Source: Flexistipes sinusarabici DSM 4947
GTDB taxonomy: Bacteria; Chrysiogenota; Deferribacteres; Deferribacterales; Flexistipitaceae
Assembly: GCF_000218625.1 (NCBI RefSeq)
Contig: NC_015672.1
Span: forward strand, 62,001-126,000
Direction: 5' to 3'
Length of the DNA stretch: 64,000 bases
Part shown: positions 1-64,000 of the stretch, one piece after another
Position numbering within the stretch: position 1 is the stretch's first letter
Layout of the letters: each line of letters begins with the position of its first letter
Notes under the pieces: generated by a model
Told to the model about the DNA's origin: nothing
Database searches by the model: none
What the model saw: the letters and a program-made list of their open reading frames with translations, nothing else
Made by a program: the position numbers and the translations under genes

Positions 1-57
1 TTGTTTGTTAAGATTAATAGATAGTTGATAAATTAAGACTTTATAAATAATTATGTG

Positions 58-175
58 ACTATCACCTTAAACTCGTTTCAGAGTCTCGTAACCTATTGAT
101 AGTAAGAGACGCTGGGATAAATGGTTGACTCTGTCCACCATTTATCCGCTTAAAGGGGACCCAGCAGCAGGATGT
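58..175 (+). promoter_or_regulatory. Structured 5' leader, candidate riboswitch
   Basis: The DNA before the osmolyte transporter gene can fold extensively. A perfect 10-bp stem pairs 115-124 (GGATAAATGG) with 138-147. GCTG at 111-114 pairs with CAGC at 162-165 around it, leaving an unpaired purine-rich tract (CTTAAAGGGGAC). GTCTC 83-87 can pair with GAGAC 106-110, and ACTATC 58-63 with GATAGT 98-103; these two cross, so they form a pseudoknot or alternatives. The CTTAAA-GGGGACCCA string recalls what I remember of ydaO-type c-di-AMP riboswitches, which control osmolyte transporters; a Na+-sensing class is also possible. The class is inference; the pairings are seen. Confidence 0.4.
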
Positions 176-223
176 TTTGTATAATATTTAAAGGAAAATA
201 ATAAAAACTTAAATGAGGTTAAT

Positions 224-1860
224 ATGAGTGAGGAGAAAAAAAATCAGCAGAGTGAAAATGGGAAGCGTGAATGGTTTCACCTTGATATTCATCCCTGGGT
301 ATTTTTTATTTCGGCTGCACTGATTATTTTGTTTGTCGTCGGTGCTATTTTATTCCAGAGTTATCTTGGTAATTTTTTCGGGCAGATGCAAAATGGGATG
401 TCAAAGTATGCCGGATGGTTTTTTATTTTTACAGTTAATATCGTTTTGGTGGTTTGTCTTGTGGTTCTGATAAGCAGGTTTGGGAGTATAAAACTTGGCG
501 GGCCTGATGCTGAGCCTGAATTTTCTACAATGGGCTGGTTTTCTATGCTTTTTTCAGCGGGAATGGGAATAGGGCTTTTATTCTATGGGGTAGCAGAACC
601 GATGTTCCACTATACCGCCAACCCCTTAACGGAACCGGGTACTCAGGAGGCTGCCCGAAAAGCCATGGACATAACCTTTCTTCACTGGGGACTTCATCCG
701 TGGGGTGTATACACAATAGTCGGATTATCGTTGGCTTTTTTCTCTTTTAATAAGAATCTGCCGTTATCTATCAGAACTGCCTTTTATCCGGTTTTTGGAG
801 AGAAAGTTTATGGCGGCATAGGCAATGTAATTGATATTATTGCAACAGTGGCTACACTTTTCGGCGTAGCCACTTCATTGGGGCTTGGTGTGCAGCAGGT
901 TAATGCCGGACTTGATCACTTGCTGGGCATAGGGCAAACCAAGACAATCCAGGTAATATTGATAACAATTATTACTGCCGTTGCTACCTGGTCAGTTGTT
1001 AACGGCCTGGACAAAGGTATTAAAAGGTTATCGCAAATAAATATAGGTTTGGCGTTTTTACTGCTGGTATTTGTGTTAATACTGGGTCCTACATATTTAT
1101 TTTAAACGCTTTTCTGGAGAATATCGGATATTACCTTCAATATCTGCCGCAGCTTTCCACATGGAATGAGACATATGAGCATTCCCAGTGGCAGCACGGC
1201 TGGACAATTTTTTACTGGGCATGGTGGATTGCGTGGTCTCCGTTTGTTGGAATGTTTATCGCCCGGGTATCCTATGGAAGGACAATTAAACAGTTTATTC
1301 TCGGAGTTCTTCTTGTACCAACTCTGGTAACTTTTATATGGATAACTGTTTTTGGTAATACAGCTCTTTTTATAGAAATGTTCGGGGCAGGAGGTATTGC
1401 TAAAGCGGTACAGGAAAACATTCCCCTTTCAATGTTTGTATTGATGGAAAATTTTCCATTGTCTACAGTTACTTCGGCTTTGACAGTATTTGTAGTGATT
1501 GCATTTTTTGTTACTTCATCTGACTCCGGTTCAATGGTAATAGATATTATTACTTCAGGCGGTAACCCCAATCCTCCTGTGCTTTCACGGCTTTTTTGGG
1601 CGATACTGGAAGGTGTGGTTGCGGCTTCTCTTCTTGTCGGTGGGGGCTTTGTTGCTCTCCAAACAGCGGCAATTACAACAGGTCTGCCGTTTGCTATAGT
1701 GTTGTTGGGCATGTGTTACGCCCTTTTTAAAGGTCTTTCGGAATATGCCGGGCCACAGGAGTTTAAAATAACCGGACCTGAGCTGAAAAAAACGCGTAGT
1801 GTTAAAGTAAAGAAAAAACCTAAGCTGGATAAAACTTTTGGCAGCAGAAGACTTTGGTAA
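224..1860 (+). pseudogene. BCCT-family osmolyte transporter, interrupted by a -1 frameshift
   Basis: Sodium-coupled importer of betaine, carnitine or choline type, an inner-membrane protein with about 12 helices. The first frame (224-1105) carries the N-terminal half with the GMGIGLLFYGVAEP and HWGLHPW segments. It ends at TAA 1103-1105, directly after a GPT motif. The family sequence continues in the -1 frame without interruption (FILNAFLENIGYYLQ, then the signature GWTIFYWAWWIAWSPFVGMF) to the stop at 1858-1860. Adding one T in the T-run at 1096-1098 would restore a normal protein of about 545 residues. Either a natural disruption or a homopolymer sequencing error explains this; everything else in both halves looks intact. 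It is followed 12 nt later by a betaine-binding protein gene, so the pair looks like an osmoprotection unit. Confidence 0.8.
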
Positions 1861-1872
1861 AGGGGGTGGGCA

Positions 1873-2763
1873 GTGATTAAAAAAATTATTTTTATTTTAT
1901 TAATGAGTTTTTTGGGAGTCAATCTTTTTGCAGCAGATAAAGTTGTGAAAATTGGATATGCAGACTGGTCAAGTTCAATTGCAACCAGTTATACTGTAAA
2001 GGCGATTATGGAAGAAAAAATGGGAGTGCGCTGCAGGCTGATAGAAATGCCTGCTGACGAAATGTGGAAATCAGTTGCAGAAGGCAGGGTTGATGCTATT
2101 TTATCTGCATGGCTGCCCGATACTCATGAAAAATATTATAACGAATATAAAGATTCCGTTGTAAATCTTGGTGCTAACCTTAAAGGGACTAAAATAGGAC
2201 TGGTTATTCCCCAGGTACCTTCCGGCAGATTTACCACAGGAACAGGGATACAAAACAAACCTTATATGAATATTGACTCTATCCCTGAGCTTCAACAATA
2301 TAAAACGAAACTGAAGAGAAGGATAATAGGTATAGATCCGGAAGCCGGTATAATGTTGAAAACAAGGGAAGCAATTGAAGAATATAATCTGGACAGTTTC
2401 AGATTAATTTCTATTAGTGAGCAAAATATGTTAAATGAGCTGGAGCGTGCCATAAGATATAAACAGTGGATTGTTGTCACCGGCTGGGAACCCCACTGGA
2501 TCTTTGCAAGGTGGGATCTGAAATTTCTGGATGACCCCAAAAATGTATATGGCGACGGCGGGTATATTGCTACTGTTGTAAGAAAGGGACTTAAAGACGA
2601 TATGCCTTCAATTTACAAGTTTTTGGACAATTTTTACTGGCAGAAAGATGATATTGAACAGGTTATGATGTGGATTCATCAAGATAGAGGGAATTTTCCT
2701 TACGAAAAAGCCCTTCGGTGGATTAAAGCCAATGAAAACAAAACACAAAATTGGCTGAATTAA
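1873..2763 (+). CDS. Glycine betaine-type substrate-binding protein (OpuAC/ProX family)
   Basis: Periplasmic solute-binding protein for quaternary-amine osmolytes, 296 residues. It starts with GTG at 1873, behind a strong purine tract (AGGGGGTGGG at 1861-1870). A signal peptide (MIKKIIFILLMSFLGVNLFA) precedes a mature chain beginning near ADKVVKIG. Trp-rich segments typical of the betaine-binding aromatic cage are visible (YADWSSS, SAWLPDTHEKYY, GWEPHWIFARWD). No ATP-binding or permease gene follows, so the normal ABC partners are missing here. It may serve a distant ABC transporter or assist the BCCT carrier encoded just upstream; the second idea is only a guess from context. Confidence 0.85.
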   Translation: MIKKIIFILLMSFLGVNLFAADKVVKIGYADWSSSIATSYTVKAIMEEKMGVRCRLIEMPADEMWKSVAEGRVDAILSAWLPDTHEKYYNEYKDSVVNLGANLKGTKIGLVIPQVPSGRFTTGTGIQNKPYMNIDSIPELQQYKTKLKRRIIGIDPEAGIMLKTREAIEEYNLDSFRLISISEQNMLNELERAIRYKQWIVVTGWEPHWIFARWDLKFLDDPKNVYGDGGYIATVVRKGLKDDMPSIYKFLDNFYWQKDDIEQVMMWIHQDRGNFPYEKALRWIKANENKTQNWLN

Positions 2764-2782
2764 TATTATATAAGGAGAAATC

Positions 2783-3457
2783 ATGTTTAGGGAGACTTTT
2801 TTACGCTATAGATACGGCTGCCTGAAACTATTTGCCAGAGAGGGAGACAGCGTGGTTTTCATGGGTTCAGCGTTTATAGTTCACAATGAAGGTTACCTGG
2901 TAACCGCTGCACATCTGCTTTACACACAGCAGAATCTTCTTGTAATTACAGGTGCATCCGGGGATGATTTTCATCATGTGTCCAATGAGGAGCATACACC
3001 GATACCTGTTAATGTGGTTGAAATTGATCATGACAGGGATCTTGCCCTTTTGAAAATTGATACGGAGATAAAGATTGAAATGCCTGACCATCTTATCGGT
3101 GTACCGGAGAATGTTCATATCGGTCACTATGTGTCATGTGTGGGCTACCCATTTGGTTTTCATCATGTGTTTAACCAGGCTATTCAATCAGCAATTGTAT
3201 CAGCAAAAATGAAAACTAAAAACGGAACAAATATTTTTCTGTTTAACTCGATGATACATTTAGGTACCAGAGGCGGACCGCTTATTGACGTTGAAGAAGG
3301 CCGGGTTATCGGAGTTGTGGCAGGACAGTTTGACCCATTTGAAGCAGCACCTAAATTCATGAGAGAGGAAGATCTGCCGGGGTCAAGCTTTTCCTATGCC
3401 ATTTCTATTGAATACGTTGAAGATATGCTGAAAGAACAAGGGGTGGAGATTATTTGA
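2783..3457 (+). CDS. Trypsin/HtrA-fold protein lacking the catalytic serine (pseudoprotease)
   Basis: Chymotrypsin-fold domain of 224 residues with no signal peptide and no PDZ domain. The His of the triad lies in TAAH (His44) and the Asp in DRDLALL (Asp86). The nucleophile motif, normally GNSGGP, reads GTRGGP, so the serine position holds Arg163. The codon is AGA in otherwise clean sequence, and there is no frameshift or stop, so this looks like a maintained non-proteolytic protein rather than a decayed gene. It starts at ATG 2783 with AAGGAGAA upstream, 19 nt after the binding-protein gene, so it is probably cotranscribed. A scaffold or binding role is inference. Confidence 0.75.
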   Translation: MFRETFLRYRYGCLKLFAREGDSVVFMGSAFIVHNEGYLVTAAHLLYTQQNLLVITGASGDDFHHVSNEEHTPIPVNVVEIDHDRDLALLKIDTEIKIEMPDHLIGVPENVHIGHYVSCVGYPFGFHHVFNQAIQSAIVSAKMKTKNGTNIFLFNSMIHLGTRGGPLIDVEEGRVIGVVAGQFDPFEAAPKFMREEDLPGSSFSYAISIEYVEDMLKEQGVEII

Positions 3458-3465
3458 TTTTATCA

Positions 3466-3568
3466 ATATACCGCAGTCATTTAAGCGTGCAAAACTTATC
3501 CATACCTGATCGATATAATTTATTCGGTCTTTTTTGTCAATTTTGTATTCAATCGTTTCAGCTGCGAT
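3466..3568 (-). pseudogene. Decayed N-terminal fragment of a PAS-like protein
   Basis: On the minus strand a short stretch reads AAETIEYKIDKKDRINYID followed by a Trp and an SFARLND-like end. This resembles the start of PAS-like signalling proteins (Y-x-I-D-x-x-D-x-I...W-x-x-FA-x-x-N). A good ribosome-binding sequence AGGAG lies 8 nt before the expected start, but the start codon is ATC. The similarity stops near 3466, where the reading frame runs into the antisense of the preceding protease-like gene. I read it as a truncated relic. The rest of the 3458-3704 gap holds only possible TATAAT -10 boxes (3673-3678, 3694-3699) before glnE. Confidence 0.35.
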
Positions 3569-3704
3569 AACTTTTACTCCTATACGAATTACAGGCAAAT
3601 TTTAAAGCTGTAATTTTATTTAAGAAACCAAACAATGCCATTATAAAATGAAAATATGTATATCTTTTACTTTATAATCAGTACCAATTTCTTTATAATG
3701 GGTT

Positions 3705-6554
3705 ATGGACACAAGTGCAGTATTTACCGATGAGATTAAACGAAATTTAGGACCCAAAGAGTGCGAAAATCTTGAATATCTTTGCAGCCATTCACAGTTA
3801 ATTGCAAAATTTCTGCTCAATTACCCGGGCATAATCGATTATTTGTATAATAATCTCCATTCCGAACGCAGTGTGGTGAGTGTTCTTAAAAGCAATGTAG
3901 ATTTATTAAATTATGCAGGCAGAGAATCAGATTTTCTGAAAAGCCTAAGAATTATGAGGATGCGCGAGTATTTATTGATTGCGTATAAAGATCTGATCGA
4001 AAAAACAGATGTTAAGGATATAACGGCAAACATATCCTCTTTTGCTTCGGCCGCTTTGGAAGCAGCCTATAAAAAATCTTACAAAGATTTAACCCGCCTG
4101 TATGGAATACCTCTTACCGAGAGCAATAAAGAATGCGCTTTTTGTATTATAGGACTTGGCAAACTGGGAGGCTGGGAGCTTAACTTTTCTTCAGATGTGG
4201 ATATAATGTTTGTTTATGAAACGGAGAAGGGAAGTACAGCAGGCGGCAGTAAAGGGAGCCTGGAGAATCATGTATTTTTTGTGAAACTGGCTGAAAAAAT
4301 AAAATATTATATTTCTGAAAACACAGAAGACGGAATAGTTTACCGTGTGGATTTGAGGCTCAGGCCGGACGGGGATAAAGGAGCCATTGCTCTGCCTTTG
4401 AGAAGCTACGAACTGTATTACGAATCTTACGGGCAGAGCTGGGAAAGGATGATGCTTCTTAAGTCTTTGCCGGTAGCCGGTAATCTGGAGCTTGGAACAA
4501 GATTTTTTGAGGTGGTGAAACCTTTTGTTTTTAAGAAAAGTATCGATTACAAGCTGATTGATGAGCTGTCTAGAATAAAGTCAAAGATTAATGAGCGTGT
4601 AAAATATAAAAAAGATCATATGAATGTCAAGCTGGGTAAGGGAGGCATAAGGGAAATTGAATTTATCATTCAGGTACTTCAGATACTTAACTACTCCAAA
4701 TACCCGGATGTCTTTAGACGTAACAGTCTTGAAGCTATTCATGCTCTTAATGAATATAATTTGCTTGGGAAAGATGAAGCTGATTCTCTGAGCGAATCAT
4801 ATATTTTTTTGAGAAAGCTGGAGCATATGGCTCAGATTGAAAAGGGGCTGCAGACGCACAGAGTGCCTATTAATTCCCAAGGATTCGATAAATTTCTTGA
4901 GCGCTCCGGATATACAGATAAAGAGGATTTTTTAAAAGACTATAACCACTATACGGGCAGCGTTAACCGTATTTTCAATGATATTCTTAAAGAGAATGAA
5001 GTAAATCCTGTATCGATAGTTTTTGATGAGGAAATGGGGAATGAGGATATTGCTGAATATCTTGAAAGCATAGGGATAAAGGATGCCCAAGAGTGTGCCG
5101 GGATACTTGCCAAAATTGTCAGCGGCAGAAAATCGCGCCCCCGCAGCGCTTCAGAAACTCAGATTCTGGCAAGGCTTCTCAGTATGGTTATAAACGAGGT
5201 TAAAACAACCCAGAATCCTTTAAATACACTTGGCTATTTTGAAAAATTTTTTTCCACGAATAACACCATCCACTTTTTCTTTGATATATTTTGTGAAATG
5301 CCTAAAATTTTAAGCAAAATTACTACAATCTTTTCAATCAGCCCCTATCTTTCAAATATTATCATTAAGAACAGCAACATCCTTGATTATATTTATGATC
5401 CGAAGAATCCTTTTTACAAAGAAAACGAATTATTCGAAACATTGTATAAATCCATCAAGAATGTAGAGGATGATGAGGAATATGAATATGACATTATCAG
5501 AAAAAAGCATCAGGAGTTATTGTTTAACATCAGCTATGCATATATCAATAAAGATATCAATGTAATACAGTTTAACAGATCCCTCAGCAAGCTGGCAAAG
5601 GCGACTGTAAAGCTAGCTTTTATAAGAGAAGAAGGAAGGCTTTCCAAAAGATTCGGCAGACCCAAAAATTCGGAGGAAGAAGACTGCGGTTACACAGTAA
5701 TAGGGATGGGGAAGCTCGGCAGTGAGGAAATGAGTCTGGGAACAGACCTTGATATGATAGTCCTTTATGAAGACGATGGAGAGACGTCCTCTTCCAACAA
5801 TATCAGCAATAAGGTTTATTACTCTAAACTTGTCCAGAAAGTGATTTCTTTTTTATCCACAATAACTGTTTTCGGCCAGCTTTACAAAATAGATATGAGA
5901 CTTCGCCCCAGCGGTGCCAGCGGAACACTGGTCACATCGTTAGCCTCCTTTGAAGATTATCAGAAAAGAAAGGCTATGACATGGGAAAAGCAGGCTATGC
6001 TGAGGGGAAGTGCTTTTTATTATACAAAAAATTCTTTGAAAGAACATTTTGAAGATGTAAAGAAAGATGTTCTTTTTCGAACCGCAATAAGTAATGATGA
6101 AGTTAGAGAAATCTATGATATGAGAAAGCGTATAGAGAAGGAAAAGGGCATTCCGCTGAGTAAAAATAATATAAAAGCCGGTTACGGAGGAATTATTGAT
6201 ATTGAGTTTGCCGTACAGATGCTGCAGCTGGTTTATGGATGCAAATATGAGGAACTGAGGCAGACGAGCACTCACAATGTTCTGCATGCGCTGAAATCAA
6301 GCGGCATTCTCAAAGGACGGGATTATTATGCCCTTCATAACAGTTATCTTTTCTATAGAAATCTTGAAAATCTTATAAGAGCTTATCAGAATACTTCGGC
6401 TTCGCGTCTGCCCAGAGACAGGGATGTTCTGGAACATATAAGCCTTTTTTTCGGTTTTAAAGACAGCGGGGGGGAGAAATTAATGAAAGAGTATGAGACA
6501 GTGCGGAAAACCGTAAGGGCGGCTTTTAACAGAATTTTTGACAAATATTTATGA
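3705..6554 (+). CDS. glnE: Bifunctional glutamine synthetase adenylyltransferase/deadenylase
   Basis: Controls glutamine synthetase by attaching AMP to it and phosphorolysing it off again. 949 residues, close to the E. coli enzyme (946). Two nucleotidyltransferase domains are visible in the family order. The first has GLGKLGGWELNFSSDVDIM near residue 150, the second GMGKLGSEEMSLGTDLDMI near residue 666. Each is followed by a helical domain with the RLRPxG and GKGGIREIEF or GYGGIIDIEF motifs. The ATG at 3705 has no strong Shine-Dalgarno sequence. Its regulator partner GlnD is encoded 8.6 kb downstream; neither glnA nor a PII gene is present in the window. The ThiE-like gene overlaps its last 4 nt. 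Confidence 0.95.
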   Translation: MDTSAVFTDEIKRNLGPKECENLEYLCSHSQLIAKFLLNYPGIIDYLYNNLHSERSVVSVLKSNVDLLNYAGRESDFLKSLRIMRMREYLLIAYKDLIEKTDVKDITANISSFASAALEAAYKKSYKDLTRLYGIPLTESNKECAFCIIGLGKLGGWELNFSSDVDIMFVYETEKGSTAGGSKGSLENHVFFVKLAEKIKYYISENTEDGIVYRVDLRLRPDGDKGAIALPLRSYELYYESYGQSWERMMLLKSLPVAGNLELGTRFFEVVKPFVFKKSIDYKLIDELSRIKSKINERVKYKKDHMNVKLGKGGIREIEFIIQVLQILNYSKYPDVFRRNSLEAIHALNEYNLLGKDEADSLSESYIFLRKLEHMAQIEKGLQTHRVPINSQGFDKFLERSGYTDKEDFLKDYNHYTGSVNRIFNDILKENEVNPVSIVFDEEMGNEDIAEYLESIGIKDAQECAGILAKIVSGRKSRPRSASETQILARLLSMVINEVKTTQNPLNTLGYFEKFFSTNNTIHFFFDIFCEMPKILSKITTIFSISPYLSNIIIKNSNILDYIYDPKNPFYKENELFETLYKSIKNVEDDEEYEYDIIRKKHQELLFNISYAYINKDINVIQFNRSLSKLAKATVKLAFIREEGRLSKRFGRPKNSEEEDCGYTVIGMGKLGSEEMSLGTDLDMIVLYEDDGETSSSNNISNKVYYSKLVQKVISFLSTITVFGQLYKIDMRLRPSGASGTLVTSLASFEDYQKRKAMTWEKQAMLRGSAFYYTKNSLKEHFEDVKKDVLFRTAISNDEVREIYDMRKRIEKEKGIPLSKNNIKAGYGGIIDIEFAVQMLQLVYGCKYEELRQTSTHNVLHALKSSGILKGRDYYALHNSYLFYRNLENLIRAYQNTSASRLPRDRDVLEHISLFFGFKDSGGEKLMKEYETVRKTVRAAFNRIFDKYL

Positions 6555-7108
6555 AAAAAATAATTTTTGTTTTGGATTTTGATACTTTTAAGGACACTTT
6601 ATTTGAAACCGCCCTATATGCAGCAAAATTTGATGTATGTATCTGGCTGCGTATTAAAGGCAGAAGCGGCAGGTTTGTTTTTAATACAGCATATAAAATC
6701 AGGAAGCTGGTTCCCCAAGCCCATTTGATTTTATCTGAGAGAGCTGATATTGCACATCTCTGCTCCTTCGAGAGTGTTCATCTCAACGCCGGCAGTCCGC
6801 CTCCCCAGGAAATCAGGATGTTTTTTCCTGATTTGACAGTAGGATATTCCGCCCATAGTAAGGACGAAATACGTGAAACTGAAGCTGACTATTATACCCT
6901 GAGCCCGCTTTTTTATACGAAAAAAAATTATCCAGTGGCACCGCTGGAAAATACAGACTTAACGGGAATTAACAAAAAGATTTATGCTTTGGGAGGAATA
7001 AACTCCTCCAATATCTCTAAAGTAAAGGATATGGGGTTCTACGGAGCGGCAGGGATTTCATTTGTGCAGGAATTGCCCCGAATTAAAAAGTTTTTTAATC
7101 AGCCCTGA
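6551..7108 (+). CDS. ThiE/TenI-like (thiamine-phosphate synthase superfamily) protein
   Basis: A 185-residue TIM-barrel protein of the thiamine monophosphate synthase/TenI superfamily. Recognisable elements are GYSAHSKDE (family G-x-S-x-H), DYYTLSPLFYTKKNY (family DY-x-x-x-G-P-x-F-x-T) and the phosphate-binding ALGGINSSNI near the C-terminus. The NDR motif that contacts the pyrimidine in true ThiE is changed to SERADIA. The protein is also shorter than typical ThiE (about 210), so it may be a TenI-like or unrelated phosphate-sugar-binding member. It overlaps glnE by 4 nt (ATGA), indicating translational coupling. Its 3' end overlaps the convergent IclR gene by 10 nt. Confidence 0.7.
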   Translation: MKKIIFVLDFDTFKDTLFETALYAAKFDVCIWLRIKGRSGRFVFNTAYKIRKLVPQAHLILSERADIAHLCSFESVHLNAGSPPPQEIRMFFPDLTVGYSAHSKDEIRETEADYYTLSPLFYTKKNYPVAPLENTDLTGINKKIYALGGINSSNISKVKDMGFYGAAGISFVQELPRIKKFFNQP

Positions 7109-7884
7109 AAACCCAGTCTTTTTGAGATTTCCCTCGAGTACTTTTTTAAAACGGGAAGAATTTCCTCTGTCATCTTTTCGTCACTCATTCTGCAGGCCGG
7201 CCCGCTTACACTCAGAGCAGAAACCGGTACACCGAGATAATCTTTTATAGGTATTGCTATACACCTGACACGCTCTTCAAACTCTTCATCATCTATTGCG
7301 TAATCTTTCTCACCAACATCTCTGAGATGCTTTTTCAAAGCCGGAAGTGATGTGATTGTTTTGTCAGTATAGCGTCTTAGACGGGCACCCATATATATCT
7401 TGTTCAGTTCCTCTTCAGAGGCGTATGCCAGCTGTGCTTTGCCGATTGCCGTACAGTAAGCGGGAACATCCCTGCCCACACGTGAAACAATTCTAACTGT
7501 CTGGGGAGCTTCAACGATATCAAGGTATATTACACTGCCTTCCCTTAAAATACCTATGTAAACTGACTCATTTACCTGCTCAACAATTTTTTCCATAAAA
7601 GGCTTGGCCAGTTTAAGGATTCCCAGTTTATTAATAAATTTCTGACCCAGGTTAAATATACCTATACCGAGTCTGTAGTTCTCGGTGTTCATATTCTGTT
7701 CTATGTAACCTCTTGATTCCAGTGTTGCAAGCAGACGAAAAACGTTATTTTTATGAAGTCCCAATGTTTTACTGAGCTCTGTAACACCGAACTCTTCCTT
7801 TTTCTCCGCTGTTCTGAACACTTCAAAAAGCTCTAAAGCATGATGTACCGACTGAATCGGCTTTACATTTGTTTTATACGGCAT
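7099..7884 (-). CDS. IclR-family transcriptional regulator
   Basis: DNA-binding regulator of 261 residues. The N-terminal winged helix-turn-helix is at about residues 10-75 (TELSKTLGLHKNNVFRLLATLESRGYI), and the IclR effector-binding domain follows (IGILREGSVIYLDIVE, AYCTAIGKAQLAY, CIAIPIKDYLGVPVSALSVSGP). I chose ATG 7884, preceded by GAGGAG at the right distance, over an in-frame ATG 54 nt upstream with no such signal. It is divergent from feoB across a 465-bp gap and convergent with the ThiE-like gene. No catabolic operon is adjacent, so its target is unknown; self-regulation is usual in the family. Confidence 0.9.
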   Translation of the reverse strand: MPYKTNVKPIQSVHHALELFEVFRTAEKKEEFGVTELSKTLGLHKNNVFRLLATLESRGYIEQNMNTENYRLGIGIFNLGQKFINKLGILKLAKPFMEKIVEQVNESVYIGILREGSVIYLDIVEAPQTVRIVSRVGRDVPAYCTAIGKAQLAYASEEELNKIYMGARLRRYTDKTITSLPALKKHLRDVGEKDYAIDDEEFEERVRCIAIPIKDYLGVPVSALSVSGPACRMSDEKMTEEILPVLKKYSREISKRLGFQG

Positions 7885-8045
7885 AAGATTCTCCTCTTTT
7901 TCAGATGATATTAAAATATAACAGTTTTCTGAATTCAAATCAACTTTGTTTAAAATCTGTAATTCTTATTTTTATATTTGTCAATATTAAATAAATTGGC
8001 GCCCTCCCATTTTTTTTAAAATATTGCTATAGCGGGACGTTATTA

Positions 8046-8101
8046 GTGAAATAATGAAATGGCGAGATAGTGAGGAAGCGAGATGGAGAAATGGTGAAGT
8101 G
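8046..8101. repeat. Degenerate 8-bp tandem repeat (7 copies, consensus GTGAAATG)
   Basis: Seven consecutive octamers fit the pattern R-N-G-A-R-R-D-R: GTGAAATA, ATGAAATG, GCGAGATA, GTGAGGAA, GCGAGATG, GAGAAATG, GTGAAGTG. They lie in the 465-bp gap between the IclR gene and feoB (7885-8349). The rest of this gap has a tail at about 8140-8170 that resembles sequence near 11040-11068, a second low-complexity tract (about 8208-8255) rich in TTACG and GCATC with an inverted repeat GATGC/GCATC at 8230-8245, and the feoB promoter. No gene is visible in it. Confidence 0.6.
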
Positions 8102-8285
8102 GCCTATTGATTGAGCAGTGTTTTTGCATATTAGTATATTTGTTATTAGTAAAGCGGTTGACACCTAAACAACATCAAATACTTTTAGTTACCTATAATT
8201 CCCCTTATTACGTCTTACGTTTCATCTATGATGCATTAACGCATCACGCATTACTGCTTTTTTGAGGGAGGTATTAAAAATAATA

Positions 8286-8314
8286 TTGACAAATTTGTTA
8301 GGAAACTCTAACTT
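8286..8314 (+). promoter_or_regulatory. feoB promoter with overlapping palindromic operator
   Basis: A consensus -35 box TTGACA (8286-8291) is followed after 17 bp by a weak -10, TAACTT (8309-8314). The palindrome GTTAG-GAAACT-CTAAC at 8297-8312 sits in the spacer and overlaps the -10, an ideal position for a repressor. TTAGG/CTAA half-sites are reminiscent of iron-dependent DtxR/IdeR-type operators, which commonly control feo genes. Assignment to that family is inference. Confidence 0.5.
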
Positions 8315-8349
8315 TCTTTTGTGCCAGTAAGAATAGAAAGGGAGAAAAA

Positions 8350-10293
8350 ATGACACATAAAAATAAATATAAAACTCTGCTTGTGGGTAACCCCAATGTG
8401 GGCAAGAGTGCCCTCTTTTATCAGCTTACAGGCAAATATGCTTCTGTTTCGAATTATCCCGGAACAACGGTGAGTATAACTTCAGGAAAAATGAGTATCG
8501 GTGAGCACCATGAAGTGGAGATTATAGACACACCGGGTTTTTACAATATGATGACGATAACAGAAGAGGAAAAGGTCACAAAACAGATAATTTTGGATGA
8601 AAACCCAGATGCTGTTGTCCATGTGGTTGATGCAAAAAATATAGAAAGAATGCTTCCTCTGACATTGCAGCTGATAGAGGCCGGTCTGCCCGTGATACTA
8701 GTGTTGAATATGTTTGACGAGCTGAAAAACCGCGGTATGGATATTCAAATTTCCCACCTTGAGCATGATTTGGGGATACCGGTTGTTGAGACTGTGGCAA
8801 TTAAGGGTCAGGGAGTAAGCAATCTTATTTCTCGGATAACAAGTGTTGCAGAAGGACGGCATGCTTATGAGAAGCTGAATGTTAATTACGGTAAAAGCCT
8901 GGAAGAAAAAATTTCAGATGTACAGTCACTTATAAAAGGTGATTACTCAATTTCGAAAAGAAGTATAGCGCTTCTGGTTCTGCAGAATGACAGAGACATT
9001 CTGACATATATTAAGAATGAACCGCAATTTAATGAAATCAGAAAAATTGCTGAAGAAGAGGCGGCTGCAGAAGCAAGCTTATCTGTTTCACATGTTTTGC
9101 ATAACCTGGCATCATCAATAATAAAAGAGCATATCAAAAAGAGCACAAAGAGGCAGAAAAGTTCTTTTCAGGGGTTTGTGGATAAAGTAACTTTTCACCC
9201 TATATTCAGCCTTTTTATCGTCGCAATAATTCTTTATTATGGGTTTTATAAGTTTGTCGGCCAATTCGGAGCGGGTTTTCTTGTGGATTTGATTGAGGTC
9301 AACATCTTCGAGAATTACATAAATCCTTCCGTAAATAATTTCTTTCGAAGTATCCTGGGTGATACGGTATTTTTTAATCTTTTTGCCGGTGAATACGGTA
9401 TTATTACTTTGGGACTCAGGTACGCAATTGCTATTGTTTTGCCTGTTGTGTCAACGTTTTTCCTGCTTTTCTCTGTTATAGAGGATTCAGGTTATCTTGT
9501 AAGATTGTCAATGTCTCTGGACAAAATGTTTAAGAAGATAGGTCTTTCCGGACGCTCTGTGATCCCTCTTATTCTGGGCTTGGGATGCGGTACAATGGCT
9601 ACAATTGTTACCAGAACACTGGAGACAAAAAGGGAGCGTTTTGTTGTTACTTTTCTGCTGGCTCTGACCATACCGTGTTCTGCTCAGCTCGGTGTAATAC
9701 TGGGTATTCTGGGTGTGTCATTTACAGCACTGGCTATCTGGTTTTTTACAATTCTCATCATTTTTACACTTGCAGGATTTGTTCTCAATAGATACACCAA
9801 AGGAGAGCCTGCCACATTTTTTATGGAAATACCCCCTATAAGATGGCCTAAAATCGGTAATGTTCTGGCAAAAACTTTTAACAGGCTTAAATGGTATGCT
9901 TTGGAAGTTATCCCCATTTTTGTTTATGCCAGTATTCTGATTTGGGTGGGTAAAATAACCAAAATTTTCGAACTGCTGACAGGACTACTTGCTTACCCGG
10001 CAAACTGGGCAGGACTTCCGGATAAAATGGGCGAAATATTTTTATACGGTTTTTTCAGGAGAGATTTCGGGGCAGCCGGGATGTATGATCTGACTGATGT
10101 AATGACATTGAGAGAGCTGGTTGTGGCTACGGTAATCTTGACTCTGTTTGTACCGTGCATTGCACAGTTTTCCGTTATGATCAAGGAGCGGGGGACTAAA
10201 ACTGCAGTTTTGATATTTTTGGCTGTTATTCCCTTCGCATTTTTAGTTGGGATAATTCTTAATCAAATTTTATTATTCTGGGGGATGGCGTGA
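8350..10293 (+). CDS. feoB: Ferrous iron transport protein B
   Basis: GTP-dependent Fe(II) importer of the inner membrane, 647 residues (shorter than the 773-residue E. coli protein). The cytoplasmic G domain has GNPNVGKS (residues 13-20), the DTPGFYNM G3 motif and LNMFDELK (G4, NxxD). The membrane part has the paired gate motifs GLGCGTMATIVTRTLETKRER...IPCSAQ and VPCIAQFSVMIKERG, with the Cys residues typical of the family. GGGAGAAAAA lies directly before ATG 8350. It leads a three-gene unit with a FeoA-domain protein and an RseC-like protein, unlike the common feoA-before-feoB order. Confidence 0.97.
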   Translation: MTHKNKYKTLLVGNPNVGKSALFYQLTGKYASVSNYPGTTVSITSGKMSIGEHHEVEIIDTPGFYNMMTITEEEKVTKQIILDENPDAVVHVVDAKNIERMLPLTLQLIEAGLPVILVLNMFDELKNRGMDIQISHLEHDLGIPVVETVAIKGQGVSNLISRITSVAEGRHAYEKLNVNYGKSLEEKISDVQSLIKGDYSISKRSIALLVLQNDRDILTYIKNEPQFNEIRKIAEEEAAAEASLSVSHVLHNLASSIIKEHIKKSTKRQKSSFQGFVDKVTFHPIFSLFIVAIILYYGFYKFVGQFGAGFLVDLIEVNIFENYINPSVNNFFRSILGDTVFFNLFAGEYGIITLGLRYAIAIVLPVVSTFFLLFSVIEDSGYLVRLSMSLDKMFKKIGLSGRSVIPLILGLGCGTMATIVTRTLETKRERFVVTFLLALTIPCSAQLGVILGILGVSFTALAIWFFTILIIFTLAGFVLNRYTKGEPATFFMEIPPIRWPKIGNVLAKTFNRLKWYALEVIPIFVYASILIWVGKITKIFELLTGLLAYPANWAGLPDKMGEIFLYGFFRRDFGAAGMYDLTDVMTLRELVVATVILTLFVPCIAQFSVMIKERGTKTAVLIFLAVIPFAFLVGIILNQILLFWGMA

Positions 10294-10586
10294 GAAGGAG
10301 AATGAGAAAAAGAACGGGAAAACCCTGCACAGAAAGCCCCGCTTATTCCGGCAGGATAAAACTTATTGAAGCCACGATAGGTGAAAAATATATTGTAGAA
10401 AGTATAGATAAAGATGACCCGTCAATATTGCGGAAACTTTGTTCGATGGGTATACTGCCGGGAGTGGAAGTGATTGTCAGACGCAAACAACCTACTATAA
10501 TATTTGAGGTGTACCATAGCCGGTTTGCTGTCGATAAATTGATAGGAGACAAAATTTATGTCAAACAGCTACACTCACATAGTTAA
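10290..10586 (+). CDS. feoA: FeoA-domain protein
   Basis: A 98-residue protein with an SH3-like FeoA domain at about residues 23-95. It shows the family pattern SILRKLCSMGILPGVEVIV followed by IIFEVYHSRFAVDKLIGDKIYVK. FeoA is thought to support FeoB activity from the cytoplasmic side. GTG 10290 overlaps the feoB stop codon. An in-frame ATG at 10302 exists, but its AAGGAG lies only 1 nt away, so I favour GTG, which has GGGGG about 7 nt upstream. The basic N-terminal tail (MRRRMRKRTGK) is an extension relative to typical FeoA. Confidence 0.88.
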   Translation: MRRRMRKRTGKPCTESPAYSGRIKLIEATIGEKYIVESIDKDDPSILRKLCSMGILPGVEVIVRRKQPTIIFEVYHSRFAVDKLIGDKIYVKQLHSHS

Positions 10587-10998
10587 AGTTGTGGAAAAAC
10601 AGGGAAAAAACTTCATAAAAGTTGAAGTTGTTCCAATGAGTGCATGTGCTTCCTGCTCGATTGCAAGCAGCTGCTGCGGTGGCGATGAGCTTTCAAACAA
10701 GAAGTACTTTGTGCTTTATAACAGTGTAAATGCGGAAGTTGGTGATGAAGTGGTTATTTCCATTTCTGCCAAAAGTCTTTTTAAATCTGTAATGGTGGTT
10801 TATGTTATTCCCATTATACTGCTTCTTGTTGTGGCAGGGATAAGCACAGCGCTTTTTGATAAGGATATTTATACGGCTGTTATCTCTCTTGGGTTTCTCG
10901 TATTGTATTTTGTCGTTATTAAAATTTTGATCGGCAGCGGCAGGAATCTGGATGTGAAGGTTGTTAGTAAAAATCAAAAGCAGACGACCGGGATGTGA
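10558..10998 (+). CDS. RseC/MucC-family membrane protein
   Basis: A 146-residue protein of the RseC/MucC (SoxR-reducing system) type. The N-terminal cytoplasmic region carries a cysteine cluster, C30-x2-C33-x5-C39-C40, suited to an Fe-S centre or a redox-active site. Two membrane helices follow at about residues 77-97 and 101-121, and then a short basic tail. It overlaps the FeoA-domain gene by 29 nt, so translation is coupled to iron uptake. RseC homologues usually accompany rnf or rpoE genes; association with feo is less familiar and suggests a redox or membrane accessory role in iron import (inference). Confidence 0.75.
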   Translation: MSNSYTHIVKVVEKQGKNFIKVEVVPMSACASCSIASSCCGGDELSNKKYFVLYNSVNAEVGDEVVISISAKSLFKSVMVVYVIPIILLLVVAGISTALFDKDIYTAVISLGFLVLYFVVIKILIGSGRNLDVKVVSKNQKQTTGM

Positions 10999-11110
10999 TG
11001 GGTGAAATAGTGATTTGCTTAATAGTGTATTTGGTATACTGGTTATTGGTGAACTCAGTTAACACCCCGCACTCAATATAAGATTAAGTGGCGGGATGAG
11101 CCTCACCTGC
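10999..11110. repeat. Second copy of the feo-flanking intergenic repeat
   Basis: Just after the RseC-like gene the sequence resumes the octamer pattern (GTGAAATA, GTGATTTG) and a tail near 11040-11068, GTTATTGGTGAA followed by AGTTAACACC. That tail matches 8151-8174 (GTTATTAGTAAA followed by GGTTGACACC) upstream of feoB. The two copies thus flank the feo unit in the same orientation. The remainder of the 147-bp gap to the convergent purC end has CCCGC/GCGGG and AAGAAC/GTTCTT inverted repeats that may help terminate transcription. Confidence 0.45.
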
Positions 11111-11145
11111 CTTAACTACCTAAACGACTTCCAAGAACCGTTCTT

Positions 11146-12024
11146 TTACTTGTTAAAAATGTTTAAAATTTCCATATATTTTTCAGAAGTTTTGTTGACA
11201 ACATCCTGAGGCAGTTCCGGTCCCGGTGCCCTTTTATCCCAATCGAGCGTTTCAAGATAGTTGCGTACAAATTGTTTATCCATGCTGTTTTGCGGCTTAC
11301 CCACTTCATATTCTCTTTCGTACCAGAATCTGGAAGAATCCGGGGTTAACACCTCATCTATAAGTATGATATCACCGTTTTTAACTCCAAATTCCAACTT
11401 TGTATCCGCAATTATAATTCCTTTTTTAAGGGCGAGATCTCTTGCAAATTCATAGATGGATATTGTCAATTCCTTCAGCTTCTCAGCATTATCTTTACCC
11501 ACTATTTCTATCATTTTATCAAAACTTATATTTTCGTCGTGATCGCCAATTTCCGCTTTTGTTGCGGGAGTGAATATCGGAGGCTCAAGCTTCTGGGATT
11601 CTTTGAGATTGCCGGGCAGTTTGATCCCGCAGACTTTTCCGGTTCTTAGATAATCTTTCCATCCGGAGCCTGTTATATAACCTCTGACTACACATTCCAC
11701 CGGAAACGGATCGGCTTTTTTCACCAACATGCTTCGTCCGTTTAGAATATCGGAATATTGGCGGCATTCTTCGGGCATTTCATTAACATCTGTGGTTATA
11801 AGATGATTTTTAACAATTGATTTTGTCTGTTCAAACCAGAATTTGGAAAGCTGAGTCAAGACATACCCTTTTTGGGGAATTCCCGTGGGAAGTATTACGT
11901 CAAATGCCGAAATCCTGTCTGTAGTAACTATTAACAGTTTATCGCCCAAATCGTAGATGTCGCGCACTTTACCCCTTGCTGCAAGATCGAGATCGGTGAA
12001 TTCTGTTTTCAAAACAATATTCAT
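11146..12024 (-). CDS. purC: Phosphoribosylaminoimidazole-succinocarboxamide synthase
   Basis: ATP-dependent ligation of aspartate to CAIR in purine synthesis. At 292 residues it belongs to the longer form of the enzyme, not the 235-240 residue form. Motifs: [26 protein letters not shown] near the start, [19 protein letters not shown] around residues 108-126, [10 protein letters not shown], and [14 protein letters not shown]. The start ATG 12024 follows CCGGAGGAAAAG. It lies 16 nt after the CoA-disulfide reductase gene on the same strand, so cotranscription is likely. purM and purN are also in this window but 36 kb away. Confidence 0.97.
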
Positions 12025-12040
12025 CTTTTCCTCCGGTTTA

Positions 12041-13696
12041 TCATAACTTTTTAAATCGCTTTAAGGCTTCCAGTCCACCCAATATATTATACGCTTCAAA
12101 TCCGTAAAAACGTAAGATTTTTACTGCAATATAACCCCTGAAACCCACAGCACAATATACATATATAACTCTTGTTTTGTCCAGATTTTTCAAACTTTCC
12201 CTCAAATTTTTAAGAGGGATGTTCTCAGCTTTCTCATGGTGGTACTGCCTGTATTCTGCAGGAGTTCTCACATCCAGTATGTGCATACGTTCATTCTTAT
12301 TTTTATACGTTGCCAAAAATTGTTGTGGAGTAATACCATATCCAATCCCCCTAAGTTCATTTGAAGCAACATAGCCGGATATGTTAACTATATCTTTTGC
12401 TGCCCCATGAGGAGGAGAATAACAGAACTCAAGCTGTTCCAAATCAGTCACTTTAAGACCGGCATAAATTGCCGTTGAGATTATGTCTATTCGCCTTGTT
12501 ACACCTTCAGTTCCTGAAGCAGATGCTCCTAAAATTTTACCAGAATCTTTGTCAAAAATAAGTTTTAGAAAAATAAATTTTGGATTCGGGTAATATTCGG
12601 CGTGATCACTGTTTTCAACATAAATATAATCAGGCTTGAAGCCGTGCCGTTTTGCCTCTTCATAAGTTAAGCCTGTTCTGGCCACACATGCATCCCTAAA
12701 ACTTACGACACTTGTACCGATAACACCGCTAAATTTCAGATCTCCGCCGGCCGCATTGCATCCGGCTGTTCTGCCCTCTTTGTTTGCCGGTACTGCCAGA
12801 GGAAGAAGGCAGTTTTTACCCGTAATGATATTTTTCTTTTCCACTATATCACCGGCAGCATAAATATCCTGTATTGATGTTTCCATTTTTTCGTTGACTA
12901 TTATACCACCCAGTGCTCCTATTTCTATCCCTGCTGTCTCTACAAGCTTGGTGTCGGGTTTTACACCTGTGGAGATTATCAAAAGGTCTGTTTCAATCTC
13001 TGTGCCGTCATCCAGCTTGATTAGCTGCTTATTGTCATTTTTAATACACTCTGTTGCCTTTCTTCCTGAGACAATGTTAATGCCTGAAGTTTTCATTGTC
13101 TCAAATATTTTTAAGGCAGTTTCAGGTTCAAAGCCTGGCAGAATATAAGGGAGGGCTTCGATTACAGTTACATCAAGATTACAGTTTTTTAGCGCTTCGG
13201 CTGTTTCCACTCCGATATAACCGCCGCCTATTATGACTGCCTTGTTGGGATTATATGCTTTAATATTTTCAATTATATTATCCATCTGCGTAACTGTACG
13301 GAGCATAAAAAAATCCGATTCATTCAAACCTTTTACCGGAGGGAGTACTGGTTCAGCACCGTTTGCCAGAATCAGCCTGTCGTAATCTATATAGTCCGGT
13401 TTTCCATGAGAAAGGGTTTTTATTTGTTTTCTGGCGGTGTCTATTTGAACAGCTTCGGTATTTACCAAAACCTTTACATTAAAACGCTGTCCAAAAGATT
13501 CCGGTGTATGTAAAAGTAGTTTATCTCTTTGAGGAATTACGCCTCCGAGATGATAAGGGATACCGCAGTTGGCGTAGGAAATATACTCTCCCTTCTCAAT
13601 TAATGTAATTTCGGCATTTTCATCAGTACGCCTGGCTTTTGCCGCTGCTGTTGCTCCGGCAGCAACTCCGCCCACAACAACTATTTTATTGGTCAT
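12041..13696 (-). CDS. CoA-disulfide reductase / NAD(P)H oxidase-like flavoprotein with C-terminal rhodanese domain
   Basis: A 551-residue fusion. Residues 1 to about 450 form a pyridine nucleotide-disulfide oxidoreductase: FAD site [13 protein letters not shown], single redox Cys44 in [13 protein letters not shown] site [14 protein letters not shown], and the FAD motif YAAGDIVE. Residues of about 465-551 form a rhodanese domain with DVRTPAEY and the active loop CAVGFRG. Such CoADR-Rhd fusions reduce CoA-disulfide, CoA-polysulfide or protein persulfide and are common in sulfur-metabolising anaerobes. I chose ATG 13696, with GGGGAAGG upstream, over TTG 13699. It overlaps mtaB by 11 nt. Confidence 0.92.
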
Positions 13697-14969
13697 CAAT
13701 TACCTTCCCCATTAAAGATCCGTCTATATTAATGCCGATAATATGCGCATGAACAAAAGTATTTTTTTCAGCATAATTCAACAAATTAACTGTCAAATAA
13801 CTGTCTGTCAAACCTTTCCCGTCAGATTCAACAAGTACACGTACTTTTTTGCCAAAATATTTTTTTGAATATGAAAATTTCAGATCTTCACTTACACCCC
13901 TTAAAAATTTTGCTCTTTCTTTTCTTATTTTTGGAGGCACTACATCTTTCATCCCGGCGGCCTTTGTTCCTTTTCTTTCTGAATAAGGGAAGACATGGAT
14001 GTAGCCGAAATTCATGTGATAAAGATTATAAACAGTGTTATCAAAATCTTCTTTCGTTTCGGAAGGAAATCCCACTATCACGTCGGTTCCGATATTTACA
14101 TCTTTCAGTCTGCTGCGTATTTTTTTAACAGTCTGGCTAAATTCGCTAACGGTATACTTTCTGTTCATAAGATATAAAATTTTATCTGTTGCGGATTGTA
14201 TTGGTATGTGAAGATGGCGGCAAATTTTGCGTGGATATTTTTCAAAAAGATCAATGAGTCTATCGTCAATTTCAGTCACCTCGATTGATGATAGCCGGAT
14301 ACGAAAGTCTCCCGGCATCTGCACCAGCTCTTCAACCAGCTCTGAAAAACTGACATGTGCATCTTTTCCGTAATTGCCTATGTGAATTCCCACAAGCACT
14401 ACTTCTCTGTAGCCCTCTTTCAGTTTTTCTTCGAATTCGGCTTTTATACTCTTAGGATCTCTGCTTTTTAAGTTTCCTCTGGCAAAAGGGATTATACAGT
14501 ATGAACAATAAGAGTCACACCCATCCTGTATTTTTATAAATGCTCTGGTTTTGCCGGCTGAGCCTGATGTACCTTTATTTTTAATTATCGAGTTTTTAGC
14601 ATTTTCTCCACTGCCTTCGTTACCGATATATTGGAAAAGATCTTCCTTATGTTTATTGGGAACTATTATGTCTGAATCTTCGAGATTTTTTTCAATCTCC
14701 GGCAGGCATCCGGTGGTGACAATGGTAACATCCGGATGATTCTTCTTAATTTTACGAATTAAACTGTGGAATTTTTTATCGGCTTTATCGGTGACGGTGC
14801 ATGAGTTGATAACAACTATATCGGTGTGTTTTAGATCCTCTGATATGGTATATCCGGAATTTAAAGCCTTTTCCTTCAGGTTGTCTATTTCCACTTGATT
14901 TACTTTACATCCGAATGTATAAAAGAAAATTCTTTTTGTCATTTTATCGTATTGAACTTTTGTATTCAT
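13686..14969 (-). CDS. mtaB: tRNA-N6-threonylcarbamoyladenosine methylthiotransferase (MtaB type)
   Basis: Radical SAM enzyme that adds a methylthio group to t6A37 of tRNA. 427 residues. The N-terminal UPF0004 domain supplies three cluster cysteines (TFGCKVNQ, VINSCTVT, TTGCLPE). The radical SAM motif is CDSYCSYCIIPFARG, followed by the DVIVGFPSET segment and a C-terminal TRAM-like domain (KVRVLVESDGKG...). The HLHIPIQSATD stretch is also diagnostic. ATG 14969 is used here; an internal ATG 14942, right before KRIFFYTFGC, fits the family start equally well. It heads the minus-strand group mtaB, CoA-disulfide reductase, purC. Confidence 0.9.
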   Translation of the reverse strand: MNTKVQYDKMTKRIFFYTFGCKVNQVEIDNLKEKALNSGYTISEDLKHTDIVVINSCTVTDKADKKFHSLIRKIKKNHPDVTIVTTGCLPEIEKNLEDSDIIVPNKHKEDLFQYIGNEGSGENAKNSIIKNKGTSGSAGKTRAFIKIQDGCDSYCSYCIIPFARGNLKSRDPKSIKAEFEEKLKEGYREVVLVGIHIGNYGKDAHVSFSELVEELVQMPGDFRIRLSSIEVTEIDDRLIDLFEKYPRKICRHLHIPIQSATDKILYLMNRKYTVSEFSQTVKKIRSRLKDVNIGTDVIVGFPSETKEDFDNTVYNLYHMNFGYIHVFPYSERKGTKAAGMKDVVPPKIRKERAKFLRGVSEDLKFSYSKKYFGKKVRVLVESDGKGLTDSYLTVNLLNYAEKNTFVHAHIIGINIDGSLMGKVIDDQ

Positions 14970-15019
14970 TGACTATCTTATCTATTATCCCCTGTAGGTT
15001 CCACATAAAGAATGGAAAG

Positions 15020-15038
15020 AGCGCCTTTAAAAGGCGCT
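15020..15038. promoter_or_regulatory. Perfect palindrome between divergent mtaB and glnD
   Basis: AGCGCCTTT (15020-15028) and AAAGGCGCT (15030-15038) form a perfect 19-bp inverted repeat in the divergent gap. It is followed by TTTC on the plus strand and CTTTCC on the minus strand. As it lies upstream of both genes it cannot terminate either of them. It may be a protein-binding site, a leader hairpin of mtaB, or a leftover terminator. Downstream of it a TTGAAA at 15121-15126 could be the glnD -35 element. Confidence 0.45.
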
Positions 15039-15176
15039 TTCACACCGCAATATATATTAATGTATAAAAAAGTGAAGTTTTTTTTAAATGGAAACTAAAC
15101 TGTAACAATCCTTTCCTTTCTTGAAAAATTTGGAATAAAAAGATAAAGAAGGTAATTGAGTTCATTTAGGAGAAAT

Positions 15177-17768
15177 ATGAAGACTAAGACGATAAACCAG
15201 CTGAAGAAGGAATATTGGGACGAATGGAATAAAATCAGGAAAAGCAGGCATAACTACACCAGCTCGTTCGAACTTTTAAACAGTCTTACTGTTATAGCTG
15301 ACAGGATTGTCAGGGAAATTGCCGAATATTCCGGAGCTCCCAGCCAAGATGTATGCATTATTGCTCTGGGCGGTTATGCACGTTGTGAGATGGCCCCATA
15401 TTCGGATATAGATCTCTTAATTCTCCACAAAGGGGAATTAACATCATCGCAGGAGAAATTTCTGCAGACATTTGCCACATCAATGTGGGACCTCAAACTG
15501 CTGCCGGGGATACAGATTAAAGAATTAAATGAAATACAGCAGTCAGCGCTGGACGATGAGATAGTAAAAACTTCCTTTATGGATAACAGGCTTGTCATGG
15601 GGGACAATAAACTTTACGAAGATTTTAAAAATATACTAAAATTAAAGGTTATCGGACGGGGGAAAAAAGAATTTTTGATTCTGAAAATTTCTGAGGTAAG
15701 GCGTCGCTCAAAAAAATACCGAGATTCCATCTACAGACTTGAGCCCAATATTAAAGAAGGTGGCGGCGGTATTAGAGATTTGAATACAATATACTGGATT
15801 ACAAAAACGTTATACGGTTCCTCAGATTTGGACTATCTAATAAAACAACGGATAATATCGGTCAAAGATTATGAAAAACTGAGAAAATGTGCCGACTTTC
15901 TTTTCAGGGTGAGGTGTGAGCTTCACTATTTCCACGGACGGAAATATGATGTTTTGAACCTTGAATCCCAAAAGGCCGTGGCAAGTGAACTGGGATACAG
16001 TGACAGTGCAAATGTACTGGCAGTGGAGCAGTTTCTCAAAGATTATTATATTGCAGCACGTACGATTGCCGATATATCTGAGACCATTCTGGAATCAACA
16101 ATATCAAAAATTACCCCTAAACATCCGAATGCCGTTACCAAACCGGTCTCTCTTGGGTACGGCTTTTATAAGTATAACAGGTATCTGAGTGTTGACAGTT
16201 CCGAAATATTTAAAAAAGACCCTTTAAAGTTGCTCAAAATTTTTAAAATTGCCACGGAGAAAGGATTGAGATTGTCCGATGCCACCATGCATCTAATTCG
16301 CGAAAATCTGTATTTGATTGATGACGCATATGTGAAAAAATACGGGAGGTATTTCCTGTATATTATAAGTAATTTTCCCAACTCTGCCAAAACCGTTAAT
16401 AAACTGATAAAAACAGGCGTGTTTTTTCAATTTATTCCGGAATTTAAACACATTGTGTGCAAAGCGCAGTTTGACATGTATCATTACTATACAGTGGATG
16501 AGCATACAGTTATCGCTTTAAGGCATATTGATGATCTGGCAAGTACTCTGCCGTTCAGGTATCATGTTTACCAGGAAGTCTTTAAATCTCTGGAAAGGAG
16601 GGATCTGCTCGCTCTTGTCATCCTATTGCACGATATCGGCAAGGGGCAGGGTAAAAACCATTCGGAGCTTGGTGCCAAAATGGCTGTTGGAATTTGCAAA
16701 AGACTCGGCCTGAATATGGATGAATCGGATGTTGTGTCCTCTTTGATAAGGCATCATTTGTTGATGAGTCATATTTCTCAGCGCAGAGACCTTCATGATA
16801 TTGAAGTCATAAATCATTTTATAAGCTATTTTGATGATGAAGAGGATATAAAACTGTTGTATCTGCTTACTTACGCCGATATGAATGCAGTGGGCGGGCA
16901 GGTTTTTAGCGAATGGAAAAACATGCTTCTAACCGAATTGTATGAAAAATCCATTAAAGCTCTTTCAGCAGAGAGTCTTACGGCAGAATTTGATGCAGTT
17001 GTTGCCAGGAAGAAGAGAAAAATCTCCGAGCGTTATGAAAACAGAGATTTTGTCAATTATGCCCTGAATTCCATGGATGATGAATATGTTTATTCCAATA
17101 AATTGAAACATATTTACCGGCATCTTGGCATGATTTTACAGCTCAGTACGGTTAATAATGTTTTGGTGGTATCTGAAAAAAGGGATGACTTGAAGTGTGT
17201 GGAGTTTACTGTGTGCACATATGATTTTATCGGTCTGCTAAGAAAGCTTGCCGGAGTATTTTCCCTGTATGATATGAATATTCTGGGAGCCCAGATTTAT
17301 ACCTTTGACAATAATATAGCAATCGATACCATTCAGGTTTCAAATATCAAAGAGCACACCGGAATCATTGATGAAAAATCCAGTAAAATTCAGGAAACGA
17401 TTAAAAAGGTCATTAACCATGAGCTGGAGATAGAAAAGCTGCTTGAGGAGAAAACAGAAAGTTTTCTTTCAGGCGGTAAAAAGAGTGTAACCAAGCAGGC
17501 TGATAAAATTGTTTTCGACAATGATATATCAACCCTTTATACAGTTGTGGACGTTTATACGGAGGATAAAGTGGGGTTGCTGTATAATTTGCTTACCGTT
17601 TTTGAAAAGATGCATATTAACGTGGTAAAAGCCAAGATTTCAACGGATGTGGACAGAGTTGTGGATTCCTTTTACATTATAGACAAAAATAAAAACAAGG
17701 TAACAGGTGATTCGGAGATCAGCAGAATAAAAACCAGGTTAATGAAAATATTAAAAGAAACCGGGTAA
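15177..17768 (+). CDS. glnD: PII uridylyltransferase / uridylyl-removing enzyme
   Basis: Glutamine sensor that uridylylates and deuridylylates the PII protein. 863 residues (E. coli 890). Domain order is canonical: nucleotidyltransferase (GGYARCEMAPYSDIDLL near residue 63), helical linker with IKEGGGGIRDLNTIYW, HD domain (VILLHDIGKGQGKNHSELG near 480, then LIRHHLLMSHISQRRD), and two ACT domains for glutamine (about 670-740 and 785-860). I start at ATG 15177, which has TTAGGAGA just upstream, rather than the in-frame TTG at 15156. Together with glnE it implies a PII-controlled glutamine synthetase cascade as in proteobacteria. Its stop codon lies inside a terminator stem. Confidence 0.95.
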   Translation: MKTKTINQLKKEYWDEWNKIRKSRHNYTSSFELLNSLTVIADRIVREIAEYSGAPSQDVCIIALGGYARCEMAPYSDIDLLILHKGELTSSQEKFLQTFATSMWDLKLLPGIQIKELNEIQQSALDDEIVKTSFMDNRLVMGDNKLYEDFKNILKLKVIGRGKKEFLILKISEVRRRSKKYRDSIYRLEPNIKEGGGGIRDLNTIYWITKTLYGSSDLDYLIKQRIISVKDYEKLRKCADFLFRVRCELHYFHGRKYDVLNLESQKAVASELGYSDSANVLAVEQFLKDYYIAARTIADISETILESTISKITPKHPNAVTKPVSLGYGFYKYNRYLSVDSSEIFKKDPLKLLKIFKIATEKGLRLSDATMHLIRENLYLIDDAYVKKYGRYFLYIISNFPNSAKTVNKLIKTGVFFQFIPEFKHIVCKAQFDMYHYYTVDEHTVIALRHIDDLASTLPFRYHVYQEVFKSLERRDLLALVILLHDIGKGQGKNHSELGAKMAVGICKRLGLNMDESDVVSSLIRHHLLMSHISQRRDLHDIEVINHFISYFDDEEDIKLLYLLTYADMNAVGGQVFSEWKNMLLTELYEKSIKALSAESLTAEFDAVVARKKRKISERYENRDFVNYALNSMDDEYVYSNKLKHIYRHLGMILQLSTVNNVLVVSEKRDDLKCVEFTVCTYDFIGLLRKLAGVFSLYDMNILGAQIYTFDNNIAIDTIQVSNIKEHTGIIDEKSSKIQETIKKVINHELEIEKLLEEKTESFLSGGKKSVTKQADKIVFDNDISTLYTVVDVYTEDKVGLLYNLLTVFEKMHINVVKAKISTDVDRVVDSFYIIDKNKNKVTGDSEISRIKTRLMKILKETG

Positions 17769-17781
17769 TTTACCCGGTTTC
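17757..17781. terminator. Bidirectional terminator for glnD and secF
   Basis: GAAACCGGGTAA (17757-17768) and TTACCCGGTTTC (17770-17781) form a perfect 12-bp inverted repeat. T-rich runs follow on both strands (TTTATTTTG on plus, TTTTAA on minus). It serves two convergent genes, and each stem arm contains one gene's TAA stop codon. Confidence 0.85.
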
Positions 17782-18687
17782 TTTATTTTGTCCTTTATAT
17801 TCTTTATAGAAGAAAACCAGAGAGCTGGCAACACCTATAGATGAATAAGTCCCTATTATAATGCCTATGAGCAGTGCAAATGCAAATCCGTGAATAACCT
17901 CTCCGCCGAAAAGATAAAGGGACAGAACGGCCAGAAGGGTTGTAAATGAAGTCAACAGTGTTCTGCTTAGTGTCTGGTTAATACTTTTGTTCATAAGTTC
18001 TTTTAAGGAAACCTTTTTTCCGCCTGATGCTTTCAGAGTTTCCCTGATTCTGTCAAAAACAACAATTGTGTCGTTAAGGGAATACCCCACAATAGTTAAT
18101 ACAGCGGCAATTATAGGCAGGTTTATCTCCATGCCAGCCAGGCTGAATATACCGAGAGTAATGAGCACATCGTGAAAAAGTGCTATAACGGCGGCCAGGG
18201 AATATGTGAACTCAAATCTGAGTGAAATGTAGATAAGAATTCCAATAAGAGCGTATAAAACAGCCATGGTTGCTTTATTTTTAAGCTGTGCTCCCACCTG
18301 CGGTCCAACCTGCTCAACCCGGACTATTTTGAAACTTCCTTTTTCAAATGTCTGGGTAAGAGAGCTCTGAATGCTGTCTGAAACCTTCTGAAGATCTTTA
18401 CTGGTTTTTTCAACCCTGATTAAAACTTCTTTTTCATTGCCGAAATTCTGAATAACTACTTCACCTATATCCAGTTTCTCCATTGAGGTTCTTATTTTTG
18501 TGAGATCCGGTGCTTTGTCGAATTTTGCCTGTACCAGCGTTCCTCCGGCAAAATCTATTCCGTAATTAAACCCTTTTGTTAAAATCATCCCGAGACTTGC
18601 TATTACAACAACAGCAGATATAAGCAGAAATTTCTTTGAAAAGGATAGAAAATCTATTTTTGTGTTATGCTTAATTATTTCAAACAT
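17770..18687 (-). CDS. secF: Protein translocase subunit SecF
   Basis: Inner-membrane partner of SecD that uses the proton gradient to help complete Sec-dependent export. 305 residues with six membrane helices. The N-terminal helix is followed by the conserved GFNYGIDFAGGTLVQAKF, a periplasmic domain, and the C-terminal helices containing TIVGYSLNDTIVVFDRIRE. It lies 11 nt downstream of secD in a yajC-secD-secF operon, the classical order. The stop codon lies in a bidirectional terminator shared with glnD. Confidence 0.96.
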   Translation of the reverse strand: MFEIIKHNTKIDFLSFSKKFLLISAVVVIASLGMILTKGFNYGIDFAGGTLVQAKFDKAPDLTKIRTSMEKLDIGEVVIQNFGNEKEVLIRVEKTSKDLQKVSDSIQSSLTQTFEKGSFKIVRVEQVGPQVGAQLKNKATMAVLYALIGILIYISLRFEFTYSLAAVIALFHDVLITLGIFSLAGMEINLPIIAAVLTIVGYSLNDTIVVFDRIRETLKASGGKKVSLKELMNKSINQTLSRTLLTSFTTLLAVLSLYLFGGEVIHGFAFALLIGIIIGTYSSIGVASSLVFFYKEYKGQNKETG

Positions 18688-18698
18688 GTATTACTCCT

Positions 18699-20243
18699 CT
18701 ATATACTGATGCTTTTATTGGATTTGCCGGCGTAAACAGTGAGAAAAACTGTTCTTGTAACAAAAATTGCAGTGAAAAGTGATGCCAGAATACCTATAGA
18801 AAGTGTAACAGCAAAGCCCTTTATAGGGCCTGTCCCGAACTGAAACAGCACTATTGCCGCAATAAAGGTTGTTATATTTGCGTCCATAATTGTGGACATA
18901 GCCTTTTCATAGCCTGCTTCAAGAGCATTAAGAGGAGTTCTTCCAAAACGCAGCTCTTCTCTTACCCTTTCAAATATCAACACGTTAGCATCAACCGACA
19001 TACCAACAATAAGTATCAGACCCGCAATACCCGGCAGTGTTAGTGTGGCGCCTAGAAAGTTCATAAATCCAAGAATCAGCATAAAATTTATCAGCAGTGC
19101 CGCATCGGCCACAAGACCGGAAAGTCTGTAATAAAAGAGAATGAATATAGCAACAAATATAATTCCGATTAAAGCAGATTTAAACCCTTTGTTGATTGAG
19201 ATTTTTCCAAGGGACGGTCCTACAGTTCTGTTTTCAAGAATATCAACCGGAGCCGGCAGACTTCCTGCTCTGAGAACAATAGCCAGATCTCTGGCCTCTT
19301 CCATGGTAAAGTCTCCTGAAATCTGAGCTTCTCCTCCCGGAATACGCTCTCTTATGACCGGTGCAGAATAAACGTTTTTATCGAGAACAATTGCAAATCG
19401 TTTTCCTATATTTTGTGCTGTGATTTGGTCAAAAAGTTTACTGCCCGCGGAATCAAATTTTATCCACACATAAGGTTGGTTAAACTGATTTGATATCCTT
19501 ACTTCAGCATCTACAAGATACTCTCCTGTGAGCATAGCTTCTTTTTTTACAACGTAAGGTATTTTTTCTTCGACTTTACCTGCATCAGTCTGAACTTTTT
19601 TATAAAGAACCATGTCTCCGAAAGGTATGTTCCCCTGCCTGATATCCTCCTGTGAAACATCTTCATCCACCAGATGAAATTTTAGTTGAGCAGTTTTGCC
19701 GATTAAATCAATGGCTCTGTCCGGGTTTGTAATACCAGGAAGCTGAACAAGGATATTTTTGTTCCCCTGCCTTTGTATCAGAGGTTCGCTAACACCGAAT
19801 TCGTCTACCCTGTTTCTTATAACCTGGGCGGCCTGTTCCACGGCATAATCTTTTATCTGAGTTACTTCTTTTGGTTTTAAACCAACACTTATAATCTTTT
19901 TCTCTTCGCTTAGCCCCACTTCCTGCAAGATTGGATAATTTTGTTCGAGTACCTTTCTCACCTCATCAACAGATTCAGCGTTTTCAAGGGCTATATTAAT
20001 TTTATTATCAGTTCCCTGCTGGATGTAGGTATACTTTATTTTTTTAGAGCGCAGCTCTTTGCGCAGCTGATTTGTAAGCGTATCAAGTTTTGCTTCAACG
20101 GCGGCGTTGGTTTCCACACCGAGAAGCAAATGCATCCCCCCCTGCAAATCCAGTCCGAGGTTAATCCGGTTCAGAGGAAAAGTGTAAAAGAGTGCGATTG
20201 CGAGAATTACAATTATTGTCGCCCAGCGAGCCTTGTATTTCAT
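18699..20243 (-). CDS. secD: Protein translocase subunit SecD
   Basis: Large subunit of the SecDF export motor. 514 residues. Visible features are the first helix (TIIVILAIALFYTFPL), the NLGLDLQGGMHLLLGV motif, a periplasmic P1 domain with VDEFGVSEPLIQRQG and LPGITNPDRA, and five C-terminal helices with LTLPGIAGLILIVGMSVDANVLIFERVREEL. All key family elements are intact. It starts 2 nt after yajC ends. Confidence 0.97.
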   Translation of the reverse strand: MKYKARWATIIVILAIALFYTFPLNRINLGLDLQGGMHLLLGVETNAAVEAKLDTLTNQLRKELRSKKIKYTYIQQGTDNKINIALENAESVDEVRKVLEQNYPILQEVGLSEEKKIISVGLKPKEVTQIKDYAVEQAAQVIRNRVDEFGVSEPLIQRQGNKNILVQLPGITNPDRAIDLIGKTAQLKFHLVDEDVSQEDIRQGNIPFGDMVLYKKVQTDAGKVEEKIPYVVKKEAMLTGEYLVDAEVRISNQFNQPYVWIKFDSAGSKLFDQITAQNIGKRFAIVLDKNVYSAPVIRERIPGGEAQISGDFTMEEARDLAIVLRAGSLPAPVDILENRTVGPSLGKISINKGFKSALIGIIFVAIFILFYYRLSGLVADAALLINFMLILGFMNFLGATLTLPGIAGLILIVGMSVDANVLIFERVREELRFGRTPLNALEAGYEKAMSTIMDANITTFIAAIVLFQFGTGPIKGFAVTLSIGILASLFTAIFVTRTVFLTVYAGKSNKSISI

Positions 20244-20245
20244 AT

Positions 20246-22709
<2,464 letters not shown>

Positions 22710-22726
<17 letters not shown>

Positions 22727-24128
22727 CGCCTTCCTCCAGAATGTTTTTAATAAAATATTTTACTTCATCAGTGTTATTATTAAGAACATATGACTGTTTT
22801 TCAAGGTCGTTGAGCTTACAGATGCCTTCGGGTCGTTCGGGGTATTTACCTATTGCTTTGTAGACGGCGTCGGGAAACTTTGCCGGATGAGCAGTAGCAA
22901 GGCAGACGTAAATACAGTTATCCTTGGCCATAAAATTCTCGGCAGCTTTTACTCCGCACGCTGTATGAGGATCAAGTATATATTGTGTGCTATTATAGAA
23001 ATTTCTAATGGTGCTTAGGGTTTCTTCGTTGGAAGACTCCTGGGACAGGAAAACGCTGCGGATTTTATTAATCTCTTCTTCTGTAAAATGTATTCTTCTT
23101 TCATCATTCAGTTCTTTCATTTTTTTATCCAGGGTTTCGGAGTCTTCTTCGTAAAGGTAATATAAATACCTTTCAAGATTACTGGAAAGTTGTATATCCA
23201 TAGACGGGCTGTACGTCTGTACAACATCTTTGACGCTGTAATCGCCGTAACTGATCATCCTGTGCAGTATGTTGTTTTCATTTGTTGCCAGTACCAGCTT
23301 ATCGATTGGAAGACCCATCCGGCGGGCGTAAAAACCTGCAAGAATATTTCCAAAATTACCTGTGGGCACAACGAAACGTAAGTTTTTGCCACCGTTTGAT
23401 TTTTCATCACAAATGCGAAAATATATATAAAAGTAGTAGACTATTTGAGCCAGTATACGTGCCCAGTTAATTGAATTAACTGCACCCAGATTATATTTGG
23501 ATTTAAACTCAAGGTCGGAAAAAAGATTTTTTACAATAGCCTGGCAGTCATCAAAAGAGCCCTTTACAGCTATGTTAAAAACGTTTTCACTTTTTACTGT
23601 GGTCATCTGAAGTTCCTGCACAGGACTAACTTTTCCGCTGGGGTGAAGAATAAAAATATTTATATTGTCTTTGCCTTTAACTCCGTAAATCGCAGCACTG
23701 CCCGTATCTCCGCTTGTGGCCCCCAGAATATTCATTTTTTCGCTGCGCTCTTTTAAAATATGCTCAAAAAGATTTCCCAGAAACTGCAGAGCAATATCTT
23801 TGAAAGCATATGTGGGGCCGTGAAAAAGTTCCGCCACATATATCCTGTCTTTGTGAACCACCGGTACTATTTCTCCGGAATCAAAATTGGCATAGCTTTC
23901 TTTAACGATTTCCCAGAGAGTTTCCTCTTCTATATCGTCAGCAAAGAGTTTGAATATTTCAAAAGCGAGGCTCTCGTAACTCTTACATGCACAACTGTGC
24001 AGATAACCGATGTCAGCTGCAGGTAAATTCTCAGGAACAAGGAGACCGCCGTCTTCAGCGAGCCCCATCATAACAGCATCTTTAAATGAAATTCCTTGCA
24101 CACCTCCGCGGGTGCTTTTGTATTTCAT
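22710..24128 (-). CDS. thrC: Threonine synthase
   Basis: PLP enzyme converting O-phosphohomoserine to threonine. 472 residues, the long form with the N-terminal YKSTRGGVQGISFKDAVMMGLAEDGGLLVPE. The PLP lysine lies in GPTYAFKDIALQFL, the phosphate-binding loop in GATSGDTGSAAI, and other family stretches are VPTGNFGNILAG and TAHPAKFPDAV. It begins 17 nt after ndk ends and its last 17 nt overlap the start of queA. Confidence 0.96.
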
Positions 24129-24145
24129 TATATATCCTCAGTAAA

Positions 24146-24559
24146 TTATACACACTCGATATCTGCAAAGAAAAACCGTGTCTCTATGTCAGCGGTTTCA
24201 GGTGCATCTGAACCGTGAACGGCATTGTTGTCGATGTTTTTGCCAAAATCTTTTCTCAATGTGTTTTCTTCAGCGTCTTCCGGATTTGTTGCTCCCATAA
24301 GTTCTCTCCATTCAGCAATGGCATTCTCTTTTTCCAATACCATAACAACTGCAGGTCCGCTGCTCATAAATGTTGTAAGTGCTTCAAAAAAAGGTTTTTC
24401 TTTGTGAACAGCATAAAAGGATTCGGCTGTTTTTTTATCCATTTTAATCTTTTTCATTGCACTGATTTTAAAGCCCTTTTTTTCAATTCTGCTGATTATT
24501 TCCCCTGTGTAACCTTTGGACACGGCGTCCGGCTTGATTATTGCAAATGTTTTTTCCAT
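24146..24559 (-). CDS. ndk: Nucleoside diphosphate kinase
   Basis: Transfers the gamma-phosphate of ATP to nucleoside diphosphates through a phospho-histidine. 137 residues with the active-site NNAVHGSD, the N-terminal EKTFAIIKPDAV and the SGPAVVMVLEKENAI segment. I chose ATG 24559, which lies 5 nt after GGAGG. The upstream in-frame ATG at 24583 would add eight unsupported residues that overlap the ribosome-binding site. It is the gene before thrC on the minus strand. Confidence 0.96.
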   Translation of the reverse strand: MEKTFAIIKPDAVSKGYTGEIISRIEKKGFKISAMKKIKMDKKTAESFYAVHKEKPFFEALTTFMSSGPAVVMVLEKENAIAEWRELMGATNPEDAEENTLRKDFGKNIDNNAVHGSDAPETADIETRFFFADIECV

Positions 24560-24599
24560 CATAACCTCCGTTATATTTTTCAAAACCTTCCCTTTACCA

Positions 24600-24944
24600 C
24601 TATTCCACTATAATTGCAAGGAAAGTTAGGCCTGCTGCGGATTTGTTTTCTATGGAATGCTCTTCTCCTCTTCTGGTAATAAGCATATCGCCTGGATTCA
24701 GAAGTTCTTCCGCGCCATTGTCATCAATAACGGCAACACCGTCCAGCATCAAATAAATTTCGGCATTGTTTTCATGTTTATGCCTGCCTATTTGAGAATC
24801 GGGTTGAAGATCAACTATGAAAAAATCCTTTATTTTACCGTTCAGCTCTGCCGCTTCCCTGTAGGCAAACCTCAGAGCGCTGCCTCTGCCGTTATGCGGA
24901 TTTTTCATCTCTTCGGAGTCGATATCCTGTACCCTTTTTATCAT
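24600..24944 (-). CDS. Single-domain cupin protein
   Basis: A 114-residue protein with one cupin beta-barrel. Motif 1 is about GRHKHENNAEIYLMLDG (residues 65-81), supplying two His and a Glu for metal binding. Motif 2 is NPGDMLITRRGEEHSIENKS, with the second-motif His. The N-terminus (IKRVQDIDSEEMKNPHNGRGSALRF) resembles cupins of uncharacterised bacterial families. A metal-dependent enzyme or a sensor are both possible. It lies between the antiporter genes and ndk, with 10 nt to the upstream antiporter gene and 40 nt to ndk. Confidence 0.85.
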   Translation of the reverse strand: MIKRVQDIDSEEMKNPHNGRGSALRFAYREAAELNGKIKDFFIVDLQPDSQIGRHKHENNAEIYLMLDGVAVIDDNGAEELLNPGDMLITRRGEEHSIENKSAAGLTFLAIIVE

Positions 24945-24954
24945 TTCTGCCTCC

Positions 24955-26190
24955 TTATTTTATTTCACCTGCTTTTTGCAAAGAAAACCTGAAAAGAACA
25001 GGTCCCATTATCTGATTTATCCCCACTACTGCTAAAATCAGGGTCTGAAAGATATCCCCAAAAGGAAATATCGAAGCAATGATTTTGGCAAATCCAATAC
25101 TTACTCCAGCCTGACCGAGAAATCCCATAAAGGACAGTTGTTTTATTTTAAAGTCTTCCTTTATAAAGCTTCCGCTTATATAACACGATACATACAATAT
25201 GACAATTCTCAAAATAACTATGAAAACGGCCAGCCCGAACATGCTCATCAGTGCTCTTAAGTCTATTACCATACCGGCTGAAAAGAAAAATATAAGCAGT
25301 ATAATATTGAAATTTTTATCGATGGATTCAGTCACAATGGAACCGAAGCGTGTAAAATTGTTGAGGAAAATACCTGCTGTAATAAAAACCATGAGGTTGC
25401 TGAGGCGCATTTCCCGGCATATCCATGTGATAATTATTATTGTAAGGAAAAGAAATACACCGAGATTTATTTTGACAAATCTCATATACACAAAAACTGC
25501 AAAGCCTGCAGCAATACCTGAGGCTGCCGAAACAAATTCTTCGGTTAATACCTTTGTTATGGAGGCCTCTTCCCCCTGACTGCCCAGCAAAGAGAGGAGT
25601 ATGGAAAAACATACGATGATGGTGAAATCCTTTAGGATTGCCGTTGAAAGAACATAGTCTGTCAGCTTCCCTTTGGAGCCGGTTTCCTTAATCACAGCAA
25701 CAGTGGTTGCAGGGGAAACAGCGTTTAATATCAGTGCAAGAAACAGGATAAAGGAAATGTTGATGAACAGGCTGAAATGGAAGAATTTACCCATAATATA
25801 AAAAATTAACAAAGCTGCTGAGAATCCTATAACGAACTGCATCAGTGAAAAAGAGAGTATTTTGGAAAATTTTATGCCCCCCTTTCTAAAGTCAATATCG
25901 CTTCCTGCCACAAAGGCTATTGTACTCAGTGCAATCGAGTCGATAATACGCAAATCCGCCACCTCTTTGAGACTGAAAAAGCTGACTGCGTAAGGTCCGG
26001 TAATTATACCGATAATGAGATAAGTGGAAATTCTGGGAAGCCCGGATTTTGAAAGGATTTCTCCGGCTATAAATGACACAAGAAGTGCTATGCCCAATCT
26101 GAGAGGGAAAGCCTGAAGTGAGTTTTCAAGCAAATAGAGAGCCAGAAAGCATACAACGATAAAAGTAGTGTTATAAATGTTTTGTTTCAT
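24955..26190 (-). CDS. CPA2-type cation/proton antiporter
   Basis: A 411-residue inner-membrane protein with about 12-13 helices and the Na+/H+ exchanger fold. ISTYLIIGIITGPYAV near residue 55 and the NAVSPATTVAVIKETGSKG...STAILKDF segment are diagnostic. The last part holds the discontinuous ion-site helix, with the conserved Asp preceded by Lys (KD, where other members have DD or QD). No RCK/TrkA nucleotide-binding domain is attached, and no soluble ligand-binding domain. Its start overlaps the end of the related upstream gene by 20 nt, pointing to tightly coupled synthesis of two subunits. Confidence 0.82.
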   Translation of the reverse strand: MKQNIYNTTFIVVCFLALYLLENSLQAFPLRLGIALLVSFIAGEILSKSGLPRISTYLIIGIITGPYAVSFFSLKEVADLRIIDSIALSTIAFVAGSDIDFRKGGIKFSKILSFSLMQFVIGFSAALLIFYIMGKFFHFSLFINISFILFLALILNAVSPATTVAVIKETGSKGKLTDYVLSTAILKDFTIIVCFSILLSLLGSQGEEASITKVLTEEFVSAASGIAAGFAVFVYMRFVKINLGVFLFLTIIIITWICREMRLSNLMVFITAGIFLNNFTRFGSIVTESIDKNFNIILLIFFFSAGMVIDLRALMSMFGLAVFIVILRIVILYVSCYISGSFIKEDFKIKQLSFMGFLGQAGVSIGFAKIIASIFPFGDIFQTLILAVVGINQIMGPVLFRFSLQKAGEIK

Positions 26191-27289
26191 TGACCAATAT
26201 CCGGTAGTTAGTTATTTCGGTTAAGAGATATAAAACAAGATATACAGTGACAATTTCCAGCGGAATTAGAGAAAGTCCGCTAAAGAAGGTGTCGAAAAGT
26301 AGGAAACCGGGAAGCACCCCTATTGATATTATGGATTGTATTTCCCTGTTTCTGCCGTGAAGCCGGGTGAATAAGTTTGAAAAGGCAAAATGTCTGATAA
26401 GCAGCAGACAAAAATATATTAAGACAGCTGTTATAAGGTGTTTTATTCCCGGATAAGGCTGGCTCATGAGAAAAAATCCCAGAATCATATAGATGAAAAG
26501 ATAGAAAAACCTTTCAAATGACTGATATATGTTTGAAAAAATATCTCCAAAAGGTGAATTTGCAGCTATAATTCCGCTGATGAATCCCATTGATATCGGG
26601 GAGACACCAAAATATACACTTAAGCCTGCAAGGATGAATAGAAATATCATACTGATTGTATTGATAATTTTTCGCGTTTGCTGGGATTCGTAGCTGATAA
26701 TTCCCACAGTAAAAATGACCAGCCAGAAAAGAGAGAGAAACTGTTGCGGTGAGTCTGAGTCCTGAATGAAAAAATAAAGAGAGTAATGGATAAGGGCAAT
26801 GGCGGGGTATATTGAAAGTACAAGCATTGAGTTGAACAGCTTGGACGGTCCTACCCGGAATAATCTGCCGAAAAGGGTGAGTGAATAAGGCATACCTGTA
26901 TTTAAGATTATTGTATATAGATACGGTGTATTATAGTCTAAAAGATAAAAAATTATAAAAATTGACAGAAAAGAAAAGGTGTAGGTTGCCATAATATATC
27001 GCCAGAAGGCGCCGGGAACTTTCAGCAGCACCTTGTATTTAAACTGGGTTCCTATAAGCATACCCATAAAGCATAAAGCTATCGAAATGAATGTCATTGT
27101 GGTATTCTGAATGGAGGTTTTAAAATAATGCGTATTAATAAGATAGATGAGCATACCGACAATAATATACTCAATTTCAAGGTTGAGTACGAAGCTTAAA
27201 AAACTGGGTTTTTTTGTTTTTGCCGAAAAAACAGCAGCTCCGATAAACACTATCAGCAAAAAAATTATTGATATAACAAACTCGTTCAT
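26171..27289 (-). CDS. CPA2-like membrane protein lacking the ion-site aspartate
   Basis: A 372-residue polytopic protein (about 11-12 helices) related to the antiporter encoded immediately after it. The segment NTGMPYSLTLFGRLFRVGPSK...LVLSIYP can be aligned with the partner's NAVSPATTVAVIKETGSKG...STAILKD. The position of the partner's essential Asp is a Pro after Tyr, and I see no substitute acidic pair in the nearby helices. It therefore probably cannot exchange cations alone. The two may form a heteromer, or this one may act as a regulator or chaperone. No strong ribosome-binding site precedes ATG 27289. Confidence 0.65.
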   Translation of the reverse strand: MNEFVISIIFLLIVFIGAAVFSAKTKKPSFLSFVLNLEIEYIIVGMLIYLINTHYFKTSIQNTTMTFISIALCFMGMLIGTQFKYKVLLKVPGAFWRYIMATYTFSFLSIFIIFYLLDYNTPYLYTIILNTGMPYSLTLFGRLFRVGPSKLFNSMLVLSIYPAIALIHYSLYFFIQDSDSPQQFLSLFWLVIFTVGIISYESQQTRKIINTISMIFLFILAGLSVYFGVSPISMGFISGIIAANSPFGDIFSNIYQSFERFFYLFIYMILGFFLMSQPYPGIKHLITAVLIYFCLLLIRHFAFSNLFTRLHGRNREIQSIISIGVLPGFLLFDTFFSGLSLIPLEIVTVYLVLYLLTEITNYRILVNETKHL

Positions 27290-27360
27290 GTAAGAACTTG
27301 TATTATATTTTTATGTTTTAAACAAACATTTTTAGACTTTACAGTCTCGGATGGTGACAT

Positions 27361-27540
27361 ATGACGCAGAAAAAGAAGGTGACTTGTGCTGTGTGTGCCT
27401 GGAGAGCCACCTGTAACAAGAAGTACAGCATTACAGATCCTTCAAGATGTTTAGATTTCTCCTTGGATGTGACGCTTGATATTCCAAACGAAGATGAGCC
27501 GGAGGAAAAGGAAAAAGGTGACAAACAGGATAAAAATTAA
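27361..27540 (+). CDS. Small conserved-looking Cys-motif protein
   Basis: A 59-residue ORF beginning MTQKKKVTCAVCAWRATCNK. It has four cysteines as C-x2-C-x5-C-x11-C, a metal-binding-like arrangement, and a strongly acidic/basic tail (NEDEPEEKEKGDKQDKN). It is preceded by GGTGA and overlaps the ispF start by 23 nt, so it is likely translated and coupled to ispF. I have a recollection of similar short proteins in other anaerobes but cannot name a family; function unknown. A zinc or Fe-S knuckle is inference from the spacing. Confidence 0.6.
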   Translation: MTQKKKVTCAVCAWRATCNKKYSITDPSRCLDFSLDVTLDIPNEDEPEEKEKGDKQDKN

Positions 27541-28009
27541 AACCGGAATTGGTTTCGATGCCCACCGTTTTTCAAATGACAGACCACTTGTTTTGGGTGG
27601 GATTGGAATCCCTCATTCAAAAGGTTTGGCAGGCCACAGCGATGCTGATGTCTTGATACATGCTATAATCGATTCTCTAAGCGGTGCTGCACTGGGAGTT
27701 GATATCGGTACACTTTTCCCTGATACTGATGAATCATATAAAGGGATTAATTCAGGAGTCCTTTTAAAAAAAGTTGTTTCTTTAATAAAAAAAGAAGGTT
27801 TTAAAATCGGCAATGTTGATGCCGAAATTATTCTTGAAGAACCCCGTCTTAGAAATTATATCAACGAAATGAGAAGAAAGTTGGCTGGGATTTTGGATGT
27901 CGATTTAGATGACGTTACCATAAAAGCTACAACAACTGAAAAAATGGGCTTTTGTGGAAGAAAAGAGGGTATAGCGGCACTTGCTGTATGTTTACTGACA
28001 AGAAATTAG
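27518..28009 (+). CDS. ispF: 2-C-methyl-D-erythritol 2,4-cyclodiphosphate synthase
   Basis: Zinc enzyme of the non-mevalonate isoprenoid pathway. 163 residues from GTG 27518 (VTNRIKIKTGIGFDAHRF), with AAGG 6 nt upstream; a longer in-frame start further upstream gives a non-family extension. Zinc and substrate motifs are GIGFDAHRF, GHSDADVLIHAIIDSLSGA, DAEIILEEPRL and KATTTEKMGFCGRKEG. It overlaps the small Cys protein. No ispD is adjacent, unlike the common ispDF arrangement. Confidence 0.96.
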   Translation: MTNRIKIKTGIGFDAHRFSNDRPLVLGGIGIPHSKGLAGHSDADVLIHAIIDSLSGAALGVDIGTLFPDTDESYKGINSGVLLKKVVSLIKKEGFKIGNVDAEIILEEPRLRNYINEMRRKLAGILDVDLDDVTIKATTTEKMGFCGRKEGIAALAVCLLTRN

Positions 28010-28053
28010 AATATAATGCACATTTCAGGCGGCATCAGACCGGGAAATTTATC

Positions 28054-28082
28054 TTGAAAATGACAATAGCAAAATATATAAA
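28054..28082 (+). promoter_or_regulatory. Putative sigma-70 promoter for glyS
   Basis: TTGAAA (28054-28059) and TATAAA (28077-28082) are separated by 17 bp in the 99-bp gap between ispF and glyS. A GGAGG sequence at 28101-28105 precedes the glyS ATG. Confidence 0.5.
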
Positions 28083-28108
28083 AGTTCAAATGTTTAACTG
28101 GAGGTAGC

Positions 28109-30175
28109 ATGTCTTATTATCTTTTGGAAATTGGGACGGAGGAGCTTCCGGCCTCTTTTATCAATCCTGCAGCTGAATCTCTGAAGGAAAGTTTCTCCAA
28201 CCTCTTGACAAATAAAGGAATAGGTTTTGGAGATATTCAGACTGGAGGGACACCGAGAAGGCTGTACCTTTATATAGACAATCTGAATGAAAAACAGGAT
28301 GATAAAGAGGAAGAAATTATGGGGCCTCCGGCAAATATTGCTTTTGATGAAAATGGCGGACTCACCAAAGCCGGCAAAGGCTTTGCCAAATCCAAATCTC
28401 TCGATGAAAAATATTTAAAAAGGGTAAAAACGGATAAAGGAGAATATCTGGCAGGCAAAAGGTTTTTTAAAGGTGTAAGAACGGATGAATTTTTACAGGA
28501 AAATGTGGCTTCACTTATCAAGTCCATCCCTTTTCAAAAGTCTATGCGCTGGTCGGATAAAAATCTTAAATTCGCCCGTCCTGTGCACTGGGTTATTTCT
28601 GTTTATAACGGAGATATTCTTGACATTGAGCTGGACGGAATAAAATGCTCGGATATCACATATGGGCACAGGTTTATGAGTGAAGGGGGAGTCAGGGTAA
28701 AAAACTTTGACTCTTACTGTAAAAAACTGCTTGAAAACAACGTGGTTTATGATTTTGACAGCCGAAAGAAACTTATTGAAGATCAATTAAAGAGGATTCA
28801 GGAAGAAAATAACGACTTAATCGTTCAGATTGATGAGGAGCTTCTGGATTCAGTGGCTAATCTGGTTGAAAAACCCTTTGCAGTACTGGGAAGTTTCTCA
28901 GAAGATTTCCTGGAGCTTCCGGATGAGGTTTTAATTACATCAATGAAGAATCACCAAAAATATTTTTACGCGACAGATAAGGACGGCAAAATGAGTAATT
29001 ATTTTATAGGTGTTTCCAATACAAAGCCTAAAGATGATACGATACGTTACGGCTATGAAAAAGTTTTAAAGGCCAGATTGTCTGATGCAGTATTCTTTTT
29101 CGAAAATGATAAGAAAATATTGCTGGAAAACAGGGTGGAACAGCTGAGAGATGTTGTATATCAGGAAAAACTGGGGACTTCTTATGAAAAAATGGAGCGT
29201 TTTTATAAAATTGCCTCTTACCTCAGCGGACAACTGGCTTCTGACAGAATTGAGAATACGCAGAGGGTTGCCTATTTGTGTAAAGGTGATCTGATGACGG
29301 AGATGATTTACGAATTTCCTGAGCTGCAGGGGATAATGGGCAGAGAGTATGCCAGAGTTCAGGGGGAAAATGATGTAATATGCAAAGGGATTTACGAGCA
29401 TTACCTCCCTCGTTTTGCAGGAGATGATTTGCCTGAAACCAAAGAAGGCTGTTTTGTTTCCATTGCTGATAAAATCGACACAATATGCGGCTGTTTTGCG
29501 ATAGGTCTGATACCAACGGGCAACAACGACCCCTATGCCCTGAGAAGAAATGCAATAGGTATTCTTAACATAATCAGAAACAAAAATTTTCGACTCAGCC
29601 TTAAACGTCTTATCGATTATTCTCTGGAGGTTTTATCGGAAAAAATCTCTTTTGACTCTAAAGAAGTATCTGAACAAATATATGATTTTATTTTATTAAG
29701 ATTAAAAAATATTCTTCATGAGGAAGGAATCCCGGGGGATGTTTTTGATGCAGTGAAAGGGTATGATGATATAGTATGTCTGCAAAGTGCCGCTGAGGCA
29801 ATTGCCAGAGTAAAAGACGGAGAAGATTTTGAAGTGATAGCAACCAGTTATAAGCGTATCAGTAATATACTAAAAAAAGCAGGCTGGCAAAGAAAGGATT
29901 ATGATATATCCCTTTTTCAGTCTGATTTTGAATCAAAACTGGATGCAGCTATAAAAGAGAAAGAAGGCAGAATAAATGTATTGATAAATAATGAGGAATA
30001 TAAATCTGCTATGGACGAGCTTCTGGGCTTGCGTCTGGTTGTGGATGATTTCTTTGACAATGTGATGGTTATGGACAAAGATGAGAAGATAAAGAATAAC
30101 AGACTTTCTTTACTCAACAGTTTAAAATCTGTTTTTGATATTGCTGCAGATTTGTCCAAGGTTAAAAACGCTTAA
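28109..30175 (+). CDS. glyS: Glycyl-tRNA synthetase beta subunit
   Basis: 688-residue beta chain of the heterotetrameric glycyl-tRNA synthetase. The start is typical (YYLLEIGTEELPASFINPA), followed by GTPRRL, MRWSDKNLKFARPVHW and SMKNHQKYFY. The HD-like core has PELQGIMGREYA, and a C-terminal anticodon-binding domain follows. The alpha chain gene glyQ, which usually lies directly upstream, is absent: the preceding gene is ispF. The alpha subunit must be encoded elsewhere, since glyS cannot work alone. It is followed by ppdK after 21 nt. Confidence 0.96.
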   Translation: MSYYLLEIGTEELPASFINPAAESLKESFSNLLTNKGIGFGDIQTGGTPRRLYLYIDNLNEKQDDKEEEIMGPPANIAFDENGGLTKAGKGFAKSKSLDEKYLKRVKTDKGEYLAGKRFFKGVRTDEFLQENVASLIKSIPFQKSMRWSDKNLKFARPVHWVISVYNGDILDIELDGIKCSDITYGHRFMSEGGVRVKNFDSYCKKLLENNVVYDFDSRKKLIEDQLKRIQEENNDLIVQIDEELLDSVANLVEKPFAVLGSFSEDFLELPDEVLITSMKNHQKYFYATDKDGKMSNYFIGVSNTKPKDDTIRYGYEKVLKARLSDAVFFFENDKKILLENRVEQLRDVVYQEKLGTSYEKMERFYKIASYLSGQLASDRIENTQRVAYLCKGDLMTEMIYEFPELQGIMGREYARVQGENDVICKGIYEHYLPRFAGDDLPETKEGCFVSIADKIDTICGCFAIGLIPTGNNDPYALRRNAIGILNIIRNKNFRLSLKRLIDYSLEVLSEKISFDSKEVSEQIYDFILLRLKNILHEEGIPGDVFDAVKGYDDIVCLQSAAEAIARVKDGEDFEVIATSYKRISNILKKAGWQRKDYDISLFQSDFESKLDAAIKEKEGRINVLINNEEYKSAMDELLGLRLVVDDFFDNVMVMDKDEKIKNNRLSLLNSLKSVFDIAADLSKVKNA

Positions 30176-30196
30176 ATTAATATAAGGGGGCACTAT

Positions 30197-32818
30197 ATGG
30201 CGAAGAAATACGTTTATTTTTTCGGTGACGGAAAGGCCGAGGGAAGCGGAGATATGAAGAATCTCCTGGGCGGAAAAGGAGCCGGTTTGGCCGAAATGAC
30301 GAACCTCGGGGTACCTGTACCGCCGGGATTTACCATAACAACCGAGGCCTGTGTTGAATACCAGAAGCTGGGTGATTATCCGGAAGGAATGTGGGAAGAA
30401 TCACTTAAGGCTTTGGAAAAGCTTGAAAAGAGTATTAATAAGAAATTCGGAGGCAAGGAAAATCCTCTGCTGGTTTCAGTACGTTCCGGTGCCAGGGTTT
30501 CTATGCCGGGGATGATGGATACAGTTTTGAACCTCGGCCTGAACGATGAGACTGTGGAAGGTCTTGCTTCTGTTTCGGGCAGCAAGCGCTTTGCCTACGA
30601 TTCTTACAGACGCTTTATACAGATGTTTTCTGATGTGGTTCTGGGGATAGAGCATAATCGCTTTGAGGAAGTTATCAAACAGGTGAAAAAAGCCAGGAAT
30701 GTGGAAATCGATACTCAGCTGGATGAAAATGATATGTTCGAACTTGTGGAAAAGTTTAAGAAGCTTGTATCAGAAGAGCTTGGAAGATCATTTCCACAGG
30801 ATGTATTTGAACAGCTTAAGCTGTCTGTAAATGCTGTCTTCGATTCATGGAATAATCAGAGGGCGAAAACTTACCGCCGTTTAAACAAGATACCGGACGA
30901 ATGGGGAACAGCGGTTAACGTTGTTGCTATGGTGTTCGGTAATATGGGAAATGACTGCGGAACCGGTGTGGCTTTTACAAGAAATCCATCCACAGGGGAG
31001 AAAGAGTTTTTCGGCGAGTTTCTTATCAATGCCCAGGGGGAAGATGTTGTGGCTGGTATAAGAACGCCGGAGCCTATTTCTCAGCTTAAGGGCGAGATGC
31101 CGGAAGTGTTTGCTCAGCTTGAAGAGGTTTACAGAAAGCTGGAGAACCACTACAAGGACATGCAGGATATTGAATTTACCGTTGAAAAAAATCAGCTGTA
31201 CATGCTCCAGACGAGAAATGGCAAAAGAACGGCTAAAGCTGCAGTGAAGATTGCTTATGATATGTACGAAGAGGGGTTGATAGATAAAAAGACTGCGGTG
31301 ATGAGGGTTGCCCCTGCGCAAGTGGATCAGCTTTTGCATCCCATGATAGATCCGGAGGAGAAGTATAAGGCTGTTGCAAAAGGACTTCCGGCTTCACCAG
31401 GTGCCGCTGTAGGCAAAGTTGTTTTTACTGCGGATGATGCAGAAAAGATGGCTTCAAAGGGTGAAAAAGTTATCCTTGTCAGGAATGAGACATCACCGGA
31501 AGATATAGGGGGAATGGATGCTGCCGAAGGCATTCTCACAGCTACAGGAGGTATGACAAGCCATGCTGCGGTGGTTGCCAGAGGAATGGGCAAGTGCTGC
31601 GTTGCCGGATGCGGAGCCTTGAAAATAGACGAAAAATCCAAAAAAATAGTGGTGGATAACGAAACAGTCCGTGAAAATGACATTATAACAATCAATGGCA
31701 CAACGGGTGAAGTGATACTGGAAAAGGTTAAGCTGATTGAACCCGAATTATCCGGAGAGTTTGCAAAGATACTCGAATGGGCTGATGAATTCAGAGAGCT
31801 GGGAGTCAGAACGAACGCTGACACACCCAAAGACTCGGCAACAGCCAGGAAGTTCGGCGCCGAAGGTATCGGCCTTTGCAGAACTGAACATATGTTTTTT
31901 GAAGGTAACCGGATTGATGCAGTAAGAGAGATGATTCTGGCAGATGACGAAGAAGGGAGGAAAAAGGCTCTTTATAAGATAAAACCTTATCAGAAGGAGG
32001 ATTTCATAGGTATTTTTAAGGCTATGGAAGGCCTTCCCGTGACAATAAGGCTGCTGGATCCACCGCTCCATGAGTTTATCCCGCATACCGATGAGGATAT
32101 AGAGAAGGTAGCAAAATATGCAGGGGTTCCTGCGGATAAACTTAAAGCCAAAGCCGAAGAGCTTAAAGAATTTAACCCCATGCTGGGTCACCGCGGATGC
32201 AGGCTGGGAATAACATATCCGGAAATTTATGAAATGCAGGTATATGCTATTATTGAGGCGGCCTGTGAAGTGAAAAAGGAAGGCGTGGATGTTTTGCCTG
32301 AGATTATGATTCCGTTGGTGGGGCATAGCAAGGAACTTGAAGTTTTGAGAAATATCACCGAGAAAGTGGCTGATGAGGTTATAAGCAGCTATAATGTGGG
32401 CCTTAAATATCTTGTGGGAACCATGATTGAGCTGCCCAGAGCTGCACTTACGGCTGATGAGATTGCCGAGTATGCAGATTTCTTTTCTTTTGGTACCAAT
32501 GATCTTACTCAAACGACTTTCGGCCTCAGCAGGGATGATTCCGGAAGGTTTTTACCTGCATATATCGATAAAAAGATTTACAGGGAAGACCCGTTTATCT
32601 CCATCGACCAGTCTGGTGTGGGGGAACTTGTTAAGATAGGTGTCGAGAAGGGCAGATCCAGAAAGAAAGAGCTGAAAACGGGAATATGCGGAGAACACGG
32701 CGGTGATCCTGATTCAATATATTTCTGCCAGAAGGTGGGGTTGAATTATGTGAGCTGTTCCCCTTTTAGGGTGCCTGTTGCGCGGCTTGCGGCTGCTCAT
32801 GCTGTTCTTTCGGAATAG
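30197..32818 (+). CDS. ppdK: Pyruvate, phosphate dikinase
   Basis: Interconverts pyruvate, ATP and phosphate with PEP, AMP and PPi. 873 residues. The N-terminal ATP-grasp domain starts VYFFGDGKAEGSGDMKNLLGGKGAGLAEM and contains SVRSGARVSMPGMMDTVLNLG. The swivelling phosphohistidine domain has ATGGMTSHAAVVARGMG (His near 456). The PEP/pyruvate barrel has GLCRTEHMFF and DPPLHEFIPH and ends with the catalytic TGICGEHGGDP. AAGGGGG precedes ATG 30197. A glycolytic/gluconeogenic role in an anaerobe is likely. A strong terminator follows. Confidence 0.97.
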   Translation: MAKKYVYFFGDGKAEGSGDMKNLLGGKGAGLAEMTNLGVPVPPGFTITTEACVEYQKLGDYPEGMWEESLKALEKLEKSINKKFGGKENPLLVSVRSGARVSMPGMMDTVLNLGLNDETVEGLASVSGSKRFAYDSYRRFIQMFSDVVLGIEHNRFEEVIKQVKKARNVEIDTQLDENDMFELVEKFKKLVSEELGRSFPQDVFEQLKLSVNAVFDSWNNQRAKTYRRLNKIPDEWGTAVNVVAMVFGNMGNDCGTGVAFTRNPSTGEKEFFGEFLINAQGEDVVAGIRTPEPISQLKGEMPEVFAQLEEVYRKLENHYKDMQDIEFTVEKNQLYMLQTRNGKRTAKAAVKIAYDMYEEGLIDKKTAVMRVAPAQVDQLLHPMIDPEEKYKAVAKGLPASPGAAVGKVVFTADDAEKMASKGEKVILVRNETSPEDIGGMDAAEGILTATGGMTSHAAVVARGMGKCCVAGCGALKIDEKSKKIVVDNETVRENDIITINGTTGEVILEKVKLIEPELSGEFAKILEWADEFRELGVRTNADTPKDSATARKFGAEGIGLCRTEHMFFEGNRIDAVREMILADDEEGRKKALYKIKPYQKEDFIGIFKAMEGLPVTIRLLDPPLHEFIPHTDEDIEKVAKYAGVPADKLKAKAEELKEFNPMLGHRGCRLGITYPEIYEMQVYAIIEAACEVKKEGVDVLPEIMIPLVGHSKELEVLRNITEKVADEVISSYNVGLKYLVGTMIELPRAALTADEIAEYADFFSFGTNDLTQTTFGLSRDDSGRFLPAYIDKKIYREDPFISIDQSGVGELVKIGVEKGRSRKKELKTGICGEHGGDPDSIYFCQKVGLNYVSCSPFRVPVARLAAAHAVLSE

Positions 32819-32829
32819 ATGAAATAAAT

Positions 32830-32855
32830 GCCCGGAAACTTAACTGTTTCCGGGC
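32830..32855 (+). terminator. Intrinsic terminator after ppdK
   Basis: GCCCGGAAAC (32830-32839) pairs perfectly with GTTTCCGGGC (32846-32855) around a 6-nt loop, followed by TTCTT. It separates ppdK from the RdgC-like pair, although the short T-run may allow some readthrough. Confidence 0.8.
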
Positions 32856-32873
32856 TTCTTAACAGGGGTATAC

Positions 32874-33476
32874 ATGGGACTTGCTAACGGGTCACTGACG
32901 TTTTTTCGGTTATTTTACAATGAAAATGTTGAATATTCCCTTGCCGATGCAACAGAGTTGCTTAAAGAATATTCTTTTGACAGGTTTTACGACAGCAGTA
33001 AACCATTAAATTACGGTTTTGTTCCTCTGGGATACCCGGAGGTTTCAGATTTTGACAGTGCGGAACTGCTTTTTGATAATACGTTTATTTTTACCGTTAG
33101 AATCGATGAGAAAAAAATCAGCAAAAAATTCTTTGATATAAAATTTGAAGAGATGAAGAATGATTTTTTGAAACAGAACAATAAAGAATACCTGTCGAAG
33201 TCTGACAAAGACTTTATTAAAAACGCTCTGACTAACAAAATGCATTCTCAGGCCTATCCCGCCACAACATTGGTAGAGGTAATCTGGGAAATAGATAACA
33301 AAGAAATTTTTATATCAAGTCTTACGAATAAGACGTTTGAGTCGGTTGTTCATCTGTTCCGAGCAGCGTTTGAGGTAAACTTATTCAGGGACTCACTGAT
33401 GGAAACGGTTAAGAGAAAAATCAGTGAGCCGTATAAAATTGATGATTTGAAAAATGTAGCACCAACGGGCTTTTAA
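32874..33476 (+). CDS. RdgC-like protein, N-terminal half
   Basis: A 200-residue protein. Its layout follows the first two thirds of RdgC, the ring-shaped DNA-binding protein that restrains RecA. A short strand (SLTFFRLFYNEN) is followed by LLKEYSFDRF, then YGFVPLGYP where RdgC has its GW-V-P-P-G motif. A long charged helix follows (FFDIKFEEMKNDFLKQNNKEYLSKSDKDFIKNAL), and then a strand pair with VEVIWEIDNKEIFISSLTNKTFESVVHLFRAAF. It ends where classical RdgC would continue; the next gene appears to supply the remainder. This recognition is by eye and the identity is low. Confidence 0.55.
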   Translation: MGLANGSLTFFRLFYNENVEYSLADATELLKEYSFDRFYDSSKPLNYGFVPLGYPEVSDFDSAELLFDNTFIFTVRIDEKKISKKFFDIKFEEMKNDFLKQNNKEYLSKSDKDFIKNALTNKMHSQAYPATTLVEVIWEIDNKEIFISSLTNKTFESVVHLFRAAFEVNLFRDSLMETVKRKISEPYKIDDLKNVAPTGF

Positions 33477-33501
33477 TTTTACTATTTTTAAGGGGGGACT
33501 T

Positions 33502-34011
33502 TTGCCGCTTTTTGCAGATGCGTCTAAAAGAGACATTTCTTTTCTGGAATCTGAATTTCTCACTTATCTGCTAGCGAGGTTTTTTATAAGTGATAACAGT
33601 GTGGATATCGGAGAGAGAAGTTACTATTTTGTACCTGTTAAAAATATTGTTTTAAGCAGTGCTTCTTCAGGTGAAAAAATATCGATAGAGACGGATAAGT
33701 TTGATGCCTGTAAGGAGCTTTATATCGCTCTTAAGTCGTCCAAATCCGTTACACTTCTTCAAATGGAGCTTAAAAATGAAAATATCAATCTGGAAATTTG
33801 TCTGAAAACCGACCCTGTAAGAATTACAAAGGTAAAAGCACCCAAGAGTCTGGCTGAAGAGCAGATGGACAAAATTGTTGAAAGAAAACTGTATGTAAGC
33901 ACTGTGTTTGCTTTTTTTGACCAGATGGTGTGTGATTTTGTCAATCTGCGGATTGAGCGTGAATGGTATGACTTTGTGGAAAAATTCAGGCATTTTTTGA
34001 AATCTGTGTAA
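33502..34011 (+). CDS. Companion protein, probable C-terminal half of a split RdgC
   Basis: A 169-residue protein that starts with TTG 33502 behind AGGGGGGAC, 25 nt after the previous gene. An opening stretch, FLESEFLTYLLARFF, resembles the F-L-T-x-W-L region of RdgC. Later, SSKSVTLLQMELKNENINLE followed by KTDPVRITKVKAP matches the GK-x-V-T-x-L-x-L and R-I-K-x-L-K pattern of the RdgC C-terminal domain. A predicted amphipathic C-terminal helix ends the chain. The two genes together (369 residues) exceed E. coli RdgC (303). A bipartite RdgC is my inference; otherwise function is unknown. Confidence 0.5.
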   Translation: MPLFADASKRDISFLESEFLTYLLARFFISDNSVDIGERSYYFVPVKNIVLSSASSGEKISIETDKFDACKELYIALKSSKSVTLLQMELKNENINLEICLKTDPVRITKVKAPKSLAEEQMDKIVERKLYVSTVFAFFDQMVCDFVNLRIEREWYDFVEKFRHFLKSV

Positions 34012-34051
34012 TTATCTTTTTCCCTTTTGATAAGCCGTGGTATAATAAAAT

Positions 34052-35485
34052 ATGGAATTGCCCAGATTGATTGAAAATATTTTTGAGTTGCGTCTAAGTT
34101 ATCTGTCAATAACATATGATCAATTTAAAGTGTTTGAATATTCCGGCAAAACTGCTCCCAACCAGTCAGTGATTTTGGAGGATGGTAACTTTCATTCCAG
34201 AATGGACTTTTATAAAGACCAGGATATTTCCCATAATGATAAGAAAAACATAAAAGATCTTATTTTGGCCTTTCAGAGGGGCTCCTCCCTTGATTGTCTG
34301 TCTGAGATGTTTAACTGTACCGAACTGCTTTATTCTGTTCTGAAGCATGACCCGATAGATAAAATAATTTATAATATGATCGAAGGGCTACTTAAACCCG
34401 GTAATTTCCAAAAGGCGGGTGTTTTTTTTCTCAATGAGTCTTTAATGAAGCTTAAAGGGGCTATGTACGGCAGTAAAAGTGATGAAATCAGTGTTGATAA
34501 TTTTAATTTCAGAAGAATTTCCATTCCGCTTTACAAAAGAGACCATTTTACCGATGTGATATTTTTTGAAAAAATAGACACTGTAAATGTTGATATTTTT
34601 GAATCCAGGAGGCTTCTGGAGTATTTTGACGGAGATGTCGCCTGCTGCGGTATTTATTCATCAAGAGGCCCTGTGGGGGCTATACTGGCTCAGTCGGACA
34701 ATTATAATTCCCACAGAATGACCCATCTGACTCTTTACGGCAAAATATGTTCTGTTGCACTTGAGTTATCCAAGACATTAAAACGGCTTGAATTTGCAGT
34801 GCAGGATATCGACTATTTTAAAAACAATTTATACGCGTCGGATAATTTTGCCCAGATTGGAAGGCTTGTGGCAACGGTCGCCCATGAACTGAAAAATCCG
34901 CTTGTCGCCATAGGAGGGTTCAGTAAACGACTTGAAAGAATAGTTGAAGAACCTAAAGCTCAAACCTATCTGGGAATCATATATTCCGAAGTTGAAAGAT
35001 TGGAGAAGATTGTCTCCGATATTTTAAGCTACTCCCGCGAAATGGACCTTAATAAAGAAAGACACTCACTGCCGGACATCATTTTTGAGCTGACCCAGCT
35101 GCTTGATCATCAGTTACGTCTTAACGGGGTGGAAGTAAAAGTGGAAATTCCCGATGATATGAAAATATATGTGGATGCAAAAAGGATGAAGCAGGTACTG
35201 TTAAATTTATTCAATAATTCGCTTGATGCCATGCAGGAGGGTGGTATACTTAAAATAAAAGCATATGAAGACGGCTCCGCCGGCATTGTGGAAATAAGTG
35301 ATACCGGCGGCGGAATTCCCGATGAAATTATGAAAAGAGTCTATGAGCCTTTTTATACGACCAAAGATAAGGGAACCGGTCTTGGTTTACCTTTGTGCAA
35401 GAGGATTATATTTTCACACGGAGGGGATATAAAGCTGCTGAACCGGGACGGCGGAGTACATGTAACCATAAAATTACCGAATTAG
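34052..35485 (+). CDS. Cytoplasmic sensor histidine kinase
   Basis: A 477-residue two-component kinase without membrane helices. Residues of about 80-240 look like a GAF-type sensor region. A coiled linker leads to the HisKA domain with the phosphorylated His278 in TVAHELKNPLVAIGGF. The HATPase domain has NLFNNSLDAM (N box), DTGGGIPDEI (G1) and TKDKGTGLGLPLCKRI (G2). The receiver encoded 9 nt downstream is its likely partner. Position after the RdgC-like pair makes one transcript possible, but no functional link is evident. Confidence 0.9.
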   Translation: MELPRLIENIFELRLSYLSITYDQFKVFEYSGKTAPNQSVILEDGNFHSRMDFYKDQDISHNDKKNIKDLILAFQRGSSLDCLSEMFNCTELLYSVLKHDPIDKIIYNMIEGLLKPGNFQKAGVFFLNESLMKLKGAMYGSKSDEISVDNFNFRRISIPLYKRDHFTDVIFFEKIDTVNVDIFESRRLLEYFDGDVACCGIYSSRGPVGAILAQSDNYNSHRMTHLTLYGKICSVALELSKTLKRLEFAVQDIDYFKNNLYASDNFAQIGRLVATVAHELKNPLVAIGGFSKRLERIVEEPKAQTYLGIIYSEVERLEKIVSDILSYSREMDLNKERHSLPDIIFELTQLLDHQLRLNGVEVKVEIPDDMKIYVDAKRMKQVLLNLFNNSLDAMQEGGILKIKAYEDGSAGIVEISDTGGGIPDEIMKRVYEPFYTTKDKGTGLGLPLCKRIIFSHGGDIKLLNRDGGVHVTIKLPN

Positions 35486-35494
35486 GGGGAAAAC

Positions 35495-35857
35495 TTGAAA
35501 AACAGAGTTCTTGTTGTGGATGATGAACAGGGAGTCAGAGAGTTTTATAAGGATTTTTTGCTGGATCATGGTTTCGAGGTTTTAACCGCAGCTAATGCAA
35601 GGGAGGGGTTGAGGATCGCAGATGAAAATGAGCTTGATATCGTTATTATGGATATCGACATGCCAGGTTTAAGCGGGCTTGATGCCCTTAAAGAGCTCAG
35701 AGAGATTGACGATAAGATTCCCGTGTTGCTGCTTACCGCATATGAAAGGTATAAAAGGAATTTTGCATCCCTCTATGCGGATGAATACATTGTAAAGGAT
35801 AAAAAACCTGATTTTGTGTTGAGAAAAATCAACGAGAGGCTGAAATTCAGCGCTTAA
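35495..35857 (+). CDS. Stand-alone receiver-domain response regulator
   Basis: A CheY-like receiver of 120 residues with no output domain: acidic pair Asp9-Asp10, phosphoacceptor Asp53 in IVIMDIDMPG, Thr in LLLTAYER, and Lys in YIVKDKKPD. It starts at TTG 35495 after GGGGGAAAAC. Placed directly after the histidine kinase gene, it is probably its phosphorelay partner. The lack of an output domain suggests control by protein-protein contact or onward phosphotransfer. Confidence 0.88.
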   Translation: MKNRVLVVDDEQGVREFYKDFLLDHGFEVLTAANAREGLRIADENELDIVIMDIDMPGLSGLDALKELREIDDKIPVLLLTAYERYKRNFASLYADEYIVKDKKPDFVLRKINERLKFSA

Positions 35858-35867
35858 CCTGATTTGG

Positions 35868-36476
35868 TCAGAGGATATATTCTACAAAACTGCATTCCTT
35901 GTTTTCCTCTTTCTCTATCCCCTCAGGGGTCTTTTTAAACAGTGTGATTTTATCTTTTATAGGTGCCACGATTCTGCCGCCAACTTTTAACTGTCTGAAG
36001 TAATCCTCACCAATATTTTGGGCACCGCAGGTAAAAATAATTTTGTCAAAAGGAGCCTCATCAGGCCATCCGGCTGAATTAGATGTTAATTTAAAAAATA
36101 CATTTTTAATGAAAAGACGTCGTATCCTTTCGGAAGCTCTTGCATAAAGACGGGGGATTCGCTCAACTGTGTAGACAGATGATACAAGGCGTGACAGTAC
36201 AGCCGCCTGAAAGCCGGAGCCTGTTCCAATCTCAAGTATTTTATCAGATGGTTCAGGAGCAAGCAGATATGTCATCAGTGCCACGGTTGACGGTTTTGAA
36301 ATGGTCTGCCCAAAACCTATGGGCTGTGCATTATCATCATAAGCAAACCTTGCAAGAGCATCGTCCATAAACCGGCTTCTCGGTATTATTCTGAATGCAT
36401 TTATAATATGGGGGTCATTGTTACAGTGCGGAGCGATAGTGTTTTTTATAAAACTTTCAGGTACCTTGTTTCTCAT
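35868..36476 (-). CDS. pcm: Protein-L-isoaspartate O-methyltransferase
   Basis: SAM-dependent repair enzyme for isomerised aspartyl residues, 202 residues. Motifs: VPRSRF-like [37 protein letters not shown] site [18 protein letters not shown], and [13 protein letters not shown]. The last replaces the commoner V-T-A-A-P at the acceptor region. The C-terminal part [11 protein letters not shown] is typical. It overlaps argB by 4 nt (ATGA), so translation is coupled. It converges with the receiver gene only 10 bp away. Confidence 0.9.
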
Positions 36477-37351
36477 AAAGTTATCTGTGTCCCTATTCCA
36501 GAGTCTGTGAAAATCTCCAGCAGCACCGAGTGCAGTATCCTGCCGTCAACGATGTGAGCTTTGTTGACACCTGCCTCCAATGCTGTAACTGCAGCATCCG
36601 TTTTGGGTATCATGCCTCCCTTGATGATCTTATCATTTTTCAATCTGGGAACGTCATTCGCTTTAATCGAGGAGATAAGGTTCCCATCGTTATCCAGAAC
36701 GCCCCGCACATCGGTAAGCATAATGAGTTTCTCAGCTTTTACTGCAGCCGCCACAGACCCTGCGACAAGATCTGCGTTTATATTGTATGCTTCATAATCA
36801 TCGCCTATCCCAACGGGGGCAATTATTGGGATAAAATCTTTCGAAACAGCCTGTATAACATCAGCGTCCACACTTTTTACCCTTCCGACGTGTCCTATAT
36901 CCATTATTTCCGGTGCCTGCAGAATAGTTGAATCATTCTCCACCATTAATTTCTCAGCTGTAAGGAGGTGACCGTCTTTACCTGAAAGACCTATTGCACT
37001 TCCACCGTTTTTGTTTATGAGGTTTACAATATCTTTGTTTACCTTTCCGGCCAGCACCATTTCAACAACACTCATTGTTTCTCTATCTGTTACACGCATT
37101 CCCGAAACAAATTTCGTTTTTATACCCATCTTTCCCAGCATTTCAGCAATTTGGGGGCCTCCACCATGGACGATAATGGGATTTATCCCAACATATTTAA
37201 GCAGTACAATATCCTTTGCAAAATTATTTTTCAGTTCCGTTTCCACCATTGCACTGCCGCCATATTTTACAACTATAGTTTTGCCGTAAAATTTTCGTAT
37301 GTAGGGTAAAGATTCAACCAGTGTTGAAGCTTTTTCAATAAGTTCCTGCAT
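36473..37351 (-). CDS. argB: Acetylglutamate kinase
   Basis: Second step of arginine synthesis, phosphorylating N-acetylglutamate. 292 residues with [21 protein letters not shown], the GLSGKDG loop, [18 protein letters not shown] and the C-terminal [17 protein letters not shown]. The N-terminal helix ([22 protein letters not shown]) is the kind associated with arginine-inhibited hexameric enzymes and with PII binding in other bacteria. A good promoter lies upstream. No other arg gene is in the window. Confidence 0.97.
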
Positions 37352-37399
37352 TTAGTTCCCCCGGAATGAGATAGCTTCCGGATATTAACCGGATATTTT

Positions 37400-37428
37400 A
37401 TAATATATTGTGCAACAGTCAAAGTCAA
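37400..37428 (-). promoter_or_regulatory. Putative argB promoter
   Basis: On the minus strand TTGACT (37428-37423) and TATTAT (37405-37400) are separated by 17 bp, about 50 nt upstream of argB. An inverted repeat around CCGGATATTAACCGG (37377-37391) lies downstream in the leader. Confidence 0.55.
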
Positions 37429-37455
37429 TTCAGGATTGAATTGGTGAGATTGGAA

Positions 37456-37509
37456 GGTAGAGGCAAAGGCAAAGGAAAAGGAAAAGGTAAAGGTAGAGGT
37501 AGAGGTTAA
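37456..37509. repeat. Degenerate 6-bp tandem repeat (consensus GGNARA, 9 units)
   Basis: GGTAGA, GGCAAA twice, GGAAAA twice, GGTAAA, GGTAGA twice and GGTTAA are joined head to tail, giving a pure purine-rich tract except at position 3. It lies in the 308-bp divergent gap between argB and the hypothetical gene at 37660. The rest of this gap (37510-37659) shows only low-complexity AT-rich sequence apart from the argB promoter. Confidence 0.7.
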
Positions 37510-37659
37510 AAAGATTGAACAGGTTAAGTGCTTAAGTGGGCATTCAACATTGAGCAATGAACCCATTACGGATCACAGTTTTTAAAATTTATAAATTTTC
37601 ATGTGATGCCAACTGATGCCTGTTTGCCAAGCTGAAAGACATGTGGTATAAGTTTCAAT

Positions 37660-39444
37660 ATGAATGATAAAATAAGCAGCGAGATTTATGAAAATCTGGA
37701 ACCGTTGGGGATTAAGTTTGGTGAACCGGATGAAAATGACCGGGAATTTTCTGCCAAATTTCATTTTGACGGGAATTACGGCTTTTACCATATATCGGAT
37801 GAGAAATGTGAGTTTTTAATCCTTAAAGGTATTTTTAAAGATAATGTCAGGCTGTTAAAGGGTAAAGTCGGAATTCAGCCAAAAAAAATGTCTAAAATTG
37901 CAGATAGGTTGTCAAATATTGAAAAGAATCTGGATTTCGCACCGCTTGTTAATTTTTTTATAGATGATGATATTTATATAAGTAATATCAGCAGGGATTT
38001 GTATTCAGAAAGGGGGGGTAAACAGAAGTTTGACCCCCGAAAAATTCCGGCCGGCCTGTCGGAAGTGGAGTTTTCACTTCAGCACAGCGATTTTGCAAGA
38101 GAAAAAAATCTTTATTTCAAAGGAATGCTTTCGGAACTTTTTCCCGAAACACTTTCTCCACTGAGCAGATCCATCCTGAACGAACTACCGGATATACTGA
38201 ACCCTATTTTTGTTCATGCCGGCTTTAAAACATATTCTCCTTCAGTGAAACTTATTGCAGGTAAGCTATATACCAACCTGTCCAACTTGCAGCTTGCTTT
38301 TAATACTATGGAAACAGGTGATGATTTTCTGAAAATGAACTTTGCTCCGTCTCTTTATATGAAAAACCCCAAAAATAAATTCAAGAATCTCAATCTGGAT
38401 CTGCTGGATATAAAAATAGACGAAATAGAGACTTACAGCCGGGAGCTTAGGGACAGTATCCAGTCAGTGAGTTTTGAAAATTTGTATAACGGCACTCTCA
38501 GTGAGCACTTAGCTCTTTTTGCCATGCTTGGTCAGATGATATTTTTCAGGTTGAGCAGCATTTTTATCAAGATTCTGAAGCGGGTGAAAAATGTACAGCG
38601 GGCTGCGGAATTAATTTATAAAACCAGAAATTCGAACCTGTTTGAAAAATTAAGCGGCAGAAGTATTCCGAAATATCTTGATGCTTTTGCTCCTTATGCA
38701 GAATTTCCTCCTGGACTTGGTTACGGGAAGAAGTCAATAGAGGAAATGACTGCTGGGATGGGTTTTTTAAAAAAGGCTTTTCATGGTGAAAATCTAAGTC
38801 AAACTATTAAAGCTGCTCATAGGTTTCTTGATAAACGGGACGAACTGATAATGACAGCTATAGATTATTTCAAAGCTGTTGATAAAGTCCTTCGTATAGC
38901 CGGTAATGAGCTTGTGGACAAAAGGCAGATAGCAAAACCGGAGCAGCTGTATTGGCTGGAGTTAAATGAAATAAAAAATATAAAGAAAGGCGACTACTAC
39001 GGCAACATACCTTTTTCCCTGTACTTCAAACGTGTACAGCATGAGCGTTACAAAGCTCAGTTCTGCCCTAATCTTATTTATGAAAAAGATATCAACAGAA
39101 TTCCCGATATTTTTAACGGTTTGATTTCCAAATATAATAATATTGAAATTTCCTGCCGGACACTTAATCCGGTTAAGGAAAAAACTTTTGTTTATAATGG
39201 AGAGGATATTCCGGATAGTGGAGGCCTTGCAGTGTTTAGCAGAATTTCAATTGCAGACATTCCGAAGTTAAAAGATACAGACTTGATAATTTGCGACTAT
39301 GCCCCGTTGTTTTCTCTGCTTTTTGAATATGCCTGTATCACTGATAAAAGTCTTTACACAGGATTAAACGGAAGTGAAGTATTCCTGAGGGGAAAAAAGG
39401 TCACTTTAAGTGAGGACCGGCTGATTATTGGAAAATCGGATTGA
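37660..39444 (+). CDS. Unrecognised protein with degenerate PEP-utilising-enzyme-like C-terminal half
   Basis: A 594-residue soluble protein. I cannot name its family. The helical stretch around residues 390-440 (RDELIMTAIDYFKAVDKVLRIAGN, then PEQLYWLELNEIKNI) is like the linker of rifampicin phosphotransferase and PEP synthase, where R-x-L-L-x-L-G...DvFyLt-x-x-E-L recurs. The final 70 residues (LKDTDLIICDYAPLFSLLFEYACITDKSL...LRGKKVTLSEDRLIIG) have the outline of the swivelling phosphohistidine domain, but the catalytic TSH motif is absent. No ATP-grasp domain is visible at the N-terminus. It may be a non-catalytic relative. It stands alone between argB (divergent) and the repeat element. 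Confidence 0.45.
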   Translation: MNDKISSEIYENLEPLGIKFGEPDENDREFSAKFHFDGNYGFYHISDEKCEFLILKGIFKDNVRLLKGKVGIQPKKMSKIADRLSNIEKNLDFAPLVNFFIDDDIYISNISRDLYSERGGKQKFDPRKIPAGLSEVEFSLQHSDFAREKNLYFKGMLSELFPETLSPLSRSILNELPDILNPIFVHAGFKTYSPSVKLIAGKLYTNLSNLQLAFNTMETGDDFLKMNFAPSLYMKNPKNKFKNLNLDLLDIKIDEIETYSRELRDSIQSVSFENLYNGTLSEHLALFAMLGQMIFFRLSSIFIKILKRVKNVQRAAELIYKTRNSNLFEKLSGRSIPKYLDAFAPYAEFPPGLGYGKKSIEEMTAGMGFLKKAFHGENLSQTIKAAHRFLDKRDELIMTAIDYFKAVDKVLRIAGNELVDKRQIAKPEQLYWLELNEIKNIKKGDYYGNIPFSLYFKRVQHERYKAQFCPNLIYEKDINRIPDIFNGLISKYNNIEISCRTLNPVKEKTFVYNGEDIPDSGGLAVFSRISIADIPKLKDTDLIICDYAPLFSLLFEYACITDKSLYTGLNGSEVFLRGKKVTLSEDRLIIGKSD

Positions 39445-39510
39445 TTTTTTCATTTGATAAAAATCCGGAGTATCATTTAAGCTGTAAATTTTCAGATATT
39501 TATTCGGCTC

Positions 39511-39859
39511 TACGGGGCCTGAAGTCACCCCATTTCTCGCAGTGCAAATATTTTTCAATGTAATTTGCACGCATTTCGCAGCCGAAACTCGAAACTACTG
39601 CCGCTAATCGTCTACTAGCACCAGCCGTAAGGCTGGTAAATATGTGGAACACATCCCCCTCCTCTCATAATTGTTTTTATTTGCAGATATTTATCCACTT
39701 TACTTTCCAACACAGGGTGTGACCGCTAACCGGCAGTACGTTTCTCAAACATCGGCTGCTTCATTTGTGCAAATTACATTGAAATCAGTGTCATGTTAGC
39801 TAAGTATATGTAAAACAATACTTTTATATGATTTTTGGGGTGATGCTAGTACGGGGCCT
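39511..39859. repeat. Candidate MITE-like non-coding element with nested inverted repeats
   Basis: A direct repeat TACGGGGCCT occurs at 39511-39520 and 39850-39859. Just inside are inverted TCACCCCA (39525-39532) and TGGGGTGA (39836-39843). Within lies a long imperfect inverted repeat: 39553-39570 (TTTCAATGTAATTTGCAC) and 39578-39585 (GCAGCCGA) match the reverse complement of 39767-39784 and 39752-39759. Weaker pairing then continues inward to about 39612/39722. The centre has a hairpin ACCAGCC-GTAA-GGCTGGT (39620-39637) and ATGTG/CACAT. No ORF is present. This organisation resembles a transposed non-autonomous element with a target duplication. The remainder of the 433-bp gap (39445-39877) is featureless. 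Confidence 0.5.
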
Positions 39860-39877
39860 CTTTTCAAACAAATAAAT

Positions 39878-40345
39878 TTACGGCATAATAAATTTTTTAT
39901 CCTCAAGCCTTACAGTGAAAACGGGGCATGGAGCTTTACGGACAACGTTTTCTGCTGTTGATCCAAACAATACGTGTTCTATGCCTGTTCTGCCGTGGGT
40001 TCCGATAACAATCATATCAGCCTCAAAGTTTCTGGCCTCATTTATGATTTCCAGAAAGGGAGCCCCTTTTAGCAGCTTTGAAGAAAAATTTATTTCCGAA
40101 AGTTTGGGATACTTATCAAGAAAGCTCTGAAGCTGTTCTTGCGCCCCTTTTTCAAGGTCAGTGCTCAGATTTCTGAAAGCGCCGTGAAGCATATGGGAGG
40201 AGACAAGTGCGGAATCATCGAAAAGAATATGCACTATTTCCAGTTCTGCATCAAATGCCTCTGCAAAGTTGACAGCATAATTCATGGCATACTCAGAAGT
40301 TTCTGAAAAGTCTGTCGGGAAAAGAATTCTATTTATAAAATCCAT
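39878..40345 (-). CDS. Universal stress protein (UspA family), copy 2
   Basis: A 155-residue single-domain protein with the nucleotide-binding signature GTHGRTGIEHVLFGS (G-x2-G-x9-G-S) near residue 127 and N-terminal NRILFPTDFSETSEYAMNYAV. It is clearly similar along its length to the preceding copy (40383-40850), so the pair arose by tandem duplication. The gap between them is 37 bp. ATP-dependent stress signalling is the family role; nothing local indicates a specific stress. Confidence 0.93.
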   Translation of the reverse strand: MDFINRILFPTDFSETSEYAMNYAVNFAEAFDAELEIVHILFDDSALVSSHMLHGAFRNLSTDLEKGAQEQLQSFLDKYPKLSEINFSSKLLKGAPFLEIINEARNFEADMIVIGTHGRTGIEHVLFGSTAENVVRKAPCPVFTVRLEDKKFIMP

Positions 40346-40382
40346 AGTTTCTCCTCAAAGTTTTTGTCTCTATCATAATATA

Positions 40383-40850
40383 TCAAGGCATCCTGAACTG
40401 CTGGTCTTTATGTCTTACTGTAAATACCGGGCAGGGAGCTTTACGGACAACTTTTTCTGCTGTTGAACCGAAAAGTACATGCTCAAGACCTGTTCTGCCG
40501 TGAGTCCCGATAATGATAACATCGGCATTTGTTTCTCTGGCTTCGTTAATGATCTCCAGAAAAGGAGTCCCTTTTAAAATTTTTGTGGTATGCTTTGTTT
40601 CCGAAAGTTCAGGGAACTTGTTTATAAATTCGTCAAACTGCTTTCTGGCTGCTTCTTCCAGCTCTTTATCAAGGTTCTGGAAGGTTACCTGCGGCAGATA
40701 GAAAGCTACAACCTGGGACTCATCAAAAAGCACATGCAGAATTTCCAATTCTGCATCAAAACGCTTTGCAAACTCCAGGGCGTACTTCATTGCACATTCT
40801 GAGGTTGATGAAAAGTCTGTTGGAAAAAGAATTTTTTTTATAAATCCCAT
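40383..40850 (-). CDS. Universal stress protein (UspA family), copy 1
   Basis: A 155-residue paralogue of the next gene with the same ATP-binding motif (GTHGRTGLEHVLFGSTAEKVVRKAPCPV) and start (KKILFPTDFSSTSECAMKYAL). Both copies keep all binding residues, so both are probably ATP-binding UspA proteins. AGGAGGACAAT lies just before ATG 40850. It follows the single receiver gene by 28 nt, consistent with one transcript. Confidence 0.93.
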   Translation of the reverse strand: MGFIKKILFPTDFSSTSECAMKYALEFAKRFDAELEILHVLFDESQVVAFYLPQVTFQNLDKELEEAARKQFDEFINKFPELSETKHTTKILKGTPFLEIINEARETNADVIIIGTHGRTGLEHVLFGSTAEKVVRKAPCPVFTVRHKDQQFRMP

Positions 40851-40878
40851 ATTGTCCTCCCTTTATTACTGTTATGAC

Positions 40879-41235
40879 TTATTTTGTTAATTCGTTAACT
40901 AAATGAATGAGCTCTTCTATATCAAACGGTTTTTCCATAATTTCAACAGCTCCCAGCTCAAAAGCTGCAAGCATATTTTCTATATTTCCGTATGCAGTGA
41001 CTACAATTACCGGTGTTTCATTATCAGTCATTCTTAATCTGTTTATAAACTGCATACCGTCCATTTCCGGCATCATCAAATCAGTTATAATAATATTATA
41101 ACTCTTATTCTTTAGTCTATCAAATGCAATTTTACCGTTTTGGGCAATATCCACCTCATGACCCTCGTTACCGAGGATAGAGCTTATACCTTCAGCGGTT
41201 ATTTTGTCGTCTTCAATAATCAATATGTAGGGCAT
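40879..41235 (-). CDS. Orphan receiver-domain response regulator
   Basis: A 118-residue CheY-like receiver (LIIEDDKITAEGISSIL, phosphoacceptor Asp in IIITDLMMPEMDGMQF, VVTAYGN, MEKPFD). It has no output domain and no adjacent kinase. Its start lies 3 nt after tatD ends, so it is embedded in the metG-tatD transcript and followed by the two UspA genes. A link to stress protein expression is conceivable but only inferred from position. Confidence 0.88.
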   Translation of the reverse strand: MPYILIIEDDKITAEGISSILGNEGHEVDIAQNGKIAFDRLKNKSYNIIITDLMMPEMDGMQFINRLRMTDNETPVIVVTAYGNIENMLAAFELGAVEIMEKPFDIEELIHLVNELTK

Positions 41236-41238
41236 GGG

Positions 41239-42084
41239 CTATAATGTATAAAGTTTCTTTATATTATTTTCCAAAGTGAGCAGCAGGTTCCTGTAGTCGA
41301 TATCTTTTACTTTACACACTGTGTATGCGGTAAAGATAACATTTGCCGGAACATTCTGCTTCCCCCTGAAAGGCATTGGAGAAAGATATGGGCAGTCAGT
41401 TTCCACGAGCAGTCTGTCCAGGGGTATATATTTTAAAGCCTCTCTCAATTCATCGGCTTTTTTATAAGTTAAATTGCCTGCAAAAGATATAAAGAGATCG
41501 GCATCCAGAGCCCATTTCATAAGGTCTTTATCTCCGTTGAAGCAGTGAACAATCCCGCCGTGGTTTTTCCTGCCGACTATCGGATCTGCAACATCAATCA
41601 AATCCTTTGTGGCTTCTCTGTTGTGTATTATAAACGGCAGTTTTTCTGAAACGGATAAGTCTAGAAAAATCGCAAAAACGTCCTTTTGGATATCTTTCGG
41701 AGAATGATTTCTGAAATAGTCCAGCCCTATCTCCCCAACAGCCACCACCTTCTCTTGTTTGAATGTGTTTATAAAGAAATCGATGTCTGAGTGATTGAAT
41801 TCGGATGCATCGTGGGGGTGTACACCTGCAGAAGCAAAAATATTTTCATATTTTTCAGCTAATTTTACAGCTTTTGATGAATCCTTTTTATTGATTCCTA
41901 TGGTTATAAAACGTTTGACACCTACGTTTTCAGCCTCAGTAAGGTGATGTTCTATGTCAGTGGCCAGCTCAGGGAAATGCAGGTGTGCATGTGTATCTGT
42001 TAAAAATACACCTTCTTCTGCACACTTTTTTACAATGTTCAGAAAAGAACTTAATTCACTGCCGCTTCTTTTTTTAATAAACAT
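41239..42084 (-). CDS. tatD: TatD-family metal-dependent deoxyribonuclease
   Basis: Metal-dependent hydrolase of 281 residues. Metal ligands are seen in TDTHAHLHFPEL, AVGEIGLDYFR, FIIHNREATKDL, HCFNGD and VETDCPYLSP. The protein has about 28 residues before the usual TDTHAHLH start. No ATG, GTG or TTG exists nearer, so ATG 42084, with AAAGGGCAC, is taken. It follows metG by 8 nt; a metG-tatD pair is a common bacterial arrangement. Confidence 0.93.
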   Translation of the reverse strand: MFIKKRSGSELSSFLNIVKKCAEEGVFLTDTHAHLHFPELATDIEHHLTEAENVGVKRFITIGINKKDSSKAVKLAEKYENIFASAGVHPHDASEFNHSDIDFFINTFKQEKVVAVGEIGLDYFRNHSPKDIQKDVFAIFLDLSVSEKLPFIIHNREATKDLIDVADPIVGRKNHGGIVHCFNGDKDLMKWALDADLFISFAGNLTYKKADELREALKYIPLDRLLVETDCPYLSPMPFRGKQNVPANVIFTAYTVCKVKDIDYRNLLLTLENNIKKLYTL

Positions 42085-42092
42085 TGTGCCCT

Positions 42093-44015
42093 TTATTTAA
42101 CAGGACTGCCGGCTTTAACATCTTCATCAATCTCAATCAGAAAATGCCTGTCGTCACCCGAAACAGCCAGAACCATGCCCTCTGAATCAACTCCCATTAA
42201 TTTGGCAGGCTTCAAATTTGCCACTACAGCAACTTTTTTGCCGATCAGATCTTCAGGTGCGTATGTTTTGGCAATACCTGCAACGATCTGCCTGTTTTCA
42301 CTGCCCAAATCCACCTGAAGTTTTAAAAGTTTGTCCGATTTTTTGATTTTTTCTGCGGCGTATATCTGACCGACTTTGATTTTCATTTTGGAAAACGTTT
42401 CAAAGTCAATCAGCTCTTCAGCTTTCTGCTCCTCTTTCTCCTTATCCTGAAGATTTTTCACATCTGCCAGTATTTCTTTTTCATCCAGTCTCGGGTACAG
42501 TTGTTTTATTTCACCTAATCTTATGCCCGATTCAAGAGTTCTTGCTTTCTTAAGCTCTTCAAAGTTGGTCTTGTAGATGTCTTTCTCCGTATTAAGCTGC
42601 TTTCTCATGTTAACAGATGTTTCCGGTATAAACGGATACAGCATAAGAGAAAGAGCTCTGAGACCGTCCAGTACACAATAAAGGACTGAGCCTAAACGCC
42701 CCCTTTTGTCTTCATCTTTTGCCAGAAACCACGGAGTGGTTGTGTCCACATATCTGTTGAGAAATCCTACCAGCTCCCAGATACTTGAAAGTGCCTTGTT
42801 GAAAGCCAGTTCCGAGATCTGTGCATCCATTTTTTCAAAAGTTTCTTTTATTGTATCCGCCAGTTCTTCATCCAAGCTTTCGGGATCCGTATATTCCGGT
42901 ATTATACCGCCAAAATATCGGTTTACCATACCCAGTGTTCTGTTCAACAGGTTGCCCAAATCATTTGCCAAATCACTGTTTATCCTATGAATCAGGGCTT
43001 TAAATGAAAAGTCGCCGTCCAAACCGAACGGTACTTCTCTTAGTAGAAAATATCTGATTGGATCCACTCCGAATTTATCAGCCAGCCAATAAGGGTCTAT
43101 TGCATTTCCAAGTGATTTGGACATCTTTTGACCCTCTACAGTCCACCACCCGTGGGCAAACACACTTTTCGGCAGGTCAACTCCTATACTTAAAAGCATA
43201 GTCGGCCAGTAAACTGTATGAAAACGGAGGATATCTTTGCCAACGATATGATAATCGCCGGGCCAGTATTTATCAAACATTTCACTCCTGTCAGGATACC
43301 CGAGAGCTGAAATATAGTTGGTCAGTGCATCTATCCATACATAGATAACATGTTTTTCATCTCCGGGTACTGGGACACCCCATTTGAATGAAACCCGGCT
43401 GACGGATAAATCCTTCAGACCTTCTTTTATGAATGATATAATTTCATTACGCCTTGAGACCGGTTTAATGAAATCGGGATTTCTTTCTATATGCTCCAGT
43501 AATTTGTCCTGATATTTAGACATTCTGAAGAAGTAGCTTGGTTCCTTCAGCTTTGTTGTTGGTCTGCGGCAGGAGGGACAGCAGTTTCCGTCAAGCAGCT
43601 GTGTTTCTGTCCAGTAGGTTTCACAGGGGGTACAGTACCATCCTTCATATTCACCAAGGTAAATATCGCCGTTTTCTTTCATTTTTGTAAAAACGGCCTG
43701 TACCGTTTTCTGGTGATATTCCTCTGTGGTTCTGATAAAGTGATCGTTGGATATATTCAGTTTTTCCCAGAGATTTTTAAACCGTGTGACCACATTATCT
43801 GCCAGTTCCTTGGGTGAAAGATTTTTATCCGATGCAGCATGTTCAATCTTTTGACCGTGCTCATCCGTTCCTGTCAGAAAAAATACATCATAACCGGCCA
43901 GACGTTTGTACCTGGCAATTGTATCTGCAGCTACTGTTGTATAAGCGTGGCCGATATGAGGAACATCATTTACATAATAGATAGGTGTACTGACGTAAAA
44001 AGTTTTTTGGTTCAT
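42093..44015 (-). CDS. metG: Methionyl-tRNA synthetase
   Basis: 640-residue class I synthetase. Catalytic motifs are VNDVPHIGHAYTT (HIGH-type) and KMSKSLGNAID (KMSKS). The zinc knuckle CTPCETYWTETQLLDGNCC...C is of the four-Cys type. An anticodon-binding helical domain follows, and the C-terminal 105 residues form a tRNA-binding OB-fold (IKVGQIYAAEKIKKSDKLLKLQV). It overlaps the PSP1-domain gene by 4 nt and starts at ATG 44015. Confidence 0.97.
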   Translation of the reverse strand: MNQKTFYVSTPIYYVNDVPHIGHAYTTVAADTIARYKRLAGYDVFFLTGTDEHGQKIEHAASDKNLSPKELADNVVTRFKNLWEKLNISNDHFIRTTEEYHQKTVQAVFTKMKENGDIYLGEYEGWYCTPCETYWTETQLLDGNCCPSCRRPTTKLKEPSYFFRMSKYQDKLLEHIERNPDFIKPVSRRNEIISFIKEGLKDLSVSRVSFKWGVPVPGDEKHVIYVWIDALTNYISALGYPDRSEMFDKYWPGDYHIVGKDILRFHTVYWPTMLLSIGVDLPKSVFAHGWWTVEGQKMSKSLGNAIDPYWLADKFGVDPIRYFLLREVPFGLDGDFSFKALIHRINSDLANDLGNLLNRTLGMVNRYFGGIIPEYTDPESLDEELADTIKETFEKMDAQISELAFNKALSSIWELVGFLNRYVDTTTPWFLAKDEDKRGRLGSVLYCVLDGLRALSLMLYPFIPETSVNMRKQLNTEKDIYKTNFEELKKARTLESGIRLGEIKQLYPRLDEKEILADVKNLQDKEKEEQKAEELIDFETFSKMKIKVGQIYAAEKIKKSDKLLKLQVDLGSENRQIVAGIAKTYAPEDLIGKKVAVVANLKPAKLMGVDSEGMVLAVSGDDRHFLIEIDEDVKAGSPVK

Positions 44016-44728
44016 ATTTTCCCTCCGGCATCTTCATCTACAATATCTGTTAATTCAACAAAATCTTCCGATTCAGCCTCAATCTCTTCGTACAAGTCTT
44101 TTTCATACATAAGGCAGCACATAAGCCTGCCGCACACTCCGGAAATTTTACCCGGATTGAGAATAAGATTCTGATCTTTTGCCATTTTTATGGAAATATT
44201 GTCAAATTTCCGAAGAAAAGTAGAGCAGCAAAATTCTTTACCACAAATCCCGAAACCTCCCAGGATTTTTGTGGCATCCCTCACTCCTACCTGTCTGAGT
44301 TCAATACGGGTTTTAAATTCTCTGGCAAGATCTCTCACCAGCTGTCTGAAGTCAATCCGCCCTTCAGCGGTAAAGTAAAAGGTGAGCCTTGTTCTATCCA
44401 GTGTATATTCAGATTTTAATAATTTCATCTGCAGCCTGTGTGAATTTATCATCTCTTTGCAGATTTCAAAGGTTTTCTGTTCTTCTTTCCGGTTCTCTTC
44501 CAGCTTGTTTAAATCTTCCTCAGTAGCTTTTCTGAGTATTTTTTTCATCCCCTGCTCATCGGCAACGCTCATTTCCCGAGGGGGTATGATAACCGATGCT
44601 ATATCCTCACCTTTCTCTGTTTCAATTACAGCAAAATCGCCCCGTTTCAGATCCACACTGTTACTGAGGAAATCATATATTTTTCCGGCCCTTTTAAAAG
44701 CCACTCCTGTTGCTTTAACGTTTTTCAC
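44012..44728 (-). CDS. ricT: PSP1-domain protein, RicT (YaaT) family
   Basis: A 238-residue protein with a PSP1 domain and two Cys clusters (FGICGKEFCCSTFLRKF and GVCGRLMCCLMYE) that hold an Fe-S cluster in characterised RicT proteins. In Bacillus subtilis it works with RicA and RicF on RNA processing and sporulation-type phosphorelay. Neither partner is recognised here. The order tmk-holB-ricT-metG-tatD is a widely conserved bacterial cluster, which strengthens the assignment. It overlaps holB by 14 nt. Confidence 0.9.
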   Translation of the reverse strand: MKNVKATGVAFKRAGKIYDFLSNSVDLKRGDFAVIETEKGEDIASVIIPPREMSVADEQGMKKILRKATEEDLNKLEENRKEEQKTFEICKEMINSHRLQMKLLKSEYTLDRTRLTFYFTAEGRIDFRQLVRDLAREFKTRIELRQVGVRDATKILGGFGICGKEFCCSTFLRKFDNISIKMAKDQNLILNPGKISGVCGRLMCCLMYEKDLYEEIEAESEDFVELTDIVDEDAGGKI

Positions 44729-45587
44729 TTAAAACCTCTTCCGCCTTAGTTAATAGGTACATTTTTGCCATTTCAGTGTTAATATTGTATTCCAGTCGTT
44801 TGATAACCAGTAAAAGGTCATTCATAAAGTTGAGCAAAGTATCGTCATATGTTGTTTTATAGCTTTCCAGTATACTTATGTAAAGGTTAAAAACATAGTT
44901 TTTGATTTCATCTCTGTTTTTAAGCTTCATCAGAGAAGTTAATGTATTTTCAAAGGTCATATCCTGAAAAGCCTCCATTGATTCTGCATTCTGTTCCATC
45001 AGATAAACAGCCGTTTCCACCGAACCTGACGCCACCTGCGATATACTGCTTGCTTTTGCAGCTTCATACCCCTTTTGGGTCAAAATATAAGCTAATTCTT
45101 CACTTTTAAGACGGCCGAATTTTACTTCTATACACCTTGATTTTATTGTGGGCAGTAATGATGCCTCTTTATGAGTTACAAGGATAAATACAGTTGTGGG
45201 GGAAGGTTCTTCAAGTGTTTTGAGAAAACTGTTGGCTGCATCGCGGGTCATAAGATGGGCATTGTTTATGATAAAGAACTTGTATTTCCCGAAATACGGA
45301 GAAATATGTGCATCGGCAGCAAAATCGCGCACCCGGTCAATCTTTATCGTATCATCGTCTACAACTCTGATGTCCGGATTATTTTCCTGTCTGGCAAGTG
45401 TGCACGAGCTGCATTCACAGTCTTCGAATGCTTTTTCCTCTAAACAGAGTGCTGAGCGGGCGAGTTCTTCAGCGAAAAACTTCTTGCCAATTCCGTTTTT
45501 ACCGCTGAAAATGTAAGAGTTGAGCAGACTTTTGTTTTTGATAATATTTGTAAATATATCTTTTTCTCTCGAATGTCCCGTGATCAA
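44715..45587 (-). CDS. holB: DNA polymerase III delta-prime subunit
   Basis: Clamp-loader subunit, 290 residues. It has the P-loop-like FSGKNGIGKKFFAEELAR, zinc-binding Cys (CLEEKAFEDCECSSCTLA), the sensor region INNAHLMTRDAANSFLKTLEEPS and the SRC motif IKSRCIEVKFG. The C-terminal collar domain is helical. It lies 22 nt downstream of tmk, the usual neighbour. The Lys in the P-loop is followed by Lys rather than the Ser/Thr of active ATPases, as is common in delta-prime. Confidence 0.93.
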   Translation of the reverse strand: MITGHSREKDIFTNIIKNKSLLNSYIFSGKNGIGKKFFAEELARSALCLEEKAFEDCECSSCTLARQENNPDIRVVDDDTIKIDRVRDFAADAHISPYFGKYKFFIINNAHLMTRDAANSFLKTLEEPSPTTVFILVTHKEASLLPTIKSRCIEVKFGRLKSEELAYILTQKGYEAAKASSISQVASGSVETAVYLMEQNAESMEAFQDMTFENTLTSLMKLKNRDEIKNYVFNLYISILESYKTTYDDTLLNFMNDLLLVIKRLEYNINTEMAKMYLLTKAEEVLSEKR

Positions 45588-45609
45588 AACCGCACCTTTT
45601 GTTTGAGTT

Positions 45610-46275
45610 TTAAAGTATTTTATCGACCTGGCGCATAATATCTTTATTTACATCGTTAAATGACCTATTTCCGTCTATTATTACTGTATCTTTGTGGTTG
45701 TCTGCATACCAAAGGAAACCTTCGCGCACACGCTCAAAAAATTGCCCGGGCATTTGCTCAAACTTGCCCTCCTGGTGCATACGAAAATCCCTTTCCAGCC
45801 TTTTCCTGGCTCTTGCAACGGCTGTGTCAATATCAACATCAATTATAATACTCAGATCAGGCATTCTGTTAATTGTACGGGCAGTTAAGTATTCCAGTAT
45901 CCCGCTGTCCAATCTTCTGCCGAAAATCTGGTAAGCGTATGTGGACATAATAAACCTGTCACAAATTACAATATTTTCTCTCTCAGTTTCAGGTATTACA
46001 ACTTTGTTCTGGTGTTCTCTTCGGTCTGCACAATATAGCAAAAGCTCCGTTATCGGGTCTAAATCGTATTCACTTGATATAAGTAAATCTCTGAATATTT
46101 TGCCGGCTTTTGTACCTCCGGGCTCTTTTGTGAGTATAATTTCTCTCTGTTCAGCACTATCCGGTTTTTTAAGAGCTTTTTCTTTCAAATCTGCAGCCAG
46201 TTTCCGGACTTGACTGGATTTACCGCATCCGTCTATACCGTCAATTGTAATAAAAAGTCCTTTACGATTCTGCAC
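45610..46275 (-). CDS. tmk: Thymidylate kinase
   Basis: Phosphorylates dTMP to dTDP. 221 residues. The P-loop TIDGIDGCGKSSQVRKLA, the DRx motif in VICDRFIMSTYAYQ, and the LID with ARKRLERDFRMH are in place. Its start overlaps the MOSC-MogA fusion gene by 14 nt. No strong promoter was found between them, so the whole block is likely one transcript. Confidence 0.95.
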   Translation of the reverse strand: MQNRKGLFITIDGIDGCGKSSQVRKLAADLKEKALKKPDSAEQREIILTKEPGGTKAGKIFRDLLISSEYDLDPITELLLYCADRREHQNKVVIPETERENIVICDRFIMSTYAYQIFGRRLDSGILEYLTARTINRMPDLSIIIDVDIDTAVARARKRLERDFRMHQEGKFEQMPGQFFERVREGFLWYADNHKDTVIIDGNRSFNDVNKDIMRQVDKIL

Positions 46276-47191
46276 AGTCGGTTTTGTCCCCCTGTAGTTT
46301 GGATATTGCGTGTTCTATCGTGCTGATTAATACATTAAAATTTTCAACAGCTCCTTTTGGGCTGCCGGGAAGGTTAATTATAAGGGAATTTTTTCTGCAT
46401 CCGCATACAGCTCTTGAAATCAAAGCATGCGGGGTTTTTTTAAAACTTTCCATGCGCATGGCTTCTTCAAAGCCCGGCAAGCGTTTTTCTATAACTTCGA
46501 GAGTAGCTTCCGGGGCTATATCTCTTGGTGAAAGACCGGTGGAGCCGTTTGTTAATATAAGGTCAAATTCCTGAGTGTCGCAGAAGTCTTCCAGATGGCT
46601 TTTCAGCTGACTTGCTTCATCGGCTATCAGAGTTTTGCGAATAAAAGACGTTTCAAAACTCTGCCTCAATAAATGTTCAAGTGCCGGCGCGGTTTCGTCA
46701 ATGCGTTCACCTCTGCTTCCCTTGTCGCTTAATGTGATAATTCCCACAGATAAGCCTTTTTTTGGCAAAACGGATATCTGATCATTTACCTGTAGAGTCC
46801 CTGAGGACAAAACTTCCGCAAATATACCTTCTCTCGGCATAATGCAGTCTCCGGCCTGAAAGTAAATGGCGCATCTGTTATGACAGATTTTTCCTTTTTG
46901 TGAGATGACGAATCTTACCTTTCCGGATTCCAATATGCTTCCAACAGGCAGCTTGCACAAATCGATACCTTCCGTTGTTATATTTTCAGCAAAATCGCCG
47001 CTTTTTACGTCAAGGCCGAGGTTTTTCATTTTTTCTATACTTTCAACCGCCAGAAAACTGACCTGTCTGTGCCACCCTCCGGCATGTGCATCACCCTGTA
47101 TCCCATGATTTTTTAGTATTTCCACAGAATCAACATTTTCCTTTCTTACACCTTTTTCACTGCTTACAGACAAACTGTATATTTTTCCCAT
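46262..47191 (-). CDS. MOSC domain-MogA/MoaB-domain fusion protein
   Basis: A 309-residue fusion of two molybdenum-cofactor domains. The N-terminal MOSC domain (about 1-145: VEILKNHGIQGDAHAGGWHRQVSFLA, ISQKGKICHNRCAIYFQAGDCIMPREGIFAEVLSSG) is a sulfur-carrier type domain. The C-terminal molybdopterin-binding part (about 150-305) has SDKGSRGERIDETAPAL and ILTNGSTGLSPRDIAPEATLEVIEKRLPGFEEAMR, resembling MogA adenylyltransferases. The GG of the TGGTG motif is changed to NGSTG. I start at ATG 47191 with GATGAGG upstream; an in-frame ATG at 47206 overlaps that signal. Confidence 0.9.
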   Translation of the reverse strand: MGKIYSLSVSSEKGVRKENVDSVEILKNHGIQGDAHAGGWHRQVSFLAVESIEKMKNLGLDVKSGDFAENITTEGIDLCKLPVGSILESGKVRFVISQKGKICHNRCAIYFQAGDCIMPREGIFAEVLSSGTLQVNDQISVLPKKGLSVGIITLSDKGSRGERIDETAPALEHLLRQSFETSFIRKTLIADEASQLKSHLEDFCDTQEFDLILTNGSTGLSPRDIAPEATLEVIEKRLPGFEEAMRMESFKKTPHALISRAVCGCRKNSLIINLPGSPKGAVENFNVLISTIEHAISKLQGDKTDCAES

Positions 47192-47273
47192 TTTAAGCCT
47201 CATCATAATTTTATGGCATTCATTCTTTTTTATTTCGGGAGTATATTTAAGTTAGAAAATAATGGGCTGAATG

Positions 47274-47885
47274 TCAACTGTAGTCGATATTGACTTTTCT
47301 GTTATGTAAAGTCAGTCGGTTTTCAACAAAGAGCCGGACTGCCTCCGGATAGATTTTATGCTCTTCTTTCAAAATTCTTTCAGAGAGATCGTTTACGGTA
47401 TCGTTTTCCTTTATTTCAACAGCTTTTTGGAGAATTATGGGGCCGTGATCCAATTCTTTGTCCACAAAATGAACAGTGCAGCCGGAAATCTTAACCCCGT
47501 AGTCCAACGCCTGCTTTTGTGCGTTTAAGCCGGGAAAAGAGGGCAGAAGGGAAGGGTGGATATTCATAATTCTGTTTTTAAATGTGTCTACAAATTTTGC
47601 CGAAAGGAGCTTCATGTAACCGGCCAGGCATACCAGATCTGTTTTCCGGGATTTCAGGATATCGATAATTACTGTATCATAGGCCGTTCTACTGCCATAT
47701 TCTGAAGGATTTACAAAATAAGAGTTTAAACCCCTGTCCTTGGCAAACTGTAAACCGGGGGCTTCAGCTTTGTTACTGACAACGGTCGTTATCCTTGCAT
47801 CTGCTATATAACCGGCTTCAATTGAGCTGTATATAGCCTTGAAATTGCTGCCCCGGCCGCTCAAAAGAACTGCAATATTTTTCAA
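47274..47885 (-). CDS. purN: Phosphoribosylglycinamide formyltransferase
   Basis: Folate-dependent formylation of GAR in purine synthesis. 203 residues with LLSGRGSNFKAI, VSNKAEAPGL, and the catalytic set NIHPSLLPSFPGLNAQKQAL...GCTVHFVDKELDHGPIILQKAV (Asn, His, Asp). It overlaps purM by 4 nt. The last 82 nt before the MOSC-fusion start hold no obvious terminator. Confidence 0.96.
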   Translation of the reverse strand: MKNIAVLLSGRGSNFKAIYSSIEAGYIADARITTVVSNKAEAPGLQFAKDRGLNSYFVNPSEYGSRTAYDTVIIDILKSRKTDLVCLAGYMKLLSAKFVDTFKNRIMNIHPSLLPSFPGLNAQKQALDYGVKISGCTVHFVDKELDHGPIILQKAVEIKENDTVNDLSERILKEEHKIYPEAVRLFVENRLTLHNRKVNIDYS

Positions 47886-48916
47886 AAGTCCACTCCGCTG
47901 ATCCGGACTTCTTTGTTTGCCGTGATTTTTCCTATTTCATATGCGCTTATTAGATTCTTTTTCAGAAATTGTTTGAAACTCTCATAATCAGCATAATCAA
48001 CTACCATAACCATGCCTATACCCATATTAAGAACCCTGTACAGCTCTCTCTCTTCACCGCTGTATAGTTTTTTGATAAATTCATAACACTGCATCTGCGG
48101 TATTTTATCTCTGTATATGTCGGCTCCTGTTCCCGGTGGAAGAATTCTCGGGATGTTTTCGTAGAATCCGCCGCCGGTTATATGGGCCATTCCTTTGATA
48201 TTTATTCCGGAATTTAATATTTCCATCGCATCTTTTACATATATTTTAGTGGGTTCAAGGAGCATTTCACCGATGCTTGTTCCCTTTACAAATTCATCCT
48301 CAAATGTATATCCTGACTCTTTTATCAGTTTTCTTAAAAGGGAATAGCCGTTGCTGTGGAATCCGGTTGAAGGCAGTCCGAAGACTATATCTGATTCTTT
48401 TATATCTGAACCGTTAATAATTTTTTCTTTATCCACAATTCCCACAGCAAAGCCTGCAAGATCAAAATCTTTATCACTGTACATGCCGGGCATTTCAGCC
48501 GTTTCTCCGCCGAGAAGAGCTACATCTGCCTCTCTGCAGCCTGCGGCGATACCTTTAACAACTTCAGACATATTCTCTATGTTCAGCTTTGAGGTGGCCA
48601 AATAGTCCAAAAAAAACAGGGGCTTGGCCCCTGGTACTATCAAATCATTAACACACATCGCCACAAGGTCTATACCGACAGTGTCGAACTTCCCCGTTTC
48701 AATTGCAACTTTCAGTTTTGTTCCGACTCCATCGGTGCTGGAACATAGCAAAGGATTTTTAATTTTACCAACTGTTTCGGCTATATCGTAAAATCCTGCA
48801 AAGCCACCTATATTGCCGGGGACATTTGCATTTAAAGTGCTTTTTACGAACGGTTTTATTTTATTTACAAAATCGTTTCCGGCGTCAATATCCACTCCGG
48901 AAGATTTATAATCCAT
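47882..48916 (-). CDS. purM: Phosphoribosylformylglycinamidine cyclo-ligase (AIR synthetase)
   Basis: ATP-dependent closure of FGAM to AIR. 344 residues. Features: DYKSSGVDIDAGNDFV at the start, GGFAGFYDI, LLCSSTDGVGTKLKVA, ALLGGETAEMPGMY, GLPSTGFHSNGYSLLRKL and HITGGGFYENIPRILP. It begins 1 nt after the acidic receiver gene at the end of the chemosensory operon. It therefore has no independent promoter visible and probably shares that transcript. Confidence 0.97.
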   Translation of the reverse strand: MDYKSSGVDIDAGNDFVNKIKPFVKSTLNANVPGNIGGFAGFYDIAETVGKIKNPLLCSSTDGVGTKLKVAIETGKFDTVGIDLVAMCVNDLIVPGAKPLFFLDYLATSKLNIENMSEVVKGIAAGCREADVALLGGETAEMPGMYSDKDFDLAGFAVGIVDKEKIINGSDIKESDIVFGLPSTGFHSNGYSLLRKLIKESGYTFEDEFVKGTSIGEMLLEPTKIYVKDAMEILNSGINIKGMAHITGGGFYENIPRILPPGTGADIYRDKIPQMQCYEFIKKLYSGEERELYRVLNMGIGMVMVVDYADYESFKQFLKKNLISAYEIGKITANKEVRISGVDF

Positions 48917-48917
48917 A

Positions 48918-50276
48918 TTACTGATTTTCCTGCCCGCCTTTTTTCAAACGTTCAATCTCTTCCAGAATAAGCTTTTCAGACAGATCGGGAACAACCTCCC
49001 ATATTACCTTTTCGAGATTTTCCCTTAACGACTCTTTTATCACATCCTTTAGAAAATCCTCTCCAAGAGTCTCTTTTACTGCATCTTTTATCACTGCTTT
49101 ATCCAAATCACCTTTGTAATCGTCCATGACACTCTTCAAAGCATCAATAAATGCTTCTTTGTTAAAATCGGCATACCTCTCTTCGGTTGATTCTGCCGTT
49201 TCTTTTATTTGTTCTGTACTGCTTTCCGGTTCATAGGTTTCTTCCTCCGGTGATAACTCTTCAGGCTGTAATAAAGGTTCCTCCTGAATCTCTTCCTCTT
49301 CTGTTTCTGATGTTTCCTCAACAATATCATCCAGTGCTGAGCTTAATTCTTCTTCTTTTTCAACTTCTCCACTCATTTCTATTGAAGATGTTTCTTCTGT
49401 GGGCTCCTGTTCTGCTTCCTCATTTCCCAGATCATCGAAAATATCTTCAAAGGATTCCTCTCCCAGTTCTTCACCGAACTCTTCCTTCTGTTCTTCATCA
49501 GGCTGTTCTGTTTTGGCTTCTTCATTCATTTCCATAGAGGATGTCTCTTCTTTGGTTTCCTGCTCTTCTTCTTTTTCCAGGTCATCGAAGATATCCTCAA
49601 AGGATTCATCTTTTACTTCTTCGTCAAACTCTGGCTGAGGCTCCTCCGTTTGCTCTTCTGTTTGTATATCTTCGAAGATGTCCTCTTTTTCATCTTCCGT
49701 TTCCGAAAAGGACTCTTCCTTCGGTTGGCCCGTCTTGGATTCTGTATCAAAGGTTTCGGTTAAATCTTCCTCTTCTTTTTGTTCCTCTGTACTGGAATCT
49801 GCAAATGATTCGGCAGTAACGGAGGGTTCTTCTTTCTGTTCTTCTGCTTCAGTTTCAGAGTATTCCATTTTATCATCGCTTTCAGGCTTTTCTTCCTGCT
49901 CTTCTGTCTGGGAAGGCTCTTGGGCGTATTCGTTGAGTTTTTCCTCAAGAGAGCTTGAGTTAAAAGGCTTTACAAGAAATCCGTCAGCACCTAAACGCTC
50001 GACTTCGGCTTCCCCAATTTTGTCGAAAGCGCCCACCAATAGTAATATTTTAGCCTCAGGCGTTGCATTTTTAATTTTCGCGATAAAGTCTGATGTTTTT
50101 ACATTTTCCAGTTTATTGTCAAGGAGAATTATATCGGGGTGAAAGTCTTTCAGCTTACTTTCTGCATCTTCAGCTGAAAAAACCTTGCTCACTTCGAACT
50201 GTGTGCTGTCTATTGAAAGGTCGATAACCCTGTGGATCGTTATGCTGTCGTCAATTAGTAATATTTTGCTGTTCAT
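48918..50276 (-). CDS. Receiver-domain protein with long acidic repeat region and conserved C-terminal helix
   Basis: 452 residues from ATG 50276 (AGGGG 6 nt upstream). Residues of about 1-115 form a receiver with Asp9-Asp10, phospho-Asp53 and a terminal KPF. Residues of about 120-370 are an extremely Glu-rich, low-complexity region with an internal duplication: SFEDIFDDL followed by EETSSMEM recurs as SFEDIFDDL followed by EETSSIEM. The last 75 residues are helical and end WEVVPDLSEKLILEEIERL, a motif I associate with delta-proteobacterial receivers of motility systems. It overlaps the CheW-like gene by 26 nt. Possibly the output or a phosphate sink of the chemosensory operon. Confidence 0.75.
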   Translation of the reverse strand: MNSKILLIDDSITIHRVIDLSIDSTQFEVSKVFSAEDAESKLKDFHPDIILLDNKLENVKTSDFIAKIKNATPEAKILLLVGAFDKIGEAEVERLGADGFLVKPFNSSSLEEKLNEYAQEPSQTEEQEEKPESDDKMEYSETEAEEQKEEPSVTAESFADSSTEEQKEEEDLTETFDTESKTGQPKEESFSETEDEKEDIFEDIQTEEQTEEPQPEFDEEVKDESFEDIFDDLEKEEEQETKEETSSMEMNEEAKTEQPDEEQKEEFGEELGEESFEDIFDDLGNEEAEQEPTEETSSIEMSGEVEKEEELSSALDDIVEETSETEEEEIQEEPLLQPEELSPEEETYEPESSTEQIKETAESTEERYADFNKEAFIDALKSVMDDYKGDLDKAVIKDAVKETLGEDFLKDVIKESLRENLEKVIWEVVPDLSEKLILEEIERLKKGGQENQ

Positions 50277-50631
50277 GGTCAACCCCTATGATTTTTTCTA
50301 CATCTATTAAATAGCAGGTTTCATTGTTCTCAGATTTAACAGCTCCTAATATGGGTTTTACCATAAATAATTCTTTTTCAAAAGGAATTATTTTATCAGC
50401 ATTTTCAATTGATTCCACCTTTTCCACATGCAGGGCAACGATATTCTCTTCATGCTCTACAAAGATTATATCACCATTTTCCGTTTTTTCATCAAAGAAA
50501 AGCGAACCAAAATTAACTACCCTGAAATCATCAAGTTCGCCCTTTATTTCCTTATAACGGGATATGTGCAAAACATTTTTTATATCAACAAGAAATTTAT
50601 AATCTTTGTCTCTAAACGTTAGCCCTTTCAA
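50251..50631 (-). CDS. CheW-like scaffold protein, divergent
   Basis: A 126-residue protein with the strand pattern of a CheW domain (YKFLVDIKNVLHISRYKEI, NGDIIFVEHEENIVALHVEKVESI, VKPILGAVKSENNETCYLIDVEKI). It lacks the better conserved residues of the cheW gene at 55196. It overlaps the CheA gene by 20 nt and the acidic receiver gene by 26 nt, so it is firmly part of the chemosensory operon. Probably a second coupling protein or receptor-array component. Confidence 0.6.
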   Translation of the reverse strand: MKGLTFRDKDYKFLVDIKNVLHISRYKEIKGELDDFRVVNFGSLFFDEKTENGDIIFVEHEENIVALHVEKVESIENADKIIPFEKELFMVKPILGAVKSENNETCYLIDVEKIIGVDHEQQNITN

Positions 50632-53008
50632 TCATTACTCCCTTAACTTTATTCATAATGGATTGTTCGCGTATAGGTTTTATTATAAACTCATTAGCAC
50701 CGAGCTCCATAGCTTTCATCCTGTGTTTTTCTGTTGCCCGTGATGTTAATACGAAAATATGTGTCAGATTATCGCCCTTAATTGTCCTTATATGCTCTAT
50801 AAGCTCATAACCGTTCATAGAAGGCATTTCTAAATCTGTAATTACCAAATCGTAACGTTTGGTTTCGAGCTTTCTCAGCGCATCCACACCGTCCACTGCT
50901 TCGTCAACATAGTATTCGTCAGAAAGCAGCTTCTTCAGATATTTCCTAACACTGATTGAGTCATCAACAACGAGGATGCTGTTGGAGATATAATTGATTC
51001 CTTTTGTCTTTTTCTCAGAACCGGTGTCCCTTTTATAGGTAATGGTACCGCTTTTTGTTTCCATAAGTTTTATCGTATCGATGATAAATCTTACTTCACC
51101 CTGGGGACCTATATTTGCCCCTGCAAAGTAAGACAGGCCGCTGAGAAATCTGCCCATTTTTTTCGTAACGGCGGTTTCCCTGCCAATGAGCTCATCCACG
51201 GTTAATACGTAACTTTTTCGGGGGCCGTCCACAAGTATTCCGATGTTTCCTTCTTTGAAACTTGCCTGCGATGTCTGCTTAATAAGTGTTCCAAGGTCAT
51301 GAATTTCATAGATGTCACCACGTACTTCATAGAAAAAGTGGTTTCCTATTTTTCTTATTTCATCCGGATGAATCTCAAACGTTTCATGAACACCTATGAT
51401 AGGGATTGAAAACAACTGTTTATTTTCCCTAAGAACAAGATAATCTGCGATTAGGAGTGTAATAGGGACGTTTAATATAAATGTGGTGCCTTTGCCTTTT
51501 TCACTGTTTACATAGATCGAACCGCCCAGGGATTCAATTTTCTTCTTTACGACATCAAGCCCCACACCTCTGCCTGATACATCTCCGGCACCTGCTTTTG
51601 TGGAGAAGCCGGGGTGGAATATTAAATCCATTACTTTATCGGCTCTCATATTATCTGCATCATATCTGGCCAGAATCCCCAACTCAACAGCTTTGTCTTT
51701 CAGCTTCGCCGGGTCTATACCTTCACCGTCGTCTGATATTTCAAAGACAATTATGTTACTTTCTCTGCTTGCACTCAGGTTAATGATACCTTCTTCGTTT
51801 TTTCCGTATTTTTTCCTTGTTTTCCTGTCTTCAATACCGTGGGATACAGCATTGCGGATAATGTGGATAATTACCTCATTGAGTGCGTCAATTAGGGATT
51901 TGTCAAGCTCAATACTTTCACCTGATAAGTTAATATTCACCAGCTTGTTTTCAGAGATTGAAGCTGTTCTTACCGTTCTGAGTGCTATATTAAAAAGCCT
52001 GTCCACGGGGACCATTCTGATATCTGTAAGATTTCTCTGGAGAGAATCCGTGATTTTTCCGATATAATCTGTTTCCTCTGTAAAGTAAGTGAAATTAGTG
52101 AGAATATCGTTGATGATTGTTACAATATCATTACCTATTTCAGCCAGTCTTCTGGAAAAGATGTTAAAGTCATCATATCTGTCGAATTCTGTTTCACTGA
52201 AATCGGCAAATGTTGAGTCTTCAGCAGGCATTTCCCGGAGATTTTCCATAGAGTATGCATATTTTTCCTCAAACTCTTTGATGATATTCATAAGCCTGTT
52301 TTTGGTATACTCAAGGTCTACACCGAGATTCTTAAGAGCATGCACCCTGTCTGTCTGTCTGTTTTTGTTGGTAATCAGTTCTCCGACAAGATTCAGCAGG
52401 TTATCCAGTCTCTCCAGGCGAATCCGAATAAATTCATCGGAGTATGAGGTGTCTAAGGTTTTGTTATACTTTTCATCAGCATTTTCGAGTATCGCTTTTC
52501 TGGTTGCCGATTCCACCCTTTGGGTTTTTTCCTCTGCCAGCTCGGTTTGTTCTGGTGTTTCGGACCCCTCTTTCCCGGCCGAACTTTCATCTGATTGTTC
52601 CGTAGATTCTTGCTGTTTTTGTTCAGATGTTATGTTTTCTTCCAGTATTTTATCAAAGTCTTCCGTTTCTTGTTCGTTGAGATCCCTTTTGTTTTTATTA
52701 ATAAGACCATTGAATTTTTCAACAAAATCCAGGAGAAAAGTTACAAGCTTTTCCTCCGGAGCAATGTTTCCCTTCCTTAACTGATCCAGGGTATCTTCCA
52801 GTGAGTGTGCAATATGGGCAACGTTTTTGAAGCCAACCATTGCTGCCGAGCCCTTTATTGTATGGGCACTTCTGAAAAGTTCATCGATTACAGACCAGTT
52901 CCCCGGATCCCGTTCGAGTACGAGGAGGCCATTTTGTATGGCCTCAAAGTGCTCAGCACTCTCCATCAAAAAAAAGTCTACCAGTTCTTTTTTATTAATT
53001 TTTGCCAT
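50612..53008 (-). CDS. cheA: CheA-type hybrid histidine kinase with C-terminal receiver
   Basis: A 798-residue chemotaxis kinase. The Hpt domain carries phospho-His49 in RSAHTIKGSAAMVGF. An acidic linker (about 130-170) follows, then a dimerisation helix pair and the HATPase with IIRNAVSHGIEDRKTRKKYG and GRGVGLDVVKKKIESLGG. A CheW-like domain spans about 535-660, and a receiver at about 675-795 has ILVVDDSISVRKYLKKLL and VITDLEMPSMNGYELI. This single-Hpt CheA-REC form is typical of Pil/Chp (PilL) and Frz systems rather than flagellar CheA. It follows the MCP gene after 2 nt; no CheR or CheB gene is present in the window. Confidence 0.93.
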   Translation of the reverse strand: MAKINKKELVDFFLMESAEHFEAIQNGLLVLERDPGNWSVIDELFRSAHTIKGSAAMVGFKNVAHIAHSLEDTLDQLRKGNIAPEEKLVTFLLDFVEKFNGLINKNKRDLNEQETEDFDKILEENITSEQKQQESTEQSDESSAGKEGSETPEQTELAEEKTQRVESATRKAILENADEKYNKTLDTSYSDEFIRIRLERLDNLLNLVGELITNKNRQTDRVHALKNLGVDLEYTKNRLMNIIKEFEEKYAYSMENLREMPAEDSTFADFSETEFDRYDDFNIFSRRLAEIGNDIVTIINDILTNFTYFTEETDYIGKITDSLQRNLTDIRMVPVDRLFNIALRTVRTASISENKLVNINLSGESIELDKSLIDALNEVIIHIIRNAVSHGIEDRKTRKKYGKNEEGIINLSASRESNIIVFEISDDGEGIDPAKLKDKAVELGILARYDADNMRADKVMDLIFHPGFSTKAGAGDVSGRGVGLDVVKKKIESLGGSIYVNSEKGKGTTFILNVPITLLIADYLVLRENKQLFSIPIIGVHETFEIHPDEIRKIGNHFFYEVRGDIYEIHDLGTLIKQTSQASFKEGNIGILVDGPRKSYVLTVDELIGRETAVTKKMGRFLSGLSYFAGANIGPQGEVRFIIDTIKLMETKSGTITYKRDTGSEKKTKGINYISNSILVVDDSISVRKYLKKLLSDEYYVDEAVDGVDALRKLETKRYDLVITDLEMPSMNGYELIEHIRTIKGDNLTHIFVLTSRATEKHRMKAMELGANEFIIKPIREQSIMNKVKGVMIERANV

Positions 53009-53010
53009 AA

Positions 53011-55182
53011 TTATACTTTAAACTTATTAACAGCCTCTTTGAACATATCCGCAAGCTGAGACAGGGTCGAGACAGTCATATTGGTCTTTTTAACGTCTTC
53101 AGCTGTTGTTTCGGAAATTTCTCTGACTTTTTCTATACCTGCGGCAACTTCTTCAGCTTCTTTGTACTGTTTTTCAATATCTGTATAGATACTGTTGATT
53201 GAGTTTTTGGCATTATCCAAGGATTCATTAATTGTTTTCAGTGACTCCCCGGTATTTTCAGCCATATCTGAACTTTTTTCAACATTTACTGTACTTTCCT
53301 CAACGAGTTTAACCGTGTCGGCTGTTTCAGTCTGTATCCCTTTAATCAGATCGGCAATCTCTTTTGTAGCTGTGTTACTTCTTTCGGCGAGTTTTCTGAT
53401 TTCATCGGCAACAACGGCAAAACCGTGTCCGTATTCTCCAGCTCTTGCCGCCTCGATGGCTGCATTTAGAGCCAAAAGGTTCGTCTGGTTGGAAATATCG
53501 CTGATCACATCGGTGATTTCACCGATTTCCATTGATCTTTCCCCGAGAGTTTTCACTTTTTTACTGGCCAGCTGTGAGTATCTTCTAACGCTGAACATAG
53601 ACTCAATCGTTTCATCAATAACCGACTTACCTTCTCTGGCCATATTTGCTGCATTTTCTGTGACATTAACGGTATCCTGAGCTTTGTCGGCAATTTCTTT
53701 ACTCAGTGCTCTGAATAGCTGCATCTTTTCATTGATGGACTCAAGTTCATTAATCTGGGTTGCTGCACCCTCGCTGGTCTTTTCCGCCGACTGCAGAAGT
53801 TCCTCAGTAGCATCGACAATCGAATCACCGGCATTTTTAATGTCCTCAATGAGTTCTTTCATGCTACCGGTCATCATATTAAAGGCATCCGCAACAGAAC
53901 CGAGTTCATCCGCAGTAACTTCAGCCTCTACTGTTAAGTCACCCTCGGCCGCATCCGAAACTGTATCCATAAGTCCGACAATCTGCCTCTGGACTCTCTG
54001 TCTGTCTTCTTCTGTCTGTATATATTCGGTCGTTCTGTCAAGCATTTCGTTAAAACCCTGGACAAGTCCACCCAGCTGGTCCATTCTTTCGGCTCCAGTT
54101 TGCACCCTTACTTCATAATTGCCGTCTCTGACCTGCTGCATGGCTCCGGAGAGAGCAAAAACAGGAGAAAACTGTTTACGGAAACCGATATATGCAATGA
54201 TGGTTAAAATCAGAGCGATTAAAGCGGTTGCGCCGATTGAATATGTACGCGCCTGATGAATACCCTGTAGCATATATTGTTTGTTTTTCAAAAATCCCAC
54301 TACCATTCCGAAATTTCTGTAATAAACAGTTTTAAATGATGCGAGATAGACATTTCCTTTGTAAGTGATTTCCGTTTCAAGAGCTTTATTTTCCGGCAGT
54401 TTTTCACTGATTTTACTGTAAAGCTTGTCAAGATTATTGGCTTCTGAAGGTAAGATTTTAGAATTGTTTGCCATAGGTGACATCAAAAGGTTGCCGTCAA
54501 TATCATAAATTACTGTGAACCCGCGGTTTTCAAGGCTGCTTTCACCTTCGTGGCAGTTGGAGCAGTCTTCCCTGACCGGTTCGTGAAACTTGTGCTTTGT
54601 AAATTCCCTGTTGGCGTATGAAAGCAGGTAATCACCACTTGCCAGGATTGCAATATTACCAACCTTTTCTCCGTTATACGTTAAAGGGGTGTAGTAGATA
54701 ACATAAGGCAGATTCTGTGTTAGGTAGGGTTCAAAAAATATTTCACCCGGCTCAAGTGTTTCAAAAGGCATAATAACCATTTTGAAGTTAGGCATCTGCT
54801 CGGTAAATTTTTTATAACCCGTCAATATATTGCCGTCCTCATCAAGAACAGCTGCACCTTCAATAACCTCGGATTCAGCAACAAGTTCTTCGACAAAGCG
54901 GGAGCTTTGGGTCATATCCCCTTCTCTGGCGGCCTCTTCTCCCAAAAAAGGAACAAGTGAAATTGTATTGAGCCTTCTCTCAACACTTTCATCGTGCTCA
55001 TGAAGGGCATCACCAAAGTTGCCGATCCGGGTGGTGATATCGTCATAGATGTTGTTAATGATGCTTGTTTTGGACTGGTTGTAAACAATCACCGCTGAAA
55101 GGGTGGCTGCAATAAAAATAACCAGGATAAATACAACCAGAATTTTTAATTCAAGGGTTTTTTTAGTGGATTTTTCTGCCAT
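53011..55182 (-). CDS. Methyl-accepting chemotaxis protein with CXXCH haem motif in the sensor domain (PilJ-like)
   Basis: 723 residues. Membrane helix 1 at about 14-34. The extracytoplasmic sensor is at about 35-310. Membrane helix 2 at about 313-331 is followed by tandem HAMP-like segments and the signalling hairpin ([25 protein letters not shown] and [17 protein letters not shown]). The sensor has a single C207-S-N-C-H211, the c-type haem attachment motif, with His198 and His200 nearby as possible axial ligands. A haem chemoreceptor would respond to redox state or a gas. The signal AAGGAG precedes ATG 55182. Confidence 0.88.
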
Positions 55183-55195
55183 AGGGTTCTCCTTG

Positions 55196-55672
55196 TTAGC
55201 TCGTTCTGAAATTAATAAATACTTTATTTATATCCAATATACCGTATAATTCATCATCTATATTAATAAAACCGGAAAAAAGACCTTCTGCCTCTTTATC
55301 GGCATAATCCTGTTCCCTGACGTTTATCATACGAGCTGCCTCATCAGCCAAAAGGCCTATATATTCATTCTCAGTTTCCGTAATAACATATCTGCTTAAA
55401 CCTGTTCTTCTTACAGTGTCAATTCCGAATTCCACTCTTATGTCGATTATAGGTACTATCTCGCTTCTCAGGTTTACCACACCCAATACATGGTCCCCGG
55501 TACCGGGGACATTTTCAATTGTTTTGTCCAGGTCAATAATTTCCTTGATTTCATTAACATCAATCAAAAACGAATAGTCACTCAGTTTACATAACAGATA
55601 TCTGGCAACAACCCGCTCTTCAGGATCTTCTATTTCTCCTTTTACTTTTTTAAGAAGTTGATCCTTTAGCAA
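55196..55672 (-). CDS. cheW: CheW-type coupling protein (PilI-like)
   Basis: A 158-residue CheW domain ([52 protein letters not shown]). It links the chemoreceptor to the kinase. The TTG start overlaps the stop codon of the receiver gene before it by 7 nt (TTGCTAA). No independent ribosome-binding site is visible, which suggests translational coupling. Confidence 0.9.
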
Positions 55673-56031
55673 TTTAGCAGATCCTTAACAGTTTTTACCA
55701 TTTCATCCATTTCAAAGGGTTTGACCAAATATTCGTCTGCCCCCTGCTTTTTCCCCCAGAATTTATCACTATCCTGACCTTTGGATGTAACAATGACAAC
55801 CGGAATATCTTTCATGCTTTCATCTTTCTTAACCTGTCTGCATACCTGGTATCCGTTTTTACCGGGCATAATTATGTCCAGAATTATGCAGTCAAACCTA
55901 TCCTTTTTAATTGCATCCAAAGCAGCATCCCCGTCCTCTACTTCGGTAACATCAAAACCGGCACTTTTCAGAGCACTTGACATCATTTCGCGCTCTGTTG
56001 AGCTGTCATCCGCTAACAATACTTTTAACAT
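55666..56031 (-). CDS. PilH-type receiver protein
   Basis: A 121-residue CheY-like receiver. LLADDSSTEREMMSSAL, phospho-Asp in CIILDIIMPGKNGYQV, VVIVTSKGQDSDKFWGKKQGADEYLVKPF. The K-x-Q-D-S-D-K-x-W-G-x-x-Q-G-A stretch is characteristic of PilH proteins of type IV pilus chemosensory systems. I chose ATG 56031, 8 nt after AGGGG, over GTG 56040, which overlaps that signal. It starts 12 nt after the PatA-like receiver. Confidence 0.88.
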   Translation of the reverse strand: MLKVLLADDSSTEREMMSSALKSAGFDVTEVEDGDAALDAIKKDRFDCIILDIIMPGKNGYQVCRQVKKDESMKDIPVVIVTSKGQDSDKFWGKKQGADEYLVKPFEMDEMVKTVKDLLNC

Positions 56032-56043
56032 TTTACTCACCCC

Positions 56044-57294
56044 TTATATTTTTATAAAACCTGTCAATATTAACGTGCCAAGTGAATTTTTGGCCATTTG
56101 TGTATTATTACCAAAAAATTTTAATATTTGCCCAACATTTCTTTTGCCATCGCACAGAGACAGAATTTTTCGTTCAAGTTCGCTGAAGTTACCTTCTGTT
56201 TGTCCTGCTGCCTGTGGAATCAGGTTGTCGTCATAAACGATTTTGTTAATTTCAGCCTTTTCTTCCAAATAATCACTAAAGCCGGACTTGAGATTATCCA
56301 TGTTTATGTAAACACTGTCCACTATGTCTCTATTATCAATGTTTTCGTCCACAAAATACCTTGATTCTTCCAGGTTGAGGGCAGTGTTGATCATGTTGTA
56401 GGTATAGTATTCAAATGTACTCTGTATTTGAGCATCGCTTATATCCATCGCTTTAAGCTGATCGTATATTTCGGCAAATGTATCGGTTTTGAAAAGCGAC
56501 ACACCGGTAACATGTTGGAAGATTTCAGATATCTGTTCAACCCCAAACTTGCTGCTTTTAGCAAAAAATAATTTTCCCTCATTGAAACTGAAGCTGAATG
56601 TTTTTTCGAAATTAAAGATATTCAGTACACCCGTTCCACTTTTCATAATGTTTATTAAATCGTCCAGTTCCGGGGATTCCCCCTTTATTTCCGCTTCCTG
56701 ATACCCTGTTTCAAGCTGAATCATTTTTTGAATTATTTTTCTCAGATGAGGCTGGACTGATTTGATAATTTTCGACTCCAAACCAGGAGCTTCATCTAAA
56801 ACGGAGGATTCGGATTCTGTTTCGGCACTTTCTTCCGGTACACTTTTGTCCTCTGCCGGTGCTTCCGAAACAAGAGGTTCCTCAGGAATCTTTGTTTTCT
56901 CCTCCGGGATATTTGCAGCCTGTTCTTCTTTTGCACCGAGCATTTCTTCCATTTTCTCCACTATTTCATCAGGCTGAAAGGGTTTGGGGATATAGTCAAT
57001 GTTAGCAAACTTGGCGATAAATTTTTCACCAACGTCTTCTGCTTTGGAAGTTATTAACAAAATAGGAATGTCCAAATTCAGCTCGTTTCTGACTATTTTG
57101 CAAAACTGAAAGCCGTTGACTTTAGGCATGATAAAGTCCAGAAGTATAATGTCAGGTTTGTAATTTTTGACAAATTCCAGCCCCTCTTCTCCGTTATCGG
57201 AGAGTATCAGGTCGTATTCATCATCATCAAATATCATTTTAAAAAGTCTGTGCATAGTTTCGCTATCATCGATAGCTAAAATTCTGGTTGGCAT
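56044..57294 (-). CDS. Receiver with PatA/DUF4388-like output (PilG-like)
   Basis: A 416-residue response regulator. The N-terminal receiver (ILAIDDSETMHRLFKMIF, phospho-Asp in IILLDFIMPKVNGFQF, ITSKAED, PKPFQ) is followed by an acidic linker of about 50 residues. A long alpha/beta region (about 190-350: SGTGVLNIFNFEKTFSFSFNEGKLFFAKS) resembles DUF4388/PATAN. A winged-helix-like C-terminus follows (RKILSLCDGKRNVGQILKFFG). A PatA-type receiver first in a pil-like operon corresponds to cyanobacterial PilG. It is the first gene of the operon and has its own promoter. Confidence 0.8.
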   Translation of the reverse strand: MPTRILAIDDSETMHRLFKMIFDDDEYDLILSDNGEEGLEFVKNYKPDIILLDFIMPKVNGFQFCKIVRNELNLDIPILLITSKAEDVGEKFIAKFANIDYIPKPFQPDEIVEKMEEMLGAKEEQAANIPEEKTKIPEEPLVSEAPAEDKSVPEESAETESESSVLDEAPGLESKIIKSVQPHLRKIIQKMIQLETGYQEAEIKGESPELDDLINIMKSGTGVLNIFNFEKTFSFSFNEGKLFFAKSSKFGVEQISEIFQHVTGVSLFKTDTFAEIYDQLKAMDISDAQIQSTFEYYTYNMINTALNLEESRYFVDENIDNRDIVDSVYINMDNLKSGFSDYLEEKAEINKIVYDDNLIPQAAGQTEGNFSELERKILSLCDGKRNVGQILKFFGNNTQMAKNSLGTLILTGFIKI

Positions 57295-57355
57295 GTCCGC
57301 CCTCTTGTCGTAATTTTGTTATATTTTAATAAAAAATTGCTGTATATTCCCAACA

Positions 57356-57383
57356 ATTATAGCATAGATATAAATATTTCAAA
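57356..57383 (-). promoter_or_regulatory. Extended -10 promoter of the chemosensory operon
   Basis: The minus strand shows TATAAT (57361-57356) preceded by TG at 57364-57363, an extended -10. A TTTGAA at 57383-57378 lies 16 bp upstream. The leader before ATG 57294 is about 55 nt. It lets the operon be transcribed separately from coaD, whose end lies 7 nt from the promoter. Confidence 0.6.
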
Positions 57384-57389
57384 CAAAAA

Positions 57390-57863
57390 TCAATTAAATT
57401 TTTCTGCAATGAGCCTTTCGACAGAATCAGGAACGAATTTTTTAACGTCACCTCCCAATCTTGCAATCTCGCGAATCATGCTTGAACTCAGGAAGATATA
57501 ACTCATATTGGGCATGAGGAAAACCGTTTCACATTCTTCGTTGAGCTGTCTGTTCATCAGAGCAAGCTGAAGTTCGTACTCAAAGTCAGAGACAGCTCTT
57601 AACCCCCTTAATAAGACGTTTATCTTTTTCTTCTGCATGAAGTTGGAGAGCAGACAGCTGAACGGCTCAACGTTTACATTGGGCAGGTGTTTTGTAGCAC
57701 TTATGGTGGAATCAACGCGTTCTTCAAGGGTGAAAAGTGGATTTTTACCGGGATTTTCTGCTATTGCCACAAGAAGATGGTTAAACATTTTTGCGCCGCG
57801 CTCAATAATATCGAGGTGACCGTTGGTTAGAGGATCAAAAGTACCCGGGTAGATAGCGGTCAT
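57390..57863 (-). CDS. coaD: Phosphopantetheine adenylyltransferase
   Basis: Fourth step of CoA synthesis, 157 residues. YPGTFDPLTNGHLDIIERG (T/H-x-G-H nucleotidyltransferase signature), VLLRGLRAVSDFEYELQLALMNRQL, and YIFLSSSMIREIARLGGDV are all intact. It overlaps rsmD by 4 nt; the rsmD-coaD pair is widespread in bacteria. Confidence 0.97.
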   Translation of the reverse strand: MTAIYPGTFDPLTNGHLDIIERGAKMFNHLLVAIAENPGKNPLFTLEERVDSTISATKHLPNVNVEPFSCLLSNFMQKKKINVLLRGLRAVSDFEYELQLALMNRQLNEECETVFLMPNMSYIFLSSSMIREIARLGGDVKKFVPDSVERLIAEKFN

Positions 57864-58396
57864 TGTTCTCCTCTGAATATACGAATCATCGTGTCTCCAT
57901 ATCTTCGCTCATCCGTTAGTTTCATACCTGTCCCGGAGTAATCAATATCGGTGTTTATATGTTCTTCATAAATCAGAATGCCATTTTTTTCAAGTATTTC
58001 GTTATTTTTTACTAACGTCAGGATTTCTCTGGGTGAGTAAAAACCATAGGGAGGGTCTATAAAAACAATATTATACTTTCTTTTTTCACAGCTTTTAAGG
58101 AATCTTCTGAAATCTTTCTTTATAATTCTGAAGTTTTTTATATCGATATCTGAAGTATTTTTTTTGACTGATGAAACATTTATGTCCACAAAGTCAACCC
58201 ATCCTGCACCCCTGCTTAACGCTTCCACACCGAATATTCCGGAACCGGCAAACAAATCCAGAACAAAAGCGGACTGGATTCTGTCCTGAATTATAGAAAA
58301 CAAGGCTAATCTTATTTTATCGGTGGTTGGCCTTATCCTGGAGGATTTCGGCAAAGTGACTTGTCTGCCCTTTAAAAAGCCTGAAGTTACCCTCAA
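57860..58396 (-). CDS. rsmD: 16S rRNA (guanine(966)-N2)-methyltransferase
   Basis: SAM-dependent rRNA methyltransferase, 178 residues. LRVTSGFLKGRQV at the start, RIRPTTDKIRLALFSII, LDLFAGSGIFGVEALSRGA and the catalytic FIDPPYGF. The start is TTG 58396, with GGGAG 7 nt upstream; an in-frame ATG at 58453 would add 19 residues of unsupported sequence. The gene overlaps the 3' end of the radical SAM gene by 80 nt, a large overlap in a different frame. Confidence 0.93.
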   Translation of the reverse strand: MRVTSGFLKGRQVTLPKSSRIRPTTDKIRLALFSIIQDRIQSAFVLDLFAGSGIFGVEALSRGAGWVDFVDINVSSVKKNTSDIDIKNFRIIKKDFRRFLKSCEKRKYNIVFIDPPYGFYSPREILTLVKNNEILEKNGILIYEEHINTDIDYSGTGMKLTDERRYGDTMIRIFRGEQ

Positions 58397-59336
58397 TGAA
58401 TTGCTCCCGGATGAATTTATAAACCTGGTGCATATCAAACAGATTGTTTCCATCCACTATTTTATACAATGAAAGTTTTTTCACAAGAGATTTATATCCT
58501 GCTGCCCTGCTGCCGTCTTTTGATGAGACGAGGTTGTTGCCGCTTTCACTAAAATAGAGCATAAGAGCAAGGGTTCTTATCAGATCTCCGAAAGCCGGAT
58601 GAAAAGGGCCTGCTGCGATATCCGAATAGTCAAGGTTTTCAGTGGGTATACCGATTCTCAGTATTTCTGTTCCGTTACTTATGCACGCTGCAGTACAGTA
58701 CAGACAAATCTGTAACGCTTCACTGAGTGTCAGAGGAGTGTATTCACCGACTTTGTAATATTTTTCCAGAGGTGTGTTTTTGAAGATAACGGTGGGATAG
58801 AGTCTAAAGCCGCGGGGTTTAAATGAAAGCAAAACTTCAAATCCTTCTAAAAATTCATCTGCTGAATCGCTGTACATTCCGGGCATCACCTGGGCTACTG
58901 TGTAAAAGTTTTCACAAGACATCCGTAAAGATTTGAGAGCCTTGTTTGCATCGTAAGGTCTTAAATTTTCAGAGAGTGCTTTATCATTCAATGTCTGGAT
59001 ACCCAGCTCCACTTCTGTAACGCAGTTTGTCTTTAACTCATCAATAATATTTTTGTTTATACAGTCAGGGCGGGTTGATACCCTTATTTCTTCGAATCCG
59101 TATTCCCGGCTTATTCTGTACATCGTCTGCCGTAATTCTTCCTGAAGACAGGTAAAGCTTCCGCCGAAAAAGGCAATTTTATTAAAACTGCCTGAAGAAG
59201 TAACGGTTTTTATTTGAGAAACTACGGAGTGAGTAATCTCTGATTGGCTGAACCCGGTTAAACTGTTTTGATCACAATAAAGGCATCTGTTAGTACATCC
59301 TGCAAATGGGATAAAGACAGGGCAGATCTTACTCAT
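58317..59336 (-). CDS. Elp3-like radical SAM protein
   Basis: A 339-residue radical SAM protein with the cluster motif CTNRCLYC near residue 13. The rest is typical of short bacterial Elp3-like proteins: KIAFFGGSFTCL, STRPDCINK, TEVELGIQTLN, VAQVMPGMY and FRLYPTVIFKNTPL. No acetyltransferase domain is attached. Proteins of this type often lie next to rnc in bacteria; the substrate is not known to me. I use ATG 59336, overlapping the rnc stop by 8 nt. Confidence 0.87.
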   Translation of the reverse strand: MSKICPVFIPFAGCTNRCLYCDQNSLTGFSQSEITHSVVSQIKTVTSSGSFNKIAFFGGSFTCLQEELRQTMYRISREYGFEEIRVSTRPDCINKNIIDELKTNCVTEVELGIQTLNDKALSENLRPYDANKALKSLRMSCENFYTVAQVMPGMYSDSADEFLEGFEVLLSFKPRGFRLYPTVIFKNTPLEKYYKVGEYTPLTLSEALQICLYCTAACISNGTEILRIGIPTENLDYSDIAAGPFHPAFGDLIRTLALMLYFSESGNNLVSSKDGSRAAGYKSLVKKLSLYKIVDGNNLFDMHQVYKFIREQFIEGNFRLFKGQTSHFAEILQDKANHR

Positions 59337-60015
59337 TAACAAGTTTTTTTAAGGCTGCACCGGCGGCGTTCTGTTCGGCTCTTTTTTTGCTTTTTCCCTT
59401 TCCGTATCCGAGAATTGAGCCCTCTGCAGCAACGGCAATGGTGAAGACTTTGTCATGTTCCGGGCCTTCTTCACTTATCACTTCATATTCAGGCAGGCAC
59501 TCAAACTTCTTTTGTGTCAGCTTCTGCAGTTCCGTTTTATTATCCACAAAAGATCTGTTGCTTATGGTATCGTCTATTTTATTTACCATAAGATCCAGTA
59601 CAACCTTTTTTGCCTGTTCGTACCCTCCGTCCAGATAAATAGCCGCAACCAGAGATTCAAAAATATCACACAGGAGTGAAGGTTTCTCCTGCCCCCCGCT
59701 CTGGGCTTCGCCTTTGCCAAGTTTTACGTAGCTGCCCAAATTCAATGCAGCGGCAATTTTGGAGAGAAAATCCTCGCTGACAAAATAACCCCGGTACATG
59801 GAAAGAATGCCTTCATCAAAAGTTTTATACTCTTTTAACAGGTATTCGGAGACGATTAACTGTAATACGGCATCACCCAGGAACTCCAAACGCTCGTAAT
59901 TTCTGTTCAGGTTCTGCTCATTTGAATAAGATCTATGAGTTACAGCTTCAAACAAAAGACCACTGTTTGAAAAATTGTAATTGATTTTATCCTGTAGTTT
60001 ACTAAGCATACTCAT
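59329..60015 (-). CDS. rnc: Ribonuclease III
   Basis: Double-strand RNA endonuclease, 228 residues. The RNase III signature NYERLEFLGDAVLQLIVSEYL is at about residues 39-59, with the second metal-binding acidic stretch at CDIFESLVAAIYLDGGY. A double-stranded RNA-binding domain occupies the last 70 residues (KTELQKLTQKKFECLPEYEVISEEG to KKRAEQNAAGAALKKL). It starts 2 nt after fabF ends and is in the same transcript. Confidence 0.97.
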   Translation of the reverse strand: MSMLSKLQDKINYNFSNSGLLFEAVTHRSYSNEQNLNRNYERLEFLGDAVLQLIVSEYLLKEYKTFDEGILSMYRGYFVSEDFLSKIAAALNLGSYVKLGKGEAQSGGQEKPSLLCDIFESLVAAIYLDGGYEQAKKVVLDLMVNKIDDTISNRSFVDNKTELQKLTQKKFECLPEYEVISEEGPEHDKVFTIAVAAEGSILGYGKGKSKKRAEQNAAGAALKKLVNE

Positions 60016-60017
60016 TG

Positions 60018-61253
60018 TTAATATTTTTTGAGAATAAGTGTAGCATTGGTTCCGCCGAAACCAAGTGAATTTGATAGTGCATACTTTATGTCTTTATTCA
60101 CGGCCTTTTGGGGGATATATTCAAGGTCGCATTTTTCATCCGGATTTTCCAGATTTGCAGTGGGAGGAAGTACACCGTTTTTCAAGGCCAAAGCTGAATA
60201 GATAGCCTCGACACTCCCCGCAGCGCCCAAAAGGTGGCCGGTCATTGATTTGGTGGAGCTGATTAGAAGCTTTTTTGCATGTTCTCCGAAAGCATTTTTT
60301 ATAGCTCTGGTTTCGATTACATCGTTATAGGGGGTGGCAGTGCCGTGAGCATTTATATAGTCTATATCTTCCGGAGATATTCCTGCGTTTTTCAGAGCCA
60401 TTAATATACAGCGCCTTGCTCCGTCACCACTCTCATCCGGAGCTGTTATGTGATAGGCATCGCTGGTCAGTCCATAACCGACAACTTCAGCCAAAATATT
60501 TGCACCTCTGCTTAAAGCGTGTTCAAGTTCCTCCAATATAATAACACCCGAGCCTTCGCCCATTACAAAACCGTCTCTTTCTCTGTCAAAAGGTCTGCTT
60601 GCCGCAGTCGGGTTGTCATTTCTCCTGGACAGTGCCTTCATATTGGAAAATCCACCCACTGCAAGTGGGGTAATGGCACTTTCAGAGCCGCCTGCAAACA
60701 TAATATCCGCATCGCTACGCTTAATTATCTGATAGGCATCCCCAATGGCGTGAGCACCTGTGGCGCATGCAGTCACAACACTGCTGTTAGGGCCTTTCAG
60801 ACCATATTTTATTGAGGTCATACCGCTTGCCATATTTATAATTGCCGAAGGTATAAAAAAAGGCGAGATTCTTTTAGGTCCCTTTGTTCTGAAAATTTCA
60901 TGGGTATCTTCAATAGTTTTAAATCCGCCGATGCCGGAGCCGATAATTGTTCCCGCACGTTCACTGTCAATACGGTTAACATCTAAGCCGGAAGTTTGAA
61001 CAGCCAGTTCTGCAGCAGCCAAAGATAATACTATAAATCTGTCGAATTTTCTGCAGTCTTTTTTGTCAACAAAATCTTCAGGATTAAAATTTTTTACCTC
61101 ACCTGCTATTTTAACGGGAAAATCGGAAGTATCAAAATGTGTGATTTCGCCGATACCACTTTTGCCTGAAGTTATATTTTTCCAGTTTTCTTCTATTCCA
61201 ATACCAACAGGCGTTACAAGGCCTGCTCCGGTAATGACTACTCTTCTTTGCAC
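60018..61253 (-). CDS. fabF: Beta-ketoacyl-ACP synthase II
   Basis: Elongating condensing enzyme of fatty-acid synthesis, 411 residues from GTG 61253 (GGAGG 5 nt upstream). The active Cys is in VTACATGAHAIGDAY. The catalytic His residues are in INAHGTATPYNDVIET and TKSMTGHLLGAAGSVEA. GVMGEGS is conserved as GFVMGEGSGVIILEELE, and the C-terminal NSLGFGGTNATLIL is present. A hairpin lies between it and acpP. Confidence 0.97.
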   Translation of the reverse strand: MQRRVVITGAGLVTPVGIGIEENWKNITSGKSGIGEITHFDTSDFPVKIAGEVKNFNPEDFVDKKDCRKFDRFIVLSLAAAELAVQTSGLDVNRIDSERAGTIIGSGIGGFKTIEDTHEIFRTKGPKRISPFFIPSAIINMASGMTSIKYGLKGPNSSVVTACATGAHAIGDAYQIIKRSDADIMFAGGSESAITPLAVGGFSNMKALSRRNDNPTAASRPFDRERDGFVMGEGSGVIILEELEHALSRGANILAEVVGYGLTSDAYHITAPDESGDGARRCILMALKNAGISPEDIDYINAHGTATPYNDVIETRAIKNAFGEHAKKLLISSTKSMTGHLLGAAGSVEAIYSALALKNGVLPPTANLENPDEKCDLEYIPQKAVNKDIKYALSNSLGFGGTNATLILKKY

Positions 61254-61265
61254 AAAAACCTCCGT

Positions 61266-61297
61266 AAAAAAGGATGGAAGAAGGTTTTCCTTCTTCC
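61266..61297 (-). terminator. Intercistronic hairpin with T-run between acpP and fabF
   Basis: On the minus strand GGAAGAAGG (61297-61289) pairs with CCTTCTTCC (61284-61276) around AAAA and is followed by ATCCTTTTTT (61275-61266). Placed just after the acpP stop it probably acts as a partial terminator or mRNA-stabilising hairpin that keeps acpP expression above fabF. The fabF ribosome-binding site lies immediately after it. Confidence 0.7.
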
Positions 61298-61305
61298 TTT
61301 ATTCC

Positions 61306-61542
61306 TTACTGTACATGTTTTTTGATATGCTCTACAGCATCCTGAACAGTTTTGATTTTTTCTGCTTCTTCATCAGGTATTTCTAAATCGAATTCCTCTT
61401 CAAATGCCATAATAAGTTCCACTGTGTCCAGTGAATCAGCTCCGAGGTCGTCAATAAATGAAGCTTCCGGTTTAACCTCTTCTTCATCAATGTTCAACTG
61501 TTCCGCAATAATCTCTTTTACTTTTGCATCTACATCAGCCAT
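61306..61542 (-). CDS. acpP: Acyl carrier protein
   Basis: A 78-residue acidic carrier with the phosphopantetheine attachment Ser in [35 protein letters not shown] and [21 protein letters not shown] complete the fold. It lies between fabG and fabF in the standard order. Confidence 0.98.
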
Positions 61543-61578
61543 TTTGTCCTCCTAGATTTATTAGCTCTATAATTGCTT

Positions 61579-62322
61579 TTATCCTAAATACATTCCGCCG
61601 TTTACATGCAGAATCTGACCGGTTATATAGTCGGAATCCGAAGAAGCGAGGAATCTGACTGTACCGTTAATATCTTCCGGCTTTCCGAATTCTGCAAGCG
61701 GGATTTTGCTTTTCATATCCTGCTTTACATCATCTGTCAAGCTTTCAGTCATTTCTGTTTCTATAAAACCGGGTGCCACTGCGTTTACGCGAATACCTCT
61801 TGATGCCAGCTCCAAACTCAGTGATTTTGTGAGCCCCACCAGTCCGCTTTTGCTTGATACGTAATTAGCCTGCCCTACATTGCCTGTATAGGCTACGACA
61901 CTGCTAATATTGATGATTTTGCCATAACGTTTTTTCATCATTGACTTTGCAGCCGCCCTGGAGCATAAGAACGCTCCTTTAAGATTAGTGGCAATGACAT
62001 CATCAAATTCAGAAGTTTTCATCCTGATGAAAAGATTGTCTTTTGTTATTCCGGCGTTGTTAATCAAAATATCCACTTTGCCGAAATTATTTTCTATTTG
62101 TTTGAACATTTCTTTAACATCATCTTCTTTTGAGATGTCTGCTCCTGCGGTCATGCAGACTCCGCCCGAAGATGCGATAGATTCAGCAACTTTGTCAGCC
62201 TGTTCTTTGCTGGAGGAATAATTTATGCATACCCTGGCGCCGTGTGCTGCAAAATCTTCTGCTAAAGATTTTCCTATACCTTTGGATGAGCCGGTTACAA
62301 GGACAACTTTGTCTTTAAACAT
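61579..62322 (-). CDS. fabG: 3-oxoacyl-ACP reductase
   Basis: NADPH-dependent short-chain dehydrogenase, 247 residues. Cofactor loop VTGSSKGIGKSLAEDF, NNAG motif in ILINNAGITKDN, and catalytic Ser...Tyr-x-x-x-Lys in INISSVVAYTGNVGQANYVSSK. The C-terminal TGQILHVNGGMYLG is typical. It overlaps the fabD end by 8 nt. Confidence 0.98.
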   Translation of the reverse strand: MFKDKVVLVTGSSKGIGKSLAEDFAAHGARVCINYSSSKEQADKVAESIASSGGVCMTAGADISKEDDVKEMFKQIENNFGKVDILINNAGITKDNLFIRMKTSEFDDVIATNLKGAFLCSRAAAKSMMKKRYGKIINISSVVAYTGNVGQANYVSSKSGLVGLTKSLSLELASRGIRVNAVAPGFIETEMTESLTDDVKQDMKSKIPLAEFGKPEDINGTVRFLASSDSDYITGQILHVNGGMYLG

Positions 62323-63250
62323 TTAAATCCTCCAATTTGCCAAGATCTTCAATGCCGGATATATTTACGCAGTTTATTTTTCTGTCTATTTTTTTCATTA
62401 AACCTGTAAGAACACTCCCTGCACCCACTTCAATAAAATTTTCCGTTCCGTCTGCAACCATATTTAAGACAAGATCTTCCCATAAAACAGGGCTGGCAAT
62501 CTGTTTAACAAAGTTTTCACGGACGGTTTCCGCTTTCTTTTCTTTTTTTGCATCGACATTACTGTAAACGGGAATGTTTAAGTCGTTTATGGTTACATCT
62601 TTTAAATAGTTTTGCATATTTTCCGCCGCAGGTTTCATGAGGCTGCAATGGAAAGGTGCGCTTACGGGCAGCTTTACCGCTCTTTTTATACCGTACTCCC
62701 TGTACCTTTCAAGCGCCTTTTCAACAGCCTGGATATTACCGGCCAGGACTGTTTGTGCCGGAGAATTGAAGTTGGCAGGTTCAAGCACTGATTGGGTTTC
62801 TTTGGAAATATCTCCGCACATTCTCAGGATGTCTTCTCTTTTTGCCCCCATGACTGCCAGCATGCCTCCGGCTCCAACAGGGACGGCTTCCTGCATGAAT
62901 TTACCGCGGTTATGAACAGCTTTGACAACATCTTCGAAAGTCATTCCACCGGCAGCAACTACGGCAGTGTATTCGCCGAGGGAATGTCCGGCATAGCCAG
63001 TTATATCATGTATTTGTTCTTTTATTATTTCAAAAATTGCCAAGCTGGTTGTAAGCAGTGCAGGTTGAGCATTGTATGTTAATGTCAGTGTTTCCTCGGG
63101 ACCGGTAAAAATGATATCGGTTAAAGAAAAGCCCAGAGCCGAGTCGGCTTTTTCAAAAACATCTTTAGCAGATTTATAATTGATGTAAAAATCTTTGCCC
63201 ATTCCCACAAACTGGGATCCCTGACCGGGAAAAATTACACCTGTACTCAT
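62315..63250 (-). CDS. fabD: Malonyl-CoA:ACP transacylase
   Basis: 311 residues. FPGQGSQFVGMGKDF at the start, active-site Ser in GYAGHSLGEYTAVVAAGG, catalytic His in PVSAPFHCSLMKPA, and ENFIEVGAGSVLTGLMKKI near the end. It loads malonyl groups on the ACP encoded two genes downstream. AGGTATAGGTTACT precedes ATG 63250. Confidence 0.97.
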   Translation of the reverse strand: MSTGVIFPGQGSQFVGMGKDFYINYKSAKDVFEKADSALGFSLTDIIFTGPEETLTLTYNAQPALLTTSLAIFEIIKEQIHDITGYAGHSLGEYTAVVAAGGMTFEDVVKAVHNRGKFMQEAVPVGAGGMLAVMGAKREDILRMCGDISKETQSVLEPANFNSPAQTVLAGNIQAVEKALERYREYGIKRAVKLPVSAPFHCSLMKPAAENMQNYLKDVTINDLNIPVYSNVDAKKEKKAETVRENFVKQIASPVLWEDLVLNMVADGTENFIEVGAGSVLTGLMKKIDRKINCVNISGIEDLGKLEDLNV

Positions 63251-63270
63251 AGTAACCTATACCTCCGAAA

Positions 63271-64000
63271 TTAAAGGGTAAAAGACATGGAGCCCCATGT
63301 CAGGCCGCCGCCGAAAGCCGCACTTACGATATTGTCCCCTTGCTTGATTCTGCCGTCTTTTACTGCAAGGTCCAAAGATGTGGGTATTGTTGCAGCGGAG
63401 GTGTTGCCGAATTTATTTAAAGTCACGATAACCCTTTCACTGCTCAGGCCGATACGTTTTGCAGCTGCATCTATTATGCGGATATTTGCCTGATGAGGGA
63501 TGAACCAGTCCACATCTTCAGATGAGAAGCCGCTCTTTTTTACTGCAGTAGCGGTAGCTTCCGCCATTGCCGTGACTGCAATCTTAAAAACCTCATTGCC
63601 TTTCATTTTAATCAGTTCTGATTCCAAATTGAGCTTGTCTCTTTGTGAAAAAAAATTGGATCCGAGTGCCGGCAATTTCAATAAATCAGCGTGCTTTCCG
63701 TTTGCATACATATTTATTGTTCTGATTCCGGGTTTATCAGACCTGGACATTACAACCGCACCTGCTCCGTCACCGAAAAGTATGCAGGTATTCCTGTCTT
63801 TCCAATCCACAAAGGATGAAAGTTTTTCAGCCCCAACAACAAGTATGTTGTCAGCCATGCGGTTTTTGATTAATGAATCGGCCACGCCTGCAGCATATAT
63901 GAAGCCGGTACATGCTGCACTCACATCAAATGCAAATCCTTTCTTTATGCCAAGCATATGCTGAAGTCTGCATGCTCCGGACGGCATCACCGTATCAGGA
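63271..64000 (-). CDS. fabH: Beta-ketoacyl-ACP synthase III (partial, 5' end outside the window)
   Basis: Condenses acyl-CoA with malonyl-ACP to start fatty-acid chains. About 242 C-terminal residues are visible of the usual 320-330. The frame is open to the window edge (residues PDTVMPSGACRLQHMLG). Active Cys in DVSAACTGFIYAAG, LFGDGAGAVV, His in DWFIPHQANIRIIDAA, Asn in LNKFGNTSAATIP, and the end AFGGGLTWGSMSFTL. An internal GTG or ATG could be mistaken for a start, but the frame clearly continues. Confidence 0.97.
   Translation of the reverse strand, partial: PDTVMPSGACRLQHMLGIKKGFAFDVSAACTGFIYAAGVADSLIKNRMADNILVVGAEKLSSFVDWKDRNTCILFGDGAGAVVMSRSDKPGIRTINMYANGKHADLLKLPALGSNFFSQRDKLNLESELIKMKGNEVFKIAVTAMAEATATAVKKSGFSSEDVDWFIPHQANIRIIDAAAKRIGLSSERVIVTLNKFGNTSAATIPTSLDLAVKDGRIKQGDNIVSAAFGGGLTWGSMSFTL

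Follow-up and report, generated by a model that had tools for sequence, protein, structure and literature searches.

Flexistipes sinusarabici encodes in seven adjacent genes what we consider rather probably to be a single self-contained chemosensory array of the type IV pilus (Tfp) class, for which we infer a pilus output; this assignment is part of the joint explanation that fits the data best. The array comprises a receptor carrying a CxxCH motif, one CheA with two CheW-type adaptors, and three response regulators encoded as separate proteins, and heme binding, phosphotransfer and control of pili are predicted from these sequences. The last gene encodes an acidic receiver protein that fits RomR, the MglA/MglB polarity regulator. 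Such an arrangement suggests steering of type IV pili by a chemical signal, which may be redox.

Gene content and conservation of the operon

The window analysed is a stretch of 64,000 nucleotides from F. sinusarabici DSM 4947. Its ORF list contains seven tightly packed minus-strand ORFs running from 57294 to 48918, and Pfam matches clearly demonstrated the gene set and order of the original prediction: a receiver with an additional C-domain, a receiver, CheW, MCP, CheA with a single Hpt stretch and a receiver, a second CheW and an acidic receiver. The operon is thereby confirmed as genuine, with all seven genes as described:

56044..57294, minus strand: receiver with a divergent PATAN/DUF4388-like C-domain, PilG position (Response_reg 1.5e-20)
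55666..56040, minus strand: PilH-like single-domain receiver (Response_reg 6.7e-29)
55196..55672, minus strand: CheW, PilI position (CheW 7.2e-27)
53011..55182, minus strand: receptor/MCP, PilJ position (HAMP 2e-10, two stretches; MCPsignal 4.8e-46), with a periplasmic dCache-like sensor containing CxxCH, two HAMP stretches and a signalling hairpin (membrane segments assigned by eye)
54550..54585, minus strand: His200 and C207-x-x-C210-H211 in the receptor sensor, a putative heme-c attachment motif invariant in 11/11 orthologues
50612..53008, minus strand: CheA, 798 aa (one Hpt stretch, H-kinase_dim, HATPase_c, CheW and C-terminal Response_reg)
50251..50631, minus strand: CheW2, a divergent second CheW-like protein (CheW 3.9e-6)
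48918..50282, minus strand: RomR-type regulator with receiver, acidic linker and RomR-C (Response_reg 5.4e-15)
47882..48916, minus strand: purM-like gene, named by reading, which abuts the operon downstream here and in relatives; no functional part is proposed for it

The span first proposed, 50251-57294, stops at 50251 and so excludes the greater part of the acidic receiver (48918-50282). A promoter ahead of the operon had also been proposed and was not borne out: a consensus scan, which lists 34 sites where shuffles average 25.7, gave no minus-strand site in the gap between coaD and the operon (57295-57389).

All seven genes occur together in 11 of the 50 Deferribacterota genomes searched, namely that of F. 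sinusarabici itself (G000) and ten relatives. As the seven genes lie in the identical order between coaD and purM in all ten relatives examined, the arrangement is beyond chance. Among these relatives the PilH-like receiver is 55-99% identical, and CheW2 is present in every one with identities of 26-100%.

The receptor sensor

The sensor comprises ~275 residues (about 36-312) and carries the CxxCH motif, whose distribution among the 50 Deferribacterota genomes coincides exactly with that of the operon. The two cysteines, the histidine and His200 are invariant in all 11 orthologues, although identity of the sensor to that of the window drops to about 25%. Based on this conservation, the only receptor of the array is likely to bear a heme on the outer side of the cell membrane. 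The invariant CxxCH, like the identity of RomR, had been missed by the original prediction.

In its fold the sensor looks like a double Cache. In an alignment covering 9 of the 11 operon genomes, dCache_1 was matched in seven of the nine sensors (best E 6.4e-7; the first member under the curated cut-off). Searching PDB sequences with a profile of the sensor was uninformative (best E 0.01). An AlphaFold model built from three input sequences had a mean pLDDT of 48.9 and placed CxxCH between the final strand of the distal half and the proximal module, with a local pLDDT of 31-38. With this low-confidence model, the best 50 of 1306 Foldseek matches were mainly dCache domains, the top one being WalK, a single Cache. 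VIA-align, likewise run on the low-confidence model, aligned it with 2p7j_A (Z 11.8, rmsd 5.2, 218 aligned) and with the dCACHE of TlpC, 5wbf_C (Z 10.2, rmsd 6.3, 208 aligned), and the single-Cache proteins WalK, YycG and CitA ranked high on the distal half alone (WalK and CitA at Z 9.6-11.6). Both structural placements serve as support only.

A CxxCH in a periplasmic Cache-type sensor, present in 11/11 with the Cache assignment resting on Pfam, Foldseek and VIA-align, is the feature shared with the sCache_heme chemoreceptors (DUF3365/Tll0287; GSU0582, GSU0935; PMC12889525 and PMC8396549). In contrast to these, the sensor studied here has ~275 residues, is double-Cache-like and has no DUF3365 match: at E<=1 the nine sensors together match 10 families, DUF3365/Tll0287 not among them, and membership in sCache_heme was rejected on this ground. 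No DUF3365 structure was among the 50 VIA-align matches listed, which excludes nothing. A chemoreceptor with c-type heme, as predicted here, is DcrA of Desulfovibrio vulgaris, for which sensing of redox and O2 has been reported (PMC8396549, in excerpt); set against our receptor by description only, DcrA has an extra cytoplasmic PAS domain. The receptor is a candidate for a second kind of covalent-heme Cache sensor.

The canonical methylation motif was found in 0/11 receptor orthologues compared to 15/19 control MCPs, the control set being those MCP frames whose tip could be recognised in 20 fetched stretches, of which some gave none and some two. Since the receptor is without canonical methylation sites, the response is presumably not methylation-adapted. 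The distance from the receptor tip to the C-terminus is 140-142 residues in all 11 orthologues; several control MCPs also have 140-145, so that this length does not discriminate. For the 40H receptor class we assume 20 heptads per arm.

System class and genome context

The assignment to a pilus-type, Pil-Chp-like system rather than a flagellar one is supported: pilus genes are present, FlhA has no match in the F. sinusarabici genome and the CheA belongs to a clade apart from flagellar-type CheAs. As in the Tfp class, CheA combines an Hpt, a kinase core and a C-terminal receiver and is accompanied by separate regulators in the PilG and PilH positions in a genome with type IV pilus machinery. 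The pilus genes on which the original prediction depended, including pilB and pilT, were found elsewhere in the genome; the set consists of pilB, three pilT-like genes, pilC and pilMNOPQ (pilC and pilNOPQ named by reading ORFs, the PilB/PilT ATPases and PilM by matches). The receptor at 53011..55182 is the sole MCP match of the genome, the operon holds its sole CheW-domain genes, and the operon CheA is its sole CheA match at E<=1e-60. CheR and CheB, correctly described as missing from the operon, had no match genome-wide at E<=0.001. The genome represents a minimal chemosensory system with one receptor, one CheA and no methylation-enzyme or FlhA match.

In a tree of 67 CheA rows that we picked, rather than all 80 loci of the neighbourhood survey, a single clade with 100/100 support unites the 11 operon CheAs and excludes 19 Deferribacterota CheAs, for which "flagellar-type" is our own label; the nodes connecting this clade to other pilus-type CheAs are weak, and the tree has long branches. 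The operon CheA did not group with the cyanobacterial row, although the cyanobacterial, Deinococcus and Pil-Chp rows are very long-branched and their placement is unsure. The cyanobacteria-like gene order of the original prediction does exist, as an Allocoleopsis plasmid record of a pil/tax cluster shows RR, RR, CheW, MCP, CheA and CheW, but it is not specific, since loci of Nitrospirota and Acidobacteriota also contain the PilH-CheW-MCP-CheA core. With the order so widely shared and CheA placed, however uncertainly, off the cyanobacterial row, cyanobacterial ancestry is unsupported. The Allocoleopsis gene table, incomplete by its own description, gives no receiver beyond its final CheW, whereas here RomR follows. 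The Synechocystis tax1/tax3 operons have PATAN regulators, to which the PATAN-like first regulator would correspond; the CxxCH sensor sets the present operon apart.

The Pil-Chp systems of Pseudomonas and Acinetobacter, which polarise pili in P. aeruginosa (PMC10519157, in excerpt), likewise contain PilG and PilH regulators, a PilJ-type receptor and a CheA with a receiver. Unlike these, the operon has one Hpt, a shorter CheA (798 aa compared to an Acinetobacter CDS of 4,521 bases), a PATAN-like domain on the first regulator, a second CheW and RomR.

The description of the first regulator as PatA/DUF4388-like has support from profile-profile comparison and not from a direct match. Its C-domain matched 0 Pfam families at E<=5, DUF4388 included, but hhalign against seven Nitrospirota first regulators gave 97% probability (E 6.5e-11, 202 columns). 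When four Nitrospirota first regulators were scanned with Pfam, DUF4388 was detected in L114 and L113, which are part of the hhalign alignment, and not in L124 and L106, which are excluded from it. A role at the pilus motor has been put forward for PATAN-type regulators (PMC7690835, in excerpt).

RomR, signal output and alternative explanations

RomR is defined by an N-terminal receiver, an unstructured linker and a Glu-rich RomR-C with invariant Trp and Pro (PMC3441718, as far as its excerpt goes). The acidic receiver of the original prediction, present as claimed though not recognised as RomR, has the receiver, linker and RomR-C hallmarks in 11/11 orthologues. W428, P432, E424, E429, E436, E442 and E444 of RomR-C are invariant in all of them, and the D+E fraction of the linker is 0.42 here (0.33-0.46 across the 11). 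RomR-C was detected in 5 of the 80 neighbourhood loci, not all of which reach the operon end, and three of the five lie outside Deferribacterota. These are the Nitrospirota loci L058, L059 and L114, in which RomR-C is part of the regulator after CheA; L058 and L059 are near-identical, leaving two independent Nitrospirota lineages. L056 is taken to be G015 and L060 to be G008, so that they add no cases, and both match the RomR-C model by construction. The receiver protein of L057 is truncated at the contig end and has Ser where others have Gly. The Nitrospirota Tfp-type operons contain CheW, MCP, CheA, two CheW and RomR, preceded in L114 by a PilH-like receiver and a REC-DUF4388 protein; at E<=1e-3 the receptors of these operons did not match the sensor profile built from Deferribacterota. 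Because RomR also ends these related CheA operons, the CheA-RomR linkage spans two phyla, Deferribacterota and Nitrospirota, and a candidate RomR kinase can be named.

According to the excerpt of PMC3441718, RomR occurs in Deferribacterales, all 26 genomes with intact RomR encode both MglA and MglB, and 10 of them encode Frz, leaving 16 without. In Myxococcus, too, a chemosensory system acts upstream of RomR and MglA/MglB (same excerpt), but its kinase is FrzE of the ACF class with FrzZ as output, whereas here romR is last in a Tfp-type CheA operon. Group 1 MglA has been reported in Deferribacteres and F. sinusarabici is named in a romY figure legend in the literature; no MglA-like P-loop pattern was found in the fetched genome stretches.

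In the mechanism that we propose, the sensor would bind c-type heme via CxxCH, and His200 might supply a second ligand; what it reports would be either redox state or a gas such as NO or O2. From there the signal would travel through the HAMP pair to CheA, whose phosphate might pass to two regulators: the PATAN-like one, affecting pilus extension in the way that Synechocystis PixE is proposed to act on PilB1, and PilH, acting as a sink or antagonist. RomR, which this array may recruit or regulate, would pick the active pole through MglA/MglB, with directional control arising from polar localisation of the array and not from temporal comparison. The complete route from heme to polarity we consider rather unlikely; in it, an independently acquired heme motif in a double-Cache receptor would signal to a CheA directly controlling RomR, as the missing RomR histidine kinase outside Frz, and thus form a methylation-independent, redox-steered pilus polarity switch in Deferribacterota, with the CheA-RomR link common to Nitrospirota.

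There is a good possibility, if somewhat short of even, that RomR is a mere neighbour, a member of the MglA/MglB module co-expressed with the Che genes and receiving no phosphate from CheA. Its receiver reads LLLVGAFD at what is presumably the site where many receivers carry Thr/Ser, and there may therefore be no normal phospho-switch. FrzE seemingly does not phosphorylate RomR in M. xanthus (PMC3441718, in excerpt), and PMC6428892 describes the upstream kinase as unidentified and RomR phosphorylation as doubtful. On the other hand, the linkage to CheA recurs in a second phylum, and Asp55 and Lys105 of the receiver are invariant. The CxxCH might also be structural or a relic, with the dCache modules of the receptor detecting some ordinary small ligand, as the ligand-binding dCache domains of PctA, CtaA and Tlp3 are among the Foldseek and VIA-align matches listed; the invariance of all four residues in so divergent a sensor makes this distinctly unlikely, and we favour a heme. 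That the operon is a decaying leftover of flagellar chemotaxis appears scarcely credible. G000 and G016 have one MCP each and no match to the FlhA, CheR and flagellar-type CheA found in the congener G015 (four CheR and seven MCP places, counted for all three genomes as places since some proteins yield two). Nevertheless, the ORFs are all intact, and the explanation was rejected on the separate CheA clade and the low dN/dS, which is 0.00-0.20 across the seven genes between G000 and G016 (RomR against G015 was saturated and gave no value). Genomes without an FlhA match thus retain the operon under what these ratios indicate to be purifying selection.

Surface motility by type IV pili would be the output of the array, in a species described as non-motile (PMC3236037). 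If the cells are truly non-motile, which we regard as unlikely though not markedly so, the Tfp-type system might set pilus number, adhesion, biofilm formation, DNA uptake or second messengers. D. desulfuricans, which carries the operon (G011), is also listed as non-motile (PMC11896075), the operon has stayed intact all the same, under apparent purifying selection, and pilus genes are near-universal in the phylum, with PilM in 49/50 Deferribacterota genomes including those without the operon. However, D. desulfuricans has also been called motile by twitching (PMC3236037), and the literature ties PATAN and RomR regulators to pilus direction and polarity (for RomR, the excerpt of PMC3441718). In the genome paper of 2011, the non-motility of F. 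sinusarabici was tentatively put down to the absence of cheW. This is contradicted by the cheW gene listed above at 55196-55672, and the published explanation is thereby corrected.

Architecture and conservation of the operon

Seven minus-strand ORFs run head to tail from 57294 to 48918 of the window, which spans positions 62001-126000 of a single 2,526,590-base contig; neighbouring ORFs either overlap slightly or lie no more than 13 bases apart. By Pfam, the first gene encodes a receiver joined to an unassigned C-terminal domain and the second a receiver on its own; CheW, a chemoreceptor with two HAMP stretches and CheA (a single Hpt, a C-terminal receiver) follow, and a weakly matching CheW and a receiver whose tail is unassigned end the operon. 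The gene order of the original prediction agrees with the ORF map and Pfam; its genes were placed correctly, but its span (50251-57294) leaves most of the last gene outside. This operon is the only chemosensory system of the F. sinusarabici genome: profile searches located CheW-domain matches at three places, all inside the operon, and one MCP, a single CheA matched at E ≤ 1e-60, and FlhA gave no match. CheR and CheB, predicted to be lacking from the system, were not matched in the genome by profile search.

Eleven of 50 Deferribacterota genomes encode a full-length orthologue of the CheA, 41% or more identical, and the receptor sensor occurs in exactly these 11, in single copy each. In all ten relatives the seven genes keep their order and are flanked by coaD and purM. 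PilM is present in 49 and FlhA in 45 of the 50 genomes. F. sinusarabici and one congener (G016, 99% complete) gave no match to FlhA or CheR and have one MCP each, whereas in G015, the third of the genus, FlhA is matched along with four CheR and seven MCP places, some proteins yielding two such places. The remaining eight operon genomes contain FlhA, with 2-6 CheR and 7-16 MCP places counted likewise. Thus, the operon has been kept in two genomes of the genus without these flagellar and methylation markers, and dN/dS values of 0.00-0.20 between these two across the seven genes indicate that it is maintained.

In a tree of the CheA core (67 rows), a single clade (100/100) unites the CheAs of the 11 operons, separate from the flagellar-type CheAs of Deferribacterota; its joins to the CheAs of Nitrospirota, Acidobacteriota, cyanobacteria and Pil-Chp systems are weak, in a tree with long branches. 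A cyanobacterial plasmid cluster reads RR, RR, CheW, MCP, CheA, CheW, so that the predicted cyanobacteria-like order is indeed common to both but is not diagnostic of cyanobacteria.

Some features of the surroundings were also observed. Directly adjoining romR is purM (47882-48916), which also lies next downstream in 10/10 relatives examined; the chemosensory operon and this purine gene may therefore share a transcript. At five relatives' loci (L051, L052, L053, L054 and L055), approximately 0.5-1.1 kb separate coaD from the first regulator, where an extra gene could fit. The megaplasmid pDF308 of Deferribacter desulfuricans encodes a CheA (L150:6962-9076) annotated as 'chemotaxis protein CheW', which groups with the flagellar-type Deferribacterota CheAs.

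Receptor sensor and adaptation

Residues C207, C210, H211 and H200 of the receptor are invariant in 11/11 orthologues, with sensor identity dropping to ~25%, and the CxxCH motif suggests that the sensor binds heme. Among nine sensors, Pfam dCache_1 matched seven (best 6.4e-7, the first member under the curated cut-off) and sCache_3_3 five; DUF3365 was not among the families matched. An AlphaFold model of low confidence (mean pLDDT 48.9) places the CxxCH loop between two strand groups, and the matches listed by Foldseek and VIA-align were mainly dCache ligand-binding domains, the single-Cache WalK and CitA fitting the distal half. If this model topology holds, the arrangement would differ from that of sCache_heme. 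The canonical methylation consensus was found in 0/11 orthologous receptors compared to 15/19 other MCPs from three relatives. Canonical methylation sites thus seem not to be part of the receptor's design, including in genomes with CheR, and adaptation, which the original prediction had left to other means or other loci, probably does not proceed by methylation.

Some c-heme chemoreceptors have been linked to redox sensing (DcrA, GSU0582, GSU0935; PMC8396549). Among the paper listings searched, none reports a heme-bearing dCache chemoreceptor. Other chemoreceptors of ~570-580 residues with CxxCH upstream of the signalling domain occur in three relatives (L155, L164 and L171, from G013, G011 and G015) and probably represent a different heme-sensor family.

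The regulators and the RomR-type last gene

RomR, already published with Deferribacterales sequences in its set, consists of a receiver, an unstructured linker and a C-terminal region with many conserved Glu and an invariant Trp and Pro, according to Keilberg et al. 2012 (PMC3441718). The last operon protein fits RomR, as judged from its receiver, a linker of 42% Asp+Glu and a C-terminus with W428, P432 and five Glu invariant in 11/11. A RomR-C profile, run over every ORF of 70 aa or more from 80 CheA-related loci, found five proteins, two from Deferribacterota, which belong to the profile by construction, and three from Nitrospirota (L114, 7e-9; L059, 6e-8; L058, 8e-8, the last two near-identical); the next match had E 1.8. 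At each of the three Nitrospirota loci, CheA and two CheW genes precede this protein, so that CheA and RomR are linked in two phyla; L114 has, in addition, REC-DUF4388 and PilH-like receiver proteins upstream. The acidobacterial rows of L061-L135 hold many PilH-CheW-MCP-CheA clusters with additional receivers and further CheW downstream, and the profile scan found no RomR-C in them.

The RomR receiver is atypical (LLLVGAFD in the window protein, LLVGAF in that of L114) and may act without a classical phospho-switch. No RomR kinase had been identified according to PMC6428892, and preliminary tests noted in PMC3441718 found no phosphorylation of RomR by FrzE; the operon offers its CheA as a candidate. 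None of the paper listings searched reports RomR within a CheA operon. A figure legend in PMC9481161 lists F. sinusarabici in a romY comparison, and PMC4316618 reports that Deferribacteres have Group 1 MglA and that PATAN genes occasionally have MglA/MglB nearby.

The C-terminal domain of the first regulator had no Pfam match but aligned by profile with Nitrospirota first regulators (97% probability, 202 columns). DUF4388, which we take to be the PATAN domain, matched two of the four such regulators scanned (L114 and L113, not L124 and L106). Cyanobacterial PATAN regulators have been connected with the pilus, PixE being proposed to bind PilB1 (PMC7690835).

Proposed output and motility

In our best reading, a putative heme-bearing receptor would signal to the single CheA, which would act by phosphotransfer on the PATAN-like, PilH-like and RomR regulators, and these would determine the polarity or extension of type IV pili. 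The gene layout, its conservation and the lack of adaptation enzymes come directly from the sequence analysis; heme binding, the signal sensed, phosphotransfer and output are inferred. The pilB and pilT genes sought elsewhere in the genome are present, with two further PilT-like ATPases; PilM is also found, and pilN-O-P-Q after pilM and pilC beside pilB-pilT were named from ORF reading. The description of F. sinusarabici as non-motile in PMC3236037 counts against motility as the output of the operon. The same account calls cheB, cheR, cheV and cheW missing and suggests the missing cheW as a possible cause. The absence of cheW is contradicted by the sequence, as CheW is encoded at 55196-55672 (Pfam CheW 7.2e-27) and a second CheW-like gene also lies in the operon; none of the paper listings searched re-examines the claim. 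D. desulfuricans, which carries the operon, twitches according to PMC3236037 but is without motility according to PMC11896075.

Truncated pilins are ascribed to groups including Flexistipes in a passage of PMC5174107. The genome also encodes a GspE-like ATPase whose surroundings resemble a distinct type II secretion cluster. By ORF reading, a PilB-like ORF with an MshEN-like N-terminal part, apparently without ATPase domain (L014:9757-10872), lies directly upstream of a second pilT-like gene (L014:8672-9730). Three loci of this genome (L012, L014 and L015) contain near-identical copies of one transposase, a single 439-aa ORF in L015 and split in the other two.
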